Shown here: positions 1 through 64,000 of the stretch, piece by piece
How the letters are laid out: the number at the start of each line of letters is the position of its first letter
How positions within the stretch are numbered: the first letter of the stretch is position 1
Source of the DNA: Metallosphaera hakonensis JCM 8857 = DSM 7519
GTDB lineage: Archaea > Thermoproteota > Thermoprotei_A > Sulfolobales > Sulfolobaceae
DNA: 64,000 nt
Assembly: GCF_003201675.2 (NCBI RefSeq)
Contig: NZ_CP029287.2
Coordinates: forward strand, 62,001-126,000
Direction: 5' to 3'
The notes under the pieces: generated by a model
What the model was told of the DNA's origin: nothing
The model's input: the letters and a program-made list of their open reading frames with translations, nothing else
Database searches by the model: none
Translations under genes and position numbers: made by a program

Positions 1-1
1 T

Positions 2-1066
2 GTAAAATCTAATCTTACAGAATACAGTTTATCTCAATATTCAGACCTATTGTTGTTACTGCAATCTGAGGTCCCTTTAAAATTTCTGTCAGATGTCAGA
101 AAATTTTATAGTAAAATTAAAGAGGGCGCCATGAAACTATATGAAGATAACGCAAGCAACGTTATCATGAACAGGGAACTTAAGGGGAACTTGATTTTAA
201 TGTTTGACCTTAAACCTAAGGTTAAGTCCAGGGAGAGCGAAATCTTATCGTTCATATTTGAAGATCAGGATAGCGGTATGGAAAAGTTGAGGGAATATGT
301 GAAGGGAGCCGGCAGTTGTCTAGATAAACTTGACAAATTAAAGGGCGTAATAGATTTTTACTCTAAGATAATGAAAGAATTCGCTTCGTCTCACGGTGAA
401 CTTCAATTGAGAGATCTATCCTCTGTCCTAAACTCAATATTTTGGAACAAATTAGAAAGCAAGGAAAACATAATAATTCCCCTCGTTTCTGGCCTCGTTC
501 TGAAGAATGCTTTAGAAAACGAGATCGATAAAGACACAATTATTCAAATATACTCTAGATTAACAAATAATCTAGATAAAAGCTTTACTGAGCTGAGGGA
601 TATGTTGGAGAGAAATTTTGTTATTTCAAGCGAAATCTGTCCTTCAAATGAAAAGTTCAAAACCCACGTGATAGAGCCCGTCTCGTTTTCCGTGAGATTC
701 GCCACAGGCTATGACCTGGCGGCACTCAAGGAGCTAGAGGGAAGCCTCCATAAATTTACGGATTCAATAGTCAATCAAATAAGCAGAATTGAGGAGGAAC
801 TTAGAAATAATTATGAGTTACTTATAAAATTATCAAACGTTCATAAGAGAATCGGCGAAGTAAACGATGAGTTCACCGGAGAATTCCAAAATTATCTTAA
901 ATTTGTGTGTGACAGCAAGACCATTGACCTTGCCGAGATCAATTACCTTGAAAAAGCTATAGAGGAAATTGAAAATATCAGAAGGTCCTATGAAAGTGAA
1001 CTAAATCTAATTAAAAATCTTTCATCTAATCTAACTCTCAAACTTAAGAGGCTTCTGGGTGAGTGA
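2..1066 (+). CDS. Coiled-coil protein of unknown function (5' end outside window)
   Basis: The reading frame is open from base 2, so the gene starts before the window and only its C-terminal 354 codons are visible. An internal TTG at 50 is not needed as a start. The visible part is helical and highly charged, with long heptad-like stretches rich in Leu, Glu and Lys towards the C terminus (roughly the last 120 residues), and has no Walker motif or membrane segment. The stop overlaps the next start by 4 bases, so it is translationally coupled to the following coiled-coil gene and to a helicase further on. I do not recognise the family. It could be the C-terminal part of an SMC/Rad50-like or other structural subunit, but the missing N terminus prevents a decision. 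Confidence 0.75.
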   Translation, partial: VKSNLTEYSLSQYSDLLLLLQSEVPLKFLSDVRKFYSKIKEGAMKLYEDNASNVIMNRELKGNLILMFDLKPKVKSRESEILSFIFEDQDSGMEKLREYVKGAGSCLDKLDKLKGVIDFYSKIMKEFASSHGELQLRDLSSVLNSIFWNKLESKENIIIPLVSGLVLKNALENEIDKDTIIQIYSRLTNNLDKSFTELRDMLERNFVISSEICPSNEKFKTHVIEPVSFSVRFATGYDLAALKELEGSLHKFTDSIVNQISRIEEELRNNYELLIKLSNVHKRIGEVNDEFTGEFQNYLKFVCDSKTIDLAEINYLEKAIEEIENIRRSYESELNLIKNLSSNLTLKLKRLLGE

Positions 1067-2139
1067 GCGTGTCTGGGGATTACGCTAGACTAACTTCATT
1101 AAAGGAGTTAATGGATAGGAAGAAAGAGAGTAAGCAATTCTATGAAAATCAGATAAAAATATTGGAAGATCTAATATCTCACGTTCCCGATGAGATCCCC
1201 GTACCTTTCAATAAATTTGCTAATTTAAGTAAAGACGACTTAATAAGGGCTATAAATATTTTGCAGAATGGCGATCTTAATAATCTAAGTTACGTTAAGG
1301 AAATAATCTTAAAACTAAATCAAGCTTCTCAGATAACTAAAATATGTGGTAGTGATTTTTCTGAGATCGGATTAGACGAGCTCACTGACCTAAAGGGTTA
1401 TGAATATCTATTAGATTCAAAGTTTAAATATTGTATAAATGATATATGTAGAAACAGTAAGAGTGTATCAGAAGTTAAGGGAAAGCTTGATAAAATCAAG
1501 GAGAATTACGTCATACTAAAGGAACTCACGGACAAGTTGGATCGTTTGAGTAGTTGTAATCTGAAATTCAATATAGATTTGTGTAATATGGAATGGATAG
1601 GCAAGGTAAGGCAAATTAATCTAGGTATCTTGGATAGGATGTGTAATATCATAGGGGACATCAAGTCTGTTTTAGATTATTCTATAGATTGTGATAAATT
1701 CATGGTAAAATCCCCCTGTTATGTCTTCAAAAATATAATTTCCGAATTACGTAGTTCATTTAATGAAGCTACCAAGGATCTAGACAGGGCCATGGAGTTG
1801 GCTCAAAAGTATGAGGAAAGTAAGGGCAAATTAAAGGAGGAAGCAGATAGATTGAAAAGAACCTTGAGAAGAGTGGGGATTGAAACACGGGAGGAAGTGG
1901 TCGGACTCATCGATTACAAGGAATTTTTAGAGTACGTGAACGTGAACCTCGTTAACAAGAAAGCCGAACTCGGTATCGGCGATGAGGAAATATGCATACT
2001 GGATACGATATCTAAATCAATGGATTTAACAAGTACTGTAGAAGAGGTCACTGAGAAATGTAATGTTCTTGAAGAGATAGCTATTAAAAAAATTTATGAA
2101 CTGTGTAAAAAGAGTATAATTAGGTGTGAAGTTGAATGA
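1063..2139 (+). CDS. Coiled-coil protein of unknown function in helicase operon
   Basis: A 358-residue soluble protein beginning with GTG inside the stop of the preceding gene. It is helical and charged, with a predicted coiled coil near residues 235-270 (a run of Leu/Lys/Glu ending in RLKRTLRRVG). It contains about a dozen cysteines, several in short CN or CK contexts, but no regular zinc-ribbon spacing. No membrane segment, nucleotide-binding loop or nuclease motif is visible. Both junctions are overlaps of 4 bases (GTGA and ATGA type), which implies coupled translation and probably fixed stoichiometry with its neighbours. I do not recognise the family; the best reading is a structural partner of the downstream helicase. 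Confidence 0.8.
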   Translation: MSVSGDYARLTSLKELMDRKKESKQFYENQIKILEDLISHVPDEIPVPFNKFANLSKDDLIRAINILQNGDLNNLSYVKEIILKLNQASQITKICGSDFSEIGLDELTDLKGYEYLLDSKFKYCINDICRNSKSVSEVKGKLDKIKENYVILKELTDKLDRLSSCNLKFNIDLCNMEWIGKVRQINLGILDRMCNIIGDIKSVLDYSIDCDKFMVKSPCYVFKNIISELRSSFNEATKDLDRAMELAQKYEESKGKLKEEADRLKRTLRRVGIETREEVVGLIDYKEFLEYVNVNLVNKKAELGIGDEEICILDTISKSMDLTSTVEEVTEKCNVLEEIAIKKIYELCKKSIIRCEVE

Positions 2140-2528
2140 CTTTCGTGATAACAGGTAGAAAACAGGTTAGACGGGTCAGGGTCAAGAACGATGACAATGA
2201 GATACTTGCAATTTCCGCAGATATAGGAAATTATATAGATGATATTAAGTCCTTCAACGCTAAGGTGAGCGGTAAGAAGGCAATGATAATAACCTCTGAT
2301 TCAGAGGAGGAGTTCAAAAGAATTACAATTTATCTAGCAATTGCCAGTAGGTTGAGCCTTAAGGGTAAGGTCAAGAGGATCGCCGCACTGGAACTCGTTA
2401 AAGTTATGGATAGGGCCGATCTAGATTACTGGTATAACAAGATAACCAACTCCTATATGAAGAGGCGCAGAATATCCGATACCTTCAGAACCATTTCGGC
2501 ATTGAAGAGGCTTCTAAAGCTTGGTTAG
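2136..2528 (+). CDS. Small basic protein of unknown function in helicase operon
   Basis: A 130-residue protein starting with an ATG that overlaps the previous stop. The N terminus is basic (TGRKQVRRVRVK), the middle alternates strand and helix, with a possible small alpha/beta fold around residues 25-90 (AMIITSDSEEEF then a helix), and the C terminus is again Arg/Lys-rich (YMKRRRISD). That composition would fit nucleic-acid binding, but no named domain is recognised. It lies between the coiled-coil genes and the helicase and overlaps the helicase start by 8 bases, so the four genes are one transcription unit. Confidence 0.75.
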   Translation: MTFVITGRKQVRRVRVKNDDNEILAISADIGNYIDDIKSFNAKVSGKKAMIITSDSEEEFKRITIYLAIASRLSLKGKVKRIAALELVKVMDRADLDYWYNKITNSYMKRRRISDTFRTISALKRLLKLG

Positions 2529-4644
2529 CTCCCTCTTAGAGGACATATCAATAGTCAAAGTCCAAGAGGAGATCTCACCTGACAAAGTTGGGAAGAAATT
2601 TTCAGATATTTACCCAGGGATAAGTCTAGGCGGGGTTGAGAACAACGAGCTTTACCTCCATCAACTGGAGGGAATTAATAGCCTGGAGAGCTCCAAAAAC
2701 GTGATATGTATAGCGGGTACTGGTAGCGGTAAAACTGAGATATGGCTCTCTTTCTCGATATATAGAAAAAGAAGAGTTTTGGCAGTGTACCCCACCATAG
2801 CCCTTTCAAATGATCAATTTAATAGGATCAGGAATTTTTATAAAAATGTAGTTGTGGTCAATAGAAACAATAGGAGTATTCCGCCAGACGTTAGGATAGT
2901 CCTCACAAACCCGGCGTACCTAATGACGGTTCTGAAGTCTGGAAAGGGTGACCTCAGGAATTATTTAGATAGTGTACAACTTATAGTTCTCGACGAATTT
3001 TCGTTCTACAACACCTATCAAAAGGAGATGTTACTGGAACTAGTGGACTTGATAACTAAGGAGTACGCCAAAGCACAGATTGTTGTTTTGACCGCAACGT
3101 TGGACAACAGCAGAGAGTTGGAGGAGAGACTAACGAGTATTAACGGCCTGGAGACCGTAACCATTAGCGGCAAACCGTTCAGGAGACCCAACTACACATA
3201 TTTTGTCAGAAGACCTCTCTCCATAGAGGAAATAGCTGACGTAGTCTCAGATTTAATTGGAAGGGGCGAGAGCACATTAGTTTTCACCCTATCTATAAAT
3301 ATAGCTGAAAGGCTTAAGAGAATCCTAAACTCGCCTTACTGCGATACGCATCACTTTAAGAAAGACCATCAAGCGAGGATTGAGGTGGAGAGGAGGTTTA
3401 AGGATGGTAGTTTAAAGTGCGTCATATCCCCTAAGACCCTCCAACAGGGGATAGACATAGGTTCCATAAAGAACATCGTGCATGTGGGACTTCCCGACGA
3501 TCCATCGGATTTCATACAGAGAGAAGGAAGAAAGGGAAGAAGGAACGAAATAGACTTCACTAGATCCGTAATAATCCCCTGGAGTGAAAGGGACCTGATA
3601 TTGATCTCAGATCCCAGTCTTTTGGACAAGTGGTTGTCTGTGGGTAACGTATCGTATTTCAGAATAATGAGGAATAAATATCTAGAACTTTTCAGGAAAA
3701 TCTACAGCTATTATAGAAAAGGGAACAGAGGGTTGGAAGGAGACATAAGGCTTGAGATCGCTAATATGAAATCGAAAATAAGCACTTTCTGGACGAACAT
3801 GCAGTTTTATGATTTCGGTAGAACGAAATATAAATACTATGTAGACAATAATTTGGTGCCATTAACAATATCTAAAAGAGACCTCGTCAAGTATTACCAA
3901 CCAGGTTTGATTGACCTAACATACGACTCCCTGGTAGTGGATCATGACCTGGAGAAAATTCACGGTATCGGGATAAAAAGGGGAAATTTACCCGGCTTTC
4001 TAAACCTAATGATAAAGAAATACTATAGTATAACTAGAGGCAAAAGAGATTTTCATCAAGCTGTAATTAAAGGTGAAGTATTTAGCGAAACCTTAATTGA
4101 CGTGAAACCACCTGAAGGATTCGGAATTCTTAAGATGAGGGCCAAGGACGTATTATGGTTCGTGGAGATTGAATCTGAGGATTTTGAACTAGATAGGTCT
4201 AATGTGAAAAAATCAGTTTATGAAGTTATATCATTGCGCAAGACCACTGGAGTCAAAGTCTCGGATTCCTATAAGTTTCCCACGTACGGGTATTCAATTA
4301 ATTCTTCGTCGGAGGACGCTCTAATGAACCGTCTAGGCGCTGCGGCCTTCATTGCCCTTTTAAGGATTATGAAGAAAGCCAACATAAACGAATTAGAGTA
4401 CGCGGCGGACATGGGAAGAATAGTTATCTGGGAAGAGATGCCCTCTGGGTTATTGGAAAGCCTGGATTACGACAAATTGGAAGAGGAAATTGATCGAGTG
4501 AATGATGACGTGTTGAGAATTATAATAAGCAAAATAGACCCATTAGCATTTAACGTATCTTTAGAGGAGAACAACCTCAACGTAGCGTTAAAGATCACGT
4601 TAAATATGATAAGAACGTTAAAGCAAAAAACGTTGAGCTACTGA
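2521..4644 (+). CDS. Superfamily 2 DEAD/DEAH-type helicase with long C-terminal region
   Basis: A 707-residue SF2 ATPase using a TTG start inside the preceding gene. RecA domain 1 carries motif I AGTGSGKT at 65-72, motif II as LDEF at about 157-160 (an Asp-Glu-Phe variant of DEAD/DEAH), and motif III TAT at 191-193. RecA domain 2 carries LQQGIDIG near 307-314 (motif V) and QREGRKGR at 333-340 (motif VI). About 350 residues follow, ending with a segment (ALMNRLGAAAFIALL, then an IVIWEEMPSGLLESL stretch) that recalls the C-terminal DUF1998-like part of MrfA and DrmA-type helicases; the Cys cluster of true DUF1998 is absent. It should couple ATP hydrolysis to DNA or RNA remodelling. The coupled coiled-coil genes suggest a dedicated complex, possibly in repair or defence; the function is inferred only. 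Confidence 0.85.
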   Translation: MVSSLLEDISIVKVQEEISPDKVGKKFSDIYPGISLGGVENNELYLHQLEGINSLESSKNVICIAGTGSGKTEIWLSFSIYRKRRVLAVYPTIALSNDQFNRIRNFYKNVVVVNRNNRSIPPDVRIVLTNPAYLMTVLKSGKGDLRNYLDSVQLIVLDEFSFYNTYQKEMLLELVDLITKEYAKAQIVVLTATLDNSRELEERLTSINGLETVTISGKPFRRPNYTYFVRRPLSIEEIADVVSDLIGRGESTLVFTLSINIAERLKRILNSPYCDTHHFKKDHQARIEVERRFKDGSLKCVISPKTLQQGIDIGSIKNIVHVGLPDDPSDFIQREGRKGRRNEIDFTRSVIIPWSERDLILISDPSLLDKWLSVGNVSYFRIMRNKYLELFRKIYSYYRKGNRGLEGDIRLEIANMKSKISTFWTNMQFYDFGRTKYKYYVDNNLVPLTISKRDLVKYYQPGLIDLTYDSLVVDHDLEKIHGIGIKRGNLPGFLNLMIKKYYSITRGKRDFHQAVIKGEVFSETLIDVKPPEGFGILKMRAKDVLWFVEIESEDFELDRSNVKKSVYEVISLRKTTGVKVSDSYKFPTYGYSINSSSEDALMNRLGAAAFIALLRIMKKANINELEYAADMGRIVIWEEMPSGLLESLDYDKLEEEIDRVNDDVLRIIISKIDPLAFNVSLEENNLNVALKITLNMIRTLKQKTLSY

Positions 4645-4666
4645 CAGTATTTACAAAAGGATGAAA

Positions 4667-4700
4667 GCCTCGCCTAGGGGCGGGGATGGAAATTTAAATA
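4667..4700 (+). promoter_or_regulatory. Left-end hairpin of IS200/IS605-like element and TATA box of tnpB
   Basis: A short GC-rich imperfect palindrome (CCTCGCC-tag-GGGCGGGG, about 4668-4685) lies just before AATTTAAATA at 4691-4700. The A/T box is centred about 28 bases before the tnpB ATG at 4723, the usual distance for a leaderless archaeal transcript. GC-rich hairpins at the subterminal ends are typical of IS200/IS605 elements. Confidence 0.55.
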
Positions 4701-4722
4701 CGTCTTTTCATAGTTTTCTCTG

Positions 4723-5826
4723 ATGGCTAGGAGGGGTGAAGCGATCAGAGCTACCGTTTCTATGAAGATCGCCCTATCCGATTCCCTCCTAACCCTCGTA
4801 AATAACCATGTTAAAGCACTGCATTTCACCCTATTCTGGTTGAAAGAGAATGTTCCAAATCCCAATGAAAAGGGAGTATTGGGAAGAATACACGAGGAAT
4901 TATACACGAGGTTAAGGGAGGAATATAATCTACCACCAAGAATTGCTGAGGACTGTTATAGGGATGCCCTCGCGACGTACAAGGGTTGGTACAATAATCC
5001 CAAGAGGGGCCGTTTCCCTAGGGTATACAAGCCAACAGTTTGGCTAACTCCTAAAGCAAGTTATAATGTGGACTTAGATAACATGACTGTTAGGATTGCT
5101 GGGGTTGGCGAACTACCAATTCTAGGTTATCCTAGAAACTTGAAGGACTACATGAGCTGGAAGATGAAGGAGGCTAGGTTATTGATCAAGGATGGGAAGG
5201 CTTTCCTCAAGGTCGTTTTTGAGAGACCGTTGGAAAAAGTCGAAGCTAAGTCCGGCGTCGCTGTTGATATTAACATGAGTGAGGTCGTAGTAGGGAAGGA
5301 CGATAAACACTACGTCAGGATCCCGACCCGCATTGAGGAAGTCCACCACTGGAAGTCTTTAGCTGAAAATCTTCAGATGAAATACTCAAGAAGGTGGAGA
5401 GAGAATAGGAGGATCCTGCACAGGATCCACTCCCTCCATCAAAAGGCTAGGCGTATTATGGAGGACTTCGCCAGAAAGGTCGGGAAGTGGGTAGTTGAAG
5501 AGGCTGAGAGGATGGGTGCAAACGTCATCAAGCTCGAGGGTCTCAAGAACCTCATCAAGAACGTGGGCAAACTCCCTAAGGAGTATCGTGACAAACTCTA
5601 CTTGATGCAGTATCGTAGGGTTCAGTATTGGATTGAGTGGCAAGCTAAGAAACACGGTATTCTAGTTGAGTTTGTTAATCCAAAGTACTCTTCCGTTTCC
5701 TGCCCTAGATGTGGTAAAAGGATGAAGGAGGTCTCTCATAGGTATTTTTCTTGTCCTTCATGCGGTTATGAGAACGATCGTGACGTGACAGTGTCCGGAA
5801 TGCAAATATTTCGGCGAAAATATTAA
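4723..5826 (+). pseudogene. tnpB: TnpB (IS200/IS605 OrfB-type RNA-guided nuclease), C terminus replaced by a MITE
   Basis: The 367-codon frame encodes a TnpB homologue: basic N-terminal domain, RuvC-I Asp in [10 protein letters not shown] (about residue 183), RuvC-II Glu in [10 protein letters not shown] (about 271), a zinc finger with CPRCG and CPSCG, and RuvC-III Asp in NDRDV (about 353). The last 13 residues do not belong to the family. At base 5786, directly after the DRDV codons, a 214-bp element has entered, and the true C terminus ([14 protein letters not shown], then [12 protein letters not shown]) continues in frame from 6002. Excising 216 bases restores the frame exactly. All three catalytic acids survive, so a chimeric product could still be made. 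No tnpA is adjacent. The start is supported by a TATA box 28 bases upstream. Confidence 0.85.
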
Positions 5827-5999
5827 AATGGAAACAGGGATTATTCTAGGTATAAGGTTGTATCTGGACAACCTGTAAACAGTCTATCGTTAGACTCCGT
5901 TCCCCGAGATAGATGATTCGAACTATGGGTAAAAAAATGATAAAAACACGAATATTCTCCACAATATAAATTGAATTTTTTACATTCCGGACATTCTCA
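5786..5999. mobile_element. 214-bp MITE inserted in tnpB, with 2-bp CG target duplication
   Basis: The ends are TGACAGTGTCCGGAATG (5786-5802) and the near-complement CATTCCGGACATTCTCA (5983-5999), 15 of 17 positions matching. CG is present on both sides (5784-5785 and 6000-6001). Removing the element with one CG joins the DRDV codons to IAVMNL and restores tnpB. There is no coding capacity; inside are two short hairpins (around 5857-5874 and 5879-5894) and an A/T-rich half. The mobilising transposase is not identifiable here. Confidence 0.8.
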
Positions 6000-6001
6000 C
6001 G

Positions 6002-6106
<105 letters not shown>

Positions 6107-6446
6107 CGGTAGACCCCAAAATCTATTTTCAGAAATAATTTATATTCAGATGTTATATCATCTTTATAATTAAAGTATATAATCTCATTATAGTCAGTAA
6201 AAACTTAAAGTAAAATCTTCATCACACGATCAGAAGTGTGTACATTGCTCAAGAGACTGAATTATGATTCTAGAGATTATTCTCATTTTTTCTTATAAAT
6301 TTTATGAAAAAAGGAAAAGAATACATTCAACTCATGAAAATCTTAGATAAAATCAACCTTTTCCTTCGTATTTAATCATAGATAGGATCATTCAGAATTA
6401 TTAATCTACTATTATTATATTTAGTTAAATGATTTTGGGTCTACCG
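6107..6446. mobile_element. 340-bp MITE with the same ends as the adjacent IS
   Basis: It begins CGGTAGACCCCAAAATC and ends GATTTTGGGTCTACCG, the same terminal repeats as the complete element starting at 6451. TTTA flanks it on both sides (6103-6106 and 6447-6450). The interior is A/T-rich and has no reading frame of note. It is a non-autonomous derivative or relative of the IS4/ISH3-like element, presumably moved by that transposase. Confidence 0.8.
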
Positions 6447-6450
6447 TTTA

Positions 6451-7677
6451 CGGTAGACCCCAAAATCACCTCCGTAAAAATAAATCTATCTTGTTATTAA
6501 GTGTTTTCTCAAGAGTAAATATAAAATCCTTGAGATCCGATAGATCGTCTAGAAAGCAGAGGATGAGCAGCAACCTGAACTCCTCCCTTCTCATGACGTC
6601 CTTGAACACGGTGTAAAGCGAGTAGAAGACCATGGCCAGCACGAAGATCAACTCGCGGAAGACGAACTTGGTGGAGCTCGTGAAGGGAAGGAAGGCCTTG
6701 ATGTTCCTGTAAGACGTCTCAATGGGACCCCTAACCTTGTTGTACAGCTTCAGCACTTCCCTCTTGGTTAGGTTGAGGTTGGTCGCCCTCGCGAAGTACA
6801 CCACGGTCTTCCTCTTCTTCTTAACGATTTCCTTACCATACACCAGAAGTCTGAAGTTGACCTGCTCTTCCTTCTTACGTCTCTTGCTATTGGTCGCGTA
6901 CTCCCCGTCGAACTCCTCGTATATCTTCACGTCCCCCACGGGGACTCCTATCACGTACTTGAACTGCGATATGAACCTGAGGACTTCCACGGTGTAGAAG
7001 CCCGCGTCCAGGGTTACGAGCCTCACCTTGAAGCCCATTCCCGCAATTTGCTCCACGAGGAACTTCACGATCTCGTCCTTGGTCATCCCGTTAACTTGGG
7101 GAACGAAGGCCAGGAGGAGCACCATTCCCTGATACTTCGTGGTCGCGGTGGCGTAGTTCCACGAGCTCCCCTTGGCCGAACTACCCAACCCGTTCACCGG
7201 CTTACCGTACCACGTCTTCGTGGTCCAATCTATGGAAACGTCGACCTCCTTCACTCCCTTGAGCATCTCCATGGAAATCCTCCTCATGGACTCCAGGAGC
7301 TTCTCCACAACCTCGTTTCCCTGCTCCTCCACGTAGTTCCTCACGGTCTGAGGTGACACGTTGTACCCGTTGGACCTGCCCTCCACGGAGTCCTTCCATA
7401 AGCACGCGGAGACCAGGACTCTCGCTACCTCCTCCGCCCTTCTCCCCTTGAAGGTTAACATGGAAAGTAATTTATATCCTATTTGTTGTAGATTATTTTG
7501 GTGAGGAAGACCCGGTGTTACCACCTTAGGTTCACCACGTGATAATACCGGGTTCCTCGCCTTAAACCTTTCTTCAATTTGTTGCGCTCTTGACAAAGCA
7601 ATAAATTCTATTACTTTTTACGAATCTGATACTACCCAACCAGAATTATTTTTCGTAAAATGATTTTGGGTCTACCG
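6451..7677 (-). mobile_element. Complete IS4/ISH3-like insertion sequence, copy 1 (1227 bp)
   Basis: The terminal inverted repeats are CGGTAGACCC(C)AAAATC and GATTTTGGGTCTACCG. TTTA lies on each side (6447-6450 and 7678-7681). The pre-insertion site reads CTCGCCC-TTTA-GGGCGGGG, a hairpin whose loop is exactly the duplicated TTTA. The single transposase gene fills the element on the minus strand. A second copy lies at 35208-36421. Confidence 0.9.
6466..7596 (-). CDS. DDE transposase, IS4/ISH3-like, copy 1
   Basis: This 376-residue transposase cuts and joins DNA at the IS ends. The catalytic triad can be read as Asp in VDVSIDWT, Asp in LVTLDAGFY, and Glu in RGPIETSYRNIK, the last matching the Y/R-E-K signature of IS4-type enzymes. 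The C-terminal part is hydrophobic and aromatic, as usual in the ISH3/IS4 groups. Against the 372-residue copy at 35222-36340 it has four extra single codons (two Ala, one Leu, one Ser) and very few substitutions. The frame is intact, so the copy may be active. Confidence 0.9.
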   Translation of the reverse strand: MSRAQQIEERFKARNPVLSRGEPKVVTPGLPHQNNLQQIGYKLLSMLTFKGRRAEEVARVLVSACLWKDSVEGRSNGYNVSPQTVRNYVEEQGNEVVEKLLESMRRISMEMLKGVKEVDVSIDWTTKTWYGKPVNGLGSSAKGSSWNYATATTKYQGMVLLLAFVPQVNGMTKDEIVKFLVEQIAGMGFKVRLVTLDAGFYTVEVLRFISQFKYVIGVPVGDVKIYEEFDGEYATNSKRRKKEEQVNFRLLVYGKEIVKKKRKTVVYFARATNLNLTKREVLKLYNKVRGPIETSYRNIKAFLPFTSSTKFVFRELIFVLAMVFYSLYTVFKDVMRREEFRLLLILCFLDDLSDLKDFIFTLEKTLNNKIDLFLRR

Positions 7678-7716
7678 TTTAGGGCGGGGAGGAAGTCAGT
7701 AGGACTTATGGGATAA
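7678..7716 (+). pseudogene. tnpB: Last codons of the disrupted tnpB
   Basis: After the IS the tnpB frame resumes as FRAGRKSVGLMG and a TAA at 7714-7716. Together with 6088-6106 this gives GEPSPFRAGRKSVG, the conserved tail of this TnpB group. The DNA is the right half of the GC hairpin (GGGCGGGGAGG) and probably lies near the original right end of the element. Confidence 0.6.
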
Positions 7717-7830
7717 GAGTACATGCCGACACTTCATTCTATTAGATCCATCATATCTGTGAACTGCAGTCCACAATCATTTCTCGTTTCATCCCAGATA
7801 TTTAGATCGTTAACTTTTTGATACTAAAGG

Positions 7831-7840
7831 AATTTAAACT
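7831..7840 (+). promoter_or_regulatory. TATA box of DHA2 exporter gene
   Basis: AATTTAAACT is centred about 26 bases before the ATG at 7861. This spacing predicts a leaderless transcript starting at or next to the start codon. Confidence 0.6.
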
Positions 7841-7860
7841 TCAATGACGTAGTTAAATCC

Positions 7861-9297
7861 ATGAACAGATCGATTATTCTCTTTGTCCTTGTTCTAGGAA
7901 CGCTAATGGCAGCCGTGGATTCCACTGTGGTCATCTTAGCCCTCCCAACAATTACAAGTGACTTGAGGACGAATCTAGATCTGGCCATCTGGACAATCCT
8001 GATTTACCTCTTGGTGGTCGCGGTGCTAACTACTCAACTTGGAAGAATAGGTGACCTCCTAGGTAGGTCAAGGATGTACAACCTGGGTTTCACAGTCTTC
8101 ACCGTGGGATCTGCACTCTGCGGACTTTCTCCTAGCGCGGAGGCATTGGTGGCTTTTAGGGCAGTTCAGGCCTTCGGAGCGTCCATGTTGCAGGCCAACT
8201 CCGGGGCGATCATAGCTGACACTTTCCCCGTAAATCAGAGGGGTAGGGCATACGGTTACACTTCCATTGGTTGGAACGTGGGTGCAACCTTGGGGATAGT
8301 AGTTGGAGGGATCCTGACTACCCTGGTGGGGTGGAGATACATCTTCTACATTAATGTGCCAATAGGGGTAGTTGCAGTAATTCTCGGGCTTAGATACGTG
8401 AAAGACGTTGGAGAGAGGAGGAAACAGAAGTTAGATGTCCCAGGGATGATACTCCTTCTTGCCGGTCTTTCCCTGATAACTTACGGTGCTGCCGACATCG
8501 CTGGTAGGGGAATAAACCCTGTTAATGGTACCATGATAGGAATCGGCGCGCTCACCGTTGCGGGTATGTTAGCTTACGAGAGGCGAGCCGAAAATCCCAT
8601 AATAGACCTGAAGGCCTTTCAGAACAGGGTACTCTCGTTCTCTATCCTAGCCTCTTTCTTCCAGAGTATGGGTTACCTATCGGTGGTGTTCATTGTGATC
8701 ATGTACCTGCAGGGGATAAGAGGATTGTCGCCGCTCAATGCATCCCTACTCCTGATCCCTGGATACGTGATCGCAAGTTCTCTAGGTCCCTTCGCCGGGA
8801 GACTCTCAGACAGGATCGGAGCGAGGATTCCTGCTACCCTGGGAATAGCCATGATGATGGGCGCCATCCTAGTCTACCTTACGTTAACTGTTAACATATC
8901 CCTTTACGTGGTAATCATTGCTAGCGTAATCGGTGGATTGGGATCAGCATTGTTTTACCCGGCCAATAACAGCGCGGTCATGGCCAATGCCAGGAAAGGG
9001 TTTTACGGTGGAGCTAACGGTCTTCTCAGGACATTGGCGAATTTGGGAACGCTTTCCAGTTACGTTTTAACCATTACCGTGGCATCCCTTTCAATACCCA
9101 GGAGCGTGGCCTTTGAGGTTTTCCTTGGGACTACGGATCTAATCGGAGGTGTGGCCCAATCTTTCCTGGTTGGGATCAAGTCAGCCTTGTTGGTAGCTCT
9201 ATTCATCTTGGCTGTGGCCATGGTCCTCTCTGCCTCAAGGGGGAAAGAGTCGAGGACAGAGGTTAAGGAGAGGACCGAAACCAGAACTAGTGCCTAA
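7861..9297 (+). CDS. MFS multidrug exporter, DHA2 (14-TM) family
   Basis: A 478-residue membrane protein of the major facilitator superfamily, predicted to export drugs or other toxic compounds against the proton gradient. The N terminus [20 protein letters not shown] with D-STVV in TM1, the R-I/G-D-LGR loop after TM2, and the total length fit the 14-helix DHA2 (QacA/EmrB) group. A charged hydrophilic tail follows residue 460. It is a paralogue of the exporter at 59449-60855; both share the C-terminal AFE(V/I)FLGTT motif. It stands alone, and its leaderless promoter is clear. Confidence 0.9.
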
Positions 9298-9548
9298 TAT
9301 GAGATTACTTTATGTCTTTATATTCGTGCATTTTCGCGAAGAGGGCCTGAAGTAGTTCTCTGGCTCTTTCCTAGTCTTTAATGGGAATGATATCTCTAAG
9401 ATTATAGGGGGACCTCTCTTTCATTGGCAAAAACTCCCTTCAAATTCTGACTAATTGTAGGTTTTAGACTCTTAAATTAGCAATCGTCGGTAGGAAAGTG
9501 AACCTTTCGGTCAGAACCAATTTAATGTCACACCGTAATATATAATCC

Positions 9549-10355
9549 ATGATTGACTTCCACTTTCATGCACCTGTGAAGGAGTTTTTAGATTTTCTGG
9601 GCGAATTCTCTGAGCCTGCTATAAAATACTTCAACGCAAACGTTGAGATTAAGGAGTTAAAGGGGACCCTAGACCACTATGAGAGTCTAGGAATAAGGAG
9701 GTTTGTAGTGCTCCCCATAGACTCCACAACATTTCTAGGAAGGAGGATTCCCAACGAGATCGTGAAGGCTGATGATAGGATCGTAAGGTTTGTATCCGTT
9801 GATCCATTAAAGCCAAATGCTGTGGAGGAACTTAAGAAAGTCATTAAAGAGATCGAGCCGGTAGGTGTTAAGTTTCATCCTGAATTACAGGGGTTCCATC
9901 CCTTAGATGAGAGGGCAATAAAACTCTATAAAGTAATAGATGATCACGCCCTTACGGTCGTCTTTCACTCCGGGACATCTGGAATTGGAGCAGGTGTTAG
10001 GTCGAACATTAGGTTAGATTACGGAAGGCCTATCTATTTCGACGAAATAGCTGTAAGGTTCAAAAATATGAAAATTATTTTGGCCCATTTTGGATGGCCC
10101 TGGACCGAGGAGGCAATCGCTATTTCCTTGCATAAACCTAACGTGTATTTGGACCTCTCAGGGTGGGCTCCCAGATTCATTCCTGACGTTATATACAAGA
10201 ACGCTAAAAGGCTTAGCAATAAGCTGATCTTCGGCTCAGACTTTCCTTTAATAAGCCCAGAGAGGTGGATTAAGGAGTTTGGTGAGATTAATCTGAGCCA
10301 GGATATAAAGGATAGGATATTGAAGCTTAACGCCGAGAGGCTTATCTCAGATTGA
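9549..10355 (+). CDS. Amidohydrolase family 2 (ACMSD-like) metal-dependent hydrolase
   Basis: A 268-residue TIM-barrel hydrolase. The N-terminal metal-binding His pair is visible as HFH at 5-7, followed by KFHPE near 116-120, FHSG near 141, AHFGWPW near 179, and the final acidic ligand in FGSDFPLISPERW. This is the amidohydrolase-2 pattern, whose members decarboxylate or hydrolyse aromatic or carboxylated substrates; the substrate here cannot be deduced. A TATA-like CAATTTAATG lies about 26 bases before the ATG. The gene is monocistronic, with no pathway neighbour. Confidence 0.85.
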   Translation: MIDFHFHAPVKEFLDFLGEFSEPAIKYFNANVEIKELKGTLDHYESLGIRRFVVLPIDSTTFLGRRIPNEIVKADDRIVRFVSVDPLKPNAVEELKKVIKEIEPVGVKFHPELQGFHPLDERAIKLYKVIDDHALTVVFHSGTSGIGAGVRSNIRLDYGRPIYFDEIAVRFKNMKIILAHFGWPWTEEAIAISLHKPNVYLDLSGWAPRFIPDVIYKNAKRLSNKLIFGSDFPLISPERWIKEFGEINLSQDIKDRILKLNAERLISD

Positions 10356-10807
10356 GCATTATGTACATCCGTAGGTTCCTAAAAAATGTTCAGATTAAGC
10401 TTCTCATAGTAGTTTATGGATACTGCTGAGCTCTTGGAAGTATATATCATAATTACAATATACTAATCTAAAACCGTTGAATATGAACCGCTTTCAACTT
10501 CTTGAAGAGAATATCCCATATACGGAGAATAGTTCAAGAGACTACACTATATAGATGTGTAGAAAACGTCATTTTCAGGTGAAATATACAGCTGTAGCCG
10601 ATAACACCTATCCAGAGAAATAATTTGTATAAATTAAACAACCTCTCTTATCGGCCTTTTTCATATAAACAATACTTACAATGCTAAAAGATATAATTAT
10701 ATCTAGTTTATTTGATTCTCTTTAGGCAATAAATTTACAGAAACAATTACGTAAATCAACCTTTTATAAATAAAAGTTTATAATGTAGATCTATTATATT
10801 TGTTATC
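10356..10807. other. Intergenic region with one repeat copy and a promoter
   Basis: No gene is supported. It holds a copy of the short TIR repeat described at 17443-17509 (here about 10541-10605) and, at its right end, the promoter of the polyferredoxin gene: AGTTTATAA near 10775-10784, centred about 28 bases before the ATG at 10808. Confidence 0.6.
10541..10605 (+). repeat. Short TIR repeat, copy 1
   Basis: This shares the core TATAGATGTGTA, then CATTTTCAGGTGAAAT, then CAGCTGTA with the copies at 17443-17509 and 51017-51080. It is the most diverged of the three. The imperfect inverted ends could fold as a hairpin. Confidence 0.65.
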
Positions 10808-12727
10808 ATGAATCCTTTACAAATAGCAATACTAGTATATATAGTTGGAATGATGGTGGCTGATTTCATAATACTTTTCTTCGTATTACGTAAAAGTCTA
10901 GTAACGAGAAAAGTAATTCTTTTCGTATCTTCGATATTTCTCTATATGGCTGTAGAAGCTGCAGATATAGCATATATTTTATTTTATCACGGATCCATAT
11001 TTCTAGAACCAATTACCTTGCTTTTAGCTTCAATTCCAGCAGTGCTTTCGGTTAAAGTTGAGGATTCTGCGATCCAATGGAGATCAGACAAAGTTTCATC
11101 TATAACGTTAGCGTTAACACTGGTATTGGACGAATTGGCGATGGGATTTGCCTTTTCCTCCGCATTTGGTCCAAGACTAAATCCCGTGATTTCATCAGTA
11201 AGTAACATTGCGTTCGGAATAATGATGCTTAGCGATGCAATATTCTTCCTTGTAATTTCTCCCGTGAAGAACATGAAAGAAGTGGCCCTATTTTCTTTTG
11301 CCGTCTCCATGGCCTTCATGCCAAATATTTTCTTAACGTTTAAATCTTATATGACTCTAGTAGGTTCCACAGTCTCATCAATTGTCATGATTATAAACAT
11401 TATAACGTTATATCTAATCCAAATAAGAAGGATATCTTTCAATATGCAGCTACTATCGATTTCACTGGCCGGATTTGATCTCCTTATGATGATAGGACTT
11501 TCAACTTACGCAGCTTATAGTGATCTTTACATAATTTCAATTTCTATGATAATCTCTATGGTATGGTATTTCATACTTATATTCTATAAATTTTCTGATA
11601 GAAAAATTGAGACTGGAATAAAATATCCATTTGTGTTTTTAATTCTAATAAATTTGGCAGAACTTGCCATGGGGTTCGGAGAGAGCGTCCTGGGATTTAA
11701 CGTTACCAATTCCATCTTCATGGCGCATTCCATGGGATCAATGAAAACGCCCATGAGAAGCCCCTTCACGAATCCGTATTGGTGGGTCTTCCCAATGAAT
11801 CCTTTATCAATGGTGATTATGTCTTTCAAAAACGTACTAATGATCAGTCATAATATTATTTTTGCAGTTCTCTGGAGTTCTTATAATCTCGTCATGATGA
11901 CGACTATGATGCCATTCTATGTAATAATGATGGGAGCAGAGATGATATATCTAGTTTATGAGAGATTTAAGACAAGTCGAAATTCGCAAGTCAAGTATTG
12001 GGCTATAGCAATAATGATAGGAATGCCGATCTTTGTTTGGTTAATTCCATATTATACCAACTTTTACATATTCGGAATGAGTGGTATGATTTTCCCCATA
12101 ACAGTGATGGGATTCTCCATATCAATAATTGTTATAATCGTCGCATCTACCTTATTCGGCAAAAGGGCCTATTGTAATTTAGCTTGTATGTCAGCCCACA
12201 TGTGGACTAACGTGTTCTATGATAAATTTAAGCCTGAGAAAAACCATAGATTCTGGGATTACTTTAGATGGATTCCGTTTACATTCATGCTCATAACTTT
12301 TGGATATTGGTTCGCCATAGAGTTGGGAATATCTAAAACGCCTCACATTGGAATTACCGTCATAAATCCATTGGACTTGTTTGGTATGTTCACGTTAAAT
12401 TACATATGGTGGTTCTTCTTCTTTTTAACGCCTAAATTTGGCACATATTCTTGTTCTAGGCAGGGGTGGTGTGGATTCGGAACTTTTATAGGGTTATTTA
12501 ATAAGGTAGTATTCAAGATAAAAGCAAAAAATGTAGAGGATTGTCGATTATGTGATAACGTCCAGTGTGAAAAGGCTTGCCCAACCAAAGTTGAAATAAG
12601 GAAAGACGTATTGGCGAAAGGATTTAGTAATAGGATCAGCTGCGTGGGATGTGGAGATTGCGTGGAGGCATGTCCAAAGAATAACCTGGAAATATATGAT
12701 ATTACAAGGCTATTTAAGAGGGGATGA
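10808..12727 (+). CDS. Polytopic membrane protein with C-terminal 2[4Fe-4S] ferredoxin domain
   Basis: A 639-residue protein with about a dozen hydrophobic segments over residues 1-550, then a NapH/NosR-like part with [11 protein letters not shown] near 457 and [12 protein letters not shown] near 559, then two ferredoxin motifs at the C terminus ([14 protein letters not shown] and [12 protein letters not shown]). It should pass electrons at the cytoplasmic membrane, perhaps between quinol and a reductase or oxidase. The mid-region is unusually rich in Met and His ([12 protein letters not shown], then [17 protein letters not shown]), which suggests copper or other soft-metal binding. Related membrane ferredoxins occur with respiratory and iron-oxidation (fox) loci in Sulfolobales, but no such partner is adjacent, so I give no symbol. 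Confidence 0.8.
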
Positions 12728-13002
12728 TCAAAGTACATTTTAAAATTACATGAATCGAAAGAAAATTAACTCCATCAAACGAATTCTAAAGTAAGTTTAA
12801 CTTTGACGAAACTGGATAATTATCAATGCTTGTTATATAAGTGTAAGTAATCCCGTGTAGGTAACGCTAAAGTTCACATCTTGATCGGGTCCTCTGTAAG
12901 GTGAGCAGTCGAGGACAGAAGTGAGGGAGAGGAACTAAATCAGGATTTATCCCTTATCTTTTAGGGTTTGATTTTATCTTTATCCACGTTTCACTTACTC
13001 TC

Positions 13003-13725
13003 ATGCAGAGGACGAGGAATCACGCCGCATACTTCATGATACTTCTCACTTACGTTCTTTTCGTAGTGGCAGCCCCCAGACTCATAGATCTGATTATTGC
13101 CCCTCTCATGATCCTTCACGCGGTTACCGTGGATCTAACCTATAGCAAGATGCTCTCCAGGAAGCTGGGTAAGAGAGACTTCGGTTTGATGGCATTAAAC
13201 GCCGTCCCTTATCTCTTCCTTTTCAGGCTAACTCTACTGATCCCTGCCCTAATATTCTCCCTTTCCATTATTCTATCCTACTCCAAGATCAACGTGATCC
13301 CACAGGTGTTGGGAACCCTGGGACTTTCCTCCCTCTTGCTTCCTTGGATATCCATAGCCCAGAGCGTCACGCCACTGGACGTAGCAGTCTACATGGTGTG
13401 GTGCGCTTACACCCTTGTGGAGTCCATCTACGTTGAATACAAGTTGCCTTTCAGGAACCTAAGAGCTGGGATCGTGAGGATAGTTTGGGCGCTATCTCTC
13501 TTGATATGTGTAATTACGTCGTTGGCTTTCCCTCCAGTCCTTGTGTCACTGGTGGAGCCCAGCATTAGGTTCATGAGACCGGGGGAGAAGCTGAGAAGTG
13601 CCTCTCAAATAAAGGAGCTAGGAAAGAGAGGAAGTAAAAGGACAATTCTTCTGTTCGCCCTCCTTGCTGTTGCGCTTATCCTTTATCACACTCCCCTAAC
13701 TGTGCCTGCCCTACTTCCCTGGTGA
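13003..13725 (+). CDS. Polytopic membrane protein, YwiC-like
   Basis: A 240-residue protein with about seven hydrophobic helices and a basic C-terminal loop (KLRSASQIKELGKRGSKR) before a last helix. The N terminus (RTRNHAAYFMILLTYVLF) loosely resembles YwiC-type membrane proteins, which are often found beside nitrate or nitrite genes, though that match is weak. It sits 28 bases before a second membrane protein and is probably co-transcribed with it and with an HTH_10 regulator. TATA-like TTTTATCTTT precedes the ATG by about 26 bases. Confidence 0.65.
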   Translation: MQRTRNHAAYFMILLTYVLFVVAAPRLIDLIIAPLMILHAVTVDLTYSKMLSRKLGKRDFGLMALNAVPYLFLFRLTLLIPALIFSLSIILSYSKINVIPQVLGTLGLSSLLLPWISIAQSVTPLDVAVYMVWCAYTLVESIYVEYKLPFRNLRAGIVRIVWALSLLICVITSLAFPPVLVSLVEPSIRFMRPGEKLRSASQIKELGKRGSKRTILLFALLAVALILYHTPLTVPALLPW

Positions 13726-13753
13726 TCCCTAAATGGTAAGGGTGTGATCTCTT

Positions 13754-14875
13754 ATGGGACGGATCAAACTCAATATCATGAAGTCGGGTCTCATCCTCTT
13801 ACTCTTGGGAATAGCGTTCCTGATGCTCGGGGGAGTTCCGGCGGTACTAAACTTCATGGATAATCAGGGTTTCCCAGTCCCCCTACCTACAACCTTGTTC
13901 AGTGCTCACTGGTTCCTCATGATCTACGGTTTCTTCCTCCTTCTCATAGGTAACGAGCTCCTTGTGGCACTGAGTAACGAGTGGAGCGGTAGGACTGCCC
14001 CCACCTGGCTTATCTTGGTCTTCGGTGTCACAGTTCTGATCGGGAACGTCCTTCAAGAAGCGGGTTCAATTCTCTCGTATTATGTCATCTTGCTTGCCCT
14101 TGTAATTCTCATGAACTACTCTAGGACGTATCTCTCCACGTCTAAAATTGGACTCAGGCCCACTGCGTATAATTACCTGCTTTTCGTCACTCTCCTGATT
14201 TCCTCCCTCGTCGTTAGCTTCCAGGCCGTTTTCGATTTGCCGTGGTTGGGCCTGATCTTCCCCAGCTTGACAATATTCGCGATTATGAGTCGTGACCTCG
14301 GCCTAGTTTTAGGCGGGAAGAGGATAAACCAGGGGGAGATGACCCTAGCCTACCTTTTCCTTGCCCTAGGCCTCCTAAGTTACGGGAGTTCCCTCTCCCC
14401 GATCTCCATGATTCTAGCTTGGGTTCTCTCCCTTCACGCGTCTGGGATACCCTGGGCAAAGGGGAGGAGATACCCCAGGGTTGCCTTATCCCTCGCGTGG
14501 GCTTGGCTCCTGGTCTCGGCCCTGGCTCAAGGTAATTACGACTCCTTCATCCACTCCATAGCATTAGGTTTCCTCTTCAACACGGTCTTTGGAGTGGATT
14601 CGGTACTCATGGACATGTTGATCGGGGTATTCGGGAGGAGAGTTTCAGTGAAACCGTCTTATCTCCCCCTGGTTCTCCTGAATCTGGGCCTAATCATGCG
14701 TATAGCCTTCGACCTCGGGATGAGTTCCCCTATCCTCTTCCTTTCAGCTCCCCTTCAGGGAATCGGTATATTGTCCTTTTACGTGCTGACTTTCAGACAA
14801 GTAATACCCCAGGTGAGAAACATTGATAAGAGCAAAGACCTTATCATTAAGGGTGAGAGGCCCAATAGAAGTTGA
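13754..14875 (+). CDS. Polytopic membrane protein, NnrS-like
   Basis: A 373-residue protein with about 12 hydrophobic helices. Conserved-looking His positions lie in SAHWFLMIYGF near residue 54 and in FIHSIALGFLF near 270, the same placement as the His motifs of NnrS, a haem- and copper-containing membrane protein tied to nitric-oxide stress. It overlaps the following regulator gene, so the two are coupled. If it is NnrS-like, this three-gene unit would deal with NO or a related reactive gas. The family call is based only on layout and His positions. Confidence 0.55.
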   Translation: MGRIKLNIMKSGLILLLLGIAFLMLGGVPAVLNFMDNQGFPVPLPTTLFSAHWFLMIYGFFLLLIGNELLVALSNEWSGRTAPTWLILVFGVTVLIGNVLQEAGSILSYYVILLALVILMNYSRTYLSTSKIGLRPTAYNYLLFVTLLISSLVVSFQAVFDLPWLGLIFPSLTIFAIMSRDLGLVLGGKRINQGEMTLAYLFLALGLLSYGSSLSPISMILAWVLSLHASGIPWAKGRRYPRVALSLAWAWLLVSALAQGNYDSFIHSIALGFLFNTVFGVDSVLMDMLIGVFGRRVSVKPSYLPLVLLNLGLIMRIAFDLGMSSPILFLSAPLQGIGILSFYVLTFRQVIPQVRNIDKSKDLIIKGERPNRS

Positions 14876-15509
14876 GTTGTACGTGAGACGAGAAGACTGT
14901 AAAGTGATGCAGGTAATGGGGGATAGGCACTCCGTGATAGAGCAGATCATGCCCAAGCTCGGGTTCACGGACCACTTGATCAAGGCAGACGTGGATCCGG
15001 TCCTCAAGGGCGAACTTAGGGAGAGAGGGGTTAGGGTCATGAACCTCGGTGACAGGAAGATCTGGGCCAGGGCCCCGAGTTGCTCGGCCTGTAGGTTCCT
15101 CACCGGTTCAGACGCCATGGTTCTCAGTGCCTGGCCCTTGAGTAAGGACGAAATAGTCTATAGGCTTCTAGTTCCGTCCATGGCCTACTTAAAGGAGCTT
15201 CTTTCCGAGCTCAACAGACTTAACATGAAACCTAGGGTACTGAGATCCACGGAACCGCGCGCGAACACCGAGAACGGCCTGACTCCCAGACAACTTCAGG
15301 CTCTAATGCTGGCATATAAGAAGGGATTCTTCAACGTGGAGAGGAAGTCGACACTAACGGATTTGGCTAACGCCATGGGAATAAAGCCTCCATCTGCAGA
15401 GGAACTATTGCGCAGAGCTCTACAGAAAGTGGTCGGAGACTACTTGAGAGGCCTGGAGAAAGGTGACAAGCAAGTTGAAAAAAGAGTAAACCCTAACCTT
15501 TTAGGGTAG
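14853..15509 (+). CDS. HTH_10 (bacterio-opsin-activator type) transcription regulator
   Basis: The C-terminal segment LTPRQLQALMLAYKKGFF, followed by TLTDLANAMGI and an E-L-LRRA helix, is the HTH_10 fold of archaeal regulators. The N-terminal half carries four cysteines (REDCKV, SCSACRF), resembling the redox- or gas-sensing Cys clusters of NarO/DmsR-type regulators in haloarchaea. I prefer the GTG at 14853; a TTG at 14823 in the same frame would lengthen the overlap with the membrane-protein gene from 23 to 53 bases. Likely role: controlling the preceding membrane proteins in response to redox or NO. Confidence 0.75.
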   Translation: MRGPIEVELYVRREDCKVMQVMGDRHSVIEQIMPKLGFTDHLIKADVDPVLKGELRERGVRVMNLGDRKIWARAPSCSACRFLTGSDAMVLSAWPLSKDEIVYRLLVPSMAYLKELLSELNRLNMKPRVLRSTEPRANTENGLTPRQLQALMLAYKKGFFNVERKSTLTDLANAMGIKPPSAEELLRRALQKVVGDYLRGLEKGDKQVEKRVNPNLLG

Positions 15510-15531
15510 TCATTTAAATTCGCGCGCCCAC

Positions 15532-16089
15532 ATGGTTGTCGTGTCATCCCTCTTTGAGAGCATAAAGTCATGGGAGTTCAGGCCTTATAGGAGAATGGGA
15601 GTGACCATAGACGAGGAAATGTTTTACGCTAAGTTGCTGGGAAAGTTCGCTAGCTCCCTGAATCCCAGTAGGGTACTTGACGTGGGTTGTGGAAATTGCC
15701 TATTCACTCTAGTCCTTAAGACCAGCTTCCCGGAACTCGAGATTGCCTCTCTCGATCTATGGAACGACGAAATGACTGTCGCCGAGGTGAAAGGCTACCT
15801 TAAGAACGTGGATAGCAACCTGATACAGAACTTATTTCCTCTCCCCTTCAGAGATGACTACTTCGACCTCGTCTACGCTCCACTATACTTCTATAACGTC
15901 ACGAGAGATAGGAGGGAGGAACTGGCGTTGGAGCTTTTCAGAGTTGTGAAACCTAGGTCCTTCCTTGTCATAATTGACCTTGAGATAGTGAGGAATTTGA
16001 GGAAGAGTTTCCTTAAGGCGGGATTTGAGGAGAGAACTTATTACGCTAATCAAGGCGTGTTTTTCTCGTTGATGGAGAAGCGAGGATGA
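15532..16089 (+). CDS. Class I SAM-dependent methyltransferase
   Basis: A 185-residue Rossmann-type methyltransferase. Motif I is VLDVGCGNCLFTL (about 45-57), an acidic residue ends strand 2 (IASLDLWN), and LPFRDDYFDLVYAPLYFY is the post-motif loop of class I enzymes. The substrate is unknown. An alternative GTG start at 15541 lies about 26 bases after ATTTAAATT at 15512-15519 and would suit a leaderless transcript better than the ATG at 15532. A decayed tnpB tail lies immediately downstream. Confidence 0.8.
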   Translation: MVVVSSLFESIKSWEFRPYRRMGVTIDEEMFYAKLLGKFASSLNPSRVLDVGCGNCLFTLVLKTSFPELEIASLDLWNDEMTVAEVKGYLKNVDSNLIQNLFPLPFRDDYFDLVYAPLYFYNVTRDRREELALELFRVVKPRSFLVIIDLEIVRNLRKSFLKAGFEERTYYANQGVFFSLMEKRG

Positions 16090-16107
16090 CTCGAGGAAAA
16101 CTGATCA

Positions 16108-16235
16108 CCTGGGATCTCTGATCTTCTAGACTGCCCGCCAAAATGAGAGATGTAAATCCATAGCGAGAACGACGGACCACCTTAAAGGGGAACCTCGCCT
16201 ATTCAGGGTAGGGAGAAAGTTAGTTGGTTTACTTA
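16108..16235 (+). repeat. Decayed tnpB 3' end (relic)
   Basis: Translated with one frameshift, these bases give SL-F-TARQ, then MRDVNP, then GEPRLFRVGRKLVGL, the same C-terminal tail as the disrupted tnpB at 6002-7716. The nucleotide match is clearest at TGAGAGATGTAAAT and GGGGAACCTCGCC. No upstream part of the gene remains. Confidence 0.65.
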
Positions 16236-16580
16236 ATCGATCGGTAAGCCCAGAAAACCTTCCTCTCTCCCCCAGACTTTCTTCGCTCCTTTCATCAGCT
16301 TATATCCGTCCTTTTCCTCTGGGGATATGACCACGAAGTCTACGTTTCCCTTAATGAAAGGGGATATCATCTCCATTCTCTCAACTACCCCAATCCCTTT
16401 TATCCCTTCTATTACGAAAATAAGATCGATGTCGCTGGTGTCCTTGTAGTCTCCCCTGGCTCTCGATCCAAAGACGTACACTTCTTTAAGTGGAAAATTC
16501 TCAGCTAGCTGGTATATTATTTTCTGAACCATATTCTCCATCCTCTTCTGACTTTCCACTGCAGATTTTGATCTAACCAT
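16233..16580 (-). CDS. MNT-family nucleotidyltransferase (antitoxin partner of HEPN protein)
   Basis: A 115-residue minimal nucleotidyltransferase. The active-site signature is complete: GSRARGD at 38-44 and SDIDLIF at 49-55, with a later Asp in GNVDFVV. In MNT-HEPN modules this enzyme AMPylates or otherwise silences the HEPN ribonuclease. The likely start is the internal ATG at 16541 (MENMVQK), which cuts the overlap with the upstream HEPN gene to 25 bases. The two genes form one minus-strand operon. Confidence 0.85.
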   Translation of the reverse strand: MVRSKSAVESQKRMENMVQKIIYQLAENFPLKEVYVFGSRARGDYKDTSDIDLIFVIEGIKGIGVVERMEMISPFIKGNVDFVVISPEEKDGYKLMKGAKKVWGREEGFLGLPID

Positions 16581-16948
16581 TCCAATACCTCCTTACAACT
16601 CCTTAGAATACGCTCACTGGTCTCCGCGTCATATATTTGCGCAGGGAGGGAATCGGATACGTCAGGGTATGTACTTAATGTATAGTGCGGTATGATCTGA
16701 TTCACTGCCTTCTTCACATTATTGGGGATCTGAACACCTAAATCCGTTTCTATTATCTCAAGCAAATCCGAGAGCGAATGGGTTTTACCTGGATCCTTTC
16801 TTCCCTTAATTAGTAAAGCCTTAAGCCCTTTCTCCACGCTCTGATGACAAAAGAACACAGAGGCGTAGTACCTACCATTTTCGTGGAGGATTTCAGCAGT
16901 TTTCAAATCCTCTTTGGCCTGATTAATCCACTTCTTGTATTCCTCCAT
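16517..16948 (-). CDS. HEPN-domain protein (putative toxin of MNT-HEPN pair)
   Basis: This all-helical HEPN protein has the usual WINQAKEDLKTAE helix followed by YYASVFFCHQSVEKGLKAL. An R-x6-H sequence (RKDPGKTH) may correspond to the RNase motif of HEPN toxins. Starting at ATG 16948 gives 143 residues; the frame can be extended to an ATG at 16969, but a TATA box (ATAATATAAGG, complement, about 16969-16979) is centred 26 bases upstream of 16948, which favours the shorter form. Together with the MNT gene it forms a type VII-like toxin-antitoxin unit. Confidence 0.85.
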   Translation of the reverse strand: MEEYKKWINQAKEDLKTAEILHENGRYYASVFFCHQSVEKGLKALLIKGRKDPGKTHSLSDLLEIIETDLGVQIPNNVKKAVNQIIPHYTLSTYPDVSDSLPAQIYDAETSERILRSCKEVLEWLDQNLQWKVRRGWRIWFRK

Positions 16949-17255
16949 GAGAAGTGCTCGATATCCCATAATATAAGGTTTCAGATGCGAGTTGCCTCGT
17001 AGTTTACTTCAATTATCTATGCGCAAAGCTCATATGTCTCTTCTAAATTTAAACTTAATATCGACTTAAAAATGGATTTTTCGTCGAATTTGATAAAATT
17101 TTAGGTAGTCCACCGAACATTAGCTAAAGGGGTTATTCTCGGGATAGAGAATCACAATCCATCAGATTCCAAACAGAAATCTTCGAGATATGGCTCGACT
17201 AAACTCTGTCACGAGACTGAACGTTGGGATAAACTTGACGAACATTGACCAGAGT

Positions 17256-17417
17256 GAGCGATTCAGGTTTCCATTGCGAATTGTAATTATGGCAAAGATA
17301 GACTAAATAAAGGAAATTGTTAAGCACGAATCCTTACCAGTTCATACGAGAATCTTCAATTAAATTCATTCTATTTCTATAAATAAACTGAATTCGCGAA
17401 GGAGACGTGAATCGCCC
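17256..17417 (+). mobile_element. 162-bp IS256-related MITE, copy 1
   Basis: The ends are GAGCGATTCAGGTTTCC and the complement of GGAGACGTGAATCGCCC. It matches the copy at 30518-30679 over its full length (same 162 bp) and its first 30 bases resemble the end of the IS256-family element at 30963. No flanking duplication survives here, so this insertion is probably older. Confidence 0.75.
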
Positions 17418-17442
17418 AACTGTTTTCTTAGGTAGTTTCTGA

Positions 17443-17509
17443 GGCTTCCATGTATAGATGTGTAAGAAACGTTATTTTCAGGTAAAATACACAACTGTAC
17501 CCGGTAGCC
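17443..17509 (+). repeat. Short TIR repeat, copy 2 (67 bp)
   Basis: The imperfect inverted ends are GGCTTCCATGTATAGATGTG and the complement of the right end, GGCTACCGGGTACAGTTGTG. Other copies lie at 10541-10605 and, inverted, at 51017-51080. It is non-coding and may be a MITE or a structured RNA. Confidence 0.7.
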
Positions 17510-17558
17510 CCTAGTTTCTATCAGCTTAAGATCATCATTTTTCTCAACCAATAAACCC

Positions 17559-17626
17559 TAGTATTTCTGACAAGTTCTCAGCTAGGGATAAGAGATGTCT
17601 AGGTCAAATACTTACTGGAACTACTA
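17559..17626 (+). mobile_element. 68-bp MITE, copy 1 (CC target duplication)
   Basis: It starts TAGTATTTCTGACAAG and ends CTGGAACTACTA. CC precedes and follows it. The interior (CTCAGCTAGGG-TAAGAGATG) is nearly identical to the copy that interrupts a transposase gene at 27227-27294. Confidence 0.75.
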
Positions 17627-17749
17627 CCGTACGGAGATCTGAATCGTGATCTTAAATCGCTCCCTTACATTGCCAAAAGCCGAATCCTCCCTCCTTGACA
17701 TGGGAAAAGAATCATTAAAACCCTCAAAAAATTGTTAATGACAGGCTTA

Positions 17750-18106
17750 TCACTTCTTGACCTTAATTAGATAGCTGAAGAGTAGGGCACTCAATAATGA
17801 TATTATGCTATAAATTAATGGATAAAGGAAGATTACTAACAATGAATTGATTCCAATTAGCTGTCCAATTATTTCTCCAATCTTATTAACGTCATTAATG
17901 GGATAGATCGCATAGAGAGAAAGCGAGGACAAGAGTCCTATTAGGAAGCCTCCCATCACCGAATATTTTCTGCTCAATAGTCCTAGGGGAACTCCTACAA
18001 TTATCGCCGTAAATGGATATGATACAAATATCTGCATGGAGTACGCCAATACTATGGACGAGATGATAGCAATATTGTAAATAACGTTTGACCTTGTCAT
18101 TATCAC
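17750..18106 (-). CDS. Small polytopic membrane protein
   Basis: A 118-residue protein with four hydrophobic helices and almost no polar loops; the C terminus is SYLIKVKK. It overlaps the end of the upstream acylase gene by 4 bases and so is co-translated with it on the minus strand. No family is recognised. It may be a helper or transport partner for the secreted hydrolase. Confidence 0.65.
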   Translation of the reverse strand: MIMTRSNVIYNIAIISSIVLAYSMQIFVSYPFTAIIVGVPLGLLSRKYSVMGGFLIGLLSSLSLYAIYPINDVNKIGEIIGQLIGINSLLVIFLYPLIYSIISLLSALLFSYLIKVKK

Positions 18107-20604
18107 GCCTCCAACAAAATTCTCGCCGATATATTGAAATTATAGCCAGAATAGGATATATATTTAAAGGATAGCCACAAGGGTAACTGATCCTCCCTAA
18201 GTTCACTAACTAAGCTCTCGGAAGGCCCACCTGGAAATATCCCGTAGAATTGTGAGGAATATGGGGAGGCTATGAACCTAAGAGAAGAACCTACGGTCAC
18301 ATAAGGTAAGGGAACGGTGGGGATGTATGGGGTGGAACCCACTGCAAGTGTATGCGGGTCGCCGAATATGGGAATAGGACCCACAGAAAGTGCCTTCAAT
18401 CCCAATGGATTGTAAATCTCCAAGAGGTGTACCTTCCCCCATTGCCATTCACTTACATTGCTTCCCAAGTTTAGTTGTAGTAGTGAGATCGCTTTGGCTA
18501 ATGATTGTTCAACTAAGCCAGAGAAATTCCCATTAACCCAAGGGGACGTAGGGTCGTGTTGTGCAATATAGATGAGATCTGGGACAATGTAAGGTATACT
18601 GGCTATATCCAATATGCCTAACCCAGTGTTATTTACTATCTTCGCAATGCTGTTATTCACCATTTCAGCAACTATATACGTGTATATTGTTGGTGCTACC
18701 TCATTTTCATAAAATGTAAAATTCCATCCCCTTAGATACTTTAATGCGGTTTCCTGAGCACTGTTGTTCACGTTACTACCTATGGCCTTCAATATGAGGG
18801 GAGTAAGTAAGGATGCCCAATAATCTGTCACGTTAGACTGTAGCTTCATCATATCGCTAACGTTGACTTTTCCTTCATATTCCAGGTAGTGATAGATGTC
18901 TTCGGCTCTACCGCCGGAGCTCCAGTATCCACCAATAAATGGAAATGGGTAATTTACCCAGACGGTGGGCTGATTCGGAGCAAACGCGAAACCTCTCTCA
19001 GGATCAATCGTCTGCGGTAAGTATTTGAAGGGTATGTAACCAACCGGTTCGTATCTAGAAATAGTGCCGTTCAAGGGCGTTCTTGCACCCACAACTGACA
19101 CGTTTCTGCCGTCTGGCAACGTCTCATTTATGAGCGGATAAAGCCCGGCTACAATTATACCGGCGTGATGTTTGCTAACTATTGCAAGGTTCTGCGGAGG
19201 AACGACCCAATATCTCGCTGCGTTAATTAGATTGCTAAATGACGTTGAGTTGTCCAAAAGAAATATGGAAACAACCGTGAGTATGGGTTCTTTCCAAGCT
19301 GACCAATAGATACTTATTCCGTAATTCTTGTATTTTGCCACAAGTGGACCATTATTAGTGTAGTAAACAGTATATGTTCTGCCCATCAACGTGTAATTGT
19401 ACTCAGTCATTTGATGCCATTTACCGTTGTAGTAGTATTGAGTCCCATTAATCATCTCGATATAGGCATTTGAAGAGCTCCCTTCAGGAGTAGTTAATCC
19501 CCACGCAGTGTAGGAAGTGTGCCCTATGAGAACCCCTGGTATGCCAACCAGAGACCAACCTGTTACGTTCATCCCTGAGTCCACAAGTTGTAGTGGAATC
19601 CAAACTGAGGGGGAGAATAAAGGTAAATGCGGGTCGTTAGCCAGGATCGGACCTTGGGTGGAGAAATTAGAGGTCACGATCCATGAGTTGCTAGCAAATT
19701 TTGGAAAAGGGATGAAAGGGTCTGAAACGTTCAGTATGGCATACTTCATTAGAGGTACAAGCGCCTTTAGCTCGTCCTTAGTTACCCCTGTAGCCCAGGA
19801 TTTGTACCAATTTAGTGACCATAGATACTGAGGCGAGATATCCTGATCTGTCAAATTGTAACCGTTGACTGTACCATCTCCTGGTACCACTGTAAGATTT
19901 CCGTTCACGAAATGAGGATAGTACGGGTTGATTTCGTTAACTTCCGTGTAGTTAAAATAGGTATAAAGTAAGGCTGACTCAAGTTCGTCATTAAATCCGG
20001 AGGTCAAACTCCAGGCCATGTACTCTCCAAAAGCTAACGAGTATCTTGGAGACCAGGAATAGGGCCTAACGTTCAACAACTTAAACTCCAAGGGCAAATC
20101 TCTGTAGTTTAAACTGTTAATGTAATCGTTAACCCCTTGGGAAAATGCCTCTAGATAAGAGTAAATAGTTGGATAATTTTGCTTTAAGTATTGTGCACTC
20201 ATTATGGCGTTTTGTGGTATTCCTATTAAGTGCATGGCAACGTCAGAGGATAACGCCTTGGCCCCAACCCAAGAGCTCAAGTTTCCCATGGACAAGAGGC
20301 CGAACAATTCCAATTGGAATAACCTCTGACTAGCCTCGTAATATCCTTCAGCGAGGAAAAGGTCATGGAGGTTACTGGCATAAATATGCGCCACACCGTT
20401 ACTATCTACATATATATTTACGTTCCCGGTTAAACCAGGGACGTTAACAACTTGGTTTAGAACTTTCACATTACCGGAGGAGTACCAAACCCCGAGATAA
20501 GGATTCAAAATTGATAGGGACATTGTGAAAGTTGAGATAACTAGTAATAAGATCACTAAAACACCTATTATAACATAATCATAACCCTTCAATCCTCTCC
20601 ACAC
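18103..20604 (-). CDS. Penicillin acylase family (peptidase S45) hydrolase, membrane-anchored
   Basis: An 833-residue Ntn-hydrolase precursor. Residues 9-30 form an uncleaved N-terminal membrane anchor, placing the enzyme outside the cell. The alpha chain is followed by the processing site and nucleophile Ser305 in FASNSWIV, the S-N-x-W signature of S45 enzymes, then NDPHL as in the family. Autocatalytic cleavage before Ser305 would give two chains. Family members split amides or acyl-homoserine lactones; here the substrate is unknown. The many N-x-S/T sites fit a glycosylated surface protein. The start is GTG at 20604. Confidence 0.9.
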   Translation of the reverse strand: MWRGLKGYDYVIIGVLVILLLVISTFTMSLSILNPYLGVWYSSGNVKVLNQVVNVPGLTGNVNIYVDSNGVAHIYASNLHDLFLAEGYYEASQRLFQLELFGLLSMGNLSSWVGAKALSSDVAMHLIGIPQNAIMSAQYLKQNYPTIYSYLEAFSQGVNDYINSLNYRDLPLEFKLLNVRPYSWSPRYSLAFGEYMAWSLTSGFNDELESALLYTYFNYTEVNEINPYYPHFVNGNLTVVPGDGTVNGYNLTDQDISPQYLWSLNWYKSWATGVTKDELKALVPLMKYAILNVSDPFIPFPKFASNSWIVTSNFSTQGPILANDPHLPLFSPSVWIPLQLVDSGMNVTGWSLVGIPGVLIGHTSYTAWGLTTPEGSSSNAYIEMINGTQYYYNGKWHQMTEYNYTLMGRTYTVYYTNNGPLVAKYKNYGISIYWSAWKEPILTVVSIFLLDNSTSFSNLINAARYWVVPPQNLAIVSKHHAGIIVAGLYPLINETLPDGRNVSVVGARTPLNGTISRYEPVGYIPFKYLPQTIDPERGFAFAPNQPTVWVNYPFPFIGGYWSSGGRAEDIYHYLEYEGKVNVSDMMKLQSNVTDYWASLLTPLILKAIGSNVNNSAQETALKYLRGWNFTFYENEVAPTIYTYIVAEMVNNSIAKIVNNTGLGILDIASIPYIVPDLIYIAQHDPTSPWVNGNFSGLVEQSLAKAISLLQLNLGSNVSEWQWGKVHLLEIYNPLGLKALSVGPIPIFGDPHTLAVGSTPYIPTVPLPYVTVGSSLRFIASPYSSQFYGIFPGGPSESLVSELREDQLPLWLSFKYISYSGYNFNISARILLEA

Positions 20605-21326
20605 CTCTTATCTTTTTCCTGCTCATCATGAATTCTCAATGACAGATCATTTTAACGATAATTAATGTTTACATATATACTTTATTTATAATTATATATC
20701 GCATTGAGATTAACTTCTAGAAGTTGTTCTCTTTTTACAGTATAATGTTTAAGGGGAACTCAATCTCAAAAAGGATGCTAACTTCAATTTAAGGAAAAGC
20801 TCTCAATGAGGCCTCCGTTTACGAGAATGAAGGAGTTGTTTAGGCGAGATATATAACTAGGTGTTATGTTCCCTCGATAGTGAATCATTTTGTCTCGATG
20901 ATCATTGATGGAATGAGGGTAATCGAGACCTCTCGTTTGGGTAAGAGATCGTATTACCGACCTCCATCTGCGAGACTAAGATGGGAAACTAAGGTAGGAA
21001 GCAGAATTTTGATTTGAAACGAATCCCTTGAATTTCCAGGACCAATGTCTCTACCAGGGGAATGTGGGTAAAGAGAAAGGGGCTTTTCACCTGGGTGAAC
21101 CTCGCTAATCATCACTTGATTATTTTGGTTTACCCATGAGTAATTCCCACGTTTCGTATGGTAGATCAGTATCCTTTGAAAGTTATACGAGGGTATCTTG
21201 TTAACGCTAATGTTAGAGCCATGTCAAAGTCATAAGAACACGTTAATGCCGGAATCCGTTTATTGCGAGACCGGAAACGTCCGTATTACTCTCCCAAGCG
21301 GTATTTAAGGAAATCGCGTCAAGAAA
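20605..21326. other. Intergenic region between divergent units
   Basis: About 720 bases without a convincing gene. The left 120 bases are A/T-rich and should hold the promoter of the acylase gene. The right end holds TATTTAAGG (21302-21310), 23-29 bases before the two candidate ATG codons of the next gene (21327 and 21333). The middle has scattered GAGA/CTCTC motifs and a segment like a decayed tnpB tail (GGGTGAACCTCGC), too weak to call. Confidence 0.45.
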
Positions 21327-21827
21327 ATGTTCATGGTCCAGGATAACGAAGTGTACCATGCGATTCAACAACTTTACGACGGTAAGCCGGTCGCCATTTC
21401 TAGGCTTAAGAGGAAGTTTCATGGGGATCCAGGATTGGAGGAATCCCTTCAGAGGCTCGAAGCCCAGGGCAAGATTAGATCTGTATCCATTAAGGGAGGA
21501 AAGGGATTTGAACTATCTTCAGACAAGCTTGACCTGGTCCTTCTCGAGATCGTAAACTTGAGGGATGAGGTCAAGAAGTTGAGGGAATCGCTTCAGGAGA
21601 AATCCAAGATAAGGTTAGACCACTTTGACGAGGTCTACAACAGGGTTAGAGACAACTTGGGTTACGCTCACCTGCAGGTAATTAGGGTGGAGATGGGCTT
21701 GGGAAAGGAGGAGTTCTACTCGTCCCTCAGGAGCCACATTGAGGCGAACTACGACCTCATCGCTGGGGGAGAAGAGGGGTTCGTCAGGAAGGGCTCCGTT
21801 TACGGCATAGTTAAGAAGAAGAGGTAG
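21327..21827 (+). CDS. Small putative winged-helix/coiled-coil protein, first gene of AAA-kinase operon
   Basis: A 166-residue soluble protein. Residues 5-60 form a helical unit ending in a strand pair (ISRLKRKFHGDPGLEESLQRLEAQGKIRSVSIKGGKGFEL), the outline of a winged helix. A short coiled coil follows (about 72-95), and residues 100-166 form a second helix-turn-helix-like unit ending in GFVRKGSVYGIVKKKR. It probably binds DNA or acts as an adaptor. Only 5 bases separate it from the AAA+ gene, so they share a transcript. No named family is recognised. Confidence 0.7.
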   Translation: MFMVQDNEVYHAIQQLYDGKPVAISRLKRKFHGDPGLEESLQRLEAQGKIRSVSIKGGKGFELSSDKLDLVLLEIVNLRDEVKKLRESLQEKSKIRLDHFDEVYNRVRDNLGYAHLQVIRVEMGLGKEEFYSSLRSHIEANYDLIAGGEEGFVRKGSVYGIVKKKR

Positions 21828-21832
21828 TACAC

Positions 21833-23182
21833 ATGATCTGCAATATACCCAAGGTTACGGTCACAACGTGGAGCGCAAAGAACGTGATCTTAGCCGGTCC
21901 CACTTACAAGAGATATCTAGAGAAGACCCTTGAGGCAGTCAAGAACAAGGACGTGGCCTCAATAATAGGTCAGCCTGGTATGGGTAAGACTACCATACTC
22001 AGGAAGACCCAGGAGGAGATCAAGGGGCTGAGTTTCTTTCTGGACCTAGCCAGTAAGGCGGAGATAGGAGACGAGTTCTGGGAGAAGGTGGACCACTTTA
22101 AGCTTAAGGAGATGGTATTACCGACATTGAGGGGGAAGGGAGGTAAGTTAGGGTATGGGTTCCTGAAGAGAATAACTGGGGTGAAGTTTGAGGATTGGTT
22201 GGTCAAGGTATGCGGGAAATATGACGATCTTCATCTCAGGCTTTACTGCCTGGATTACTCCAGGAACTTCGATGGAATGCTCAGGTTTCTCTCCGATCTA
22301 AAGGAGGTAACCGAGGTGACGCTCCTAATGGACGAGGTCAGGGAATCCCACATACCCGAGATACACAGGCTAATTAACGCAGGGCTTGGGATTCCAATTG
22401 TTATGGCCATTCCCACGGACTCATATAGTAAGGTCACTGACTTGGCCATCAGGAGGAGACTTGATGAGAGCAGAGTTTCCCTGGATACGGCTTTAACTCC
22501 AGAGGACATAAGGGAGATCATAGATGCTTACTGTCACTCCCTTGTGGACGACATTTTCCCCATAATACTGTCCCTATGGAACGGCGGAGAGCTTAACACA
22601 GTTAGTTCCATGTTGCAGTACATAAAGTCGCAGGCCGAGAACTTTGAGAAGGATTGCGGGGATAACCTAGATTGCGTGAGGGAGAGGGTGAGAAGCTTCC
22701 ATTCCCTCAAGAACCCAGATGAGGACTCCAGGGAGATAGAGAAGTTGATTAGGGAAGTTCTAACCTCTGACTCAAAGGAAATGGAAATTAGCTACGTTCA
22801 TTCCAGGGGAAAGAGAGTGGAGGCAAAGGGTAAGAACCTGGTGGTCGGTGTCTTCTTCATTAAGGATGAGAAGGCCTTCGTGGGTTCAGTGAAGTTAATG
22901 AACGACGATAAGGAGGAGGACGAGGAGGTTAACCTATTGTCAGAGGTGAGGGTCGTGGATCATGAGAAGAGGAGTTACGAGGTTGCAGGGAGGTTCGTGC
23001 TAACGAATTCTGTGAAACTCAAGGTTCCGGACACGGTCACCAAAATAACGGTGTCCACTTTGGAGGCCGTGAGAATTCTCCACGGGGACACGGAGATGCT
23101 AAGGGAGATATTGAGATCGGTACACTTCGTCCTGGACACAGGTAACTTGGTGAACGGTGGCGAAAAAGAAATATTGACCTGA
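21833..23182 (+). CDS. AAA+/STAND-like ATPase with C-terminal beta domain
   Basis: A 449-residue P-loop ATPase. Walker A GQPGMGKTT is at 46-54, Walker B LLMDEV at 164-169, and a sensor-like IPIVMAIPTDS at 187-197. Layout and length resemble archaeal Orc1/Cdc6-like or STAND ATPases. Residues 320-440 form a separate, strand-rich region with an acidic loop (MNDDKEEDEEVN), not part of the ATPase core. It lies between a putative DNA-binding protein and a Ser/Thr kinase, which suggests an ATP-dependent switch that feeds or receives phosphorylation. Substrate and trigger are unknown. Confidence 0.8.
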   Translation: MICNIPKVTVTTWSAKNVILAGPTYKRYLEKTLEAVKNKDVASIIGQPGMGKTTILRKTQEEIKGLSFFLDLASKAEIGDEFWEKVDHFKLKEMVLPTLRGKGGKLGYGFLKRITGVKFEDWLVKVCGKYDDLHLRLYCLDYSRNFDGMLRFLSDLKEVTEVTLLMDEVRESHIPEIHRLINAGLGIPIVMAIPTDSYSKVTDLAIRRRLDESRVSLDTALTPEDIREIIDAYCHSLVDDIFPIILSLWNGGELNTVSSMLQYIKSQAENFEKDCGDNLDCVRERVRSFHSLKNPDEDSREIEKLIREVLTSDSKEMEISYVHSRGKRVEAKGKNLVVGVFFIKDEKAFVGSVKLMNDDKEEDEEVNLLSEVRVVDHEKRSYEVAGRFVLTNSVKLKVPDTVTKITVSTLEAVRILHGDTEMLREILRSVHFVLDTGNLVNGGEKEILT

Positions 23183-23197
23183 ACTAGGATAGAGTTA

Positions 23198-24706
23198 ATG
23201 CTCCTCCACAGGGTGAACTGGGACTTCAAGAGAGAAGGAGTGAAAATCAAGGTAAACATTTTGATAACGTTTTACTGGAGGAATCAGTTTATCGAGATCC
23301 CTGTGGACGTTGATGAGATAGAGGTTAAATTCGACGGTGTGACCGCAAACTGCTACCCCACCGGTAGTACGGGAAGTTACGTCTGTAGGGTCCTAACTTC
23401 GCCTGGTTATCACGTCCTCCATGTCTGGGGATCGCGGTATCAGGGATTGTGGTCTCGTGAGGTAACCGAGGGAGATCTAAACCTGGAGTTTGAGCCGGAG
23501 CTAAATGTGGCCCTGAATTTCGTGGGGAAGACCCTTCATGTTTTCGTGAGAGGTTCCCAGGATCTTGACCCCGACATTATCATGGGGAAACTCGATGGAA
23601 CTCTCATAACCCTGAGGAGAGTGGGACGAGGACACTACGTTTCTGAAATTAATAAGGGGGGAGTTGTTGAGGTTGAAGCGTGTTATCGTAACGATTGTCG
23701 GAAAGCCGTGATCACAGCGAATCCCACCCCAAGCTTAAGGGACTGGGATGCAAGATTATGGCTTAACAGGGACCTCTACGGCTATCATGTTGTTGACCTC
23801 CTAGGAGAGGGAGGCTTCAGCTACGTTCTCAAGGCCACCTCTCTAGATAGAGTGTTTGCCTTGAAGATTCCCAAGCTCACCTTCTCCCCCTCTAAGGGTA
23901 TCACTAGGAACGTCTCGGATACCTTGGGAGACCTCTTCAAGGAACAGAGTGCCCTCTTGGAACTCAGTGAACAATCCCCTTTCCTCGTTAAACTTGAGGG
24001 AGTTCATGTGGATAAGGAAACTGTGAGGAGAGCTATGATCGATCCCAACTTTTACCTGGAATATCCTCCAATGATTGTCATGGAGTATATGGAGGGAGGA
24101 CCTGTGACTCGATTGGTGAACGATGACGCGATGTTTTACTCGGATTCGTGGAAGGCGGTAGTGTTCATGATGGTCCAGAGGGTGTCAAGTGGCCTCCTGA
24201 AGGTTCACGAAAGGGGTTACGTTCATTGCGACGTTAAGCCCTCCAACATATTGCTGGATCACAGACCCCCTACAACGGCTATGGAGCTTCTAGGGGAGCT
24301 TAAGTCCAGACATGTTAACCCTAAGTTGGCAGATCTGGGATCTGCAGTAAAGAACGGGAGTACCCCACCTGGGGCGACTTTGGAATATGCATCCATAGAA
24401 CAGGTCAACTCCCTATTTTCGAGGGGAGTGAATTGGACCGACGATATTTACTCCCTGGGGGCCACCCTGTTCTACTTGCTAACAAGGAAGTACCTGAACG
24501 AGCCCATCTTGGCCGACATGGAGAAGGCGTTTAGCACGGGGAAGAAATTGAACAATTCCTTATATCGAAAGAGAGATTTCACCCCTCTTCTCAACTCCGG
24601 CCTGGACTCCAAGGTAACCTCATTCATAAGGGAAATGACCTCCGAGAGAGCGGAGGATAGGCCTAGCGCTGTGAAAGTCTTCAATTTCTTTAGCTCCTTA
24701 CTCTAA
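23198..24706 (+). CDS. Soluble Ser/Thr protein kinase with N-terminal beta-sandwich domains
   Basis: A 502-residue Hanks-type kinase. The Gly-rich loop GEGGFS is at 203-208, catalytic Lys223 in ALKIP, the acidic hinge MEYMEGG near 295-301, catalytic loop HCDVKPSN at 343-350 (Asp345) and Mg-binding DLG at 379-381 in place of DFG. TDDIYSLGATLFYLLT is the F-helix. Residues 15-180 hold two strand-rich modules, probably Ig-like, absent from most archaeal kinases. There is no membrane segment. HCD instead of HRD implies that activation may not need phosphorylation of an activation loop. It is the third gene of the AAA-kinase operon. Confidence 0.9.
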   Translation: MLLHRVNWDFKREGVKIKVNILITFYWRNQFIEIPVDVDEIEVKFDGVTANCYPTGSTGSYVCRVLTSPGYHVLHVWGSRYQGLWSREVTEGDLNLEFEPELNVALNFVGKTLHVFVRGSQDLDPDIIMGKLDGTLITLRRVGRGHYVSEINKGGVVEVEACYRNDCRKAVITANPTPSLRDWDARLWLNRDLYGYHVVDLLGEGGFSYVLKATSLDRVFALKIPKLTFSPSKGITRNVSDTLGDLFKEQSALLELSEQSPFLVKLEGVHVDKETVRRAMIDPNFYLEYPPMIVMEYMEGGPVTRLVNDDAMFYSDSWKAVVFMMVQRVSSGLLKVHERGYVHCDVKPSNILLDHRPPTTAMELLGELKSRHVNPKLADLGSAVKNGSTPPGATLEYASIEQVNSLFSRGVNWTDDIYSLGATLFYLLTRKYLNEPILADMEKAFSTGKKLNNSLYRKRDFTPLLNSGLDSKVTSFIREMTSERAEDRPSAVKVFNFFSSLL

Positions 24707-24962
24707 AGAAGTGGCAAATCTTGGATGATGACCCAATGAAGAAAGATGTTAAGTGAATATCCCTACGTAGTCGATTCTAGAATGTTGAATTAAATTCATT
24801 ATAGCCATTTTCGTATAGGAAATGTGAGCGTATCTTCTCATTCATAAATCACAATTCAAGAAAATCCTGGATCGTTGTAGGATGAGGATTTGCGTTTGAG
24901 TATCAAAAAAAGATTAATGAAACATAAAAAACCTGAACATTCATTTATCCATGATACAGGAC

Positions 24963-26342
24963 CTATACTTCGCTGGCCATCAAGCTCTCTCTCGAGCTCT
25001 CCTCCAGTGATTTCCTCTTAGTCTCTGGAATGGCGACGAACGTCAAAACGGCGGCCACAGCTGATATGGCTGCAAGGAAATATACCGCGAAGGATTCGCC
25101 GAACTCATGAAATAGCGAAGGGAAGACGAAAGATGTTAAAGTTGCCCCTATTCTACCGGAGGCCACTGTGAGTGACTGTATGAACCCTCTGACCTTTGTT
25201 GGAGCCAGCTCCACGCCAAGAATCCCAGAGGCTGATACGGATCCTGGTCCCGCCTGAGAGCCCAGGTTCTGAAGCCCATAAAGGAAGAACGCGATAGCCG
25301 GACTAAAGGACGCTCCTGCGGAGCTCTTGTAAAATGCAAAGGACATTAAGGATAGGGCCATTACCACGAAGCCAACAACTTGAAGTGGTTTCCTACCAAC
25401 TCTGTCAATTAAGGATAGGGCTACGATCCCTCCAGGTATGGTGAAGGCTCCCTCAATTAGAAGTTGAAATATCGCCGGCTTAATACCCAAGCTGCTGGCT
25501 ATGAGATTGGGACCAAATAGTATACCCGAATAAGCTACAATATCGAACAAGAACCAGAGGAGACAAGCTGATAGGAAAATGGCCCAGTTTGCCTTAATGT
25601 AATCAAAAGCTCCCCTATTGTCCCTAATGCTTGAATTCAGGTTTACCTCTTGTCCAGTAACTTCCCTTATGACGTTCTTGACCCCTTCTTGATCTCCTTT
25701 TATTCTCCCTAAGAACCTAGCGGTTTCCGGTATCTTCCTTCTTAAGTAGATGACTGATGCTGAAGGTATGGCTCCAGCAGCTAACACAATTCTCCAGATG
25801 AGGGAGCCGGGTAAGCCAAGTGCTTGCAGTAAGAGGTTGATAATTGCAGCTAAGGTGGCACCGAAACCCCAGAAAAGCCCAAAACCCAAGGCTATGGTCT
25901 TCCCCCTATCCTTGGCGTTGGCGTGTTCCGCCATTATCATTGGAGATAGAACGTAATCAGCACCTACACCTATACCCAAGAGAAACCTAACAATGATGAG
26001 CTGAGTGGGGTCCGTTACGAAAGCCTGCAGGAGAGCGCCCACTGTCATTAGCCCCACGTCCAGCCCGTAAAACTTCTTTCTCCCCATGTTAGAAAGTAGG
26101 CCGAAGATGATGGCACCCAACGCTGCCCCTGCTAGGGCTGAACCCGAAATGGCCGCAGTTATTGTCACGTAATCCGGACTTTTGGTTGTGATCCCGAAGT
26201 CGGAGAGAACCAGGAGTAGGACTATACCGATGGAGGAGAGATCATATCCATCGGTGAACACTCCCATTCCCGTGGTTATTAGTGACTTGATGTGGAAAAA
26301 TGAAAACTTCTTTTCTTCTAACGGTTTGAATATGTCCTTCAT
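24963..26342 (-). CDS. MFS transporter, metabolite:H+ symporter (sugar/phosphate/carboxylate) type
   Basis: A 459-residue, 12-helix major facilitator. TGMGVFTDGYDL in TM1, the loop GRKKFYGLDVG, and RFLLGIGVGADYVLSPMIMAEH in TM4-5 are the pattern of the phosphate/metabolite:proton symporters (PHS/MHS groups). The central loop between helices 6 and 7 is hydrophilic (about 200-245). The C terminus has the ETKRKSLEE motif of the sugar-porter branch. It is monocistronic; a TATA-like AGTATACTAAAAAAG lies about 28 bases upstream on the minus strand. Confidence 0.85.
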   Translation of the reverse strand: MKDIFKPLEEKKFSFFHIKSLITTGMGVFTDGYDLSSIGIVLLLVLSDFGITTKSPDYVTITAAISGSALAGAALGAIIFGLLSNMGRKKFYGLDVGLMTVGALLQAFVTDPTQLIIVRFLLGIGVGADYVLSPMIMAEHANAKDRGKTIALGFGLFWGFGATLAAIINLLLQALGLPGSLIWRIVLAAGAIPSASVIYLRRKIPETARFLGRIKGDQEGVKNVIREVTGQEVNLNSSIRDNRGAFDYIKANWAIFLSACLLWFLFDIVAYSGILFGPNLIASSLGIKPAIFQLLIEGAFTIPGGIVALSLIDRVGRKPLQVVGFVVMALSLMSFAFYKSSAGASFSPAIAFFLYGLQNLGSQAGPGSVSASGILGVELAPTKVRGFIQSLTVASGRIGATLTSFVFPSLFHEFGESFAVYFLAAISAVAAVLTFVAIPETKRKSLEESSRESLMASEV

Positions 26343-26781
26343 AGGTTACAATGGACTAACCTCTTTTTTAGTATACTCCATATAATCAATTTAGAATTCT
26401 ATAACTTATATGTATCTATATAATCTATATAGCTAAATTGGGATTATGGCCTCATATTTCCATGGTTTCAAAATGAAGTTATTCATGCAATGAGTTTCCA
26501 AAGATGAAACTTGAATAGGCTCGATCTCGATATGTATCGGGAAGCAGTGGTGTTACACCAATTTTACTCATTAAGAGGAAATTTCTTAAACACGGGTATA
26601 TCTCTCGTTAAGTCGAGAAAATAAGTTCAATTACGATGCAATGAACGAGAAAGATTGAATTACGCGCGAAGAAGGAGAGAGGAGACGTGTTTTTCCGCGT
26701 GCTGTAATACTAAATGTCTAGTATTATCAAGTAGAGAGTTGAGGGAGAAAAGATTTAACCGAGGGACCCCAGAGCCCCACT
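26343..26781. other. Intergenic region left of a transposase relic
   Basis: Apart from the promoter of the minus-strand transporter near 26365-26380 I see no gene or clear repeat. The right third probably belongs to the degraded insertion sequence, but its end cannot be placed. Confidence 0.4.
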
Positions 26782-27705
26782 ATGCAAACCATGTTAAGCC
26801 GAGTACAGGTTCCCGTGTACTCCCAAGAGAGGTTGGAGTCCCTCGCTCAAGTTATGGCATTGGAGCAGTTTAAATTTATCTCTCCCAATCCCGAGAAGCT
26901 GGTCCAGGCAGCTCCTTCCCTACTTCGGGGGAACAGGGGGAAGGACTACGTGTACCTCACGAGGTCGGGAGAGGGGTTGGGCTCATCTCGTGGAGGAGGA
27001 AGGGAGTGAAGGCTAGGACGCTGGAGGTCGTCCACCCGGTCAGGTGTTCCCTCCAGGTCCAGTTCACCGACCTGAGAGGAGAGAGCCCTTCTCTCTTCCT
27101 CCTCCACTCCGTGCAAGAGGTCGTGAAGCGCGTGGAGGTAGATTACGTGCTCGCAGACGCGGGTTTCCTCAACTTCCAGGTACTAAGGGAGATGCCCGTG
27201 AAGGTCGTGGTGAGGGGGAAGTCCGGTAGTGTTTCTGACAAGTTCTCAGCTAGGGACAAGAGATGTCTAGGTCAAATACTTACTGGAAACACTAGGTTTG
27301 AAGGGCTTCCAACTCTCCTCCCTTCGTCTCCAGGAGAGCGTAAGGAAGATGGAAGACAGGACTTACGTTGCGTACAGGGAGCTGGAGCTCGACGGCCTCT
27401 ACTACTACGACGTGGTCTACGTGAAGGACAAGGAGAGGCCCAGGCACTTCACCTTCGTCACCAACTTCAAGGGCGACCCCTACACCATAGCTGAACTCTA
27501 CAGGCTAAGGTGGCAGATCGAGGAGGGCTTCAAGGTAAGGAAGGCCAGGATAGAGCTGGTGAGGAAGCTCAGGAACAAGGTCTTCCTCTTCCTCTGCTAC
27601 ACGATACTGGACAACGCGTGGAACCTGTTCAACCGTGTCGTCTTCGGCTACATCACTCCAGGCAGGAAGTTCATCTCCTTCGACTCCTTCATCAAACTTC
27701 TCTAA
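26782..27705 (+). pseudogene. Degraded DDE transposase (IS4-like) broken by frameshift and MITE
   Basis: Three pieces in two frames encode one transposase. The first (26782-about 26980) ends where the frame must change, because LISWRRKGVKARTLE continues in another frame. The second carries the catalytic Asp in DYVLADAGFLN. A 68-bp MITE then interrupts the gene after GKSG (27226). The third resumes with LKGFQLSS and contains YRLRWQIEEGF, the Y-R-E part of an IS4-type catalytic motif. Removing the MITE plus one GG rejoins pieces two and three in frame; the first frameshift remains. The element is dead. Its termini could not be placed. Confidence 0.75.
27227..27294 (+). mobile_element. 68-bp MITE, copy 2, inside a transposase gene (GG duplication)
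   Basis: The perfect ends are TAGTGTTTC and GAAACACTA. GG at 27225-27226 is repeated at 27295-27296. Excising 70 bases restores the host reading frame (K-S-G-L-K-G-F), which proves the boundaries independently of the repeats. Confidence 0.88.
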
Positions 27706-27843
27706 AAACCGGGGCGTGCAGGGTGGGCTATGCACGTCCTCACAACCACGTGAGAAAAATTCAGAATCCACTGATCTTGGTCGAATATACTGGCTAAATA
27801 TGTCTAAAAATACTTAAACATGTTATGTTTCATTGTATTTAAT

Positions 27844-27920
27844 CAACATTTACTCTATATCAATCAATAATTAAAAGTACAAATTATATATCATCTAGAT
27901 GAACTTAATTGGTGAAACAC
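27844..27920 (+). repeat. A/T-rich 80-bp repeat, copy 1
   Basis: It shares ATTAAAAGTACAAATTATAT, then CATCTAGA-GAACTTA and TTGGTGAAACA, with 30757-30835. No terminal repeats or coding potential were recognised. Confidence 0.6.
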
Positions 27921-28276
27921 CACTGAATGATAAGACAAAAACTTGCTGGAAGTACTAACGAAGTGCCCTCTTTAACCCTGTCTCCCCGCTCTCTATCTTC
28001 AAGAGAGTGGACTTGGATAAAGAGATGGCCTTAACTTCGACGAGAGTGACTCCCTCAAACATCTTTACGCCATGGAAATCATGATCACCTATTCCTCCTC
28101 CCACATATACATTAAACGCGTCATTTCCCATGCCACGATTCCTAAATCCAGGTATAGTATGTTGAGCATTTAAACTACCCCTTACATCACAAGGGGCATT
28201 GAACGTAATTTATAATATAAGACTGATACAATTTTTAAAGGAGTACTTATTATAACAAGATAAGATGACAACCATT

Positions 28277-28371
28277 TATACTTGGTCATAGTCTAAAGTT
28301 CAATGTAGCGTCCAAACTCCCTCGATGTATCAGAGAAGCTTACGTTGCCCTTTAGAGTCTCAGTAAGTATA
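28277..28371 (+). mobile_element. 95-bp MITE-like repeat, copy 1
   Basis: The inverted ends are TATACTTGGTCATAGTCTAA and the complement of the right end, TATACTTACTGAGACTCTAA. The left two thirds recur at 43956-44021. It is non-coding. Confidence 0.6.
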
Positions 28372-28457
28372 AGAGCCTAATAAGATGGCTATATGAGAAC
28401 GCTCCAGGACTCAGGGAAATGATTAAGTTTTTATATTTACATTATTAAAATTATCTA

Positions 28458-29756
28458 ATGAGCTCACCTCTTAGTTGGAATGATGATCAGATAAAGGCCT
28501 TTAAGGAGCTTCATCATAATTTCGAACAAGTTAAGATCTCCATCACGAAACTTCTCGGTCAGAAGGGACCGCTAACGGGTTCGGAGAGGGAGCTGGATAG
28601 ATTGTTGAGCGAGATCAATTCCATCAGGGTAAAGTACATACAATTCTCCGCAGATCCTCTCCTCAGGATATTCGTCCCCAAGAGGGTGAGACTGACCACC
28701 GAGTTTGTCTCTAAAACGTTACGACAACTGAAGGACTATGAGAGAGCCATGAAGGAAGAGATAGAATTACTGGATTGGTTGGAAAAGGAGTCACAGAAGA
28801 TGACCGGGGTAAAGGATGCCTTGTCCCTCAGTTATTGGGCGGTACTCATGGTTGAGACGGGGCAGGTCTTCAGGTTTAAGGATAGAGGAAAACAGGAGGG
28901 GTACTTAAGGAGCACAGTGAATGCCTTGGAACCCGTCGTAGCCTCAGGAAGGTCAGATTCCACGATTCCTAACCTTCCAGCAGACGTAGTTCGAGGGATA
29001 ACCTTATACGTCCTCAGTGACGCATACGCCGACTTAGGTTTGGTGAGGTACTTGCAGAAGGACAGGACAGGCGCGTTGGAGATGTACAAGAGGGTAATAC
29101 CCCTCAGCGTAGAGTTCGTTAGATTGCGGGAATCCTCCCCTATACTAAAGAAGCTGTGGGACATCATGATAGAATACGGTCTTCCACCCGACTCAAGGGC
29201 CCTCATAGGTATGAAGGAGTGTGAGGCCATAGATGCCGGGGAAAACGAGGATTACGACTTGGTTGTGATGAGTTTGATCTCAGCAATTACTAGACACGAT
29301 GAGAAGCATGTGGCAGACCTGTTGTGGAGAGGTGCAGATCCCAACACCTTGATCACGGTGGACAAGAACGTCCTAATGCTAGCCGTGGACTCAGGTTCAT
29401 CCGACTTAGTGAAGTTGTTGCTCGATAAAGGGGCGAACCCTCACCTCAAGGTGCCAATGAATTACGACGCTGTGGAATATGCGAGGTTGAGGAACAGGCA
29501 CGACATGGCTAACCTCATGGAGAGGTACTCCGTGAGCAAGGGTGTTGCTCAGAGCCCTGGCGTCGCGATACAGACTGAGCCCAGCTTAGGGATGCAGGTC
29601 ATCTGTCCCAACTGTGGGACGGCTCTCCAGTATAGTAGGTTCTGCCCTAAGTGCGGGACCCTCCTGGATGACTATAAGCCCTGCCCCTCTTGTAGACATT
29701 TGGTTCCTAAGGCCAGTAGGTTCTGTGGCTTCTGCGGGAAACCCCTCCCGCCCTGA
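28458..29756 (+). CDS. Ankyrin-repeat protein with helical N-terminal half and C-terminal double zinc ribbon
   Basis: A 432-residue soluble protein. Residues 1-250 are helical with TPR-like features (ALSLSYWAVLM, then YADLGLVRYLQKDRTGALEMY). Two ankyrin repeats occupy about 265-350 (HVADLLWRGADPNTL, then DLVKLLLDKGANPHLK). The C terminus has four CxxC knuckles forming a double zinc ribbon (CPNCG, CPKCG, CPSCR, CGFCG; about 377-430). All three modules bind proteins or RNA, so it is likely an adaptor. It lies 3.7 kb from the AAA-kinase operon on the same strand, and a functional link is conceivable but unproved. Confidence 0.8.
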   Translation: MSSPLSWNDDQIKAFKELHHNFEQVKISITKLLGQKGPLTGSERELDRLLSEINSIRVKYIQFSADPLLRIFVPKRVRLTTEFVSKTLRQLKDYERAMKEEIELLDWLEKESQKMTGVKDALSLSYWAVLMVETGQVFRFKDRGKQEGYLRSTVNALEPVVASGRSDSTIPNLPADVVRGITLYVLSDAYADLGLVRYLQKDRTGALEMYKRVIPLSVEFVRLRESSPILKKLWDIMIEYGLPPDSRALIGMKECEAIDAGENEDYDLVVMSLISAITRHDEKHVADLLWRGADPNTLITVDKNVLMLAVDSGSSDLVKLLLDKGANPHLKVPMNYDAVEYARLRNRHDMANLMERYSVSKGVAQSPGVAIQTEPSLGMQVICPNCGTALQYSRFCPKCGTLLDDYKPCPSCRHLVPKASRFCGFCGKPLPP

Positions 29757-30033
29757 ATAGCCCTTAGTACGATCTAAAACTCGTTAGGGATCTTCAATGT
29801 CTTAGCGAATCCCTTTACCGGGAAAGTACGGTCTCCCTAATCCTGGTGTGGAGGTGTCCAGGAAGAGAGTTCCTCATATCCCACGGACTCGAGGTGCAGC
29901 TCGTTTCGGAACTTCCTGACCTGAAAGTATCCACAGGCATGTGTACAATGATTTATAAACCTTCATCTTACTTGCCTCCATATAACTGCACCTTGAAGAT
30001 CTGCCTGAGCTTAGCTGAGACTTCACGGAGTTC

Positions 30034-30101
30034 ACGTGTTTCTGGTAAGTTCTTAGGTAGAGACCAGAGATTTTTAGGGCAAATATTTACTGGAACTACT
30101 A
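30034..30101 (+). mobile_element. 68-bp MITE, copy 3 (diverged)
   Basis: It aligns end to end with the other copies (GTGTTTCTGGTAAGTTCTTA at the left, TTTACTGGAACTACTA at the right) but with several substitutions and no clear 2-bp duplication. Confidence 0.6.
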
Positions 30102-30152
30102 ACGTGTTTCTCCCAGTGTTCCAACAGGTTCTATCCTAAAGACGATGAACGT

Positions 30153-30219
30153 CAGTATTTCTGACAAGTATCAGTTAGGGACAAGAGATGTCTAGGTCAA
30201 ATACCTACTGGAACTACTA
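30153..30219 (+). mobile_element. 68-bp MITE, copy 4
   Basis: The interior GGGACAAGAGATGTCTAGG is identical to copy 2. The left end is CAGTATTTCTGACAAG and the right end GGAACTACTA; one base is missing relative to the 68-bp copies. It lies only about 50 bases after copy 3. Confidence 0.65.
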
Positions 30220-30374
30220 TTGACGTCCAGCGACTTCTGGGAGGAGAAGTAACTTATGGACCTTTCGGGTGATTCGGGTGTTCTTTGCGAATTGTAATAT
30301 TTCGCCATGATCGAGATAATTAAACGCAACGCAGAAATTATTGTATACATTTTGAGGGTATAGAGGGCTTTCAT

Positions 30375-30442
30375 TAGTACTTCCAATAAATATCTATCCC
30401 GAACTTCTCAAGCCTCTGGCTGAGAACTTATCAGAAACACTA
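30375..30442 (-). mobile_element. 68-bp MITE, copy 5 (inverted, AT duplication)
   Basis: Read on the minus strand it begins TAGTGTTTCTGATAAGTTCT and ends GGAAGTACTA. AT lies on both sides. It is exactly 68 bp, like copies 1 and 2, and lies inside the older element at 30267-30746. Confidence 0.7.
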
Positions 30443-30517
30443 ATGTCTAATTTAATAGTTGCCGTGGCATTACGCCAAGCTTGCACCCTATTAATGTCGC
30501 TCAGAATGTGGAATCAC

Positions 30518-30679
30518 GGCCGATTCAGGTTTCCATTGCGAATTGTAATTATGGCAAAAAAGATAAAATAAAGGAAATTGTTAAGCGCGAATCCTCACTC
30601 AGTCCATACGAGGACGTTTAATTAAATTCATGCTATTTCGATAAATAAACTGAATTCGCAAAGGAGACGTGAATCGCCC
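30518..30679 (+). mobile_element. 162-bp IS256-related MITE, copy 2, with 8-bp duplication
   Basis: It has the same length and ends as the copy at 17256. GGAATCAC is duplicated perfectly on both sides (30510-30517 and 30680-30687). An 8-bp duplication is the IS256-family hallmark, so the element was moved by such a transposase. Confidence 0.85.
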
Positions 30680-30756
30680 GGAATCACTCAGTCCTATCTT
30701 GTTCCATAGAAACAAATTGAAATCGCAGAAGACCAGTAAATTGCCCTCATATCTAG

Positions 30757-30835
30757 TCAATATTTACTCATGATTTATCGATGATTAAAAGTACAAATTA
30801 TATACCATCTAGACGAACTTACTTGGTGAAACATC
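30757..30835 (+). repeat. A/T-rich 80-bp repeat, copy 2
   Basis: It matches 27844-27920, with the shared core ATTAAAAGTACAAATTATAT. It ends about 40 bases before the start of the disrupted membrane-protein gene and so abuts its promoter. Confidence 0.6.
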
Positions 30836-30962
30836 GTTGGTTTTAATATCTCAGTGCCATTATCCCTTATATCATGAATATTGGCCTATTAATTTCAATT
30901 ATCTATATTATTATTGATATTATTATATCGCTCTGGAATAGCTATAATGCGGGTCAAGTCTA

Positions 30963-32220
30963 GGGCGGCTCAGGAGTCCATTGCGAATTGTATTTTCTAG
31001 CTCTGAATTAGGCTTATCCAATGTACAAATTATTGGGTATATTTCGGATAAAGTGAGAGGAATGAAGAAGACTGTAATATTATTACAGTGATGAGAAAAT
31101 AGGCCGATAGGTTGTAGTAGAGCGCTATGGCCCGCGCGAGCTGTAGTATCCTCCAGGGAGAGTGAAACGACCCGAACCTCCTCCTCTCCAGGAGGGAGTT
31201 GAAGGACTCGACCAGGTTGTTGGACTTAAGCCACTTCCAGAGCTTCTTGTCGGCGATGAGGTAGCTTAGAAGAGTCGGGTTGGTCTCGGGCTTAATCTTG
31301 CCGAGCTCGGCTGACGAGGTGATCGCGTCCAGGGCCTCCCTTTCCTCCTTGGTCGCGCGACGCTTGAGGTGGACCAGGCAGCCCTGCCTCCCCACGTGAA
31401 GTTCAGCTAGGGAGATCGCCCTGTCCAAGGCCTTGATCCCGTCAGCCACCACCAGGACGAAGCTGGTCTTCTTCCAGACCCTGACCAGGAGACTCCAATA
31501 GGCCATGGCGTCCTCAGCCTCGCTTATGATGACCTCGAGGACCGCCCTCTTTCCCTCCCGTGTCACGCCCATAGCCACGAGGAGGACCGCCTTTCGTCCC
31601 TTGAGCTTCACGTACTTCCCGTCAACTATAACGTACTTGAAGTCGTTGCCCGTTTCAATCTCAGGCATCCAGAGCTTGGCATTCAACTTACCTCCCTTCA
31701 CTGAGTAGACCAACATTAGGGACGCGAAGACCTTCCTCTCCTCCCTTAACAGAGTCTCCTCGACCTGGGTCCTCACCCTCCCCTCACCGTAAAGCACGGG
31801 CAGCTTCACCGATATCCACTCCAACTCGTACCTCACCTCCCTCCCCACCATCACGATCTTGAACCCCTTCAGGAACCTGTAGCTCGCGTAACCCTTCCTC
31901 TTGACCTCCTTACCTCTCTGGTAGTTGGGACTAATCCTCTCAGCTTCCTCCAAGGCCATCCTCTCGATCTCCTGGACCGGTTTGTTTAATAAGGCGTCAT
32001 CGGGTAATATCTTGGGGACGAGCGTGAGGGATATCTTCCCAGGTCCCTCTACGAGCTCCATAATCCGGACCCCGTAGAGGGTTACCTCGTTCACAGTTGA
32101 TAGTTCCATGATATTACCTCATGCTCGTCCCCTATTAGTGTTACCGAAAATGTAGAATCAATTTCTACTATCTAATTCTATAGAAATAAATTGAAATCGC
32201 AATGGACTCCTGAGCCGCCC
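30963..32220 (-). mobile_element. IS256-family insertion sequence (1258 bp)
   Basis: The inverted ends are GGGCGGCTCAGGAGTCCATT and its exact complement at 32201-32220, extending about four more bases inward (TTGCGA). CAAGTCTA is duplicated at 30955-30962 and 32221-32228. The length is close to the ISC1257-type elements of Sulfolobus, but the name would need a database match. A perfect duplication and an intact transposase point to recent insertion. Confidence 0.92.
31030..32109 (-). CDS. IS256-family (mutator-type) transposase
   Basis: A 359-residue DDE transposase. The catalytic residues can be read as Asp in KYVIVDGKYVK, Asp in VLVVADGIKAL and Glu in SNNLVESFNSLLERR, with the C-LVHLKRR segment that is conserved in mutator-type enzymes between the second Asp and the Glu. 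The gene is intact and fills the IS between its ends. It could also act on the 162-bp MITEs, whose ends and 8-bp duplication match this family. Confidence 0.92.
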   Translation of the reverse strand: MELSTVNEVTLYGVRIMELVEGPGKISLTLVPKILPDDALLNKPVQEIERMALEEAERISPNYQRGKEVKRKGYASYRFLKGFKIVMVGREVRYELEWISVKLPVLYGEGRVRTQVEETLLREERKVFASLMLVYSVKGGKLNAKLWMPEIETGNDFKYVIVDGKYVKLKGRKAVLLVAMGVTREGKRAVLEVIISEAEDAMAYWSLLVRVWKKTSFVLVVADGIKALDRAISLAELHVGRQGCLVHLKRRATKEEREALDAITSSAELGKIKPETNPTLLSYLIADKKLWKWLKSNNLVESFNSLLERRRFGSFHSPWRILQLARAIALYYNLSAYFLITVIILQSSSFLSLYPKYTQ

Positions 32221-32810
32221 CAAGTCTACAGAGCCAGGAGGACATTAGGAGGAATTTTCTACTTTTTTGGGGGACTCCTCCCCATGTCCTATATGGTGCT
32301 TCTTGCCCTTACTCTGATCCTTGGATATCTAGGTTACTTGACGTTATCGACTTTCACTTTTCTCTTCTCCCTCAGCTTTCTCTTCTTCGGTCTCACCTTC
32401 ATAATTTGGGGGATAATAGCCACAGTGACCTCAGCTTTGGCCTTCTCACGGAACCGTAGTTGGGCATCCGGACTAATTACTGTTTACAACGCCGTAGTCA
32501 CTGTTTTTGATGCATGGGAATACATTAAAGGGTTTCTCTCAGCCTGGAAGAGCGCCAGGAGAGCAATTGATAGTAGCGACTTCTCAATCATCGATGTAAT
32601 TGCGATCGTTGGATTGGCCCTAACCATAGGATTCGTGGTAACATATGTCGCATTCAAACAGGGAATGAAGAACTCCAAGGTTGTGGGATATTATTACTAG
32701 GGATCATTCTCGAAGTTCTTATCTATGTAAAGAACGGTTTACCAAAATTTTCTTCCTCTCATTATAAAACTATTAATTACGAGGTCTCCTGAAGCTCCCT
32801 CAAAAATTAA

Positions 32811-32834
32811 TATATCGATATCAGAATAGATATC
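32811..32834. promoter_or_regulatory. Palindromic operator-like site before padR
   Basis: ATATCGATATCAG and TAGATATC just before the ATG at 32835 form overlapping GATATC palindromes across the expected transcription start. PadR regulators commonly bind such A/T palindromes and repress their own operon. A related motif occurs at 61009-61040. Confidence 0.45.
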
Positions 32835-33239
32835 ATGTTTGGACAATGGCATAGGAGAAGAGGCTTAGCTAACTTAATTCTTACTATCTTGGATAGAAAG
32901 GGAGAGATGACGGGGGCTCAGATCATGAGAGAGATTGAGAGGCTTACCCAGGGTTTATGGAGACCTTCCCCCGGGGCTGTGTATCCAGCGCTTGATAAAT
33001 TGGTGTCCGACGAACTAATTAAGATTACAAGGTCTGATAAGGCCCAAAAGTACTACTGCATCACGGAAAAGGGAAAGAGATTGCTTTCGCCTCAAGGTGC
33101 CTTAGAGGTGGCCTTATCCGATCTAGAGTATAACTTAAGGTACATTGTAGACAACAGGGACATGCTGACGCCCGAGTTAAGGGAAAGATTAAGTAAACTA
33201 CTTAGGGAAGTGGAGGAGTCCTTAAATGATACTGGCTGA
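32835..33239 (+). CDS. PadR-family transcription regulator
   Basis: A 134-residue winged-helix repressor. The signature RPSPGAVYPALDKLVSDELI (about 48-67) is the PadR recognition region, followed by a wing (SDKAQKYYCITEKGKRLL) and a C-terminal dimerisation helix. It overlaps the ABC ATPase start by 14 bases, so it presumably controls the exporter operon it heads, through the palindrome immediately upstream. Confidence 0.9.
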   Translation: MFGQWHRRRGLANLILTILDRKGEMTGAQIMREIERLTQGLWRPSPGAVYPALDKLVSDELIKITRSDKAQKYYCITEKGKRLLSPQGALEVALSDLEYNLRYIVDNRDMLTPELRERLSKLLREVEESLNDTG

Positions 33240-34140
33240 AGATATCTCAAAGACCTTTCATGTCAAGGGAAGGGAAATTCAAGCGTTAAAGGACATCACA
33301 TTTCAAGTTAATAAAGGAGAGATTTGCGGTCTAGTCGGACATAACGGAGCCGGAAAAACCACTCTTGTCAAGATCTTATCAACCCTAATTGTCCCTGATA
33401 AGGGGAGAGCCGAGATTGAGGGTTATGACGTAGTGAGGGAGGCCAAGGTAGTCAGGAAACTTCTGGGCGTAATGACCGTAAGTGAGAGGGCCTTCTATTA
33501 CCGTCTCACTGGTCTCGAGAACCTGATCTTTTTCGCCTCGATTAAAGGTCTGTCTTTGGGAATGGCAAAATCTAGGGCACTTCACTTACTGGAACTTGTG
33601 GGTCTCAGGGATTGGAAGGACATCCCGTACATGAAGTACAGTACTGGGATGGCTAGAAAGCTAGCCTTAGCTAGGGCATTGATAGGGGATCCACCCGTAA
33701 TCCTCATGGACGAACCGACCTTGGGCATGGATCCCATATCTTCAAGAGAGTTCAGGAGACTGGTGGAGGAAATAGCCAGGGACAAGACCATTCTAATGAC
33801 CTCTCACAACATGATCGAGGTGGAGGACCTCGCAGACAAGGTGGTAATACTAAACAGGGGGAGGCTGATCGCCAGTGGATCTCCAGACGAGTTAAAAGAT
33901 AGAATTGGGGTCATGAGGGTTCTAAGGAGTAGGGATGCAAACCCCAGTTTGAGGAAGTTCGTCGTGGGCTTCTCGGACGGGTATTTCATCCTTAGGGTCC
34001 CGGACGGAGTTTCAGTGGAGGGAGAGGAGATAAGAAAGGAGCCGGCTACCTTGGAAGACGTATTCGTCTCCCTTACGGAGGAGGCAGATTCCACTACCAA
34101 TAGATCAAGGGGAGGGGGTTGGAGAAGATGGGCGTCCTAA
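33226..34140 (+). CDS. ABC transporter ATP-binding protein (drug/antibiotic exporter type)
   Basis: A 304-residue ABC ATPase. Walker [10 protein letters not shown] is at 38-46, a signature-like [16 protein letters not shown] near 139-154, and Walker [14 protein letters not shown] near 160-172, then the H-loop SHNM. The C-terminal extension of about 80 residues (to the [15 protein letters not shown] motif) is that of DrrA/CcmA-type export ATPases. The signature is YSTGM rather than LSGGQ, as in several DrrA relatives. It is coupled to padR before it and the permease after it. Confidence 0.92.
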
Positions 34141-34931
34141 GTAAGCTATACGCTTACATCCACTTAAGGGGCTTCAGAATATGGAGTAGCTATAAAACTC
34201 AAATGGTTCTCAATGTCTTGTCCTGGGTCCTCCCGGTTTTCACTTATTACTTCGTTGGAACTTCCCTGGGAGGAGATCTGCGTAACTTCACTGGAGTCAG
34301 CGATTACACCGCCTTTGTGGTAATTGGGCTGGCCTTTCAGGGATACGTGTCCTCTACGATCACAACGATAAGCCAGAGGCTTAGGAACGAGCAGTTGTAC
34401 GGTACCATAGAGTATTACGTATTGTCAGAGGGGGGAGTCCTATCGTTCCTACTCTATTCTGCACTGTGGGGTTTCACCATAAATTCAGTGAACGCTGGTG
34501 TCATCCTGGCCATAGGAGACCTCCTTCACATTCACTTCAACGTGAATCTCATCTCAACTCTCGTGGTGTTCGTCCTTCTCCTCTCCTCCGCCTTAGGTCT
34601 CTCCATGATTTCCGCCGGTTTCACAATGCTGGTGAAGCAGGGAAACCCGATCTCGTTCTTCTTCTCAACCTTTACCACCCTCATGTCGGGAACCGTCTTC
34701 CCAGTCACTGTTTTACCAGGTTGGATTAGGGACATCAGTTTAGCTATACCGCTGACATGGGCTTTAGACGGGTTGAGATATACAATGTTGGACGGATACG
34801 GTCTTGGAGGAGTGTGGAAGATAGTGGAGGTTTTGCTGATCTTCAACCTCGTTCTTTTGCCCTTAGGCGGGGTTTTCTACACGTATTCGTTCAACAGATC
34901 TAGGAGAATGGGAACACTTAGTGAGTACTAA
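34128..34931 (+). CDS. ABC-2 type transporter permease
   Basis: A permease of about 267 residues with six hydrophobic helices, the ABC-2 export fold paired with DrrA-like ATPases. The phrase [17 protein letters not shown] before helix 5-6 is characteristic. ATG 34128 is preferred; a TTG at 34119 in the same frame would add three residues. It overlaps the ATPase gene by 13 bases. The exporter probably removes a hydrophobic toxin or lipid; the substrate is unknown. Confidence 0.88.
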
Positions 34932-35160
34932 AAGAATGAGGATAAAGATGGAACTGCGATGAAGAATGAAAAAGATTCGTTCCAGTAGAGTACAACACTA
35001 CTACCATGGTTTTATGCCATCATGCTTATTAAATCGTTTATATTTAGAGCATTATATCAATTTGTTTATTGTGTTCTGTGATAATCAATAGTGGGAAAAC
35101 ATTTCAACGATAGTCTATTTCTGTTCGTGGAAGTAAGAAAGGTTAATAATAAAGGGTAGA

Positions 35161-35207
35161 CTTTATCTTAATGGGGGTTCAAAGGGGGCGAAAGACCCCT
35201 TCCGTCA
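35161..35207 (+). repeat. Left arm of a 47-bp perfect inverted repeat flanking an IS
   Basis: It begins CTTTATCTTAATGGGGG and ends CCCCTTCCGTCA. It is the exact reverse complement of 36422-36468 on the far side of IS copy 2. The arms directly touch the IS ends. Confidence 0.9.
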
Positions 35208-36421
35208 CGGTAGACCCAAAATCACCTCCGTAAAAATAAATCTATCTTGTTATTAAGTGTTTTCTCAAGAGTAAATATAAAATCCTTGAGATCCGATAGA
35301 TCGTCTAGAAAGCAGAGGATGAGCAGCAACCTGAACTCCTCCCTTCTCATGACGTCCTTGAACACGGTGTAAAGCGAGTAGAAGACCATCAGCACGAAGA
35401 TCAACTCGCGGAAGACGAACTTGGTGGAGCTCGTGAAGGGAAGGAAGGCCTTGATGTTCCTGTAAGACGTCTCAATGGGACCCCTAACCTTGTTGTACAG
35501 CTTCACTTCCCTCTTGGTTAGGTTGAGGTTGGTCGCCCTCGCGAAGTATACCACGGTCTTCCTCTTCTTCTTAACGATTTCCTTACCATACACCAGAAGT
35601 CTGAAGTTGACCTGCTCTTCCTTCTTACGTCTCTTATTGGTCGCGTACTCCCCGTCGAACTCCTCGTATATCTTCACGTCCCCCACGGGGACTCCCATCA
35701 CGTACTTGAACTGCGATATGAACCTGAGGACTTCCACGGTGTAGAAGCCCGCGTCCAGGGTTACGAGCCTCACCTTGAAGCCCATTCCCGCAATTTGCTC
35801 CACGAGGAACTTCACGATCTCGTCCTTGGTCATCCCGTTAACTTGGGGAACGAAGGCCAGGAGGAGCACCATTCCCTGATACTTCGTGGTCGCGGTGGCG
35901 TAGTTCCACGAGCTCCCCTTGGAACTACCCAACCCGTTCACCGGCTTACCGTACCACGTCTTCGTGGTCCAATCTATGGAGACGTCGACCTCCTTCACTC
36001 CCTTGAGCATCTCCATGGAAATCCTCCTCATGGACTCCAGGAGCTTCTCCACAACCTCGTTTCCCTGCTCCTCCACGTAGTTCCTCACGGTCTGAGGTGA
36101 CACGTTGTACCCGTTGGACCTGCCCTCCACGGAGTCCTTCCACAAGCACGCGGAGACCAGAACTCTCGCTACCTCCTCCGCCCTTCTCCCCTTGAAGGTT
36201 AACATGGAAAGTAATTTATATCCTATTTGTTGTAGATTATTTTGGTGAGGAAGACCCGGTGTTACCACCTTAGGTTCACCACGTGATAATACCGGGTTCC
36301 TCGCCTTAAACCTTTCTTCAACTTGTTGCGCTCTTGACAAAGCAATAAATTCTATTACTTTTTACGAATCTGATACTACCCAACCAGAATTATTTTTCGT
36401 AAAATGATTTTGGGTCTACCG
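35208..36421 (-). mobile_element. IS4/ISH3-like insertion sequence, copy 2 (1214 bp)
   Basis: It has the same element as 6451-7677, with perfect ends CGGTAGACCCAAAATC and GATTTTGGGTCTACCG. It is 13 bp shorter: one terminal C plus four 3-base differences inside the gene. No direct target duplication is present; instead the flanks are inverted copies of each other. Confidence 0.9.
35222..36340 (-). CDS. DDE transposase, IS4/ISH3-like, copy 2
   Basis: A 372-residue protein with the same catalytic residues as copy 1 (Asp in DVSIDWT, Asp in LVTLDAGFY, Glu in RGPIETSYRNIK). Relative to copy 1 it lacks single residues in VL(A)MVF, REV(L)KLY, ATN(S)KRR and GSS(A)KGSS. It has only two amino-acid substitutions that I can see (I/V near residue 7 and I/M in YV(I/M)GVPVG). 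The frame is intact, so the copy may be active. Confidence 0.9.
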   Translation of the reverse strand: MSRAQQVEERFKARNPVLSRGEPKVVTPGLPHQNNLQQIGYKLLSMLTFKGRRAEEVARVLVSACLWKDSVEGRSNGYNVSPQTVRNYVEEQGNEVVEKLLESMRRISMEMLKGVKEVDVSIDWTTKTWYGKPVNGLGSSKGSSWNYATATTKYQGMVLLLAFVPQVNGMTKDEIVKFLVEQIAGMGFKVRLVTLDAGFYTVEVLRFISQFKYVMGVPVGDVKIYEEFDGEYATNKRRKKEEQVNFRLLVYGKEIVKKKRKTVVYFARATNLNLTKREVKLYNKVRGPIETSYRNIKAFLPFTSSTKFVFRELIFVLMVFYSLYTVFKDVMRREEFRLLLILCFLDDLSDLKDFIFTLEKTLNNKIDLFLRR

Positions 36422-36468
36422 TGACGGAAGGGGTCTTTCGCCCCCTTTGAACCCCCATTAAGATAAAG
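36422..36468 (-). repeat. Right arm of the 47-bp perfect inverted repeat
   Basis: It starts TGACGGAAGGGG and ends TTAAGATAAAG, the exact complement of 35161-35207. Beyond it the flanks diverge at once. The next 230 bases to the phosphoesterase gene show no feature. Confidence 0.9.
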
Positions 36469-36700
36469 GTATTTAGAGATCTCCGATTAGAACGGTCTAG
36501 ATTAAAGTTCTTTAAACTCTACCAGAGACTCCACGATGTCTGTACTACTCCCATTATTCTTTCCAAGTTAACTTTCACTGGATTACGTGCCCCTTGACCT
36601 TCTCATGCCAATATTGTCAAGAAAGAGCGGTTCAAGGTTCCCGTGAATTGACCCTGAAAATAGTCACATGCCATTTTTTTCATAATTTATAAAATAATAC

Positions 36701-37600
36701 TTATCCGCCTATTAGATTAATGGTTTTCGTTTTATACTTCCTGATTATACCCTCAATCTTTCTCTCCAGAACCACGTGAACTCCCTTGAATATCCCGTCT
36801 CTATATAAGCTACCAGGGTTAGCAACTCTAGTCTCATTAATTTTATCTATACCAGGTGACTCGTGGATGTGTCCGTGCAATCCCAGTAGGGGCTTGCGTT
36901 CTTCTATTACGTCTCTCACTGCTTTGGAACCGACGTGTTTTCTTTCCTTATTGATGTAAGCAAGGTCGAGTTTAGTGTTGATGGGCGGAGCGTGAACGTT
37001 CAGTATTGTTTCCGCTGAGTTCACTTTATCCATGAGACCTCTTAGCCTTATGAATATAGTCGAGTCTGGAATTTCTCTATAGGTTTCGAACGGTGTAGGA
37101 TTAACGTAACCTTCGCATATCATTTTTAGATCACCGACGTCCAACACTTTACCCTGACATAACTCCACTTGTCTCTGATTCATGAAGGAGTCTAGTTCAA
37201 CTGGGTCATCATTTCCCAGATTCCAGATCACTTTTAGCTTTGAACCAGATAACTTCTCCTCTTGAATCTTAACGAACCTCTCTGCCTGCCACTCCAATCT
37301 TTCCAAGATGAGTTTCCTCCTGGTCTCTCTATTCTGAAAATCCTCAGGATTATCCAAGATTATTGGCATAAATCCCGTGGTGAGGTAGCTCTGATGTAGT
37401 TGATCGAGGTCGGCCTTCCGACCATCAAGGTAATAGTCCCCGTTCCTTCTCTCTACCAGAATGAAATTACTAGAGAACATATCTCCCCCAAATATTAGGT
37501 AGTCGACGTTGTATATCTTCGATGCGTTTAGCGCTTTCTTAAATACCACCTCCGAACCATGTAGGTCACTTGTGAAGAGTATTTTTGTTTCCAATGGCAT
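36701..37600 (-). CDS. Calcineurin-like metallophosphoesterase, paralogue A
   Basis: A 299-residue binuclear metallophosphoesterase. Metal ligands are visible as SDLHG (10-14), GGDMF near 38-42, a GNDDP replacing GNHD near 128, the NVHAPP segment near 203 and GLHGHIHES near 239. It is an uncharacterised archaeal branch of the family; the substrate is unknown. The neighbouring gene 37724-38698 is a tandem duplicate. A stretch of 37 bases covering the GHIHE region is identical in both genes although most of the rest has diverged. Confidence 0.88.
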   Translation of the reverse strand: MPLETKILFTSDLHGSEVVFKKALNASKIYNVDYLIFGGDMFSSNFILVERRNGDYYLDGRKADLDQLHQSYLTTGFMPIILDNPEDFQNRETRRKLILERLEWQAERFVKIQEEKLSGSKLKVIWNLGNDDPVELDSFMNQRQVELCQGKVLDVGDLKMICEGYVNPTPFETYREIPDSTIFIRLRGLMDKVNSAETILNVHAPPINTKLDLAYINKERKHVGSKAVRDVIEERKPLLGLHGHIHESPGIDKINETRVANPGSLYRDGIFKGVHVVLERKIEGIIRKYKTKTINLIGG

Positions 37601-37691
37601 AAGGATTTTTCATTGAAACTGATTAAAAGCTTTAAGGCAAAGTGATTTAAAAGTTATAAACTATCGTTATGAAATCCTGGGATCTTTCTTA

Positions 37692-37731
37692 ACATTTCGT
37701 TATCTATCCGTACATTTCGTTATCTATCCGT
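37692..37731. repeat. Tandem 20-bp duplication at a gene end
   Basis: ACATTTCGTTATCTATCCGT occurs twice, back to back. The right copy contains the stop codon of the phosphoesterase gene that ends at 37724. The duplication is perfect and therefore recent. Confidence 0.85.
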
Positions 37732-38698
37732 GTATGAACTGATGCCCCTTCACCTTATCCCCTTCAAAAATTATTAATGTGCTGTGGAGTATTCCCTGGT
37801 TGAACTCGCTTCCTGGGTTAATAACTAAAGTTCTCCCTATTTTATCGAAAGCCCTGGACTCGTGGATGTGTCCGTGCAATCCCAGTAGGGGCTGGCGTTC
37901 CTCTATTAACTTTCTAACAGCTTTAGATCCCACATGAGTCATTACCATTTCTCCTCCTCTAACCACTGGCTTCAAGTCTGGAGTGAGTTGGGGAGCAAGA
38001 TCCAACGAGGTATTAAATGGCGGTGCGTGAAAATTGAATATCGCTCTCTCGATCCTTTCTATTTTTTCAATTTCTCTCGCTAAACTTTCATACATCTCAT
38101 CTTCAATCATTTCTCGTGGGGTTTTCCATGGAGTGGGATTCACATATCCGAAGGAGATCATCTCGTGATCTCCCAGGACAACAATATTGCCTTCTGATTT
38201 CCTCATAACATCTGAGCCCTCTATTACATCAAAGAGGAAATTGGGATCGTCGTTCCCTAGATTAACGTAGATGGGAATCTTTCCCCTAATCTTCTCCTCT
38301 GCGATACTGATCCATCTCCGAAGGGTCTCAGCCATGACTCCGTCAAATATCTTGTCCTGTTTGTTTTTGTCCTCTATAACGTCTGAATATTCGCCCTTAG
38401 TTAGGAACACATAGTAAGTTCCTTCCCTTCTGAACTCTTCTAGGAGTCTGTTTAGAGCGCTGGAATTGTATTCCTTTCCATTCATATAATATGTGTTTCC
38501 CTCCTCTATTATTGGGACTAGCCTCTTTCCAGCAAGGTCTCCACCAATAATCAGGGCATCCACTTCATGGATGACTCCCGCATTCAGAAATTTCCTAAAC
38601 GCGGTCTCTGAACCGTGTACATCTGAAGTAAAAAGTATCTTCAGTTTACTCTTGTTTCCCACACTCTCGTTATTTCCCTTCCTTTTGAAGAGAGGCAT
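37724..38698 (-). CDS. Calcineurin-like metallophosphoesterase, paralogue B
   Basis: A 324-residue duplicate of the preceding enzyme with the same ligands: SDVHG (24-28), GGDLAG, GNDDP, NFHAPP, and GLHGHIHES near 282. It has a longer, basic N terminus (MPLFKRKGNNESVGNKSK) that paralogue A lacks, and an inserted loop before the second His pair. Both genes run the same way with 124 bases between them and may be separately expressed. Confidence 0.88.
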   Translation of the reverse strand: MPLFKRKGNNESVGNKSKLKILFTSDVHGSETAFRKFLNAGVIHEVDALIIGGDLAGKRLVPIIEEGNTYYMNGKEYNSSALNRLLEEFRREGTYYVFLTKGEYSDVIEDKNKQDKIFDGVMAETLRRWISIAEEKIRGKIPIYVNLGNDDPNFLFDVIEGSDVMRKSEGNIVVLGDHEMISFGYVNPTPWKTPREMIEDEMYESLAREIEKIERIERAIFNFHAPPFNTSLDLAPQLTPDLKPVVRGGEMVMTHVGSKAVRKLIEERQPLLGLHGHIHESRAFDKIGRTLVINPGSEFNQGILHSTLIIFEGDKVKGHQFIHG

Positions 38699-38811
38699 GT
38701 ATAGGTGAATATTTCTTCAGTTAAAAACGTTGGAGTACTCATTTCTTTATACTTTTCAAGGTAAAGGTATGAATATTAAGGAAAAACTTACAAGGTTTTA
38801 TTATGATCCAT

Positions 38812-39942
38812 TTAATATTTCTCAATGGGCAAGGTCATACATCTCGGTCCGCTCCTCTCTCCTCCTTCCTTTATTATTTCGTTGCCTTTGAAGGTTATGA
38901 CCTTGATCCCAGCCTCTTCTGCTAACTTATTGGTTATCCTGTTGTGCTCATAAGCGATAATCCTGCTATTTCCAACTACAATGATGTTGCTTGCCAGGAG
39001 CCAATGTTCTCTCTCCTCATCATAGTATTCTGCGTTCCCTATATTGACCACCCTTAGGTCACTGGCAAGGTAGTCCTTAAGTACTTCCCTAAGAGTTCTC
39101 CTGTCCCTCACTAGGTCTTTTCCCTTATAGATGTACACTTTAGAAGTATCCAAAAGGGATTTATAGTAAATAATTACGTCTTTAGATGGTATCCCCATAA
39201 CTGTGTCCAAGTGTCCAATACCCTTATTTGGGTGGAGCTCTGGGGTTTCAAGTTTAACTAGGATAGCCTCGTCAATCTCTCCCTTTTCCATGAGTTTTGG
39301 AACCCCATAGCTTAACCCCAAACCGCTGCTCCTAGTACCGAACCCCATTAGGAGTCTTCCCTCTATTGGGAAGAAATCTCCTCCCTCGAAGAAGCCAGTT
39401 TCAATTTGAAGAGTCTCTTCCGGCTTCAAAACCTCCCTAAACAGTTCAGGTTCGTCTCTCCTAGACTCCCATCTCATTTTTCCTTTAATATAGGTCTTCC
39501 CTATCGCCATTCCGGGATCTCTGGTGAACATTACGTTCACAAGAGGTTTAACGCAAAACTCCTCACTTTCAGAAACTAGAACTCCTGAACCAAGTTGTTT
39601 TGCCTCAACCGCGGTCAGTCCAGAGATCGCAATATCGGCCAACTGTTGATCACCCAAGCTTCCCAAGTTTAAGGAGCATTCGCTTCTCTCCATTATCAAT
39701 TTACTTAGGGTTTCCCTTGGTATCTTGGTTACTTCCTCCCTTAGGTTCATAACTTCGACCCCGTTTTCCCTTAATTTCTTAACGAATTCGTCATGCTCCG
39801 CTCTTAGCTCCACAGGGTCAGGTATCTCTGCATATTGTAGCTCGTATAAGGTCTTCGGAGTTAACATATGTTTCTCCCTTCCGGGAGAGGCTACCACCAC
39901 TTTCCTTAACGGACTGTACTCCGCCTTTACGTTTACCTTCAT
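38812..39942 (-). CDS. arcA: Arginine deiminase
   Basis: A 376-residue guanidino-modifying enzyme that converts arginine to citrulline and ammonium. Family landmarks are present: FTRDPG near 139, EGGDFFP near 190, the catalytic His in GHLDTVMG near 243, and the nucleophilic Cys in GPRCMTLP at the C terminus. ADI rather than amidinotransferase is supported by the FTRDPG and GPRCM contexts. Carbamate kinase and ornithine carbamoyltransferase are not in the window, so ATP gain from citrulline cannot be claimed. Two amino-acid permeases follow on the opposite strand. Confidence 0.88.
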   Translation of the reverse strand: MKVNVKAEYSPLRKVVVASPGREKHMLTPKTLYELQYAEIPDPVELRAEHDEFVKKLRENGVEVMNLREEVTKIPRETLSKLIMERSECSLNLGSLGDQQLADIAISGLTAVEAKQLGSGVLVSESEEFCVKPLVNVMFTRDPGMAIGKTYIKGKMRWESRRDEPELFREVLKPEETLQIETGFFEGGDFFPIEGRLLMGFGTRSSGLGLSYGVPKLMEKGEIDEAILVKLETPELHPNKGIGHLDTVMGIPSKDVIIYYKSLLDTSKVYIYKGKDLVRDRRTLREVLKDYLASDLRVVNIGNAEYYDEEREHWLLASNIIVVGNSRIIAYEHNRITNKLAEEAGIKVITFKGNEIIKEGGERSGPRCMTLPIEKY

Positions 39943-40297
39943 AGGTGGAAACTTTTACTACCAAATTAAAGTCTTCAGTAGCTTTTTCTGAACTTTAAGA
40001 TTCTGTTACTCAGAAAATTCCTAGGAAGAGTGGAAATTGTTTAAATTAAATACCTGGTCATTATTAACTATAAACTCTGACATCGTTATTTCATCATGAT
40101 ATAAAATAAAAGGTATTCTGGTAACATGGATGCAAAAATAACGCTTAACCGATTTATTGAGTTAGAAAGTGATTATTTTATTTGCAGTAATCATACGTGT
40201 ATAGGTGAAAAGAATCTATAAAAGTGATTATAAAAATGAATAGATAAAATGATGATTCGTCAAAATCCTTTTAATATAATTAAGCTCCCCAATACTC
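39943..40297. other. Divergent promoter region
   Basis: No gene. CTTTTAATATAATTA (about 40267-40281) is centred about 24 bases before the permease ATG at 40298. The rest is A/T-rich and contains the promoter for the arginine deiminase gene on the other strand. Confidence 0.5.
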
Positions 40298-41878
40298 ATG
40301 GCAACCGATAAAGATATTAAAAAGGATGTAAAGGGTTCACTTTTTGCTAGGGAATCCTCCGGCCTTGTGAGGGAAATAAACTGGCTAACAGCGATGTTCA
40401 TTAGCATGGGTTTCATAGCCTTCTATGTCCTTCCCATATCTTATTTAACAGGTCTCTCCGTATCTCCAGATGGTCTAGTCGTATTAGGGGCTTTGCTAAG
40501 TTGGATCGTTTTACTTCCCCACTCCTATCTTTGGACGAAGATTTCAGAGAAGTTTCAAAGGACTGCGGCAGACTATGTTTTCGCAAGTAGGGCTTTACAT
40601 CCGGCCGTCGGAGTGGGAGCTGGGTTGGTTTTCGGAATTTCTCAGATGATTTTTGATGCAGCGATAGTGTATGATGGAGTTGGTCAGCTTCAGACGGGAT
40701 TCTCTGCATTGACGGTCAATTTCGGTGGTGCCTATTCCTCCCTGGCCTCAGCTTTAAGCGATCCCTTTACCGTTTTGCTAATTGGCGCTTTAACCTTTAC
40801 TGGAGTAATTCTTATCAATATATTCCTACCTAAATATACAAATCATATTATGGGAGGTATAACCATAGTAGCTTTGATCACGTTCATATTGGCTGGAGTT
40901 CTAATGCACTTCGTAACTCCTTCCTCTATTACCTCAGCCGGATACAACTATGCGTCCATTACCTCTATGGCGTCTAACGCTACTCCGTTGTTTTCCAATC
41001 CTGTTTTAGCCACAATAGGACTCATGGTGTTCACAGCTTCATTTCTACCCTTTGTGAACGGAGCTACTTCAGTTGCGGGAGAAGTGAGAGGTGGAAGTAG
41101 AGCCTTCAGGCTAGGTGTTTTGGCGGCCCTAGTATTGGCTGGAATACTGATAACGGTATTTATTGCCTCCTCGATAAGCTCCCTAGGTTCTGCATTTTTC
41201 GTAGGAGCAGGAGTTGGTATGGGTTCTAATCCTTCTTATTCAGTCCTCCTTAACCCAATATTTGACGTTATCGTAACCTATAGGAGTTTACCCTTAGACC
41301 TTTTCCTAGTAATCGGCTCCTACTTCTGGTATTTAGCTATAATGTTCGCGGTTGCTCTCTTCGTATCCAGGTATTTCATGGCGATAGCCTTCGATAAGGC
41401 AATGCCGACGGTCGTATCATATGTTAGTGACAGGTTCCACTCTCCAGTTGTTGCCCATTTAATAGACGAGGTAATTACCATAGGGAGCCTCATAGCAATT
41501 ACAGTGACACCTCTGAGCTCCGTATTCTTCTATGGTATGGACACCGCTGATGCCATGGCGTTACTTTTCGGCTTTATTGTGGTAATATTGGCTTCCATCG
41601 TGGCTCACCTAAGGAGAAATGGGATGGAACTTAAGGGGAGGAGGTCTCTGTTATTGGGTGTCTCCTTAGCGGATCTAATAGTTATGAGCATCTATGGATA
41701 TTTCTGGTTTGGTAACTCCACGGTCTACCTGGGGATAACCATGGATCCAATAACGTGGGGCATAGTGGCTTCACCGTTCATAGCTGGGATTGTAATTTAT
41801 TATGTCATGAGATGGTATAGACTGAAAAATGAGGGGATAGATATAAAGTATTCCTTTAAGGAGATACCTCCCGAATAG
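40298..41878 (+). CDS. APC-family amino-acid permease
   Basis: A 526-residue, 12-helix permease. The first helix holds NWLTAMFISMGFIAFYVLPI, and the FFVGAG and NGATSVAGEVRGGSR segments match the APC superfamily layout. It probably imports amino acids by proton symport. Given the adjacent arginine deiminase, arginine or ornithine is a reasonable guess, not proven. Many more polar loops lie between helices 7 and 8 than in the second permease at 42315. Confidence 0.82.
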   Translation: MATDKDIKKDVKGSLFARESSGLVREINWLTAMFISMGFIAFYVLPISYLTGLSVSPDGLVVLGALLSWIVLLPHSYLWTKISEKFQRTAADYVFASRALHPAVGVGAGLVFGISQMIFDAAIVYDGVGQLQTGFSALTVNFGGAYSSLASALSDPFTVLLIGALTFTGVILINIFLPKYTNHIMGGITIVALITFILAGVLMHFVTPSSITSAGYNYASITSMASNATPLFSNPVLATIGLMVFTASFLPFVNGATSVAGEVRGGSRAFRLGVLAALVLAGILITVFIASSISSLGSAFFVGAGVGMGSNPSYSVLLNPIFDVIVTYRSLPLDLFLVIGSYFWYLAIMFAVALFVSRYFMAIAFDKAMPTVVSYVSDRFHSPVVAHLIDEVITIGSLIAITVTPLSSVFFYGMDTADAMALLFGFIVVILASIVAHLRRNGMELKGRRSLLLGVSLADLIVMSIYGYFWFGNSTVYLGITMDPITWGIVASPFIAGIVIYYVMRWYRLKNEGIDIKYSFKEIPPE

Positions 41879-42314
41879 GGGCTGCAGGTAGACTTTTTCT
41901 GTATTTCACTCCTTCTCATTTTTACGCGAAAAAGGACATTCCCATGCTGGCATAGATCTCGGCTGGAAGGGTTAGATCATTTGAACTAAGAAGAACCTGG
42001 AAGGCGATTCTCCCGTAACCCCTTCATGGGGATAACAAAGGTGCCCTTGTATGGAGTCTTCATTGTATGAAGGATCTAGGTTCATGAGAAGGAGAAGGTT
42101 CTTCTTTTGAGGTAAGGACACCTCATCACGAGCTATACTTCACGATCCTCTCTGCTCTATATTTTAAATAACAGACTATCGAAAAAAGTAAAGAAAACCA
42201 GGAGCGCCTCTGAGGAATTAGTATATAGTTTTTATGATTTAAAGGTGAAAAACATCTACTTTTAAGATATATCATGGATAACATTTAAATTAATCTCCAA
42301 TTCTACTTATATTA
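41879..42314. other. Intergenic region between two permease genes
   Basis: No gene is supported in about 430 bases. The short inverted repeat ACCCCTTCATGGGGAT near 42018-42033 could act as a terminator-like hairpin. CATTTAAATTA (42282-42292) lies about 29 bases before the next ATG and is a good TATA box. Confidence 0.45.
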
Positions 42315-43790
42315 ATGACAAGTTTAAATCGAGATTTAAATTCAAAATTAGTTGTAGATAATCCAAATTTTAAGAAGGTAGTAGGTCTGCCTTCTATGGT
42401 AGCGTTCTCTCTGGGTAACATAATAGGATCAGGAATTCTTATTCTTCCCGCAGTTACGGCATCAATGGGAGGAGGACTTACGCCACTAATTTGGTTACTT
42501 GGAGGGGTTATGCTCCTGCCGGTGGTCGTGGTTTACTCAATTCTGGCTAAGATGTATCCTGTGGTGGGCAGTAAGGTTAGATTCGTGAACGCCACCCATG
42601 GTAGAGTATTGGCGTCCTCCGTAGGTTGGCTATATCTAATCGGAACTCTCCTAGTTATTCCCGTGGAAGCTGAGGCATCTCTGCAGTACTTAGGTTATAT
42701 CTTTCCTTCCCTCTGGAATACTGGACCGACGCCTTTTGGCTACTTAGTGGAGATCTCGATAGTGGTGGCTATCTATTTACTAGTGTTCAATGGGATAAAG
42801 TCGTTATCTTTTGGTGTAAATACTATAACATACGCCAAACTCGGTATCTTAGCTATTTACGCCATATCGGTGGGGGTGCTATCATTTCATGTAAGCAATT
42901 TCAGTTTGCCAATCACAGGTCCCGCAAACTCCTTTTTTGAAGCAGTAGCTTTGACCATGTTCGCGTATGGCGGTTTCAGAAGTGCAATGGTTTACGCTGG
43001 TGAAAGTAGAACAAAGAATGAGGCTGGGAGAGCAGTACTTTTGGCCTTCGTTATCTCCATGGCTATGTACGCCATAATTCCGGCAGTATTCATAGCATCT
43101 TTATCTCCAGGGATACTATCTCACGGTTGGTCTGGGTTAGCTACTATGAAAGCTCCGCTAGCTCAAAGCGCTGTAATTGCGGGTGTCCCGGCATTGGGTG
43201 CTCTCTTTATCTTGGACGGTATAATTTCTCCATCTGGGGCCTCCCTCATAGGTGCTGGGGACGTCTCTAGGTACGCTTACTCATTGGCCAAGATAAGGGC
43301 ATTACCTAAGGTTGCTGGAAAAGTCAGCGAAAAACGGGGTATCCCTATCTTACCCACGATACTAGCCTTAGTAGCGTCAGTTGGAATGCTCTTCTTCTCA
43401 CCCACCTTCTCAGAGTCGGTTAAGTATCTAGTGGCAGCTCACGTATTAGCGTATGCCAGTGGACCCGCGAGTCTCTTCGTTTTATCAGAGCTCAAGTCCA
43501 ATAAACTTCTATCTGTAATAGCCTTCGCCCTCACGGCATTACTTTACACTTGGGTAGGGTTCCCAGCCACGCTTCTGGGAGTGGCGGTTACTGGATTTTC
43601 CATATTAGCTATGGGCCTTTTTAACAGACCCGTGAAACCTGCTATATGGTATCTTGGGTTCAGTTTAACCATGGCTGGGATTAGTCTATTATCAATAGAC
43701 GTAGAGATACCTTTAGCTCTTATAACTTCGGTTCTTTTCCTTTACATAGCCAAGAGGACAGCAGCAGGTCAGGATGAATTGGAGATTTGA
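42315..43790 (+). CDS. APC-family amino-acid permease
   Basis: A 491-residue, 12-helix permease. SLGNIIGSGILILPAV in TM1 is the classic APC unwound-helix motif (GSGI), and AYGGFRSAMVYAGESR in TM6 is the counterpart. It belongs to the APC amino-acid transporters; it is not closely similar to the permease at 40298. The substrate is unknown; the surrounding nitrogen genes make an amino acid used as nitrogen source likely. Confidence 0.85.
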   Translation: MTSLNRDLNSKLVVDNPNFKKVVGLPSMVAFSLGNIIGSGILILPAVTASMGGGLTPLIWLLGGVMLLPVVVVYSILAKMYPVVGSKVRFVNATHGRVLASSVGWLYLIGTLLVIPVEAEASLQYLGYIFPSLWNTGPTPFGYLVEISIVVAIYLLVFNGIKSLSFGVNTITYAKLGILAIYAISVGVLSFHVSNFSLPITGPANSFFEAVALTMFAYGGFRSAMVYAGESRTKNEAGRAVLLAFVISMAMYAIIPAVFIASLSPGILSHGWSGLATMKAPLAQSAVIAGVPALGALFILDGIISPSGASLIGAGDVSRYAYSLAKIRALPKVAGKVSEKRGIPILPTILALVASVGMLFFSPTFSESVKYLVAAHVLAYASGPASLFVLSELKSNKLLSVIAFALTALLYTWVGFPATLLGVAVTGFSILAMGLFNRPVKPAIWYLGFSLTMAGISLLSIDVEIPLALITSVLFLYIAKRTAAGQDELEI

Positions 43791-43955
43791 TCTTTACTCG
43801 GCGATTTTTGATCTAAGTTATACTTAGTGCTTTATGGATAGCTTCAATTTTCTCAGTGTTAAGCTTATAGATTTTTCTTAAATTCTAAATCGTATGTTAA
43901 TTTAAAAGCAAGTTTCACGTTAATCTTGATAAAAATTGAAGTAATCCACAAAGCA

Positions 43956-44021
43956 TATACTTAGTCATAGTCTAAAGTGCAATGTGGCATCCAAAGTCAC
44001 TCGGTGTATAAGTCTCAGGAA
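43956..44021 (+). repeat. 95-bp MITE-like repeat, truncated copy 2
   Basis: It matches the left 65 bases of 28277-28371 (TATACTTAGTCATAGTCTAA, then CAATGTGGCATCCAAA) and then diverges. The following bases to 44100 contain a possible fourth, weak copy of the short TIR repeat (ACAGTGATACCCGCTAGCCC). Confidence 0.6.
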
Positions 44022-44216
44022 ATGTAATTCGAGGTTTTCTTGTTGAGATGAAAACTCGTTTTTCCGGAAAAACGCACAGTGATACCCGCTAGCCCTGTTA
44101 ATTCTTTTCGACACTCCTCCCATTTAAGTTAAAAGTTTAAACTCAAGATCGCTCCTTTCAGAAGAATTAAGGGGAAAAGTCATTATAATTAAAAAATATA
44201 CAGAGGAGAAGAGGGA

Positions 44217-44227
44217 ATAATATAAAA
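44217..44227 (+). promoter_or_regulatory. TATA box of nitrate-assimilation operon
   Basis: ATAATATAAAA is centred about 31 bases before ATG 44253 but only about 7 bases before the TTG at 44229. This supports 44253 as the start of a leaderless nitrite reductase message. Confidence 0.55.
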
Positions 44228-44252
44228 CTTGATTAAAGTAGAGCGCTTAAAT

Positions 44253-45581
44253 ATGAAATACTCCGAAAAATTTAAATCAATATATCCAGAAAGATTCAAG
44301 GGAATTTACTCCAGTAGAGGAGATAATGATCTGATTTCCATTAGAGTGAGGCAAGGCAAGGAGAGGGATCCCTCCAGGTGGTGGTATAATCAACTCGAGG
44401 TTTTAGCTCAGATATCTAAAATAGGGAACGGAAAGGTGCATTTCACAACTAGAGGAGACGTAGAACTATACGGGATAAACCTTGACCTAAAGGAAAAGGT
44501 TCTTAAGGATCTGGAGAGAGTAGAACTTGATCCGAGGGATTCTTGCGGTGCCTCTGTGAGGAATGTGCTTCCTTGTCCCTCCTATATCTGTCCAATGGCC
44601 AAGACTGATGCAGTTAAGGTATCCCTTGAAATAGCGTCTCTATTCAGGCATAATCCCGAATACGAGTTTCCAAAATTACCTAAGAGAGTTAAGATTTCGA
44701 TCTCGGGATGCGAAAAGGGATGCTCTGCCCCAATAATTATGGATGTGGGAGTTGTGGCAAAGGGAAATGACACGTTTGACGTATATGTGGGAGGAGGAAT
44801 AGGTGATCACGATTTCCAGGGCGTAAAGATGTTTGAGGGAGTCACTCTCGCAGAAGTTAAGGCTATCTCTTTGTCTGTGGCTAATCTCTTGAAGTCAGAG
44901 AACGAGAAGAGAGGTTTCAAGTGGGTACTTCACAAATATGGCATCCAGAAGACGAGAGAGCTCATAGTTAAGGAGATTGAGAAGATTGGGATTGATCATG
45001 CTAAGGGAATTCCTCCCAGATTTTTGAACTCGAAAATTATGGTCGTGAGAACCAAAGCCGGTTGGCTCAATTGGGACGAAGTAGAGAGGGTAGCTTTCGT
45101 AGCAAGGGAAAATTTCGGTTTCGTATCACTCTTCAACTCTCAAGTCATTTTTGTACCAGTCAAGGAAGTACCTCCAGGGGCCGAGACAGTTGAGTATCCA
45201 TATCTCGTGAATGGCGTGGAAGCGTGCATCGGTGATGATTACTGTCCTCCAGCCATTATTTCAACTTCTAAGGTAGCCGAGGACATGTCCAAGAGCGAGG
45301 TAAAGGTTAGGGTTAACATATCTGGATGTTCTCATTCTTGTGGTAGACATCAGATCGCGGATCTGGGTTTCGGGGCAGCCGTGAGAGAAGGTAAAAAAAT
45401 TCTCAGAATTTATGTTGGAGGCAATAGTTACAAATTAGGAAAATTTTTAGGAGAGATTGATTTCAATGATTATCCAATAGTTTTAGATAAATTGAAAGAT
45501 ATCGACTTGAAGGACGAAGAGCAAGTTAAGGGAAAGCTTAAGGAGATCCAATCTTTCGTTCAGGGTGATAGGGTTGAATAG
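44253..45581 (+). CDS. nirA: Ferredoxin-type nitrite (sulfite) reductase, sirohaem/[4Fe-4S]
   Basis: A 442-residue sirohaem reductase (450 residues from an upstream TTG). Counted from the TTG, the cluster and sirohaem ligands are C333-x5-C339 (ACIGDDYCPP) and C367-x3-C371 (SGCSHSCGRHQ). The two halves are pseudo-repeats; the first half has the R-N motif CGASVRN and another C-x3-C (CEKGC). It reduces nitrite to ammonium with six electrons from ferredoxin. The protein is shorter than plant or cyanobacterial NirA. Its overlap with a nitrate/nitrite transporter and a nitrate reductase favours nitrite over sulfite as the substrate. Confidence 0.85.
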   Translation: MKYSEKFKSIYPERFKGIYSSRGDNDLISIRVRQGKERDPSRWWYNQLEVLAQISKIGNGKVHFTTRGDVELYGINLDLKEKVLKDLERVELDPRDSCGASVRNVLPCPSYICPMAKTDAVKVSLEIASLFRHNPEYEFPKLPKRVKISISGCEKGCSAPIIMDVGVVAKGNDTFDVYVGGGIGDHDFQGVKMFEGVTLAEVKAISLSVANLLKSENEKRGFKWVLHKYGIQKTRELIVKEIEKIGIDHAKGIPPRFLNSKIMVVRTKAGWLNWDEVERVAFVARENFGFVSLFNSQVIFVPVKEVPPGAETVEYPYLVNGVEACIGDDYCPPAIISTSKVAEDMSKSEVKVRVNISGCSHSCGRHQIADLGFGAAVREGKKILRIYVGGNSYKLGKFLGEIDFNDYPIVLDKLKDIDLKDEEQVKGKLKEIQSFVQGDRVE

Positions 45582-46824
45582 GGGACTTGGATCCAGTACT
45601 CTGGCATTTTTTGCAGGATTTTCTGCAGTTGCCCTCTTTGGGATTACGGTTTTAAGGATAGGTCCAGAGCTTCACCTCAGTTTGGTAGAGAAGTCTTGGT
45701 TGGTAGCTATACCCACCCTGACTGGTGCTTTCCTTAGGATCCCCTTCTCCCTGATGGTTGATAAATGGGGGCGTATTACTCTATTGATCCAGCTCCTGTT
45801 GGGTCTGCTAGGGCAAGTAGGAATAGTAACGGTCCTAGAGAACTTATCCGCGCTCCCTCATCAGCAGGCTTACTTTCTACTTCTTCTGTTTGGTGCGCTG
45901 GCAGGAACCGGGATCTCTACCTTTTCAAGTGGGATAACTTACGTGTCCTATTTCTTTCCTCAGCGTAGACAAGGTTATGCGCTTGGAGTTTTTGCGGGAT
46001 TTGGTAACTCTGCCCCTGGGATATTTACCTCGGTTTTGCCCCTCGCCTTATCTTATCTTGGTCTAATCTACTCCTATGTGGCCTGGGCAACGTTTCTATT
46101 AATCGTTATTGTTGTTTACTTCATAATCTCAATTGATCCTCCTTATTTCAAGTTGGTTAAGACAGGTAAAACTCGCTTAGAGGCCGAATCGGAGCTTAGA
46201 TCCATGGGACTTGATATCATCCCCTCAACTAATCTTGTATCTTCTCTACGAAGTAGCTTTAAAAACACGAAGGTGCTTTTTTTGACTTTCATGTATTTTA
46301 CTTCGTTTGGTGGATTCGAGGCATTAACGGAGTGGTTCCCAATCTATTGGAAGGGATTCCTAAACGTATCTCCAGTAGAGGCAGGCCTGCTCACGGGAGT
46401 GGTTTATTCACTCCTCACTGCCCTAATCAGAGTACCAAGTGGCCTGATCTCTGATAAATTAGGCGGAGAACTTATGTCGATTCTATCCTTCTCCGTTCTA
46501 ATAGCGGGAAGCTTGATCTTCATCTTCGCCCGCTCGGTTCCTACGGCAGTATTGGCAGAGATCCTCATGGCAATGGGCATGGGAATAGGTAACGGAGCAG
46601 TATTTAAAATGGTTCCAGAGTATGCCCCTAGGTCAGTAAGTGGGGCCTCAGGCTTAGTGGGCGGACTTGGTTCCGCAGGTGGCCTCATGATCCCTCCAGT
46701 TATGGGTTACATTACTTCGGACTTCGCTTACCCCTTAGCTTTCCTTGTCTTTACATCTATAGGTTTAGCTTCCCTAATACTCTCGGTAAGATTGTTGAAG
46801 TCGAAGGAGGTGGTAGAGCGTTGA
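45565..46824 (+). CDS. narK: MFS nitrate/nitrite transporter, NarK type
   Basis: A 419-residue, 12-helix transporter. The nitrate/nitrite porter signatures are recognisable as GNSAPGIFTSVLPLALS (TM5) and GLGSAGGLMIPPVMGYI (TM11), both Gly-rich, and the RIPFSLMVDKWGR loop follows TM2. It imports nitrate or exports nitrite. It overlaps both neighbours (17 bases with nirA and 4 with the reductase), so the operon is tightly coupled. It could start at GTG 45565 or TTG 45574. Confidence 0.85.
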   Translation: MIGLNRGLGSSTLAFFAGFSAVALFGITVLRIGPELHLSLVEKSWLVAIPTLTGAFLRIPFSLMVDKWGRITLLIQLLLGLLGQVGIVTVLENLSALPHQQAYFLLLLFGALAGTGISTFSSGITYVSYFFPQRRQGYALGVFAGFGNSAPGIFTSVLPLALSYLGLIYSYVAWATFLLIVIVVYFIISIDPPYFKLVKTGKTRLEAESELRSMGLDIIPSTNLVSSLRSSFKNTKVLFLTFMYFTSFGGFEALTEWFPIYWKGFLNVSPVEAGLLTGVVYSLLTALIRVPSGLISDKLGGELMSILSFSVLIAGSLIFIFARSVPTAVLAEILMAMGMGIGNGAVFKMVPEYAPRSVSGASGLVGGLGSAGGLMIPPVMGYITSDFAYPLAFLVFTSIGLASLILSVRLLKSKEVVER

Positions 46825-48758
46825 GTAGTGTATGTCCCTATTGCGGAGTAGGTTGCAAACTTAAGGTAAACGGGAGGGTAACCCCAGAAAATTACGTTAC
46901 GAATCGGGGGATGATGTGCGTTAAGGGAGCCACGTTATTAGATACGTTAGACTCCGGAAGAGTTTTGTATCCCCTCTCTGATCTCAAGGAAATTAGTTGG
47001 GACAAAGCTAAGGGTATAATCTCCTCCAAATTCAGGAAACTATCCAAAGTTAAGGGTACCATTGGGATATACATGGGGGCACAGATACCCACCGAGGACC
47101 AGTACCTCGCTGTGAAACTAGGTAAGGGATACTTAGGAACTCCTAACTTCGACTCCAACGTTAGGTTATGTATGGCCAGTGCTGCTCACTCTCTGAGATT
47201 TTGTTTTGGCGATCCATCACCTACGATCTCTTATGATGAGATAGATAGGGCTGATACGTTCTTCCTTGTGGGGGTTAATCCTGCCTCCAATTTCCCAGTC
47301 CTATGGAATAGGATTATCTCCAGGAGAAGGAAAGGAGGTAAGATTATTGTCGTCGATCCCATTTACACGGATTCAGCCTCTCTAGCTGACATTTACGTTA
47401 GGATTAAGCCTGGAAGAGACATAGTCCTCTTGAATTCCATAGCCAACGCCGTTCTCTATTCCATTGGCGATATTAAGATTAGACCCGAGGGTTTTGATGA
47501 ATTTAAGGACACGGTAGACCAATATCCCCCTGAGAGGGCCTCGAGTCTCTTGGGAATAGAAAAGGAAATCATTGTACAAATCGCAAAAAGAATTATGGAA
47601 ACTAAGACAATTTTCATGTGGGGCATGGGTGTGAATCAAACCCCCAGAGCTGTAGAGACCTGTATCCTGATTTCTACCCTAGCGATGATAACGGGAAATG
47701 TGGGTGAACCCGGTACTGGGGTATTGCCTTTAACAGGACAACATAATTCCATGGGAGCAAGAGAGGCTGGGGCCCTCGCTGGAATGCTTCCCGGCCTCAG
47801 GTATGTAGATAACGATGAGGAAGTAAGGGAGGTTGAGGATTATTGGAGGTTACCAAGATATTCAATACCAAGAGTACAGAACACAATCACAGACATGTAT
47901 GAATTAATGGAGGAAAAGAAAATAAAAGCGTTATGGATAATCGGGACAAATCCTGTCATTTCCTTGCCCGAAGCAAAGAGATTCCAAGACCTCTTATCCT
48001 ATCTCGATCTCATAGTTGTCCAAGACTCTTATCTTACTGAAACCGCCAAAGGAGCGGATATTGTACTACCGGCGTCTACATGGTCAGAAAGGGAAGGTAT
48101 ACATACTGCAGGGGATAGAACTGTGGGATACTTATCAAAGCTAAGAGATCCGCCAGGAGAGGCCAAACCTGATTGGGAAATAATCAGAGACCTCGGTTTA
48201 GCGATGGGATTTCCCATGGAGTATAATTCAGTTTGTTCCATATTCGAAGAATTTAAGGGACTCACCAAAGACAGGATCGACGATATATCCAGTCTTAACT
48301 ATAAAAGACTAGATAACGGATTTAGATGGCATGGCAATAAGTCAGTAGTTCGTCCAAGGATGTTTAGGACGAAGGGAGTGGAATATGAGACTGAGCTGGA
48401 CACGGAGCTTGAGTCAGTGTTCATTATTACGGGAAGGACCAAGATGCATTGGAATACCAGGAGCAGATCGTCTAGAAGTTGGCTTCTATCGAGTCTGGGA
48501 CAGGATGACTATATCTTTATAGGGAATGATATGTGCTTAGAGTTAGGAATTGAGACCGGCGAAGATATCGAAATAAGCACCAAGGAAGGTAAAGCGAGGG
48601 CAACAGTGAAATGTGTTAGTTGGATTTCTGGAAGATCTGCCTTTATGCCCTTTCATTGGGGAAGGGTTAACAGGATAATGGACTGGAAGGTAGATCCCAT
48701 AAGCAAGGAACCCGCATACAAATTATTAAAGGCGTCATTGAAAAAACCTAATGATTAG
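46821..48758 (+). CDS. nasA: Assimilatory nitrate reductase, molybdopterin catalytic subunit
   Basis: A 645-residue Mo-bisPGD oxidoreductase. The N-terminal [4Fe-4S] cluster ligands are C5, C8, C12 and C33 (VCPYCGVGC, then MMCVKG). Cys117 in RLCMASAA is placed like the Mo-coordinating Cys of NarB/NasA enzymes. MGMGVNQTPRAV, GQHNSMGAREAG and a C-terminal dinucleotide-binding fold complete it. It reduces nitrate to nitrite in the cytoplasm; ferredoxin is the likely donor because no flavin or NADH subunit is present. The TTG start overlaps the transporter stop. Formate dehydrogenase is the main alternative, but the gene context favours nitrate. Confidence 0.87.
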   Translation: MSSVCPYCGVGCKLKVNGRVTPENYVTNRGMMCVKGATLLDTLDSGRVLYPLSDLKEISWDKAKGIISSKFRKLSKVKGTIGIYMGAQIPTEDQYLAVKLGKGYLGTPNFDSNVRLCMASAAHSLRFCFGDPSPTISYDEIDRADTFFLVGVNPASNFPVLWNRIISRRRKGGKIIVVDPIYTDSASLADIYVRIKPGRDIVLLNSIANAVLYSIGDIKIRPEGFDEFKDTVDQYPPERASSLLGIEKEIIVQIAKRIMETKTIFMWGMGVNQTPRAVETCILISTLAMITGNVGEPGTGVLPLTGQHNSMGAREAGALAGMLPGLRYVDNDEEVREVEDYWRLPRYSIPRVQNTITDMYELMEEKKIKALWIIGTNPVISLPEAKRFQDLLSYLDLIVVQDSYLTETAKGADIVLPASTWSEREGIHTAGDRTVGYLSKLRDPPGEAKPDWEIIRDLGLAMGFPMEYNSVCSIFEEFKGLTKDRIDDISSLNYKRLDNGFRWHGNKSVVRPRMFRTKGVEYETELDTELESVFIITGRTKMHWNTRSRSSRSWLLSSLGQDDYIFIGNDMCLELGIETGEDIEISTKEGKARATVKCVSWISGRSAFMPFHWGRVNRIMDWKVDPISKEPAYKLLKASLKKPND

Positions 48759-48849
48759 AGGAACCAGTAGAGAAAAGATCAGAAACGTTTGGGATAATTT
48801 CGTACTTTTCTGAAGGAAGTTATGGTGAACTATCTCTAGGAGAAGGGAG

Positions 48850-49145
48850 CTTCTTGCTTCATAACCCACCCTACCTTGGGGGTAGAGGGCAAAGTTCCAC
48901 GGGCTTTGAGGGTGGCTCCCATTGCGAAGATCTATTGAACCTGATGCCCGTGATATCCCTAATGGCTCTGCTTCATGGAGCAGAGACGTACTACATAGAT
49001 CCTCCCTTTAATCGAAGTGTCCCGGTGACGTTTGCTCTGTCGGCAACTTTCATGAGAAGATGTCTATTTCATAGGCATTTAAATTTTAGCTATAAAGTGG
49101 CTATCAATCTCTGCCTTTCAAGGCAGAGTTTTCCGCCTCTTTGAA
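48850..49145 (-). repeat. Probable relic of a second tnpB-type element (minus strand)
   Basis: On the minus strand the order matches an IS200/IS605 left end: a GC hairpin (CTCTGCCTTTCAAGGCAGAG, 49107-49126) followed by an AATTTAAAT box (about 49078-49086), then tail-like coding remnants (SRAIRDITGI, then EPPSKPVELCPLPPR). The body of the gene is gone. A plus-strand reading frame here is judged to be a chance shadow. Confidence 0.4.
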
Positions 49146-49400
49146 CCTCCCTTCCATAAATTTTATCAAGACTTAAAACCCATCGTCTCTTCAATATCAA
49201 ACACTCAATCTAATCATATATGCTCGGGAATGGCACCTATTATTAACATTATAAAACTGTAAAAATTTTAATTGCATAAAGACGAGGTCCACTGTTACTT
49301 GAAAAATTATGAGCCAGTGATCTGAACAAGGATAGGTCAATATGAAAAGATGAACTAATATTTTAACTTATCTCTAAAAACTTTCTATAGAGAATTGGGG

Positions 49401-49411
49401 CTATATTTTTT
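49401..49411 (+). promoter_or_regulatory. TATA box of amt
   Basis: CTATATTTTTT is centred about 31 bases before ATG 49437. An upstream in-frame TTG at 49395 lies before this box, so the longer form is unlikely. Confidence 0.55.
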
Positions 49412-49436
49412 AAGAATTTATCTTCATTGCTCTTTG

Positions 49437-50888
49437 ATGGAAATGTTCAAAAAAATAATGTTGGGACTACTGTTTGTCCCTCTTGTATTAGGTTTAGCTG
49501 TTTTTGCTCAAACGAGTTCTGTTCCTGCTAATCTTCAGGACTATCCTCCTGCGTCCGTTCCGTCGTGGTTGGACACTGGTAGTAACGCGTGGATGCTCAC
49601 TGCCGCAACCTTCGTGGGCCTCCAGAGCGTACCTGGAGTCGCGCTCTATTATGCAGGACTCTCCAAGAAAAAGTACTCCATAAACAGTGCAATGATGGTC
49701 TTCTATGCCTTCGCGGCTGTCCTTGTCATATGGATGATAGCAGGCTATAATTTCGGTTTCGGGAAACCTCTGCTAGAGATAAACGGTTTTGGAATTCTGG
49801 GCACTCCGACCCCAGCTACACCAGGTTCCTATGAGGCAGCTCAAACTACCTATGGCCCAACTAACTCTCAACTGGACATTCCCACCTCTACATATATATT
49901 CTTCCAATTTGTGTTCGCTGCGATTACTCCTGTGCTCTTGGCAGGGGGAGTTCTTGAGAGAATGAACTTTAAGGCCTGGATGGTCTTTGTGCCTCTTTGG
50001 TCGCTCCTAGTATATAGCCCAGTCGCTTACTGGTTGTTTGCTGGGGGATGGCTAAATCAATTGGGCGCAGTTGATTTCTCTGGAGGTTACGTGATCCACG
50101 TAGACGCTGGAATAGGAGCATTGGCCGCTGCACTGGCAGTTGGTCCTAGGTTAGCGTCGGAAAGGAAGTTGGAGGCACACAGCCTTCCGCTGATCCTAGC
50201 GGGCGCGGGTCTGATCTGGCTAGGATGGGATGGATTCAACGGAGGTGATCCAGGAGGCGCGACCGTTGACGCGGGTATAGCAGTTTTAAACACCAACGTG
50301 GCTACTGCGGTCAGCGCAATAACTTGGATGTTAATGGACATGAAGTTCTTCGGTAAGCCGTCCCTCGTAGGTGCCACGTCGGGAGCTATTACGGGGTTAG
50401 TTGCCATAACCCCAGCGGCCGGATATGTGAACGGCGTGGGAGCCATTCTAATAGGGATCGCGTCCGGGTCTTTGCCCTGGCTGGCCCTTTATAAGTTAGA
50501 ACCGAAATTGAAGATAGATGACACTCTCGGTGTCTTCTCCACTCACGGTATAGCTGGAATTGTTGGGGGCATTCTCACTGGTGTGTTTGCAGATCCCAAC
50601 GTTACCAAGTACATAGATCCGGCTCTAGTCGGTGCCCTCTACGGTAACATAGCTCAGGTTGGAATACAGGCCCTCGGTGCTCTAGTGGTTTTCGTATACG
50701 ATTTCGCAGTAACATATGGACTATTGAAATTAATAGGCCTATTCATACCCCTGAGGAGTCCACCAGAAGTGCTGGCAATAGGCGATTACGCGATGCATGG
50801 AGAGAAGGCCTACGCAGAAACAGTGGTTACTCAGGAAGGAGAGGAGAAGCCTGTAACTGAGGAGGCAGAGAAAGAAAAGAAAGAGTAA
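49437..50888 (+). CDS. amt: Ammonium transporter, Amt family
   Basis: An Amt channel of 483 residues (497 if a TTG at 49395 were used). A cleavable signal peptide ([21 protein letters not shown]) precedes 11 membrane helices. Both pore histidines are in place, in [18 protein letters not shown] and [14 protein letters not shown]. The acidic C-terminal tail ([15 protein letters not shown]) differs from the usual GlnK-binding tail, and no GlnK/GlnB gene is adjacent, which is unusual for archaeal amt loci. It follows the nitrate operon by about 680 bases and brings in ammonium as the third nitrogen source served by this region. Confidence 0.92.
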
Positions 50889-51278
50889 TGTTTGAAATAT
50901 TTTGTTTTTTATAGTTCCGTTGAGGTTCGCGTTTTAATTTAACCTGGATAACGTTAATAATTTCCTTGTCTTGTCACGTATAGTTCTGACTTCCTTTTGG
51001 ATTTAATGGCGGGGTTCTACCGGGTATAGTTGTGTATTTCACCTGAAATAACGTTATCTATACATCTATGTGGGGAAGCCTTAGCGGTTATCTGTTCATT
51101 AAAACCTGAAATGAGGTTTAAGTTAATTAGAGTGTGTTGCACCATCTTCCTTGGACTGGTTTTGTACACCATAGTTGCCTCCGATGGGGAACAGAGTTCA
51201 CATACCCCAACGTTTGTATACCAATGTAGATATTGTAGTACACAATCCTTTTTAAAAAGGAGATGGATATAATAATCC
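50889..51278. other. Intergenic region with one inverted repeat copy
   Basis: It contains the short TIR repeat in inverted orientation (51017-51080). The right end holds CTTTTTAAAAAG (51249-51260), centred about 25 bases before the sulfocyanin-like gene. The rest shows no gene; reading frames on both strands here run through the repeat and are not supported. Confidence 0.55.
51017..51080 (-). repeat. Short TIR repeat, copy 3
   Basis: Read on the minus strand it begins GGCTTCCCCACATAGATG and contains AACGTTATTTCAGGTGAAAT and ACAACTATACCCGGTAG, nearly identical to 17443-17509. Confidence 0.7.
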
Positions 51279-52034
51279 ATGAAGAGAAGTCTGCTTTTTC
51301 TAGTAATAGGAATTGTTGCTTTAGCTATGGTTGTCACATATGCTTACTCTCAGGTTTATCTACCGCAAAGTTATTCCCAACAATCTACACGATATTACAA
51401 CAACCAGCTAAGCTTCTTCGGTTACGGTCCAAGTTATTCGGGAGGCGGGATGATGGGAGGCATGATGGGAGGCATGTATCACATGATGGGATATTATAAC
51501 GGTTACGCCTCAATATATCAAAATCAGATTCCTGTGGATCAGGCAATTACTATCATGAGAAATCCACCCACTTACGCTGAGATATTTCCTAGCAACAACA
51601 GCATAATCTTTTCGTCTCAGGACGTTAATTTAGTGGTTTTAAGCATGGGACATGGAAGAGCCGTTAACTTGACAGGTGAAAGTCCACCACCTTACGCACA
51701 ACATGATGTCTTCGTGATTTATGGATTAATTAATCCTACAGTTGTTGTCCCTGATGGGGCAACAATTCACGTCACTCTCATAAATTTAGATGCCGGCATG
51801 TACCATAACTTGGTGATAACTCCGGAGTCCCCACCGTATCCATATTACGCGATGATGTACATTAGAATGAATGTACTAGGAATGACGCCAATGTTGCCAC
51901 CAGCTAACTACAATACTGGACAAGCGTATCAGTTCTCTTTTTCAACCACGTTAAGTCCTGGAATATACTATTACGTATGCGAGTATCCCGGTCACGCTCA
52001 AATGGGAATGTATGGAGAAATTGAGGTGAAATGA
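51279..52034 (+). CDS. Sulfocyanin/rusticyanin-like blue copper protein
   Basis: A 251-residue secreted or membrane-anchored cupredoxin. A hydrophobic N-terminal anchor covers residues 4-24, a Tyr/Gln/Gly/Met-rich linker follows (including GGGMMGGMMGGMYHMM at 55-70), then the cupredoxin domain. Type I copper ligands fit His176 (MYHNLVI), Cys234, His239 and Met242 or Met244 (CEYPGHAQMGM). It carries single electrons outside the cell between respiratory complexes. The Met-rich linker could also bind Cu(I). The next gene starts one base after its stop. Confidence 0.88.
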   Translation: MKRSLLFLVIGIVALAMVVTYAYSQVYLPQSYSQQSTRYYNNQLSFFGYGPSYSGGGMMGGMMGGMYHMMGYYNGYASIYQNQIPVDQAITIMRNPPTYAEIFPSNNSIIFSSQDVNLVVLSMGHGRAVNLTGESPPPYAQHDVFVIYGLINPTVVVPDGATIHVTLINLDAGMYHNLVITPESPPYPYYAMMYIRMNVLGMTPMLPPANYNTGQAYQFSFSTTLSPGIYYYVCEYPGHAQMGMYGEIEVK

Positions 52035-52343
52035 GTGGAGACCTATCAGGTCCTTGGATTGGTTGGTGCGTTCTTGCTCTTGTTGCCTCTCCTTTTCATC
52101 CCACTATTTTCCTTTAGATCTCCGATGATGGGAATGATGACTTTCCCCATTCGATTCTTCTCCCTTATGTTCATACCAGCATTCGTACTGGGAATAGTGG
52201 GTTCTTTGATCGCCGACAGAACAGCTGCGGGGGTATTGCTCGTGATCTCTGCAATCTTTTCTCTGCCCATGTTATTCGGCGTATTCGGAATATCTTTCGT
52301 ACTTCTTTTGATTGCTGGTGTTCTTGCCCTATCAAGAAAATGA
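52035..52343 (+). CDS. Small membrane protein downstream of copper protein
   Basis: A 102-residue protein with three to four hydrophobic helices, starting at GTG directly after the preceding stop. Met-rich between helices 1 and 2 (RSPMMGMMTFPIRFF). No family is recognised. Its tight linkage suggests a role with the blue copper protein, for example as membrane partner or metal handler. Confidence 0.7.
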   Translation: METYQVLGLVGAFLLLLPLLFIPLFSFRSPMMGMMTFPIRFFSLMFIPAFVLGIVGSLIADRTAAGVLLVISAIFSLPMLFGVFGISFVLLLIAGVLALSRK

Positions 52344-52564
52344 ACATATTGCGGGCTAGTTCTGAAGGAAGTTCACTGATTTAGGGCTCTAGAGGAAGGA
52401 AGAACCAATCTTACGTTAGAATTCCAAACGTTTTATTAAAGTATATTCTAATCAATCCTAATTCGTTTTTAGTATTTTTTATCGGATAATAATCAAGGTT
52501 AAGGAACTCCCTTGGTTCTACTTGATCTGGTCTTTCACGCATCCCCCAATTTTATAACCATAAG

Positions 52565-53128
52565 TTAACTTACTCCTCTCAGAATCACGCTCAGCGTCAG
52601 TATGAGCGCTACGATAAGTCTAACGCGATCGTAATTTAGGGAGCAAAGCCTCTTCACTCCCTCATTCTTCATGAAGAGGAGGAGAATCCAAGTTATTACT
52701 CTTAGTGATATATAAGTTGCGACGAATAAGAGGAGGTTCAGATATCCAAAGGAAGTTATAACCATGACATAAACAGGTTCTGCAGAGAGTAGGTAATTCG
52801 AGACGTACCATCTTCCTAAGCCTAAAATGGAAGGCCTGAAGCCACCAGTGTAATGTAAAAGACTTCCAACAATCGCTTTCATGATGGCGTGATTTAACAT
52901 CAATAATACTAAGACCAATGACAAGATCCAGCCCAAGAATATCGGGTCAATCAAAAGCGCGATCGGCAAGATGGAATCCATTCCCATGATCAACATGGCC
53001 ATTACGGCACGTGACATTCCCCTATAGATGTAGAAGTATCTGGGAAAAAGAGATCCCTTGCCTTGATCTAGGGCGTTTATTAAGGATAGACTAAGGGTAG
53101 CAGTAAGAGTCAGAGCTAGCATCCCCAC
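52565..53128 (-). CDS. Polytopic membrane protein next to SBP56
   Basis: A 187-residue protein with about five hydrophobic helices. GTG 53128 or ATG 53122 could start it; both lie inside the end of the SBP56 gene (38- or 32-base overlap). The family is not recognised. The overlap predicts coupled synthesis with SBP56, so it may anchor or feed that enzyme. Confidence 0.7.
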   Translation of the reverse strand: MGMLALTLTATLSLSLINALDQGKGSLFPRYFYIYRGMSRAVMAMLIMGMDSILPIALLIDPIFLGWILSLVLVLLMLNHAIMKAIVGSLLHYTGGFRPSILGLGRWYVSNYLLSAEPVYVMVITSFGYLNLLLFVATYISLRVITWILLLFMKNEGVKRLCSLNYDRVRLIVALILTLSVILRGVS

Positions 53129-54464
53129 CCCTCAGTCTCACTTGGTGAGACCTAGCCTCACCGAAGTCAACCAGGAATTCCTTATCTAGACTTAACCCTC
53201 CCTCTGGATTCGCGTCCAATTTTAGCATCCATCCCCTGACTCCCTCAGGATAGAACTGATTGTCCCAGGAGCTGTAGAGGGAGTTAGTAACGTAAACTCT
53301 CCTCCCATCCCTACTTACCTCGAGCATCTGAGGTGCTCCGGTGAGCTTACCTTTGGGATGGTCAGCTCTGTGGAGTATTCCCCCTGCCTTGATTTGACCC
53401 GTGAGTCTAGGTCTAAAGGGATCCGAAACGTCATATTGCCTGACCTCTCCTATTCCCCAGAGACTGACGTAGAGGAACCTATCGTCTAGCGAAAGGTCTA
53501 TGTCTGTAACGAGAGGAGGAACGACCTTGAACGGCTTCAGTATATCAGGTAGACCTCCATCTGAAGGTTCTGGAGGAATGTTGATGACCTCTCTGGCATC
53601 CCACTTTCCATCCTCATGGAACCATAGCCATATGGAACTGCTCAGGTCCTTGAGGCTAACCACCACGTTCACGAATCCCATGAGTCTGGTGGGGTCATGA
53701 AGTGGCCTGAGCTCCAAGGCCATCCTGTTCTCATCCCCAAGGGTCACTGAGGATATCTTTTTCCGTTTCCCGAGATCCCAGAAGTGAATTTTATTCCCGT
53801 ATTTTTCCTTTAGATGTTCCAATCTGAGGCCTCCTTCTATGACGTTGGGAACTGCCCACTCGCTGGTAACCATAACTTCATTGGGGAGATTCCACCAGAA
53901 ATCGTACGCCAAGAATTGGTCTCCTCTATGGATTTCCCACTTACCCAATACTTCGAAGGAGAAGTGGTCGAGCATTAGGATTCCTCCTGGACCTTCCCCT
54001 TCCCTATTTCCAAGTGCACTTATGTATATTCCGTCCGGACCACAGTGGACAGTATGTAATCTACTGTAACCCGTCTTCTCCACAACTTCCTCAGGCTCAA
54101 TGGTCTTGGATAACCTAGGGTTCCTTGGATCCAGCTTAGTGTCGAGTAGATATATTCTAGAAGACCGGAGTCCTGGGACAATGAGGAACCTCCTTTCCAA
54201 GTTTGGCTTTCCGTTGGGACATAGAGATGAGGAGCAGGCATTCCATCCGAAGTGATGCAGTTCGTCTCCTGTGCTGGGAAGGTCCACCCTACCTACTATC
54301 CTCGCGTACGTTGGCGATAACGGGTTAACGTCTACCGCTGCGATGAAGTCGGGTCTATTGAGCCCAGTGCCTTCGTAGAGGCAAGCAACGTAGGCTAAGT
54401 CTTCCCGAGGGGCTTTCATCGCGGCCCTAGATGACGGGTAGAACGTTGGATCTGTCCTAAACAT
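53091..54464 (-). CDS. Selenium-binding protein SBP56 family (methanethiol-oxidase-like)
   Basis: A 457-residue beta-propeller of the SBP56 family. DELHHFGWNACSSSLC near 68-83 contains the conserved HHFGWN and Cys elements, followed by LHTVHCGPDGIYISALG, DFWWNLPNEVMVTSEW and a SLWG-GEVRQYDVSDP blade, all typical. Bacterial and human members oxidise methanethiol to formaldehyde, H2S and H2O2 with copper. In a sulfur-metabolising archaeon a similar role in volatile-sulfur handling is plausible. It has a coupled membrane-protein gene and lies 0.75 kb from a copper electron carrier. Confidence 0.88.
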   Translation of the reverse strand: MFRTDPTFYPSSRAAMKAPREDLAYVACLYEGTGLNRPDFIAAVDVNPLSPTYARIVGRVDLPSTGDELHHFGWNACSSSLCPNGKPNLERRFLIVPGLRSSRIYLLDTKLDPRNPRLSKTIEPEEVVEKTGYSRLHTVHCGPDGIYISALGNREGEGPGGILMLDHFSFEVLGKWEIHRGDQFLAYDFWWNLPNEVMVTSEWAVPNVIEGGLRLEHLKEKYGNKIHFWDLGKRKKISSVTLGDENRMALELRPLHDPTRLMGFVNVVVSLKDLSSSIWLWFHEDGKWDAREVINIPPEPSDGGLPDILKPFKVVPPLVTDIDLSLDDRFLYVSLWGIGEVRQYDVSDPFRPRLTGQIKAGGILHRADHPKGKLTGAPQMLEVSRDGRRVYVTNSLYSSWDNQFYPEGVRGWMLKLDANPEGGLSLDKEFLVDFGEARSHQVRLRGGDASSDSYCYP

Positions 54465-54722
54465 TTATCAAGAATTGGTTTCTGGTGTTAATAAAGTAGA
54501 TTATTTATGCAAGTTTTGCATAGTTAGATAGTTAAATGCTGTTTTTAACAAATTTCAAATTGCGAACGAACCCGATAGGGAGAGATTGGCGATTCCCATG
54601 AAAAATTGATGAGCTACCACTAGATATTATTAAATAGAAAAATAATTTAGACAGATCTAAACTTTTCCGCAATCAGAAGTTGGTGGGGGATGGTGTAAAC
54701 GCAAGTCGCTCAACCGTCTTCA

Positions 54723-55346
54723 CTAAAAGGTAATTCCCGTGATCTGACTCCATCTCCTGTACAATTCTTTGATGGTTAGTATTTCTCTATCAAATATGAA
54801 CTCTTTTCCTTCTATGCTGTAGGTTGTTAGAAGGCCCTCCTTACCTAGGACATTGGGATCCAAGTAATCCCCATCGTTAACCCTGAAAACGTCGTAGATT
54901 AACAGCTCATCTCCAGACCATATTTTGGTGATCACCCTAATTTTTCCCCTCTGAAATCTCTCTCCAGATCCTATCCTTCCCAGTACTATCGCCTCGACAA
55001 CTTTCGCTTTACCCGTGACATGAAAGTAACTCTCCATGTCGAGTCCTCCACCATTGTAAACTAGGATTGGATGAGGAAAAAATAACGAGTTCTCCAAGCT
55101 TATCCTTGAGGTGATGGTTACCTTGGAATCGGAGAGCACCTTTGTATAGGCTTGGTCAGTGACCACTTTTCCCTTGACCTGAATTTCCTGTTCTATCCTG
55201 TCTTCTCCTACCAAAACCTCTGAGGGATTGACCAAGATCACCATGTCCCTAACTAGGAGAGCGTTCAGCGTACCTGTCCTAACAACAACGAGCCTATTTC
55301 CCCTGTCCTCCACGTTTAAGCAATTCCTCAATTCCCAGTTCCCCAT
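54723..55346 (-). CDS. ureD: Urease accessory protein UreD (UreH)
   Basis: A 207-residue beta-rich protein, the last gene of the urease operon. The phrases [30 protein letters not shown] and [18 protein letters not shown] match the pattern of UreD (S-KV-T.., P-P-I-..GA, E-...GR...GE.F). It is shorter than most bacterial UreD (about 260-280 residues). It forms the platform that delivers nickel from UreG to apo-urease. The start overlaps the ureG end by 53 bases; a later start is possible. Confidence 0.8.
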
Positions 55347-55935
55347 CCAAGATCTTCACTAGGTCCGTTGTTCCTTCCCCAGTTTTCAGGCTAACGAATA
55401 CGTTTGGTTTTCCTCTTCTGACTCTTTGGGCGTCCTCTCTCATTTTATTTAGATCCGCATTCACTAGGGGGGCTATATCAATCTTGTTCACTACAAGAAG
55501 ATCGCTCTCGGTGATCCCGATTCCTCCCTTTCCAGGGTACTTGTCTCCTGCTGATGTGTCCAGAACAAATATCACGTAATCGGCCAAGGAGCTACTGAAG
55601 GTTGACATCACATTATCTCCGCCACTCTCAATGAAAACTATGTCTGGGTTCGACCTCTCCTGAAGAGTCTCCAAAGCCCTTATGTTAAGTGAAGGGTCTT
55701 CTCTTATGGCAGTATGAGGACATCCGCCTGTAACCAACCCCAGGAGATTTTCCCTAGGTATTATCCTATCCCTTTCCACCAGGTTTCTATATATTCTCAT
55801 GGCATCGTGAGCGGAGACTACATCGTTTGTTAGTATCCCCACCTTGACTCCTCTCTTAACGTAAACCACAGTAAGAAACTCTATGAGACTAGTTTTACCT
55901 GATCCCACTGGACCTAAGATGCCAACCCTTATCAT
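55294..55935 (-). CDS. ureG: Urease accessory GTPase UreG
   Basis: A 213-residue SIMIBI-class GTPase. P-loop GPVGSGKTS is at 8-16, the nickel-binding CPH motif is in [15 protein letters not shown] is the switch-like motif, and VVNKID near 148 is the guanine-specificity motif. It binds Ni(II) and GTP and donates nickel to urease through UreF and UreD. It overlaps ureF by 4 bases. Confidence 0.95.
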
Positions 55936-56531
55936 GACATGAACACCTTCGGTTCCCTCGTTTCATGTTTAATGGAAAGAACATCTAGCACTGGAGAGAA
56001 CGGCTCAAAACTTTCAGATAAGGACACCTCTCCACTTACTTCGAACAGGAATCTTTGACCCTCCTGAAAATCTAGTGCTCCCAATCTCACGGCAGAGAAC
56101 ACCATCTGAGCGAGCTCAGAGTACGCTAGTCCAGAGAGGCAAATCTCTTCCTCAATTCCAAGGGATACACAACACCTTGCGACCACAATGGGATATGCCC
56201 CTTTCTCTCCTTTTCTCACTCTCTCTACGAATTCGTCCTTACATATACCCAACATTGCAAGGGACCTACCCATGTTTACTGTGGCATCTCTAATCTCCCT
56301 TGTTAGCTTTGAGGCAAGAGCGAGCTTATTCGCATCATAGGGATCTCTGAAGGCCATTCTCGCCAAGGGTATATCTCCTCTCTCAATTACGTTCTTGAAG
56401 ATAGACCTAATGAAACTCTTGATGTCATAACCTTGATAGTAGGCTTCCTCAACACCGTAGGAGTAATTGAATCCGCCGAGCGGAAGAGAACTGTCAAAGA
56501 GTTGGAAAGACCTAATGATCTGTGAAGTCAA
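55932..56531 (-). CDS. ureF: Urease accessory protein UreF
   Basis: A 199-residue all-helical protein. The N-terminal [20 protein letters not shown] is the UreF signature (D-x-x-x-P-x-G-x-F/Y-x-x-S-x-G-x-E). It links UreD to UreG and couples GTP hydrolysis to nickel delivery. It is shorter than bacterial UreF by roughly 20-30 residues but complete at both ends. The start lies within the end of ureE. Confidence 0.9.
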
Positions 56532-56922
56532 CCATCTTCACCCTTATGGGAATCTCTACATTCGGGACGAACTTAATCTCTTGAATATCGGGGTTAAAAT
56601 CCCTTAATTCCTCTTCCAGGTTTGGGTCCTCTAAGGGTATATAGAGATCGTTCCCGGAAATCATAGCCCTCATGTGTAAGTTACCTATAGCATAACCCAG
56701 ATTGAAGGCCTTAAGAACATCGTCCAATTTCAGGTGGAGTACTCTTTCCTTTCTTTGAACCAATCTCCAACGTTTATTCATTGCATCGAACACGTCTCCA
56801 TCCTTGAGCCCTCTTATGTTTATCACAGTTCCCTCTACCTTAACTCTGCCCTGCTCTATCTGTTTCCTATCAACTTCGAGTTCGATTACTTCCTTCTTTT
56901 CATTCGTATCCATGGGTATCAC
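56512..56922 (-). CDS. ureE: Urease accessory nickel chaperone UreE
   Basis: A 136-residue UreE. The N-terminal peptide-binding domain (about 10-75) precedes the metal-binding domain with GYAIGNLHMRA, where relatives have a conserved GNRH motif; here the His is kept (GNLH). The His-rich tail found in many bacterial UreE proteins is absent, and a single C-terminal His remains. It probably delivers rather than stores nickel. It starts directly after ureC on the same strand. Confidence 0.85.
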   Translation of the reverse strand: MIPMDTNEKKEVIELEVDRKQIEQGRVKVEGTVINIRGLKDGDVFDAMNKRWRLVQRKERVLHLKLDDVLKAFNLGYAIGNLHMRAMISGNDLYIPLEDPNLEEELRDFNPDIQEIKFVPNVEIPIRVKMVDFTDH

Positions 56923-58593
56923 CTAGAACATGAAGTACAGCTGAGTTAAGGGCAACTCGCGAGATGGAGGAACTTTAGGAACAACTCCATTAACTTTAAC
57001 CTCGTATTTATCTGGGTCGACTTCAATTTTGGGAACGGCGTAGTTAAGTTTCATGTGTTGCTTAGTTATATTCCTGGTGTTCTTTACCGCAACTGCTCTC
57101 CTTCTTACTGCCTTTCCAGCGTTCCCAACTCCTTCCTGGGATGAGAACAGAAGGGATAGAGGAGGATAACTAAATCCGAACATGGGCTTGTACGTTATGG
57201 GTTGAGAGTAAGCAATGGAGGCGTTGGTCTCTCCCATGAGAGCCCACGCAATACTTCCTCCCTTGATTACCATGTAGGGTTTTACAGGGAAGAACCTGGG
57301 GTCCCAGAGGACAATGTCTGCCAACTTTCCCTTGGATATGGAGCCAACGTAATCGGAGATTCCATGTGTTATGGCTGGGTTGATGGTTATCTTGGCCAGG
57401 TATCTCAAGGCTCTCTCGTTATCGCTCAGAGGTATCAGGTTCAATTCCTTCATCTTGTGGGCAAGTTGAAACGTTCTAATTCCAGTCTCTCCCACTCTTC
57501 CCATTGCTTGGGAATCCGAGGACATCATACTTATGGCTCCCAGGTCGTGAAGGTAGTCCTCAGCGGCCATGGTCTCTGCCCTGATTCTAGATTCGGCGTA
57601 GGACACATCCTCAGGAACTTTTGGGTTGAGGTGATGTACAGCCATAAGCATTTCTAGATGTTCCTCGTAGGTATGTACAGTAAAGGGTTTTGTTGGATTA
57701 GTGGAAGAAGGCAGAACGTTGGGTTCTCCGGCAATTTTGATAATGTTTGGTGCATGACCTCCCCCTGCACCTTCAACGTGATATGCATGTATGGTTCTCC
57801 CGGCAATTGCGTCTAGAGTGTCCTCAAGGAAACCGCTCTCATTGGAGGTGTCAGTGTGAATGGTGACCTGAACGTCTTCCTCATCGGCTAAGGTTAGGGT
57901 TTCATCAATTACTCTAGGCATGGCCCCCCAATCTTCATGTATTTTGAAACCGCAAGCTCCCTGTCCTAAAACTCCCTCCATTCCTATTCTAGATGAGGAA
58001 GCCTTGGCAGTGATCCCGAAGTTAACTGGGTACATATCAAGTTCAGCGAATACTACCTTCAAATTCCATGAGCCTGGGGTAACTGTGGTTGCCTTCGTTC
58101 CCTCGGCCGGTCCAGTCCCTCCCCCGATTAACGTGGTGAAACCCGCTGACAAGGCATCGAATACCTGTTGCGGAGCAATCCAGTGTATGTGGGTGTCAAT
58201 AAAACCAGGAGTTGCTATTAATCCCTCGCCTGAAATTATTTCAGTTGAAGAACCTAGCACGAAATCTACTCCGTCCATAGTGAAGGGATTACCTCCGTGT
58301 CCAATTCCCACGACTACTCCGTCCTTAATCCCAATGTCTGCCTTCATGACCCCCAATAACGGATCCAATATTAACGCGTTTGTAATGATCAAGTCCATTG
58401 CCTCCTCTTCCCTCGCATTGGGTAAGAGCCCTAGTCCATCCCTAGCAGATTTACCAGCCCCGAACACCAGTTCCTCTCCCTTCCTAATCAGGTCATTCTC
58501 CACGGTGATGTAGAGATTAGTGTCCCCTAGCCTCACCCTATCCCCCACGGTTGGTCCATATAACTCAGTGTATCTGCTTCTTTCAATTTTCAT
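56923..58593 (-). CDS. ureC: Urease alpha subunit UreC
   Basis: The 556-residue catalytic subunit hydrolyses urea to ammonium and carbamate. Nickel ligands are visible: His135 and His137 (DTHIHW), carbamylated Lys217 (GFKIHEDWG), His246 (TIHTDTS), His272 ([14 protein letters not shown]) and Asp360 ([10 protein letters not shown]). The mobile-flap position that is Cys in well-studied ureases (CHH) is Val here ([10 protein letters not shown], Val319), though the catalytic flap His320 remains. The family-typical C terminus PLTQLYFMF is present, so the protein is full length. Confidence 0.97.
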
Positions 58594-59240
58594 AAGAATC
58601 TACGCTCCTTAGCTCTCCTTAAGGCCTCGTTGTTTTGGTCGAGGGATCCCTCGGTTAACCCGTTTAGTCCCTCAACTCTTCTCCCACCGCCCATGGGCCT
58701 CAATCTCACTGTCCTAGTCTGACCGGGTTCGAACCTAACTGATGTTCCTGATGGAATCGCCAGCCTCATTCCAAAGGCCTTCTCCCTATCGAACTTAAGG
58801 GCTCTATTGACTTCGAAGAAGTGGTAATGAGAACCCACTTGGATGGGCCTATCCCCCGAGTTTGTTACCTCGAGTTCGATTTCCTCCCCTGGAACCTCTA
58901 CCTCACCCTCAGGGGACAGGACCTGATCGAATCTCTTTCCCTGTATTGGGTTCCTAATTGTGACGAGTTTGGTTCCGTCGGGAAAGGTTGCCTCAACCTG
59001 CACTACCTCAAGCATGGAAGGTACCATTTCCATTACATCATCTTGAGTTAGAAGTTCCTGAGCCTCCCTAATGATCTGAGACATCGGCTTTCCCTCCCTA
59101 GCGCTTTCAATTACGAAGTCGGTAATGATAGCCATTGCCTCAGGATAATTTAGCTTAATTCCCTTGGCCTTCCTTCTTCTGGCAACTTCAGCAGCCACAG
59201 AGATAAGGAGTTTCTCCTGTTCCCTTGGAGTTAGGAACAT
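58590..59240 (-). CDS. ureAB: Fused urease gamma-beta subunit
   Basis: A 216-residue fusion. Residues 1-100 are the gamma subunit ([11 protein letters not shown] start, then [15 protein letters not shown] and ARE-GK), and about 105-216 the beta subunit ([28 protein letters not shown], then [17 protein letters not shown]). The same fusion order is known from Helicobacter UreA; many other bacteria keep two genes. It heads the operon; a TATA-like AAATTTATTTATTTATC lies about 28 bases upstream on the minus strand. Confidence 0.95.
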
Positions 59241-59448
59241 CTTGATCTCGGGATTATAGTAATGATAAATAAATAAATTTTAGTGGTAGAAGATCGAAAT
59301 ATTATGCGAGTTGATGATCTTGAGAGTGAACAGTAGTTAGAATTATAACTTATATTACTCGTTTCACTTTCATTAGTTTTTACGACGTAGGAACTTTCTC
59401 ATTATTATATAAAAATTATTACTCTCGTAAAATTTGGTTTCGTTGTTT

Positions 59449-60855
59449 TCAACTTCCAGTCCTAATCTCCTTTCCCCTCATGAAGGAGAACAGGGTGGCG
59501 ACAATCAGAACGCCGGCTGAGATCAGGAATGCATAATGGAGCCCAGTCACGAAAATTGAGGAAAGACCGCCGTCCAACTTGGTGGTCCCCAGAAATATCT
59601 CGAAGGCCACTGCCTTGGGTATTGACGCCGCAGCAACGGACAACGTGAGGACGTAGCTGAGTATTGTTCCTATACCTCCCAAGGTTCTGGAGAGTCCTGA
59701 GACCGAACCGAAGTATCCCTTGGGAGCGCTGGACATGATGGCGCTGTTATTGGATGGCCAGAACATTCCAGAGCCGATCCCATTTACCCCTGAAATTATC
59801 AAGATTAAATAGTAGGGAGTAGTGGGAGTAAGCAAGAAATAGTAAAGAGCCACTGAAACCGTGATCACTGCTATCCCAAGGGTTGATAGCCATCTAGATC
59901 CGTATCTATCGCTAAGTCTTCCCATGTAGGGAGCCAGGAAACTGGCCACTACGTATCCAGGTAAGAGGATTAGTGACGCATTCAAGGGAGTCAATCCCCT
60001 AACTCCTTGGAGATACATAATTAACAGGAAGGTTATGGCTAACCCACCAACACCCTGAAGGAAGTTGGCGGTTAGCGCATAGGCTAAAAGCCTATATTTG
60101 AAGGCCTTCAAGTCCAGAATGGGACTACTTGCTCTGCTCTCGTTGAGAAGGAATACCCCTAACAACACTATACCTATGGTTAAAAGCGCGCTCATGGTTA
60201 AGGATAGGCCGACGCTGGCCATATCAATGGATGAATAGGAGATTAGGACCAGAGCTACTCCCAAGATAACTGCACCTGGAATGTCCAGCGCTCTCTTTAC
60301 CTTGTTGACGTCCTGAACGTATTTGACTCCCAAGATGACTGCGACGATCCCAATGGGAACGTTAATGTAGAAGATATATGGCCAACCCAGGAACGTGGTT
60401 AAAACTCCACCTAACACGATCCCCAGAAGTGCACCTATGTTCCAACCCAGGGTTGTGAAGCCATAGGCTCTCCCCATCATGTTGGGAGGGAAGTGGTCAG
60501 CCACTATGGCACCGCTATTGGCTGACATCATGGCCCCGCCGATTCCTTGAATCAATCTGAATGCTATGAGGAGATAGATCGAGTTTGATACTCCGCAAAG
60601 AGCAGACGCCACTGTGAAGACTACGAACCCTACGTTGAAAATTTTGGCTCTCCCGTGGATATCTCCTATCCTTCCGGCCTGTGTAGACATCACTGCAGTA
60701 ACCAGGAGATATGCAAGTAAAACCCAGATTGACGTAAAGAGGTCGGAGTGGAGGCTCTGGGCTATTTCAGGCAAAGCGAGAAGGACTATGGTGCCGTCAA
60801 CGGCCGCCATTAAAGTTCCGAGTACAAGTACTAGCAGAATAACGTTTCTATTCAT
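59449..60855 (-). CDS. MFS multidrug exporter, DHA2 family, second paralogue
   Basis: A 468-residue, 14-helix exporter, paralogous to 7861-9297 along its full length ([20 protein letters not shown] at the start, AFEIFLGTTKLDGG near the end). It lacks the charged C-terminal tail of the other copy. An ATG three codons upstream (60864) is in frame, but a TATA box (CTTATAAAC on the plus strand, 60877-60885) is centred 26 bases from 60855 and the paralogue starts at the same residue, so 60855 is preferred. Confidence 0.9.
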   Translation of the reverse strand: MNRNVILLVLVLGTLMAAVDGTIVLLALPEIAQSLHSDLFTSIWVLLAYLLVTAVMSTQAGRIGDIHGRAKIFNVGFVVFTVASALCGVSNSIYLLIAFRLIQGIGGAMMSANSGAIVADHFPPNMMGRAYGFTTLGWNIGALLGIVLGGVLTTFLGWPYIFYINVPIGIVAVILGVKYVQDVNKVKRALDIPGAVILGVALVLISYSSIDMASVGLSLTMSALLTIGIVLLGVFLLNESRASSPILDLKAFKYRLLAYALTANFLQGVGGLAITFLLIMYLQGVRGLTPLNASLILLPGYVVASFLAPYMGRLSDRYGSRWLSTLGIAVITVSVALYYFLLTPTTPYYLILIISGVNGIGSGMFWPSNNSAIMSSAPKGYFGSVSGLSRTLGGIGTILSYVLTLSVAAASIPKAVAFEIFLGTTKLDGGLSSIFVTGLHYAFLISAGVLIVATLFSFMRGKEIRTGS

Positions 60856-61008
60856 AGCCAACATTCCCGGAGAGGTCTTATAAACTTGACCATCTAACTA
60901 TTAACTATCTTATTATCCAATTGAAACATATAGCAACTAGAAACAGTTCCAATTTTTAATAGCGTGAGTAGTGAACTACTCCATCCGGCCTTCGTAATCC
61001 ATATCTCT

Positions 61009-61040
61009 ATATCATGATATTATATATATTGTGATATCCA
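61009..61040. promoter_or_regulatory. GATATC/ATATCATGATAT palindrome cluster
   Basis: ATATCATGATAT is followed by a TATATAT spacer and TGTGATATC. The elements resemble the site in front of padR (32811-32834). It is about 150 bases upstream of the exporter gene on the minus strand, so it could be an operator for that gene; this is inferred. Confidence 0.3.
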
Positions 61041-61112
61041 GATGATAACCTATCTGGACTCCCCCTACTCTGAGATCAATCTTGTAACCGCTTGGTGACC
61101 TTTTCAAGGAGG

Positions 61113-61298
61113 TTATGAGGAATCTGCTTTCCGGGCTTCGATTATCTCCCCGTGTATATAGATCTGGCCCTCTAAGTTGTAATAAAGAACCTCATATCTA
61201 CTCCATAATGACTTTATTGGAACTGTTGCTTTGCAAGTCGCTGAATTTTGATCAAAGTTAACGTTAAACTTAATCTTTAATTTAACGAATGATTCCAT
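61113..61298 (-). CDS. Possible small protein, 61 residues
   Basis: A 61-codon frame with an ATG start and alternating hydrophobic residues (FVKLKIKFNVNF, then YEVLYYNLEGQIYIHGEIIE), as in a small beta-sheet protein. No family is recognised. There is a weak TATA-like GTTAAAATTTCC upstream. It could equally be a chance frame in an A/T-rich spacer. Confidence 0.35.
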   Translation of the reverse strand: MESFVKLKIKFNVNFDQNSATCKATVPIKSLWSRYEVLYYNLEGQIYIHGEIIEARKADSS

Positions 61299-61403
61299 CT
61301 AGGAAATTTTAACGAACGTAAAATCCGAGAAGAAAGATTCAACAAAGTAATAGCCTATGCCTAACGAGAATGGACATTTTTGGCTATAATAATGTAAAAA
61401 CTC

Positions 61404-61530
61404 TACACGGGAGTGGCCTCTCACCCTATCTATTGCCTACCAAACGAGAGATGTAAACCTGAATCTACGGAATAATGAGCCCTTCACAGAAGAACTCTCG
61501 CCTATGTGAAGTGGGAACTTAGAGCAGTAT
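61404..61530 (+). repeat. Decayed tnpB 3' end (relic)
   Basis: CGAGAGATGTAAACCTGAATC and, 40 bases on, ACTCTCGCCTATGTGAAGTGGGA correspond to the MRDVNPN...GEPSPFR tail of tnpB at 6061-6106/7678. The hairpin stem (CTCGCC / GTGGGA) is imperfect. Only the tail remains, as at 16108-16235. Confidence 0.5.
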
Positions 61531-61763
61531 GCGTGTATCCCCTTGAGGGCTCATGATAGTTTTGAGCAAAAGTGCCTTACCTTTTCACGTGCGTTAGAAC
61601 TTAAACTAGACGGTATGAACAATATAAAAGAGTTTTCTGAACCATGATAAACGTCGTTTAATTTTCACGCCTTATTTATTCCCTCGTAAAGATTCAATAA
61701 AAAATATTATACCATAAACCAGTAAACACTAAAAATAATGTAGATTCTACTGGATTTAGTTTG

Positions 61764-62909
61764 ATGTTTGAAAAAGAACTTATATTAGAAAGAGCAATAT
61801 TATATATGCTAATAAACCTAGGTGGAGGATTACCCGATCCCAAGACCTTTCCCTGGGAGGAAGTGGGAAGAATTGTTGATGCACTTCTTAGGGATAGAGC
61901 GGATCAGGCTTTACAATACGCTGATGTGGAGGGACTGGAAGAGGTTAGAAGGGAGATCTCGCGGTTCATTTACAGGAGAGGCGTTTCGATTAACCCTGAT
62001 CAGATCTTGATCACTGGAGGCGCCAAGGAAGCCATATTCTTAATCTCAGAGCTCTTCTCTCAGAACACGGTAGCGTCGGAGGAGCCAACGTTTCAAGGCT
62101 TTATTGGGACGATGTCGTTTAGAGGATTGAGGGCCTACCCTATTCCATGGGACGAAAGGGGACCAATGACAGAAGTCTTAGAGAGAAAGTTGAAGGCGCT
62201 GAAGATGTGGGCCGACCCCATTAAGTATTTCTATGTGGTACCCGTCCATAACCCAACAGGGCGAGTTATGAGTATGGAGAGAAGGAAGCACCTTATGGAA
62301 CTGGCAACCGACTTTGACTTCCAAGTAATTGAGGATGACATTTACGGGTTCTTTACCTATGACTCTCCCCCCGAGCTTTCTTTAAAGTCAATGGATAAGG
62401 AGGGGAGAGTATTCTACATTTCTAGCTTTAGCAAAATCATCTCTCCAGGGCTAAGGATTGGATTCATAGCCTATGAGGGAAGAGAGATTGAGAAGTTGGC
62501 TTCGATTAAGGGAGAGATAAATCATCAGGTCTCAACGCTAGACCAACTGATTGTGGGAGAAATGTTGGGACGAGGAATAGTGGATTCCATTATAGAGAAC
62601 TCTAGGTTACTCTACAAGAAGAAGAGGAATATAACGGTGGATAGCATTGAGGAGTACTTTCCATCAACTACTGGTTGCACTTATCCGGAAGGAGGGTTCT
62701 TCGCCCTATGTCGTGGTGAGGGATTAAACTCTTCCTCTTTAGCAGTTGAAGCCATGAGGAGGGGAGTGAGGATATTACCAGGAGAGAAGTTCTTCTTCTC
62801 AGCGGAGTCCGGGAAAAACTCCTTCAGGTTAAGTTTCAGTTATCCCACAGAAGAGGAACTAGTGGAGGGAATCAAAGTTTTGGGATCTCTACTTAAGGAG
62901 GTTAAGTAG
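61764..62909 (+). CDS. Class I PLP-dependent aminotransferase (LysN/aminoadipate type)
   Basis: A fold-type I aminotransferase of about 381 residues. INLGGGLPDPKTFP at the N terminus, VPVHNPTGRVMS, IEDDIYGFF and the PLP-binding Lys in SSFSKIISPGLRIGF are diagnostic of the group with 2-aminoadipate, kynurenine or aromatic aminotransferases. ATG 61764 gives 381 residues; an internal ATG at 61806 (MLINLGGGLPDP) lies about 22 bases after CTTATATTA and could be the real leaderless start, leaving 367 residues. The substrate is not determined; the amino group would enter glutamate metabolism. Confidence 0.85.
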   Translation: MFEKELILERAILYMLINLGGGLPDPKTFPWEEVGRIVDALLRDRADQALQYADVEGLEEVRREISRFIYRRGVSINPDQILITGGAKEAIFLISELFSQNTVASEEPTFQGFIGTMSFRGLRAYPIPWDERGPMTEVLERKLKALKMWADPIKYFYVVPVHNPTGRVMSMERRKHLMELATDFDFQVIEDDIYGFFTYDSPPELSLKSMDKEGRVFYISSFSKIISPGLRIGFIAYEGREIEKLASIKGEINHQVSTLDQLIVGEMLGRGIVDSIIENSRLLYKKKRNITVDSIEEYFPSTTGCTYPEGGFFALCRGEGLNSSSLAVEAMRRGVRILPGEKFFFSAESGKNSFRLSFSYPTEEELVEGIKVLGSLLKEVK

Positions 62910-62987
62910 AACGTTTTCATGATGTGGTGAGGATGCTCCTCCCCCGTCATGAAGCGATTCGATGTAATTTGACGTGACCCTTTAAAA

Positions 62988-63680
62988 TTAGATGTTGAAC
63001 CCTATTCCACCCTGCTGGCCTGTGGGGAGGTAGGGAATAAGGGCACTGGCTAGCTGTTCCGCAGTCAAGGTATGGAGCCAAACTCTTCCAGGTCCCGTGA
63101 TGGTTACGAAGAACAGACCCTCGTGTGCAAAGAAGACCGATCTGAGTCCTCCCACCATTTGCACAGAGTAGTTCATTCCCTCTTGGAAGGCCATGAGATG
63201 GGACGCCTCCACCTGAATGGTCTCCCCTGGGGCTAAGTCCTTAGTCATTAGTCCTCCATAAGCATGAAGGAATAGGTGTCCCAAACCTCTGAACCTGGCC
63301 AGAAACAGTCCCTCTCCACCTAACCAGCCTGCAGTTAGCCTAGCCATTTTCGAGTCGTACTCAACTGAGGTTTCAGCCCCAAGAAAGGAGTGAGCCTCAG
63401 CCAAGATTGATCCTCCCTGCATCTGGATCGGAACAATTTTCCCAGGGAATATCCCCGAGAGGACAACCTCTCCAGGTCCGTAAAACTCAGTTACAAAAAA
63501 CGATCCCCCAGTTAAGGCCCTCTTTATTCCCGCGAGAAGTCCTCCCCTCATTCTGGTCTGCATGTTCACTGAGGCGTTCTTCATAATCATGTGACCGGCG
63601 TCGGCGTAAAATTGCTCTCCTGGATTTAACTGAACCTTCAAGTATTGGAGGTCATCCCCCAAGATTTGATACTGAGGCAT
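62988..63680 (-). CDS. AIM24/TIGR00266 family protein
   Basis: A 230-residue all-beta protein, cytosolic. GEQFYADAGHMIMKNASV, GGSFFVTEFYGPGEVVLSG, AGWLGGEGLFLARFRGLGHLFLHAYGG and GPGRVWLHTLT are the conserved motifs of the widespread AIM24/TIGR00266 group. Mitochondrial AIM24 supports respiratory-complex assembly, while the role in archaea is unknown. It is monocistronic and convergent with the aminotransferase, whose stop lies 78 bases away. Confidence 0.88.
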   Translation of the reverse strand: MPQYQILGDDLQYLKVQLNPGEQFYADAGHMIMKNASVNMQTRMRGGLLAGIKRALTGGSFFVTEFYGPGEVVLSGIFPGKIVPIQMQGGSILAEAHSFLGAETSVEYDSKMARLTAGWLGGEGLFLARFRGLGHLFLHAYGGLMTKDLAPGETIQVEASHLMAFQEGMNYSVQMVGGLRSVFFAHEGLFFVTITGPGRVWLHTLTAEQLASALIPYLPTGQQGGIGFNI

Positions 63681-64000
63681 GCACGGAATTCATAAACCGG
63701 ATATAAAAACCTTGTAGTACTATCTCATCCAAATGAGTAAAGGGGATCAGTGACATTGGAGGCCCTCTTCCTTCTTGTTCGATCCTTTAAGTACCAGGAT
63801 TGAAACATGGGAGATGAGGTTTTGGCCAGGCTGATAAAAATTATCGTAAGGGTGGTCGGACCAAAAACGAAGAGAGCTTAAGGCAAAAGAGTCAGAAAAA
63901 CATGTTGAGAATAAGGGTAGCCTGGTTAAATGAGCGTAGAGAACTTGTAAGGGACATAAGAGAGGACAGGGATAGTAGATGAGCTGAGTATTTAGCGCCT
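63681..64000. other. Right-end region without a clear gene
   Basis: I see no reading frame of note, tRNA-like structure or known repeat in these 320 bases. The left 30 bases should hold the promoter of the AIM24-like gene. Confidence 0.4.

What the first reader, a model, noticed from the sequence alone, without database searches (positions are those of the whole stretch)
21327..24706. Operon of putative DNA-binding protein, AAA+/STAND-like ATPase and beta-domain Ser/Thr kinase
Seen: three genes with 5- and 15-base gaps, a leaderless promoter, a kinase with HCD and DLG variants and two N-terminal beta modules. Known: STAND ATPases with kinases or effectors occur in signalling and antiviral modules. 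Inference: an ATP-dependent sensor that signals through protein phosphorylation, perhaps to stress or phage.
Basis: partly seen in the sequence, partly recalled or inferred. Interest (0 to 1): 0.55.

Follow-up and report, generated by a model that had tools for sequence, protein, structure and literature searches.

The report
Nuclease-dead twin of antiviral gene pair
In this heat-loving archaeon the first two genes are a DNA-binding protein and an ATP-burning protein that travel together throughout their family; they closely resemble a suspected virus-defence pair, but this copy has lost the cutting site and only in a few species has a protein kinase been added behind it.

Summary
The three genes, gaps, kinase motifs and leaderless promoter are real. 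The three-gene unit is not: the winged-helix gene and ATPase gene form a fixed pair (42 of 42 intact places examined), but the kinase follows it in only 3 of 31 family genomes (one Metallosphaera clade).

The ATPase carries a C-terminal PD-(D/E)XK nuclease-like domain. The family splits in two. Type B (15 of 31 genomes, patchy, one clear transfer between genera, decayed remnants) keeps D…(D/E)-x-K in 15 of 15 copies. Type A (27 of 31 genomes, one copy each, mostly following taxonomy; includes the window) keeps it in 0 of 27, although its ATPase motifs are invariant. Two Acidianus viruses, one hot-spring viral contig and plasmid pDL10 carry the C-terminal half of the winged-helix protein alone; all four match type B best.

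A 2024 paper (PMC11065993) already proposed this wHTH/ATPase-nuclease pair as an untested antiviral system, with the viral copies as antagonists. What I did not find in print is that the near-universal copy, the one in the window, is nuclease-dead. Best reading: an ATP-dependent DNA-binding regulator sharing ancestry with a defence module. The kinase's role is unproven.

The parts
21302..21308 (+). TATA-box-like TATTTAA of a probable leaderless promoter
   Evidence: 31 bases before the ATG at 21333 in 4 of 4 Metallosphaera genomes examined
21333..21827 (+). gene 1, winged-helix protein (ORF from 21327; likely start 21333)
   Evidence: start from promoter spacing and alignment A2; winged-helix N-terminal half
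21615..21824 (+). C-terminal winged-helix-like domain of gene 1, the part that viruses and plasmid pDL10 carry alone
   Evidence: model of modest confidence with helix-helix-hairpin
21833..23182 (+). gene 2, AAA+/STAND-like ATPase with C-terminal nuclease-like domain
21968..21991 (+). Walker A, GQPGMGKT
   Evidence: key G, K, T residues invariant in 37 of 37; 5 more copies agree
22331..22336 (+). DE of the Walker B-like motif (D167 E168)
   Evidence: 37 of 37, 5 more
22694..23080 (+). decayed PD-(D/E)XK nuclease-like domain
   Evidence: published PD-DExK assignment for the homolog SiRe_2373 (PMC11065993)
22847..22849 (+). G339, where type B copies have the catalytic D
22886..22894 (+). S352-V-K354, where type B copies have (D/E)-x-K
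23198..24706 (+). gene 3, eukaryotic-like Ser/Thr protein kinase, a lineage-specific neighbour
23237..23731 (+). two related N-terminal modules of the kinase
   Evidence: hhalign of residues 14-96 against 97-178

Best explanation
Genes 1 and 2 are the type A member of a Sulfolobaceae family of two-gene modules: a coiled-coil winged-helix DNA-binding protein and an AAA+/STAND-like ATPase with a C-terminal PD-(D/E)XK domain. In type B modules the nuclease site is intact and the module probably acts as an antiviral or abortive-infection device: gene 1 holds the ATPase on DNA or in check, invasion releases it, and the nuclease cuts; viruses and a plasmid carry the C-terminal domain of gene 1 (most with a stretch of its coil) alone, which would occupy the ATPase or mix into the gene-1 dimer and keep it silent. 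In type A, the window copy, cutting has been lost while ATP binding and the gene-1 partner are kept, so it most likely works as an ATP-switched DNA-binding regulator serving the host cell itself. In one Metallosphaera clade a kinase gene has come to lie behind it, perhaps under the same promoter. Shown here: gene pairing, motif loss in A, retention in B, patchy B and near-universal A, viral copies of B type. Inferred: ATP-dependent switching, DNA binding, defence by B, host role of A, co-transcription of the kinase.
For: Pair intact in 37 of 37 loci with gap -26 to +8 and in 5 further loci. Motif D..(D/E)xK: 15 of 15 B, 0 of 27 A. In the 23 A rows of A1, position 352 has 9 residue types (97th percentile of variability in the domain) while H323, G326, K327, R328, E303 and R307 are invariant; key Walker A, DE and RR residues are invariant in 37 of 37. 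A forms one clade (100/99) that mostly follows taxonomy; B falls in several clades. B of G002 and G023 are 83% identical while A of the same two genomes are 55%, a sign of transfer. B-like remnants with stops or frame breaks in G026 and G014. MGE-borne C-terminal domain in ATV2, ARV3, an IMG/VR contig and pDL10, each closest to B copies among hosts. DUF234 profile scores 30.2 against a best of 21.9 in 149 decoys with the catalytic positions in register. Published proposal for the family: PMC11065993 (section 10 and passages read).
Against: I know of no experiment on any member. The ATPase structure model failed (pLDDT 37.6), so the fold rests on motifs, one profile match and the paper's statement. 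With other PD-(D/E)XK profiles (Hjc, NERD, PF07788) the domain did not beat the best decoy. PADLOC hits near B are not clearly commoner than near A; both lists are truncated. G001's A copy keeps D..D with R in place of K, so decay is not total. The viral domains could be ordinary DNA-binding proteins. A and B separated early and the root is not fixed, so 'defence first, domestication later' is inferred from motif retention only.
Confidence: 0.55

Rival explanations
1. The type A pair is itself an active antiviral abortive-infection system, as the 2024 paper proposes for the family as a whole, working through ATPase-driven toxicity or a nuclease using other residues.
For: Family-level proposal in PMC11065993. 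Gene 1 and ATPase remain coupled in all A loci. E303 and R307 remain invariant and K354 is kept in 16 of 23 A rows.
Against: 0 of 27 A copies keep the catalytic triplet. A is near-universal, single copy and mostly vertical, unlike typical defence genes; 4 of 4 MGE-borne copies are closest to B.
Confidence: 0.17
2. Type A is a guard for type B: the dead copy forms mixed rings with, or competes with, the active copy and prevents self-cutting.
For: 13 of 15 B-bearing genomes also carry A (tallied); shared invariant ATPase motifs.
Against: G004 (91% complete) and G025 (71% complete) have B without A, and 14 genomes have A without intact B. A and B are only about 30% identical.
Confidence: 0.08
3. 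One reading: a three-gene ATP-dependent sensor that signals by phosphorylation through the kinase.
For: Kinase adjacent, same strand, 13-29 base gaps in G000, G007 and G008 (coordinates); catalytic motifs complete.
Against: Adjacent in 3 of 31 genomes; no close ortholog by best hit in same-genus G006 and G009; elsewhere in G010.
Confidence: 0.1
4. The pair is an ordinary transcription regulator with its ATPase, and the PD-(D/E)XK likeness of the C-terminal domain is coincidental.
For: No Pfam nuclease match above threshold; several nuclease profiles do not beat decoys.
Against: D..(D/E)xK in 15 of 15 B copies, DUF234 above all 149 decoys in register, and independent PD-DExK assignment of SiRe_2373 in PMC11065993.
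Confidence: 0.1

Closest known systems
SiRe_2374/SiRe_2373-type pair with viral ADG.51 (arCOG03737), Bhoobalan-Chitty et al. 2024, PMC11065993
   Same: wHTH gene in an operon with an AAA ATPase that has a C-terminal PD-DExK domain; standalone homologs in ARV3 and ATV2.
   Different: The window copy lacks the nuclease triplet. In the parts read, the paper does not separate active and dead copies. It says viral proteins hold the N-terminal wHTH; my alignments place them on the C-terminal one.
Archaeal ATPase_2/DUF234 proteins (PF01637 named from recall; PF03008 tested)
   Same: ATPase followed by a PD-(D/E)XK-like domain; profile alignment in register, and end to end when the alignment threshold is lowered.
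   Different: No Pfam match to either family at E up to 1; always paired with gene 1.
OLD / PARIS ATPase-nucleases
   Same: Works-like comparison made by PMC11065993: ATPase tied to a nuclease.
   Different: ABC ATPase and TOPRIM nuclease there (PMC12796447, passages read); no TOPRIM match here.
Cran1 (SiRe_0086), PMC12796447
   Same: Precedent in Sulfolobales: a defence-type ATPase-nuclease with an apparently essential cell-cycle role and no detected antiviral activity.
   Different: OLD/TOPRIM family, catalytically active, neighbour is a membrane protein.
MADS (mad6 kinase)
   Same: Kinase scores best with mad6 in PADLOC.
   Different: So do 4 of the 5 other kinases of the genome that were scanned.

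Membership tests
SiRe_2374/2373-type wHTH + ATPase-nuclease pair | wHTH gene directly upstream of the ATPase gene, same strand | tested here: met
   37 of 37 plus 5 of 5
SiRe_2374/2373-type wHTH + ATPase-nuclease pair | gene 1 with two wHTH domains | tested here: inconclusive
   N-terminal: winged-helix regulators by hmmsearch. C-terminal: helix-helix-hairpin in a model of mean pLDDT 60.7
SiRe_2374/2373-type wHTH + ATPase-nuclease pair | intact PD-(D/E)XK active site | tested here: not met
   window G339, S352, K354; 0 of 27 type A, 15 of 15 type B. So the window is a relative of, not a full member of, the active pair
PD-(D/E)XK fold | core with E in helix, D, and (D/E)-x-K in register | tested here: inconclusive
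   DUF234 above 149 decoys; Hjc, NERD, PF07788 not; structure model failed
STAND NTPase | match to a STAND family model above its cut-off | tested here: not met
   nSTAND3 19.2 bits against 27.2; NB-ARC 14.4 against 23.5
Eukaryotic-like protein kinase (gene 3) | Pkinase model and catalytic motifs | tested here: met
   84.2 bits against 31.7; G-loop, HCDVKPSN, DLG
MADS | kinase specifically mad6-like, with the other mad genes | tested here: not met
   mad6 top for 4 of 5 other host kinases scanned; gene 2 only E 0.022 to mad8, over the P-loop
OLD/PARIS | TOPRIM nuclease domain | tested here: not met
   no TOPRIM match in Pfam at E up to 1
Type II toxin-antitoxin | gene 2 toxic alone, neutralised by gene 1 | not testable with these tools
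   needs expression in Saccharolobus or E. coli

The most novel reading that the evidence does not exclude
Sulfolobaceae have domesticated a defence-type wHTH/ATPase-nuclease pair: the near-universal type A copy is a nuclease-dead, ATP-switched DNA-binding machine with a core host function (chromosome, cell cycle or transcription control), wired to a protein kinase in one Metallosphaera clade, while type B copies remain mobile antiviral weapons that viruses and plasmids parry with C-terminal fragments of the partner protein.
Probability: 0.4. Interest if true: 0.72.

Novelty: new variant of a known kind. Interest (0 to 1): 0.5.

Why it matters
If right, the published candidate antiviral pair is really two things, and tests done on the near-universal copy would miss the defence function that should sit in the patchy copy. 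It would also be a second Sulfolobales case, after Cran1, of a defence-type ATPase-nuclease family in core cell biology, and it gives a simple prediction: viral ADG.51-like proteins should act on type B, not type A.

Tried and rejected
MADS membership: rejected after the control. STAND filing: sub-threshold. Search for the ATPase in plasmids and phages: no match. IMG/VR scan with the ATPase profile: one hit, L099, a helicase-like ORF matched over the P-loop region only, rejected. Order-wide search (147 genomes): 102 have a match, but those outside the window's family cover only the P-loop region in the rows listed, not counted as relatives. A hit in G022 at 1942160 (E 3.8e-5) is a coiled-coil repeat protein; no Pfam nuclease match and not an ATPase, rejected as a third copy. 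Structure route: ATPase model unusable and gene 1 model modest, so no fold search was run. Defence-island test by PADLOC on 106 B neighbours and 136 A neighbours: inconclusive. Essential-gene paper PMC6249222: term search of the main text gave no passage. Archaeal immunity survey PMC12988326: passages only, no mention of this pair in them. Pairs left out of alignment A1 for want of a fetched locus at that time (5 of 42) were added for the motif tally but not for the trees.

The statement that I did not find the A/B split in print rests on searches of the open-access library and on the main text of PMC11065993 (section 10 and found passages); its supplements were not readable here.
Full report
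What is there. Three ORFs lie on the + strand at 21327-21827, 21833-23182 and 23198-24706. A TATTTAA element sits 31 bases before the ATG at 21333 in the window and in three other Metallosphaera genomes (4 of 4), which fits a leaderless transcript and moves the likely start of gene 1 to 21333. Genus names here rest on that match.

The unit is two genes, not three. In 31 genomes of the family, gene 2 has relatives in 29 and gene 1 in 29. In 37 loci read in full, gene 1 lies directly upstream of gene 2 on the same strand in 37 of 37, with gaps of -26 to +8 bases; the remaining 5 intact places show both genes side by side too. Neighbours otherwise differ by genus. The kinase ortholog is adjacent only in G000, G007 and G008; in G010 it lies at C10:447093, away from the ATPase at C10:115309; the other genomes give only lower-scoring kinases. 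The three genomes with the kinase form one clade in the ATPase tree (96/93). The kinase looks active by motif, and its PADLOC mad6 match is generic.

Two types of pair. The ATPase tree gives a clade of 23 rows (type A, 100/99) and 14 type B rows in several clades. Tallied: 27 of 31 genomes have one A copy, 15 of 31 have one B copy, 13 have both, 14 A only, 2 B only, 2 neither; G026 is counted among A only and has a B-like remnant besides. The window's own genome has a B pair at C1:1795707-1797514. A mostly follows taxonomy. B does not: G002 and G023, of different genera, share 83% identity in B and 55% in A. Other B comparisons are mixed: higher than A for G009-G015 (65 against 50) and G027-G011 (59 against 51), lower for G000-G007 (58 against 72) and G011-G017 (60 against 75). 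Remnants with stops or frame breaks occur in G026 and G014.

The missing active site. The C-terminal domain of type B reads D..(D/E)-x-K in 15 of 15 copies; type A reads it in 0 of 27 (for 37 copies, for the other 5). In the window the three positions are G339, S352 and K354. Within the 23 A rows of A1, position 352 takes 9 residue types and is more variable than 97% of the domain, while H323, G326, K327 and R328 are invariant, as are E303 and R307 in both types. The key ATPase residues of Walker A, DE and RR are invariant in 37 of 37 and in the 5 added copies. So ATP handling and a basic patch are kept, and the cutting site is lost.

Is it really PD-(D/E)XK? Against 149 decoy profiles from neighbouring genes, the DUF234 profile gives 30.2 with the whole-family C-terminal profile (best decoy 21.9) and 26.9 with the type B profile (best decoy 23.4), with E, D and (D/E)-x-K in register. 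With the type A rows alone DUF234 gives only 21.1. Hjc aligns in register with the type B profile but scores 21.6, below the top decoy; NERD (13.2) and PF07788 (18.2) also fall short. Known PD-(D/E)XK profiles compared with each other gave 23-77% (4 comparisons). Pfam NERD matched two of the 10 B copies scanned, at E 0.03 and 0.068. The structure prediction failed. The paper below assigns PD-DExK to the homolog SiRe_2373.

Viral and plasmid copies. The C-terminal half of gene 1 occurs alone in Acidianus two-tailed virus 2 and Acidianus rod-shaped virus 3 (the two proteins are 91% identical over the shared part, although the viruses belong to different families), in one IMG/VR contig and in plasmid pDL10. 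Best host matches are type B in 4 of 4: 76% and 73% to the G028 copy (ATV2, ARV3), 75% to the G011 copy (IMG/VR contig), 58% to the G017 copy (pDL10). For pDL10 the margin over the best listed A copy (51%) is small. The PHROGs family phrog_38850 covers this domain. The tree of this 90-residue region is weakly supported in places and warns of long branches.

What is already known. Bhoobalan-Chitty et al. 2024 (PMC11065993; abstract, section 10 and found passages read) named the ARV3/ATV2 gene ADG.51, linked it to SiRe_2374/SiRe_2373, called the latter an AAA ATPase with a PD-DExK nuclease domain, and suggested an abortive-infection system resembling OLD and PARIS; the parts read describe no experiment on this pair. 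They describe the viral proteins as holding the N-terminal wHTH; tblastn here matches residues 60-164 and 100-164 of the 166-residue window protein. Only that paper was found for these identifiers. Yang et al. 2025 (PMC12796447; abstract, section 11 and passages read) report that an OLD-family ATPase-nuclease of Saccharolobus works in cell-cycle progression and not, in their assays, in virus defence: a different family, but a precedent.

Conclusion. The window holds the nuclease-dead, near-universal member of a family otherwise proposed to be antiviral. I put 0.55 on the account given under best explanation and 0.4 on full domestication to a core host role.

Noticed in passing
G000:C1:1795707-1797514 (L079:8686-10511): The window's own genome carries a type B pair with intact nuclease motif, in the group that the ATV2 and ARV3 copies fall into.
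   Followed up: yes
L122:2827-3201 and L123:2173-2478: ATV2 and ARV3, viruses of different families, share a 91% identical small protein, which points to recent exchange.
   Followed up: partly
L100:9944-10267: A 50 kb IMG/VR contig carries a standalone gene-1 C-terminal domain of a different type B subgroup.
   Followed up: partly
L206:2549-3688: Coiled-coil protein with many near-identical repeats, ending in a stretch that looks like D..E-x-K, in a genome (G022) whose size fits S. acidocaldarius (size recalled).
   Followed up: partly
G000:C1:983023-984459 (L003): A larger kinase paralog (open frame 833 aa) matches gene 3 from residue 37 on, so the N-terminal modules may be shared.
   Followed up: no
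window 28458-29756: ORF that by eye combines ankyrin-like repeats with zinc-ribbon-like ends; no search run.
   Followed up: no
window 18103-20604: Large ORF upstream on the other strand that by eye resembles a penicillin acylase-type hydrolase; no search run.
   Followed up: no
window 31030-32109: ORF that by eye resembles a transposase; no search run.
   Followed up: no
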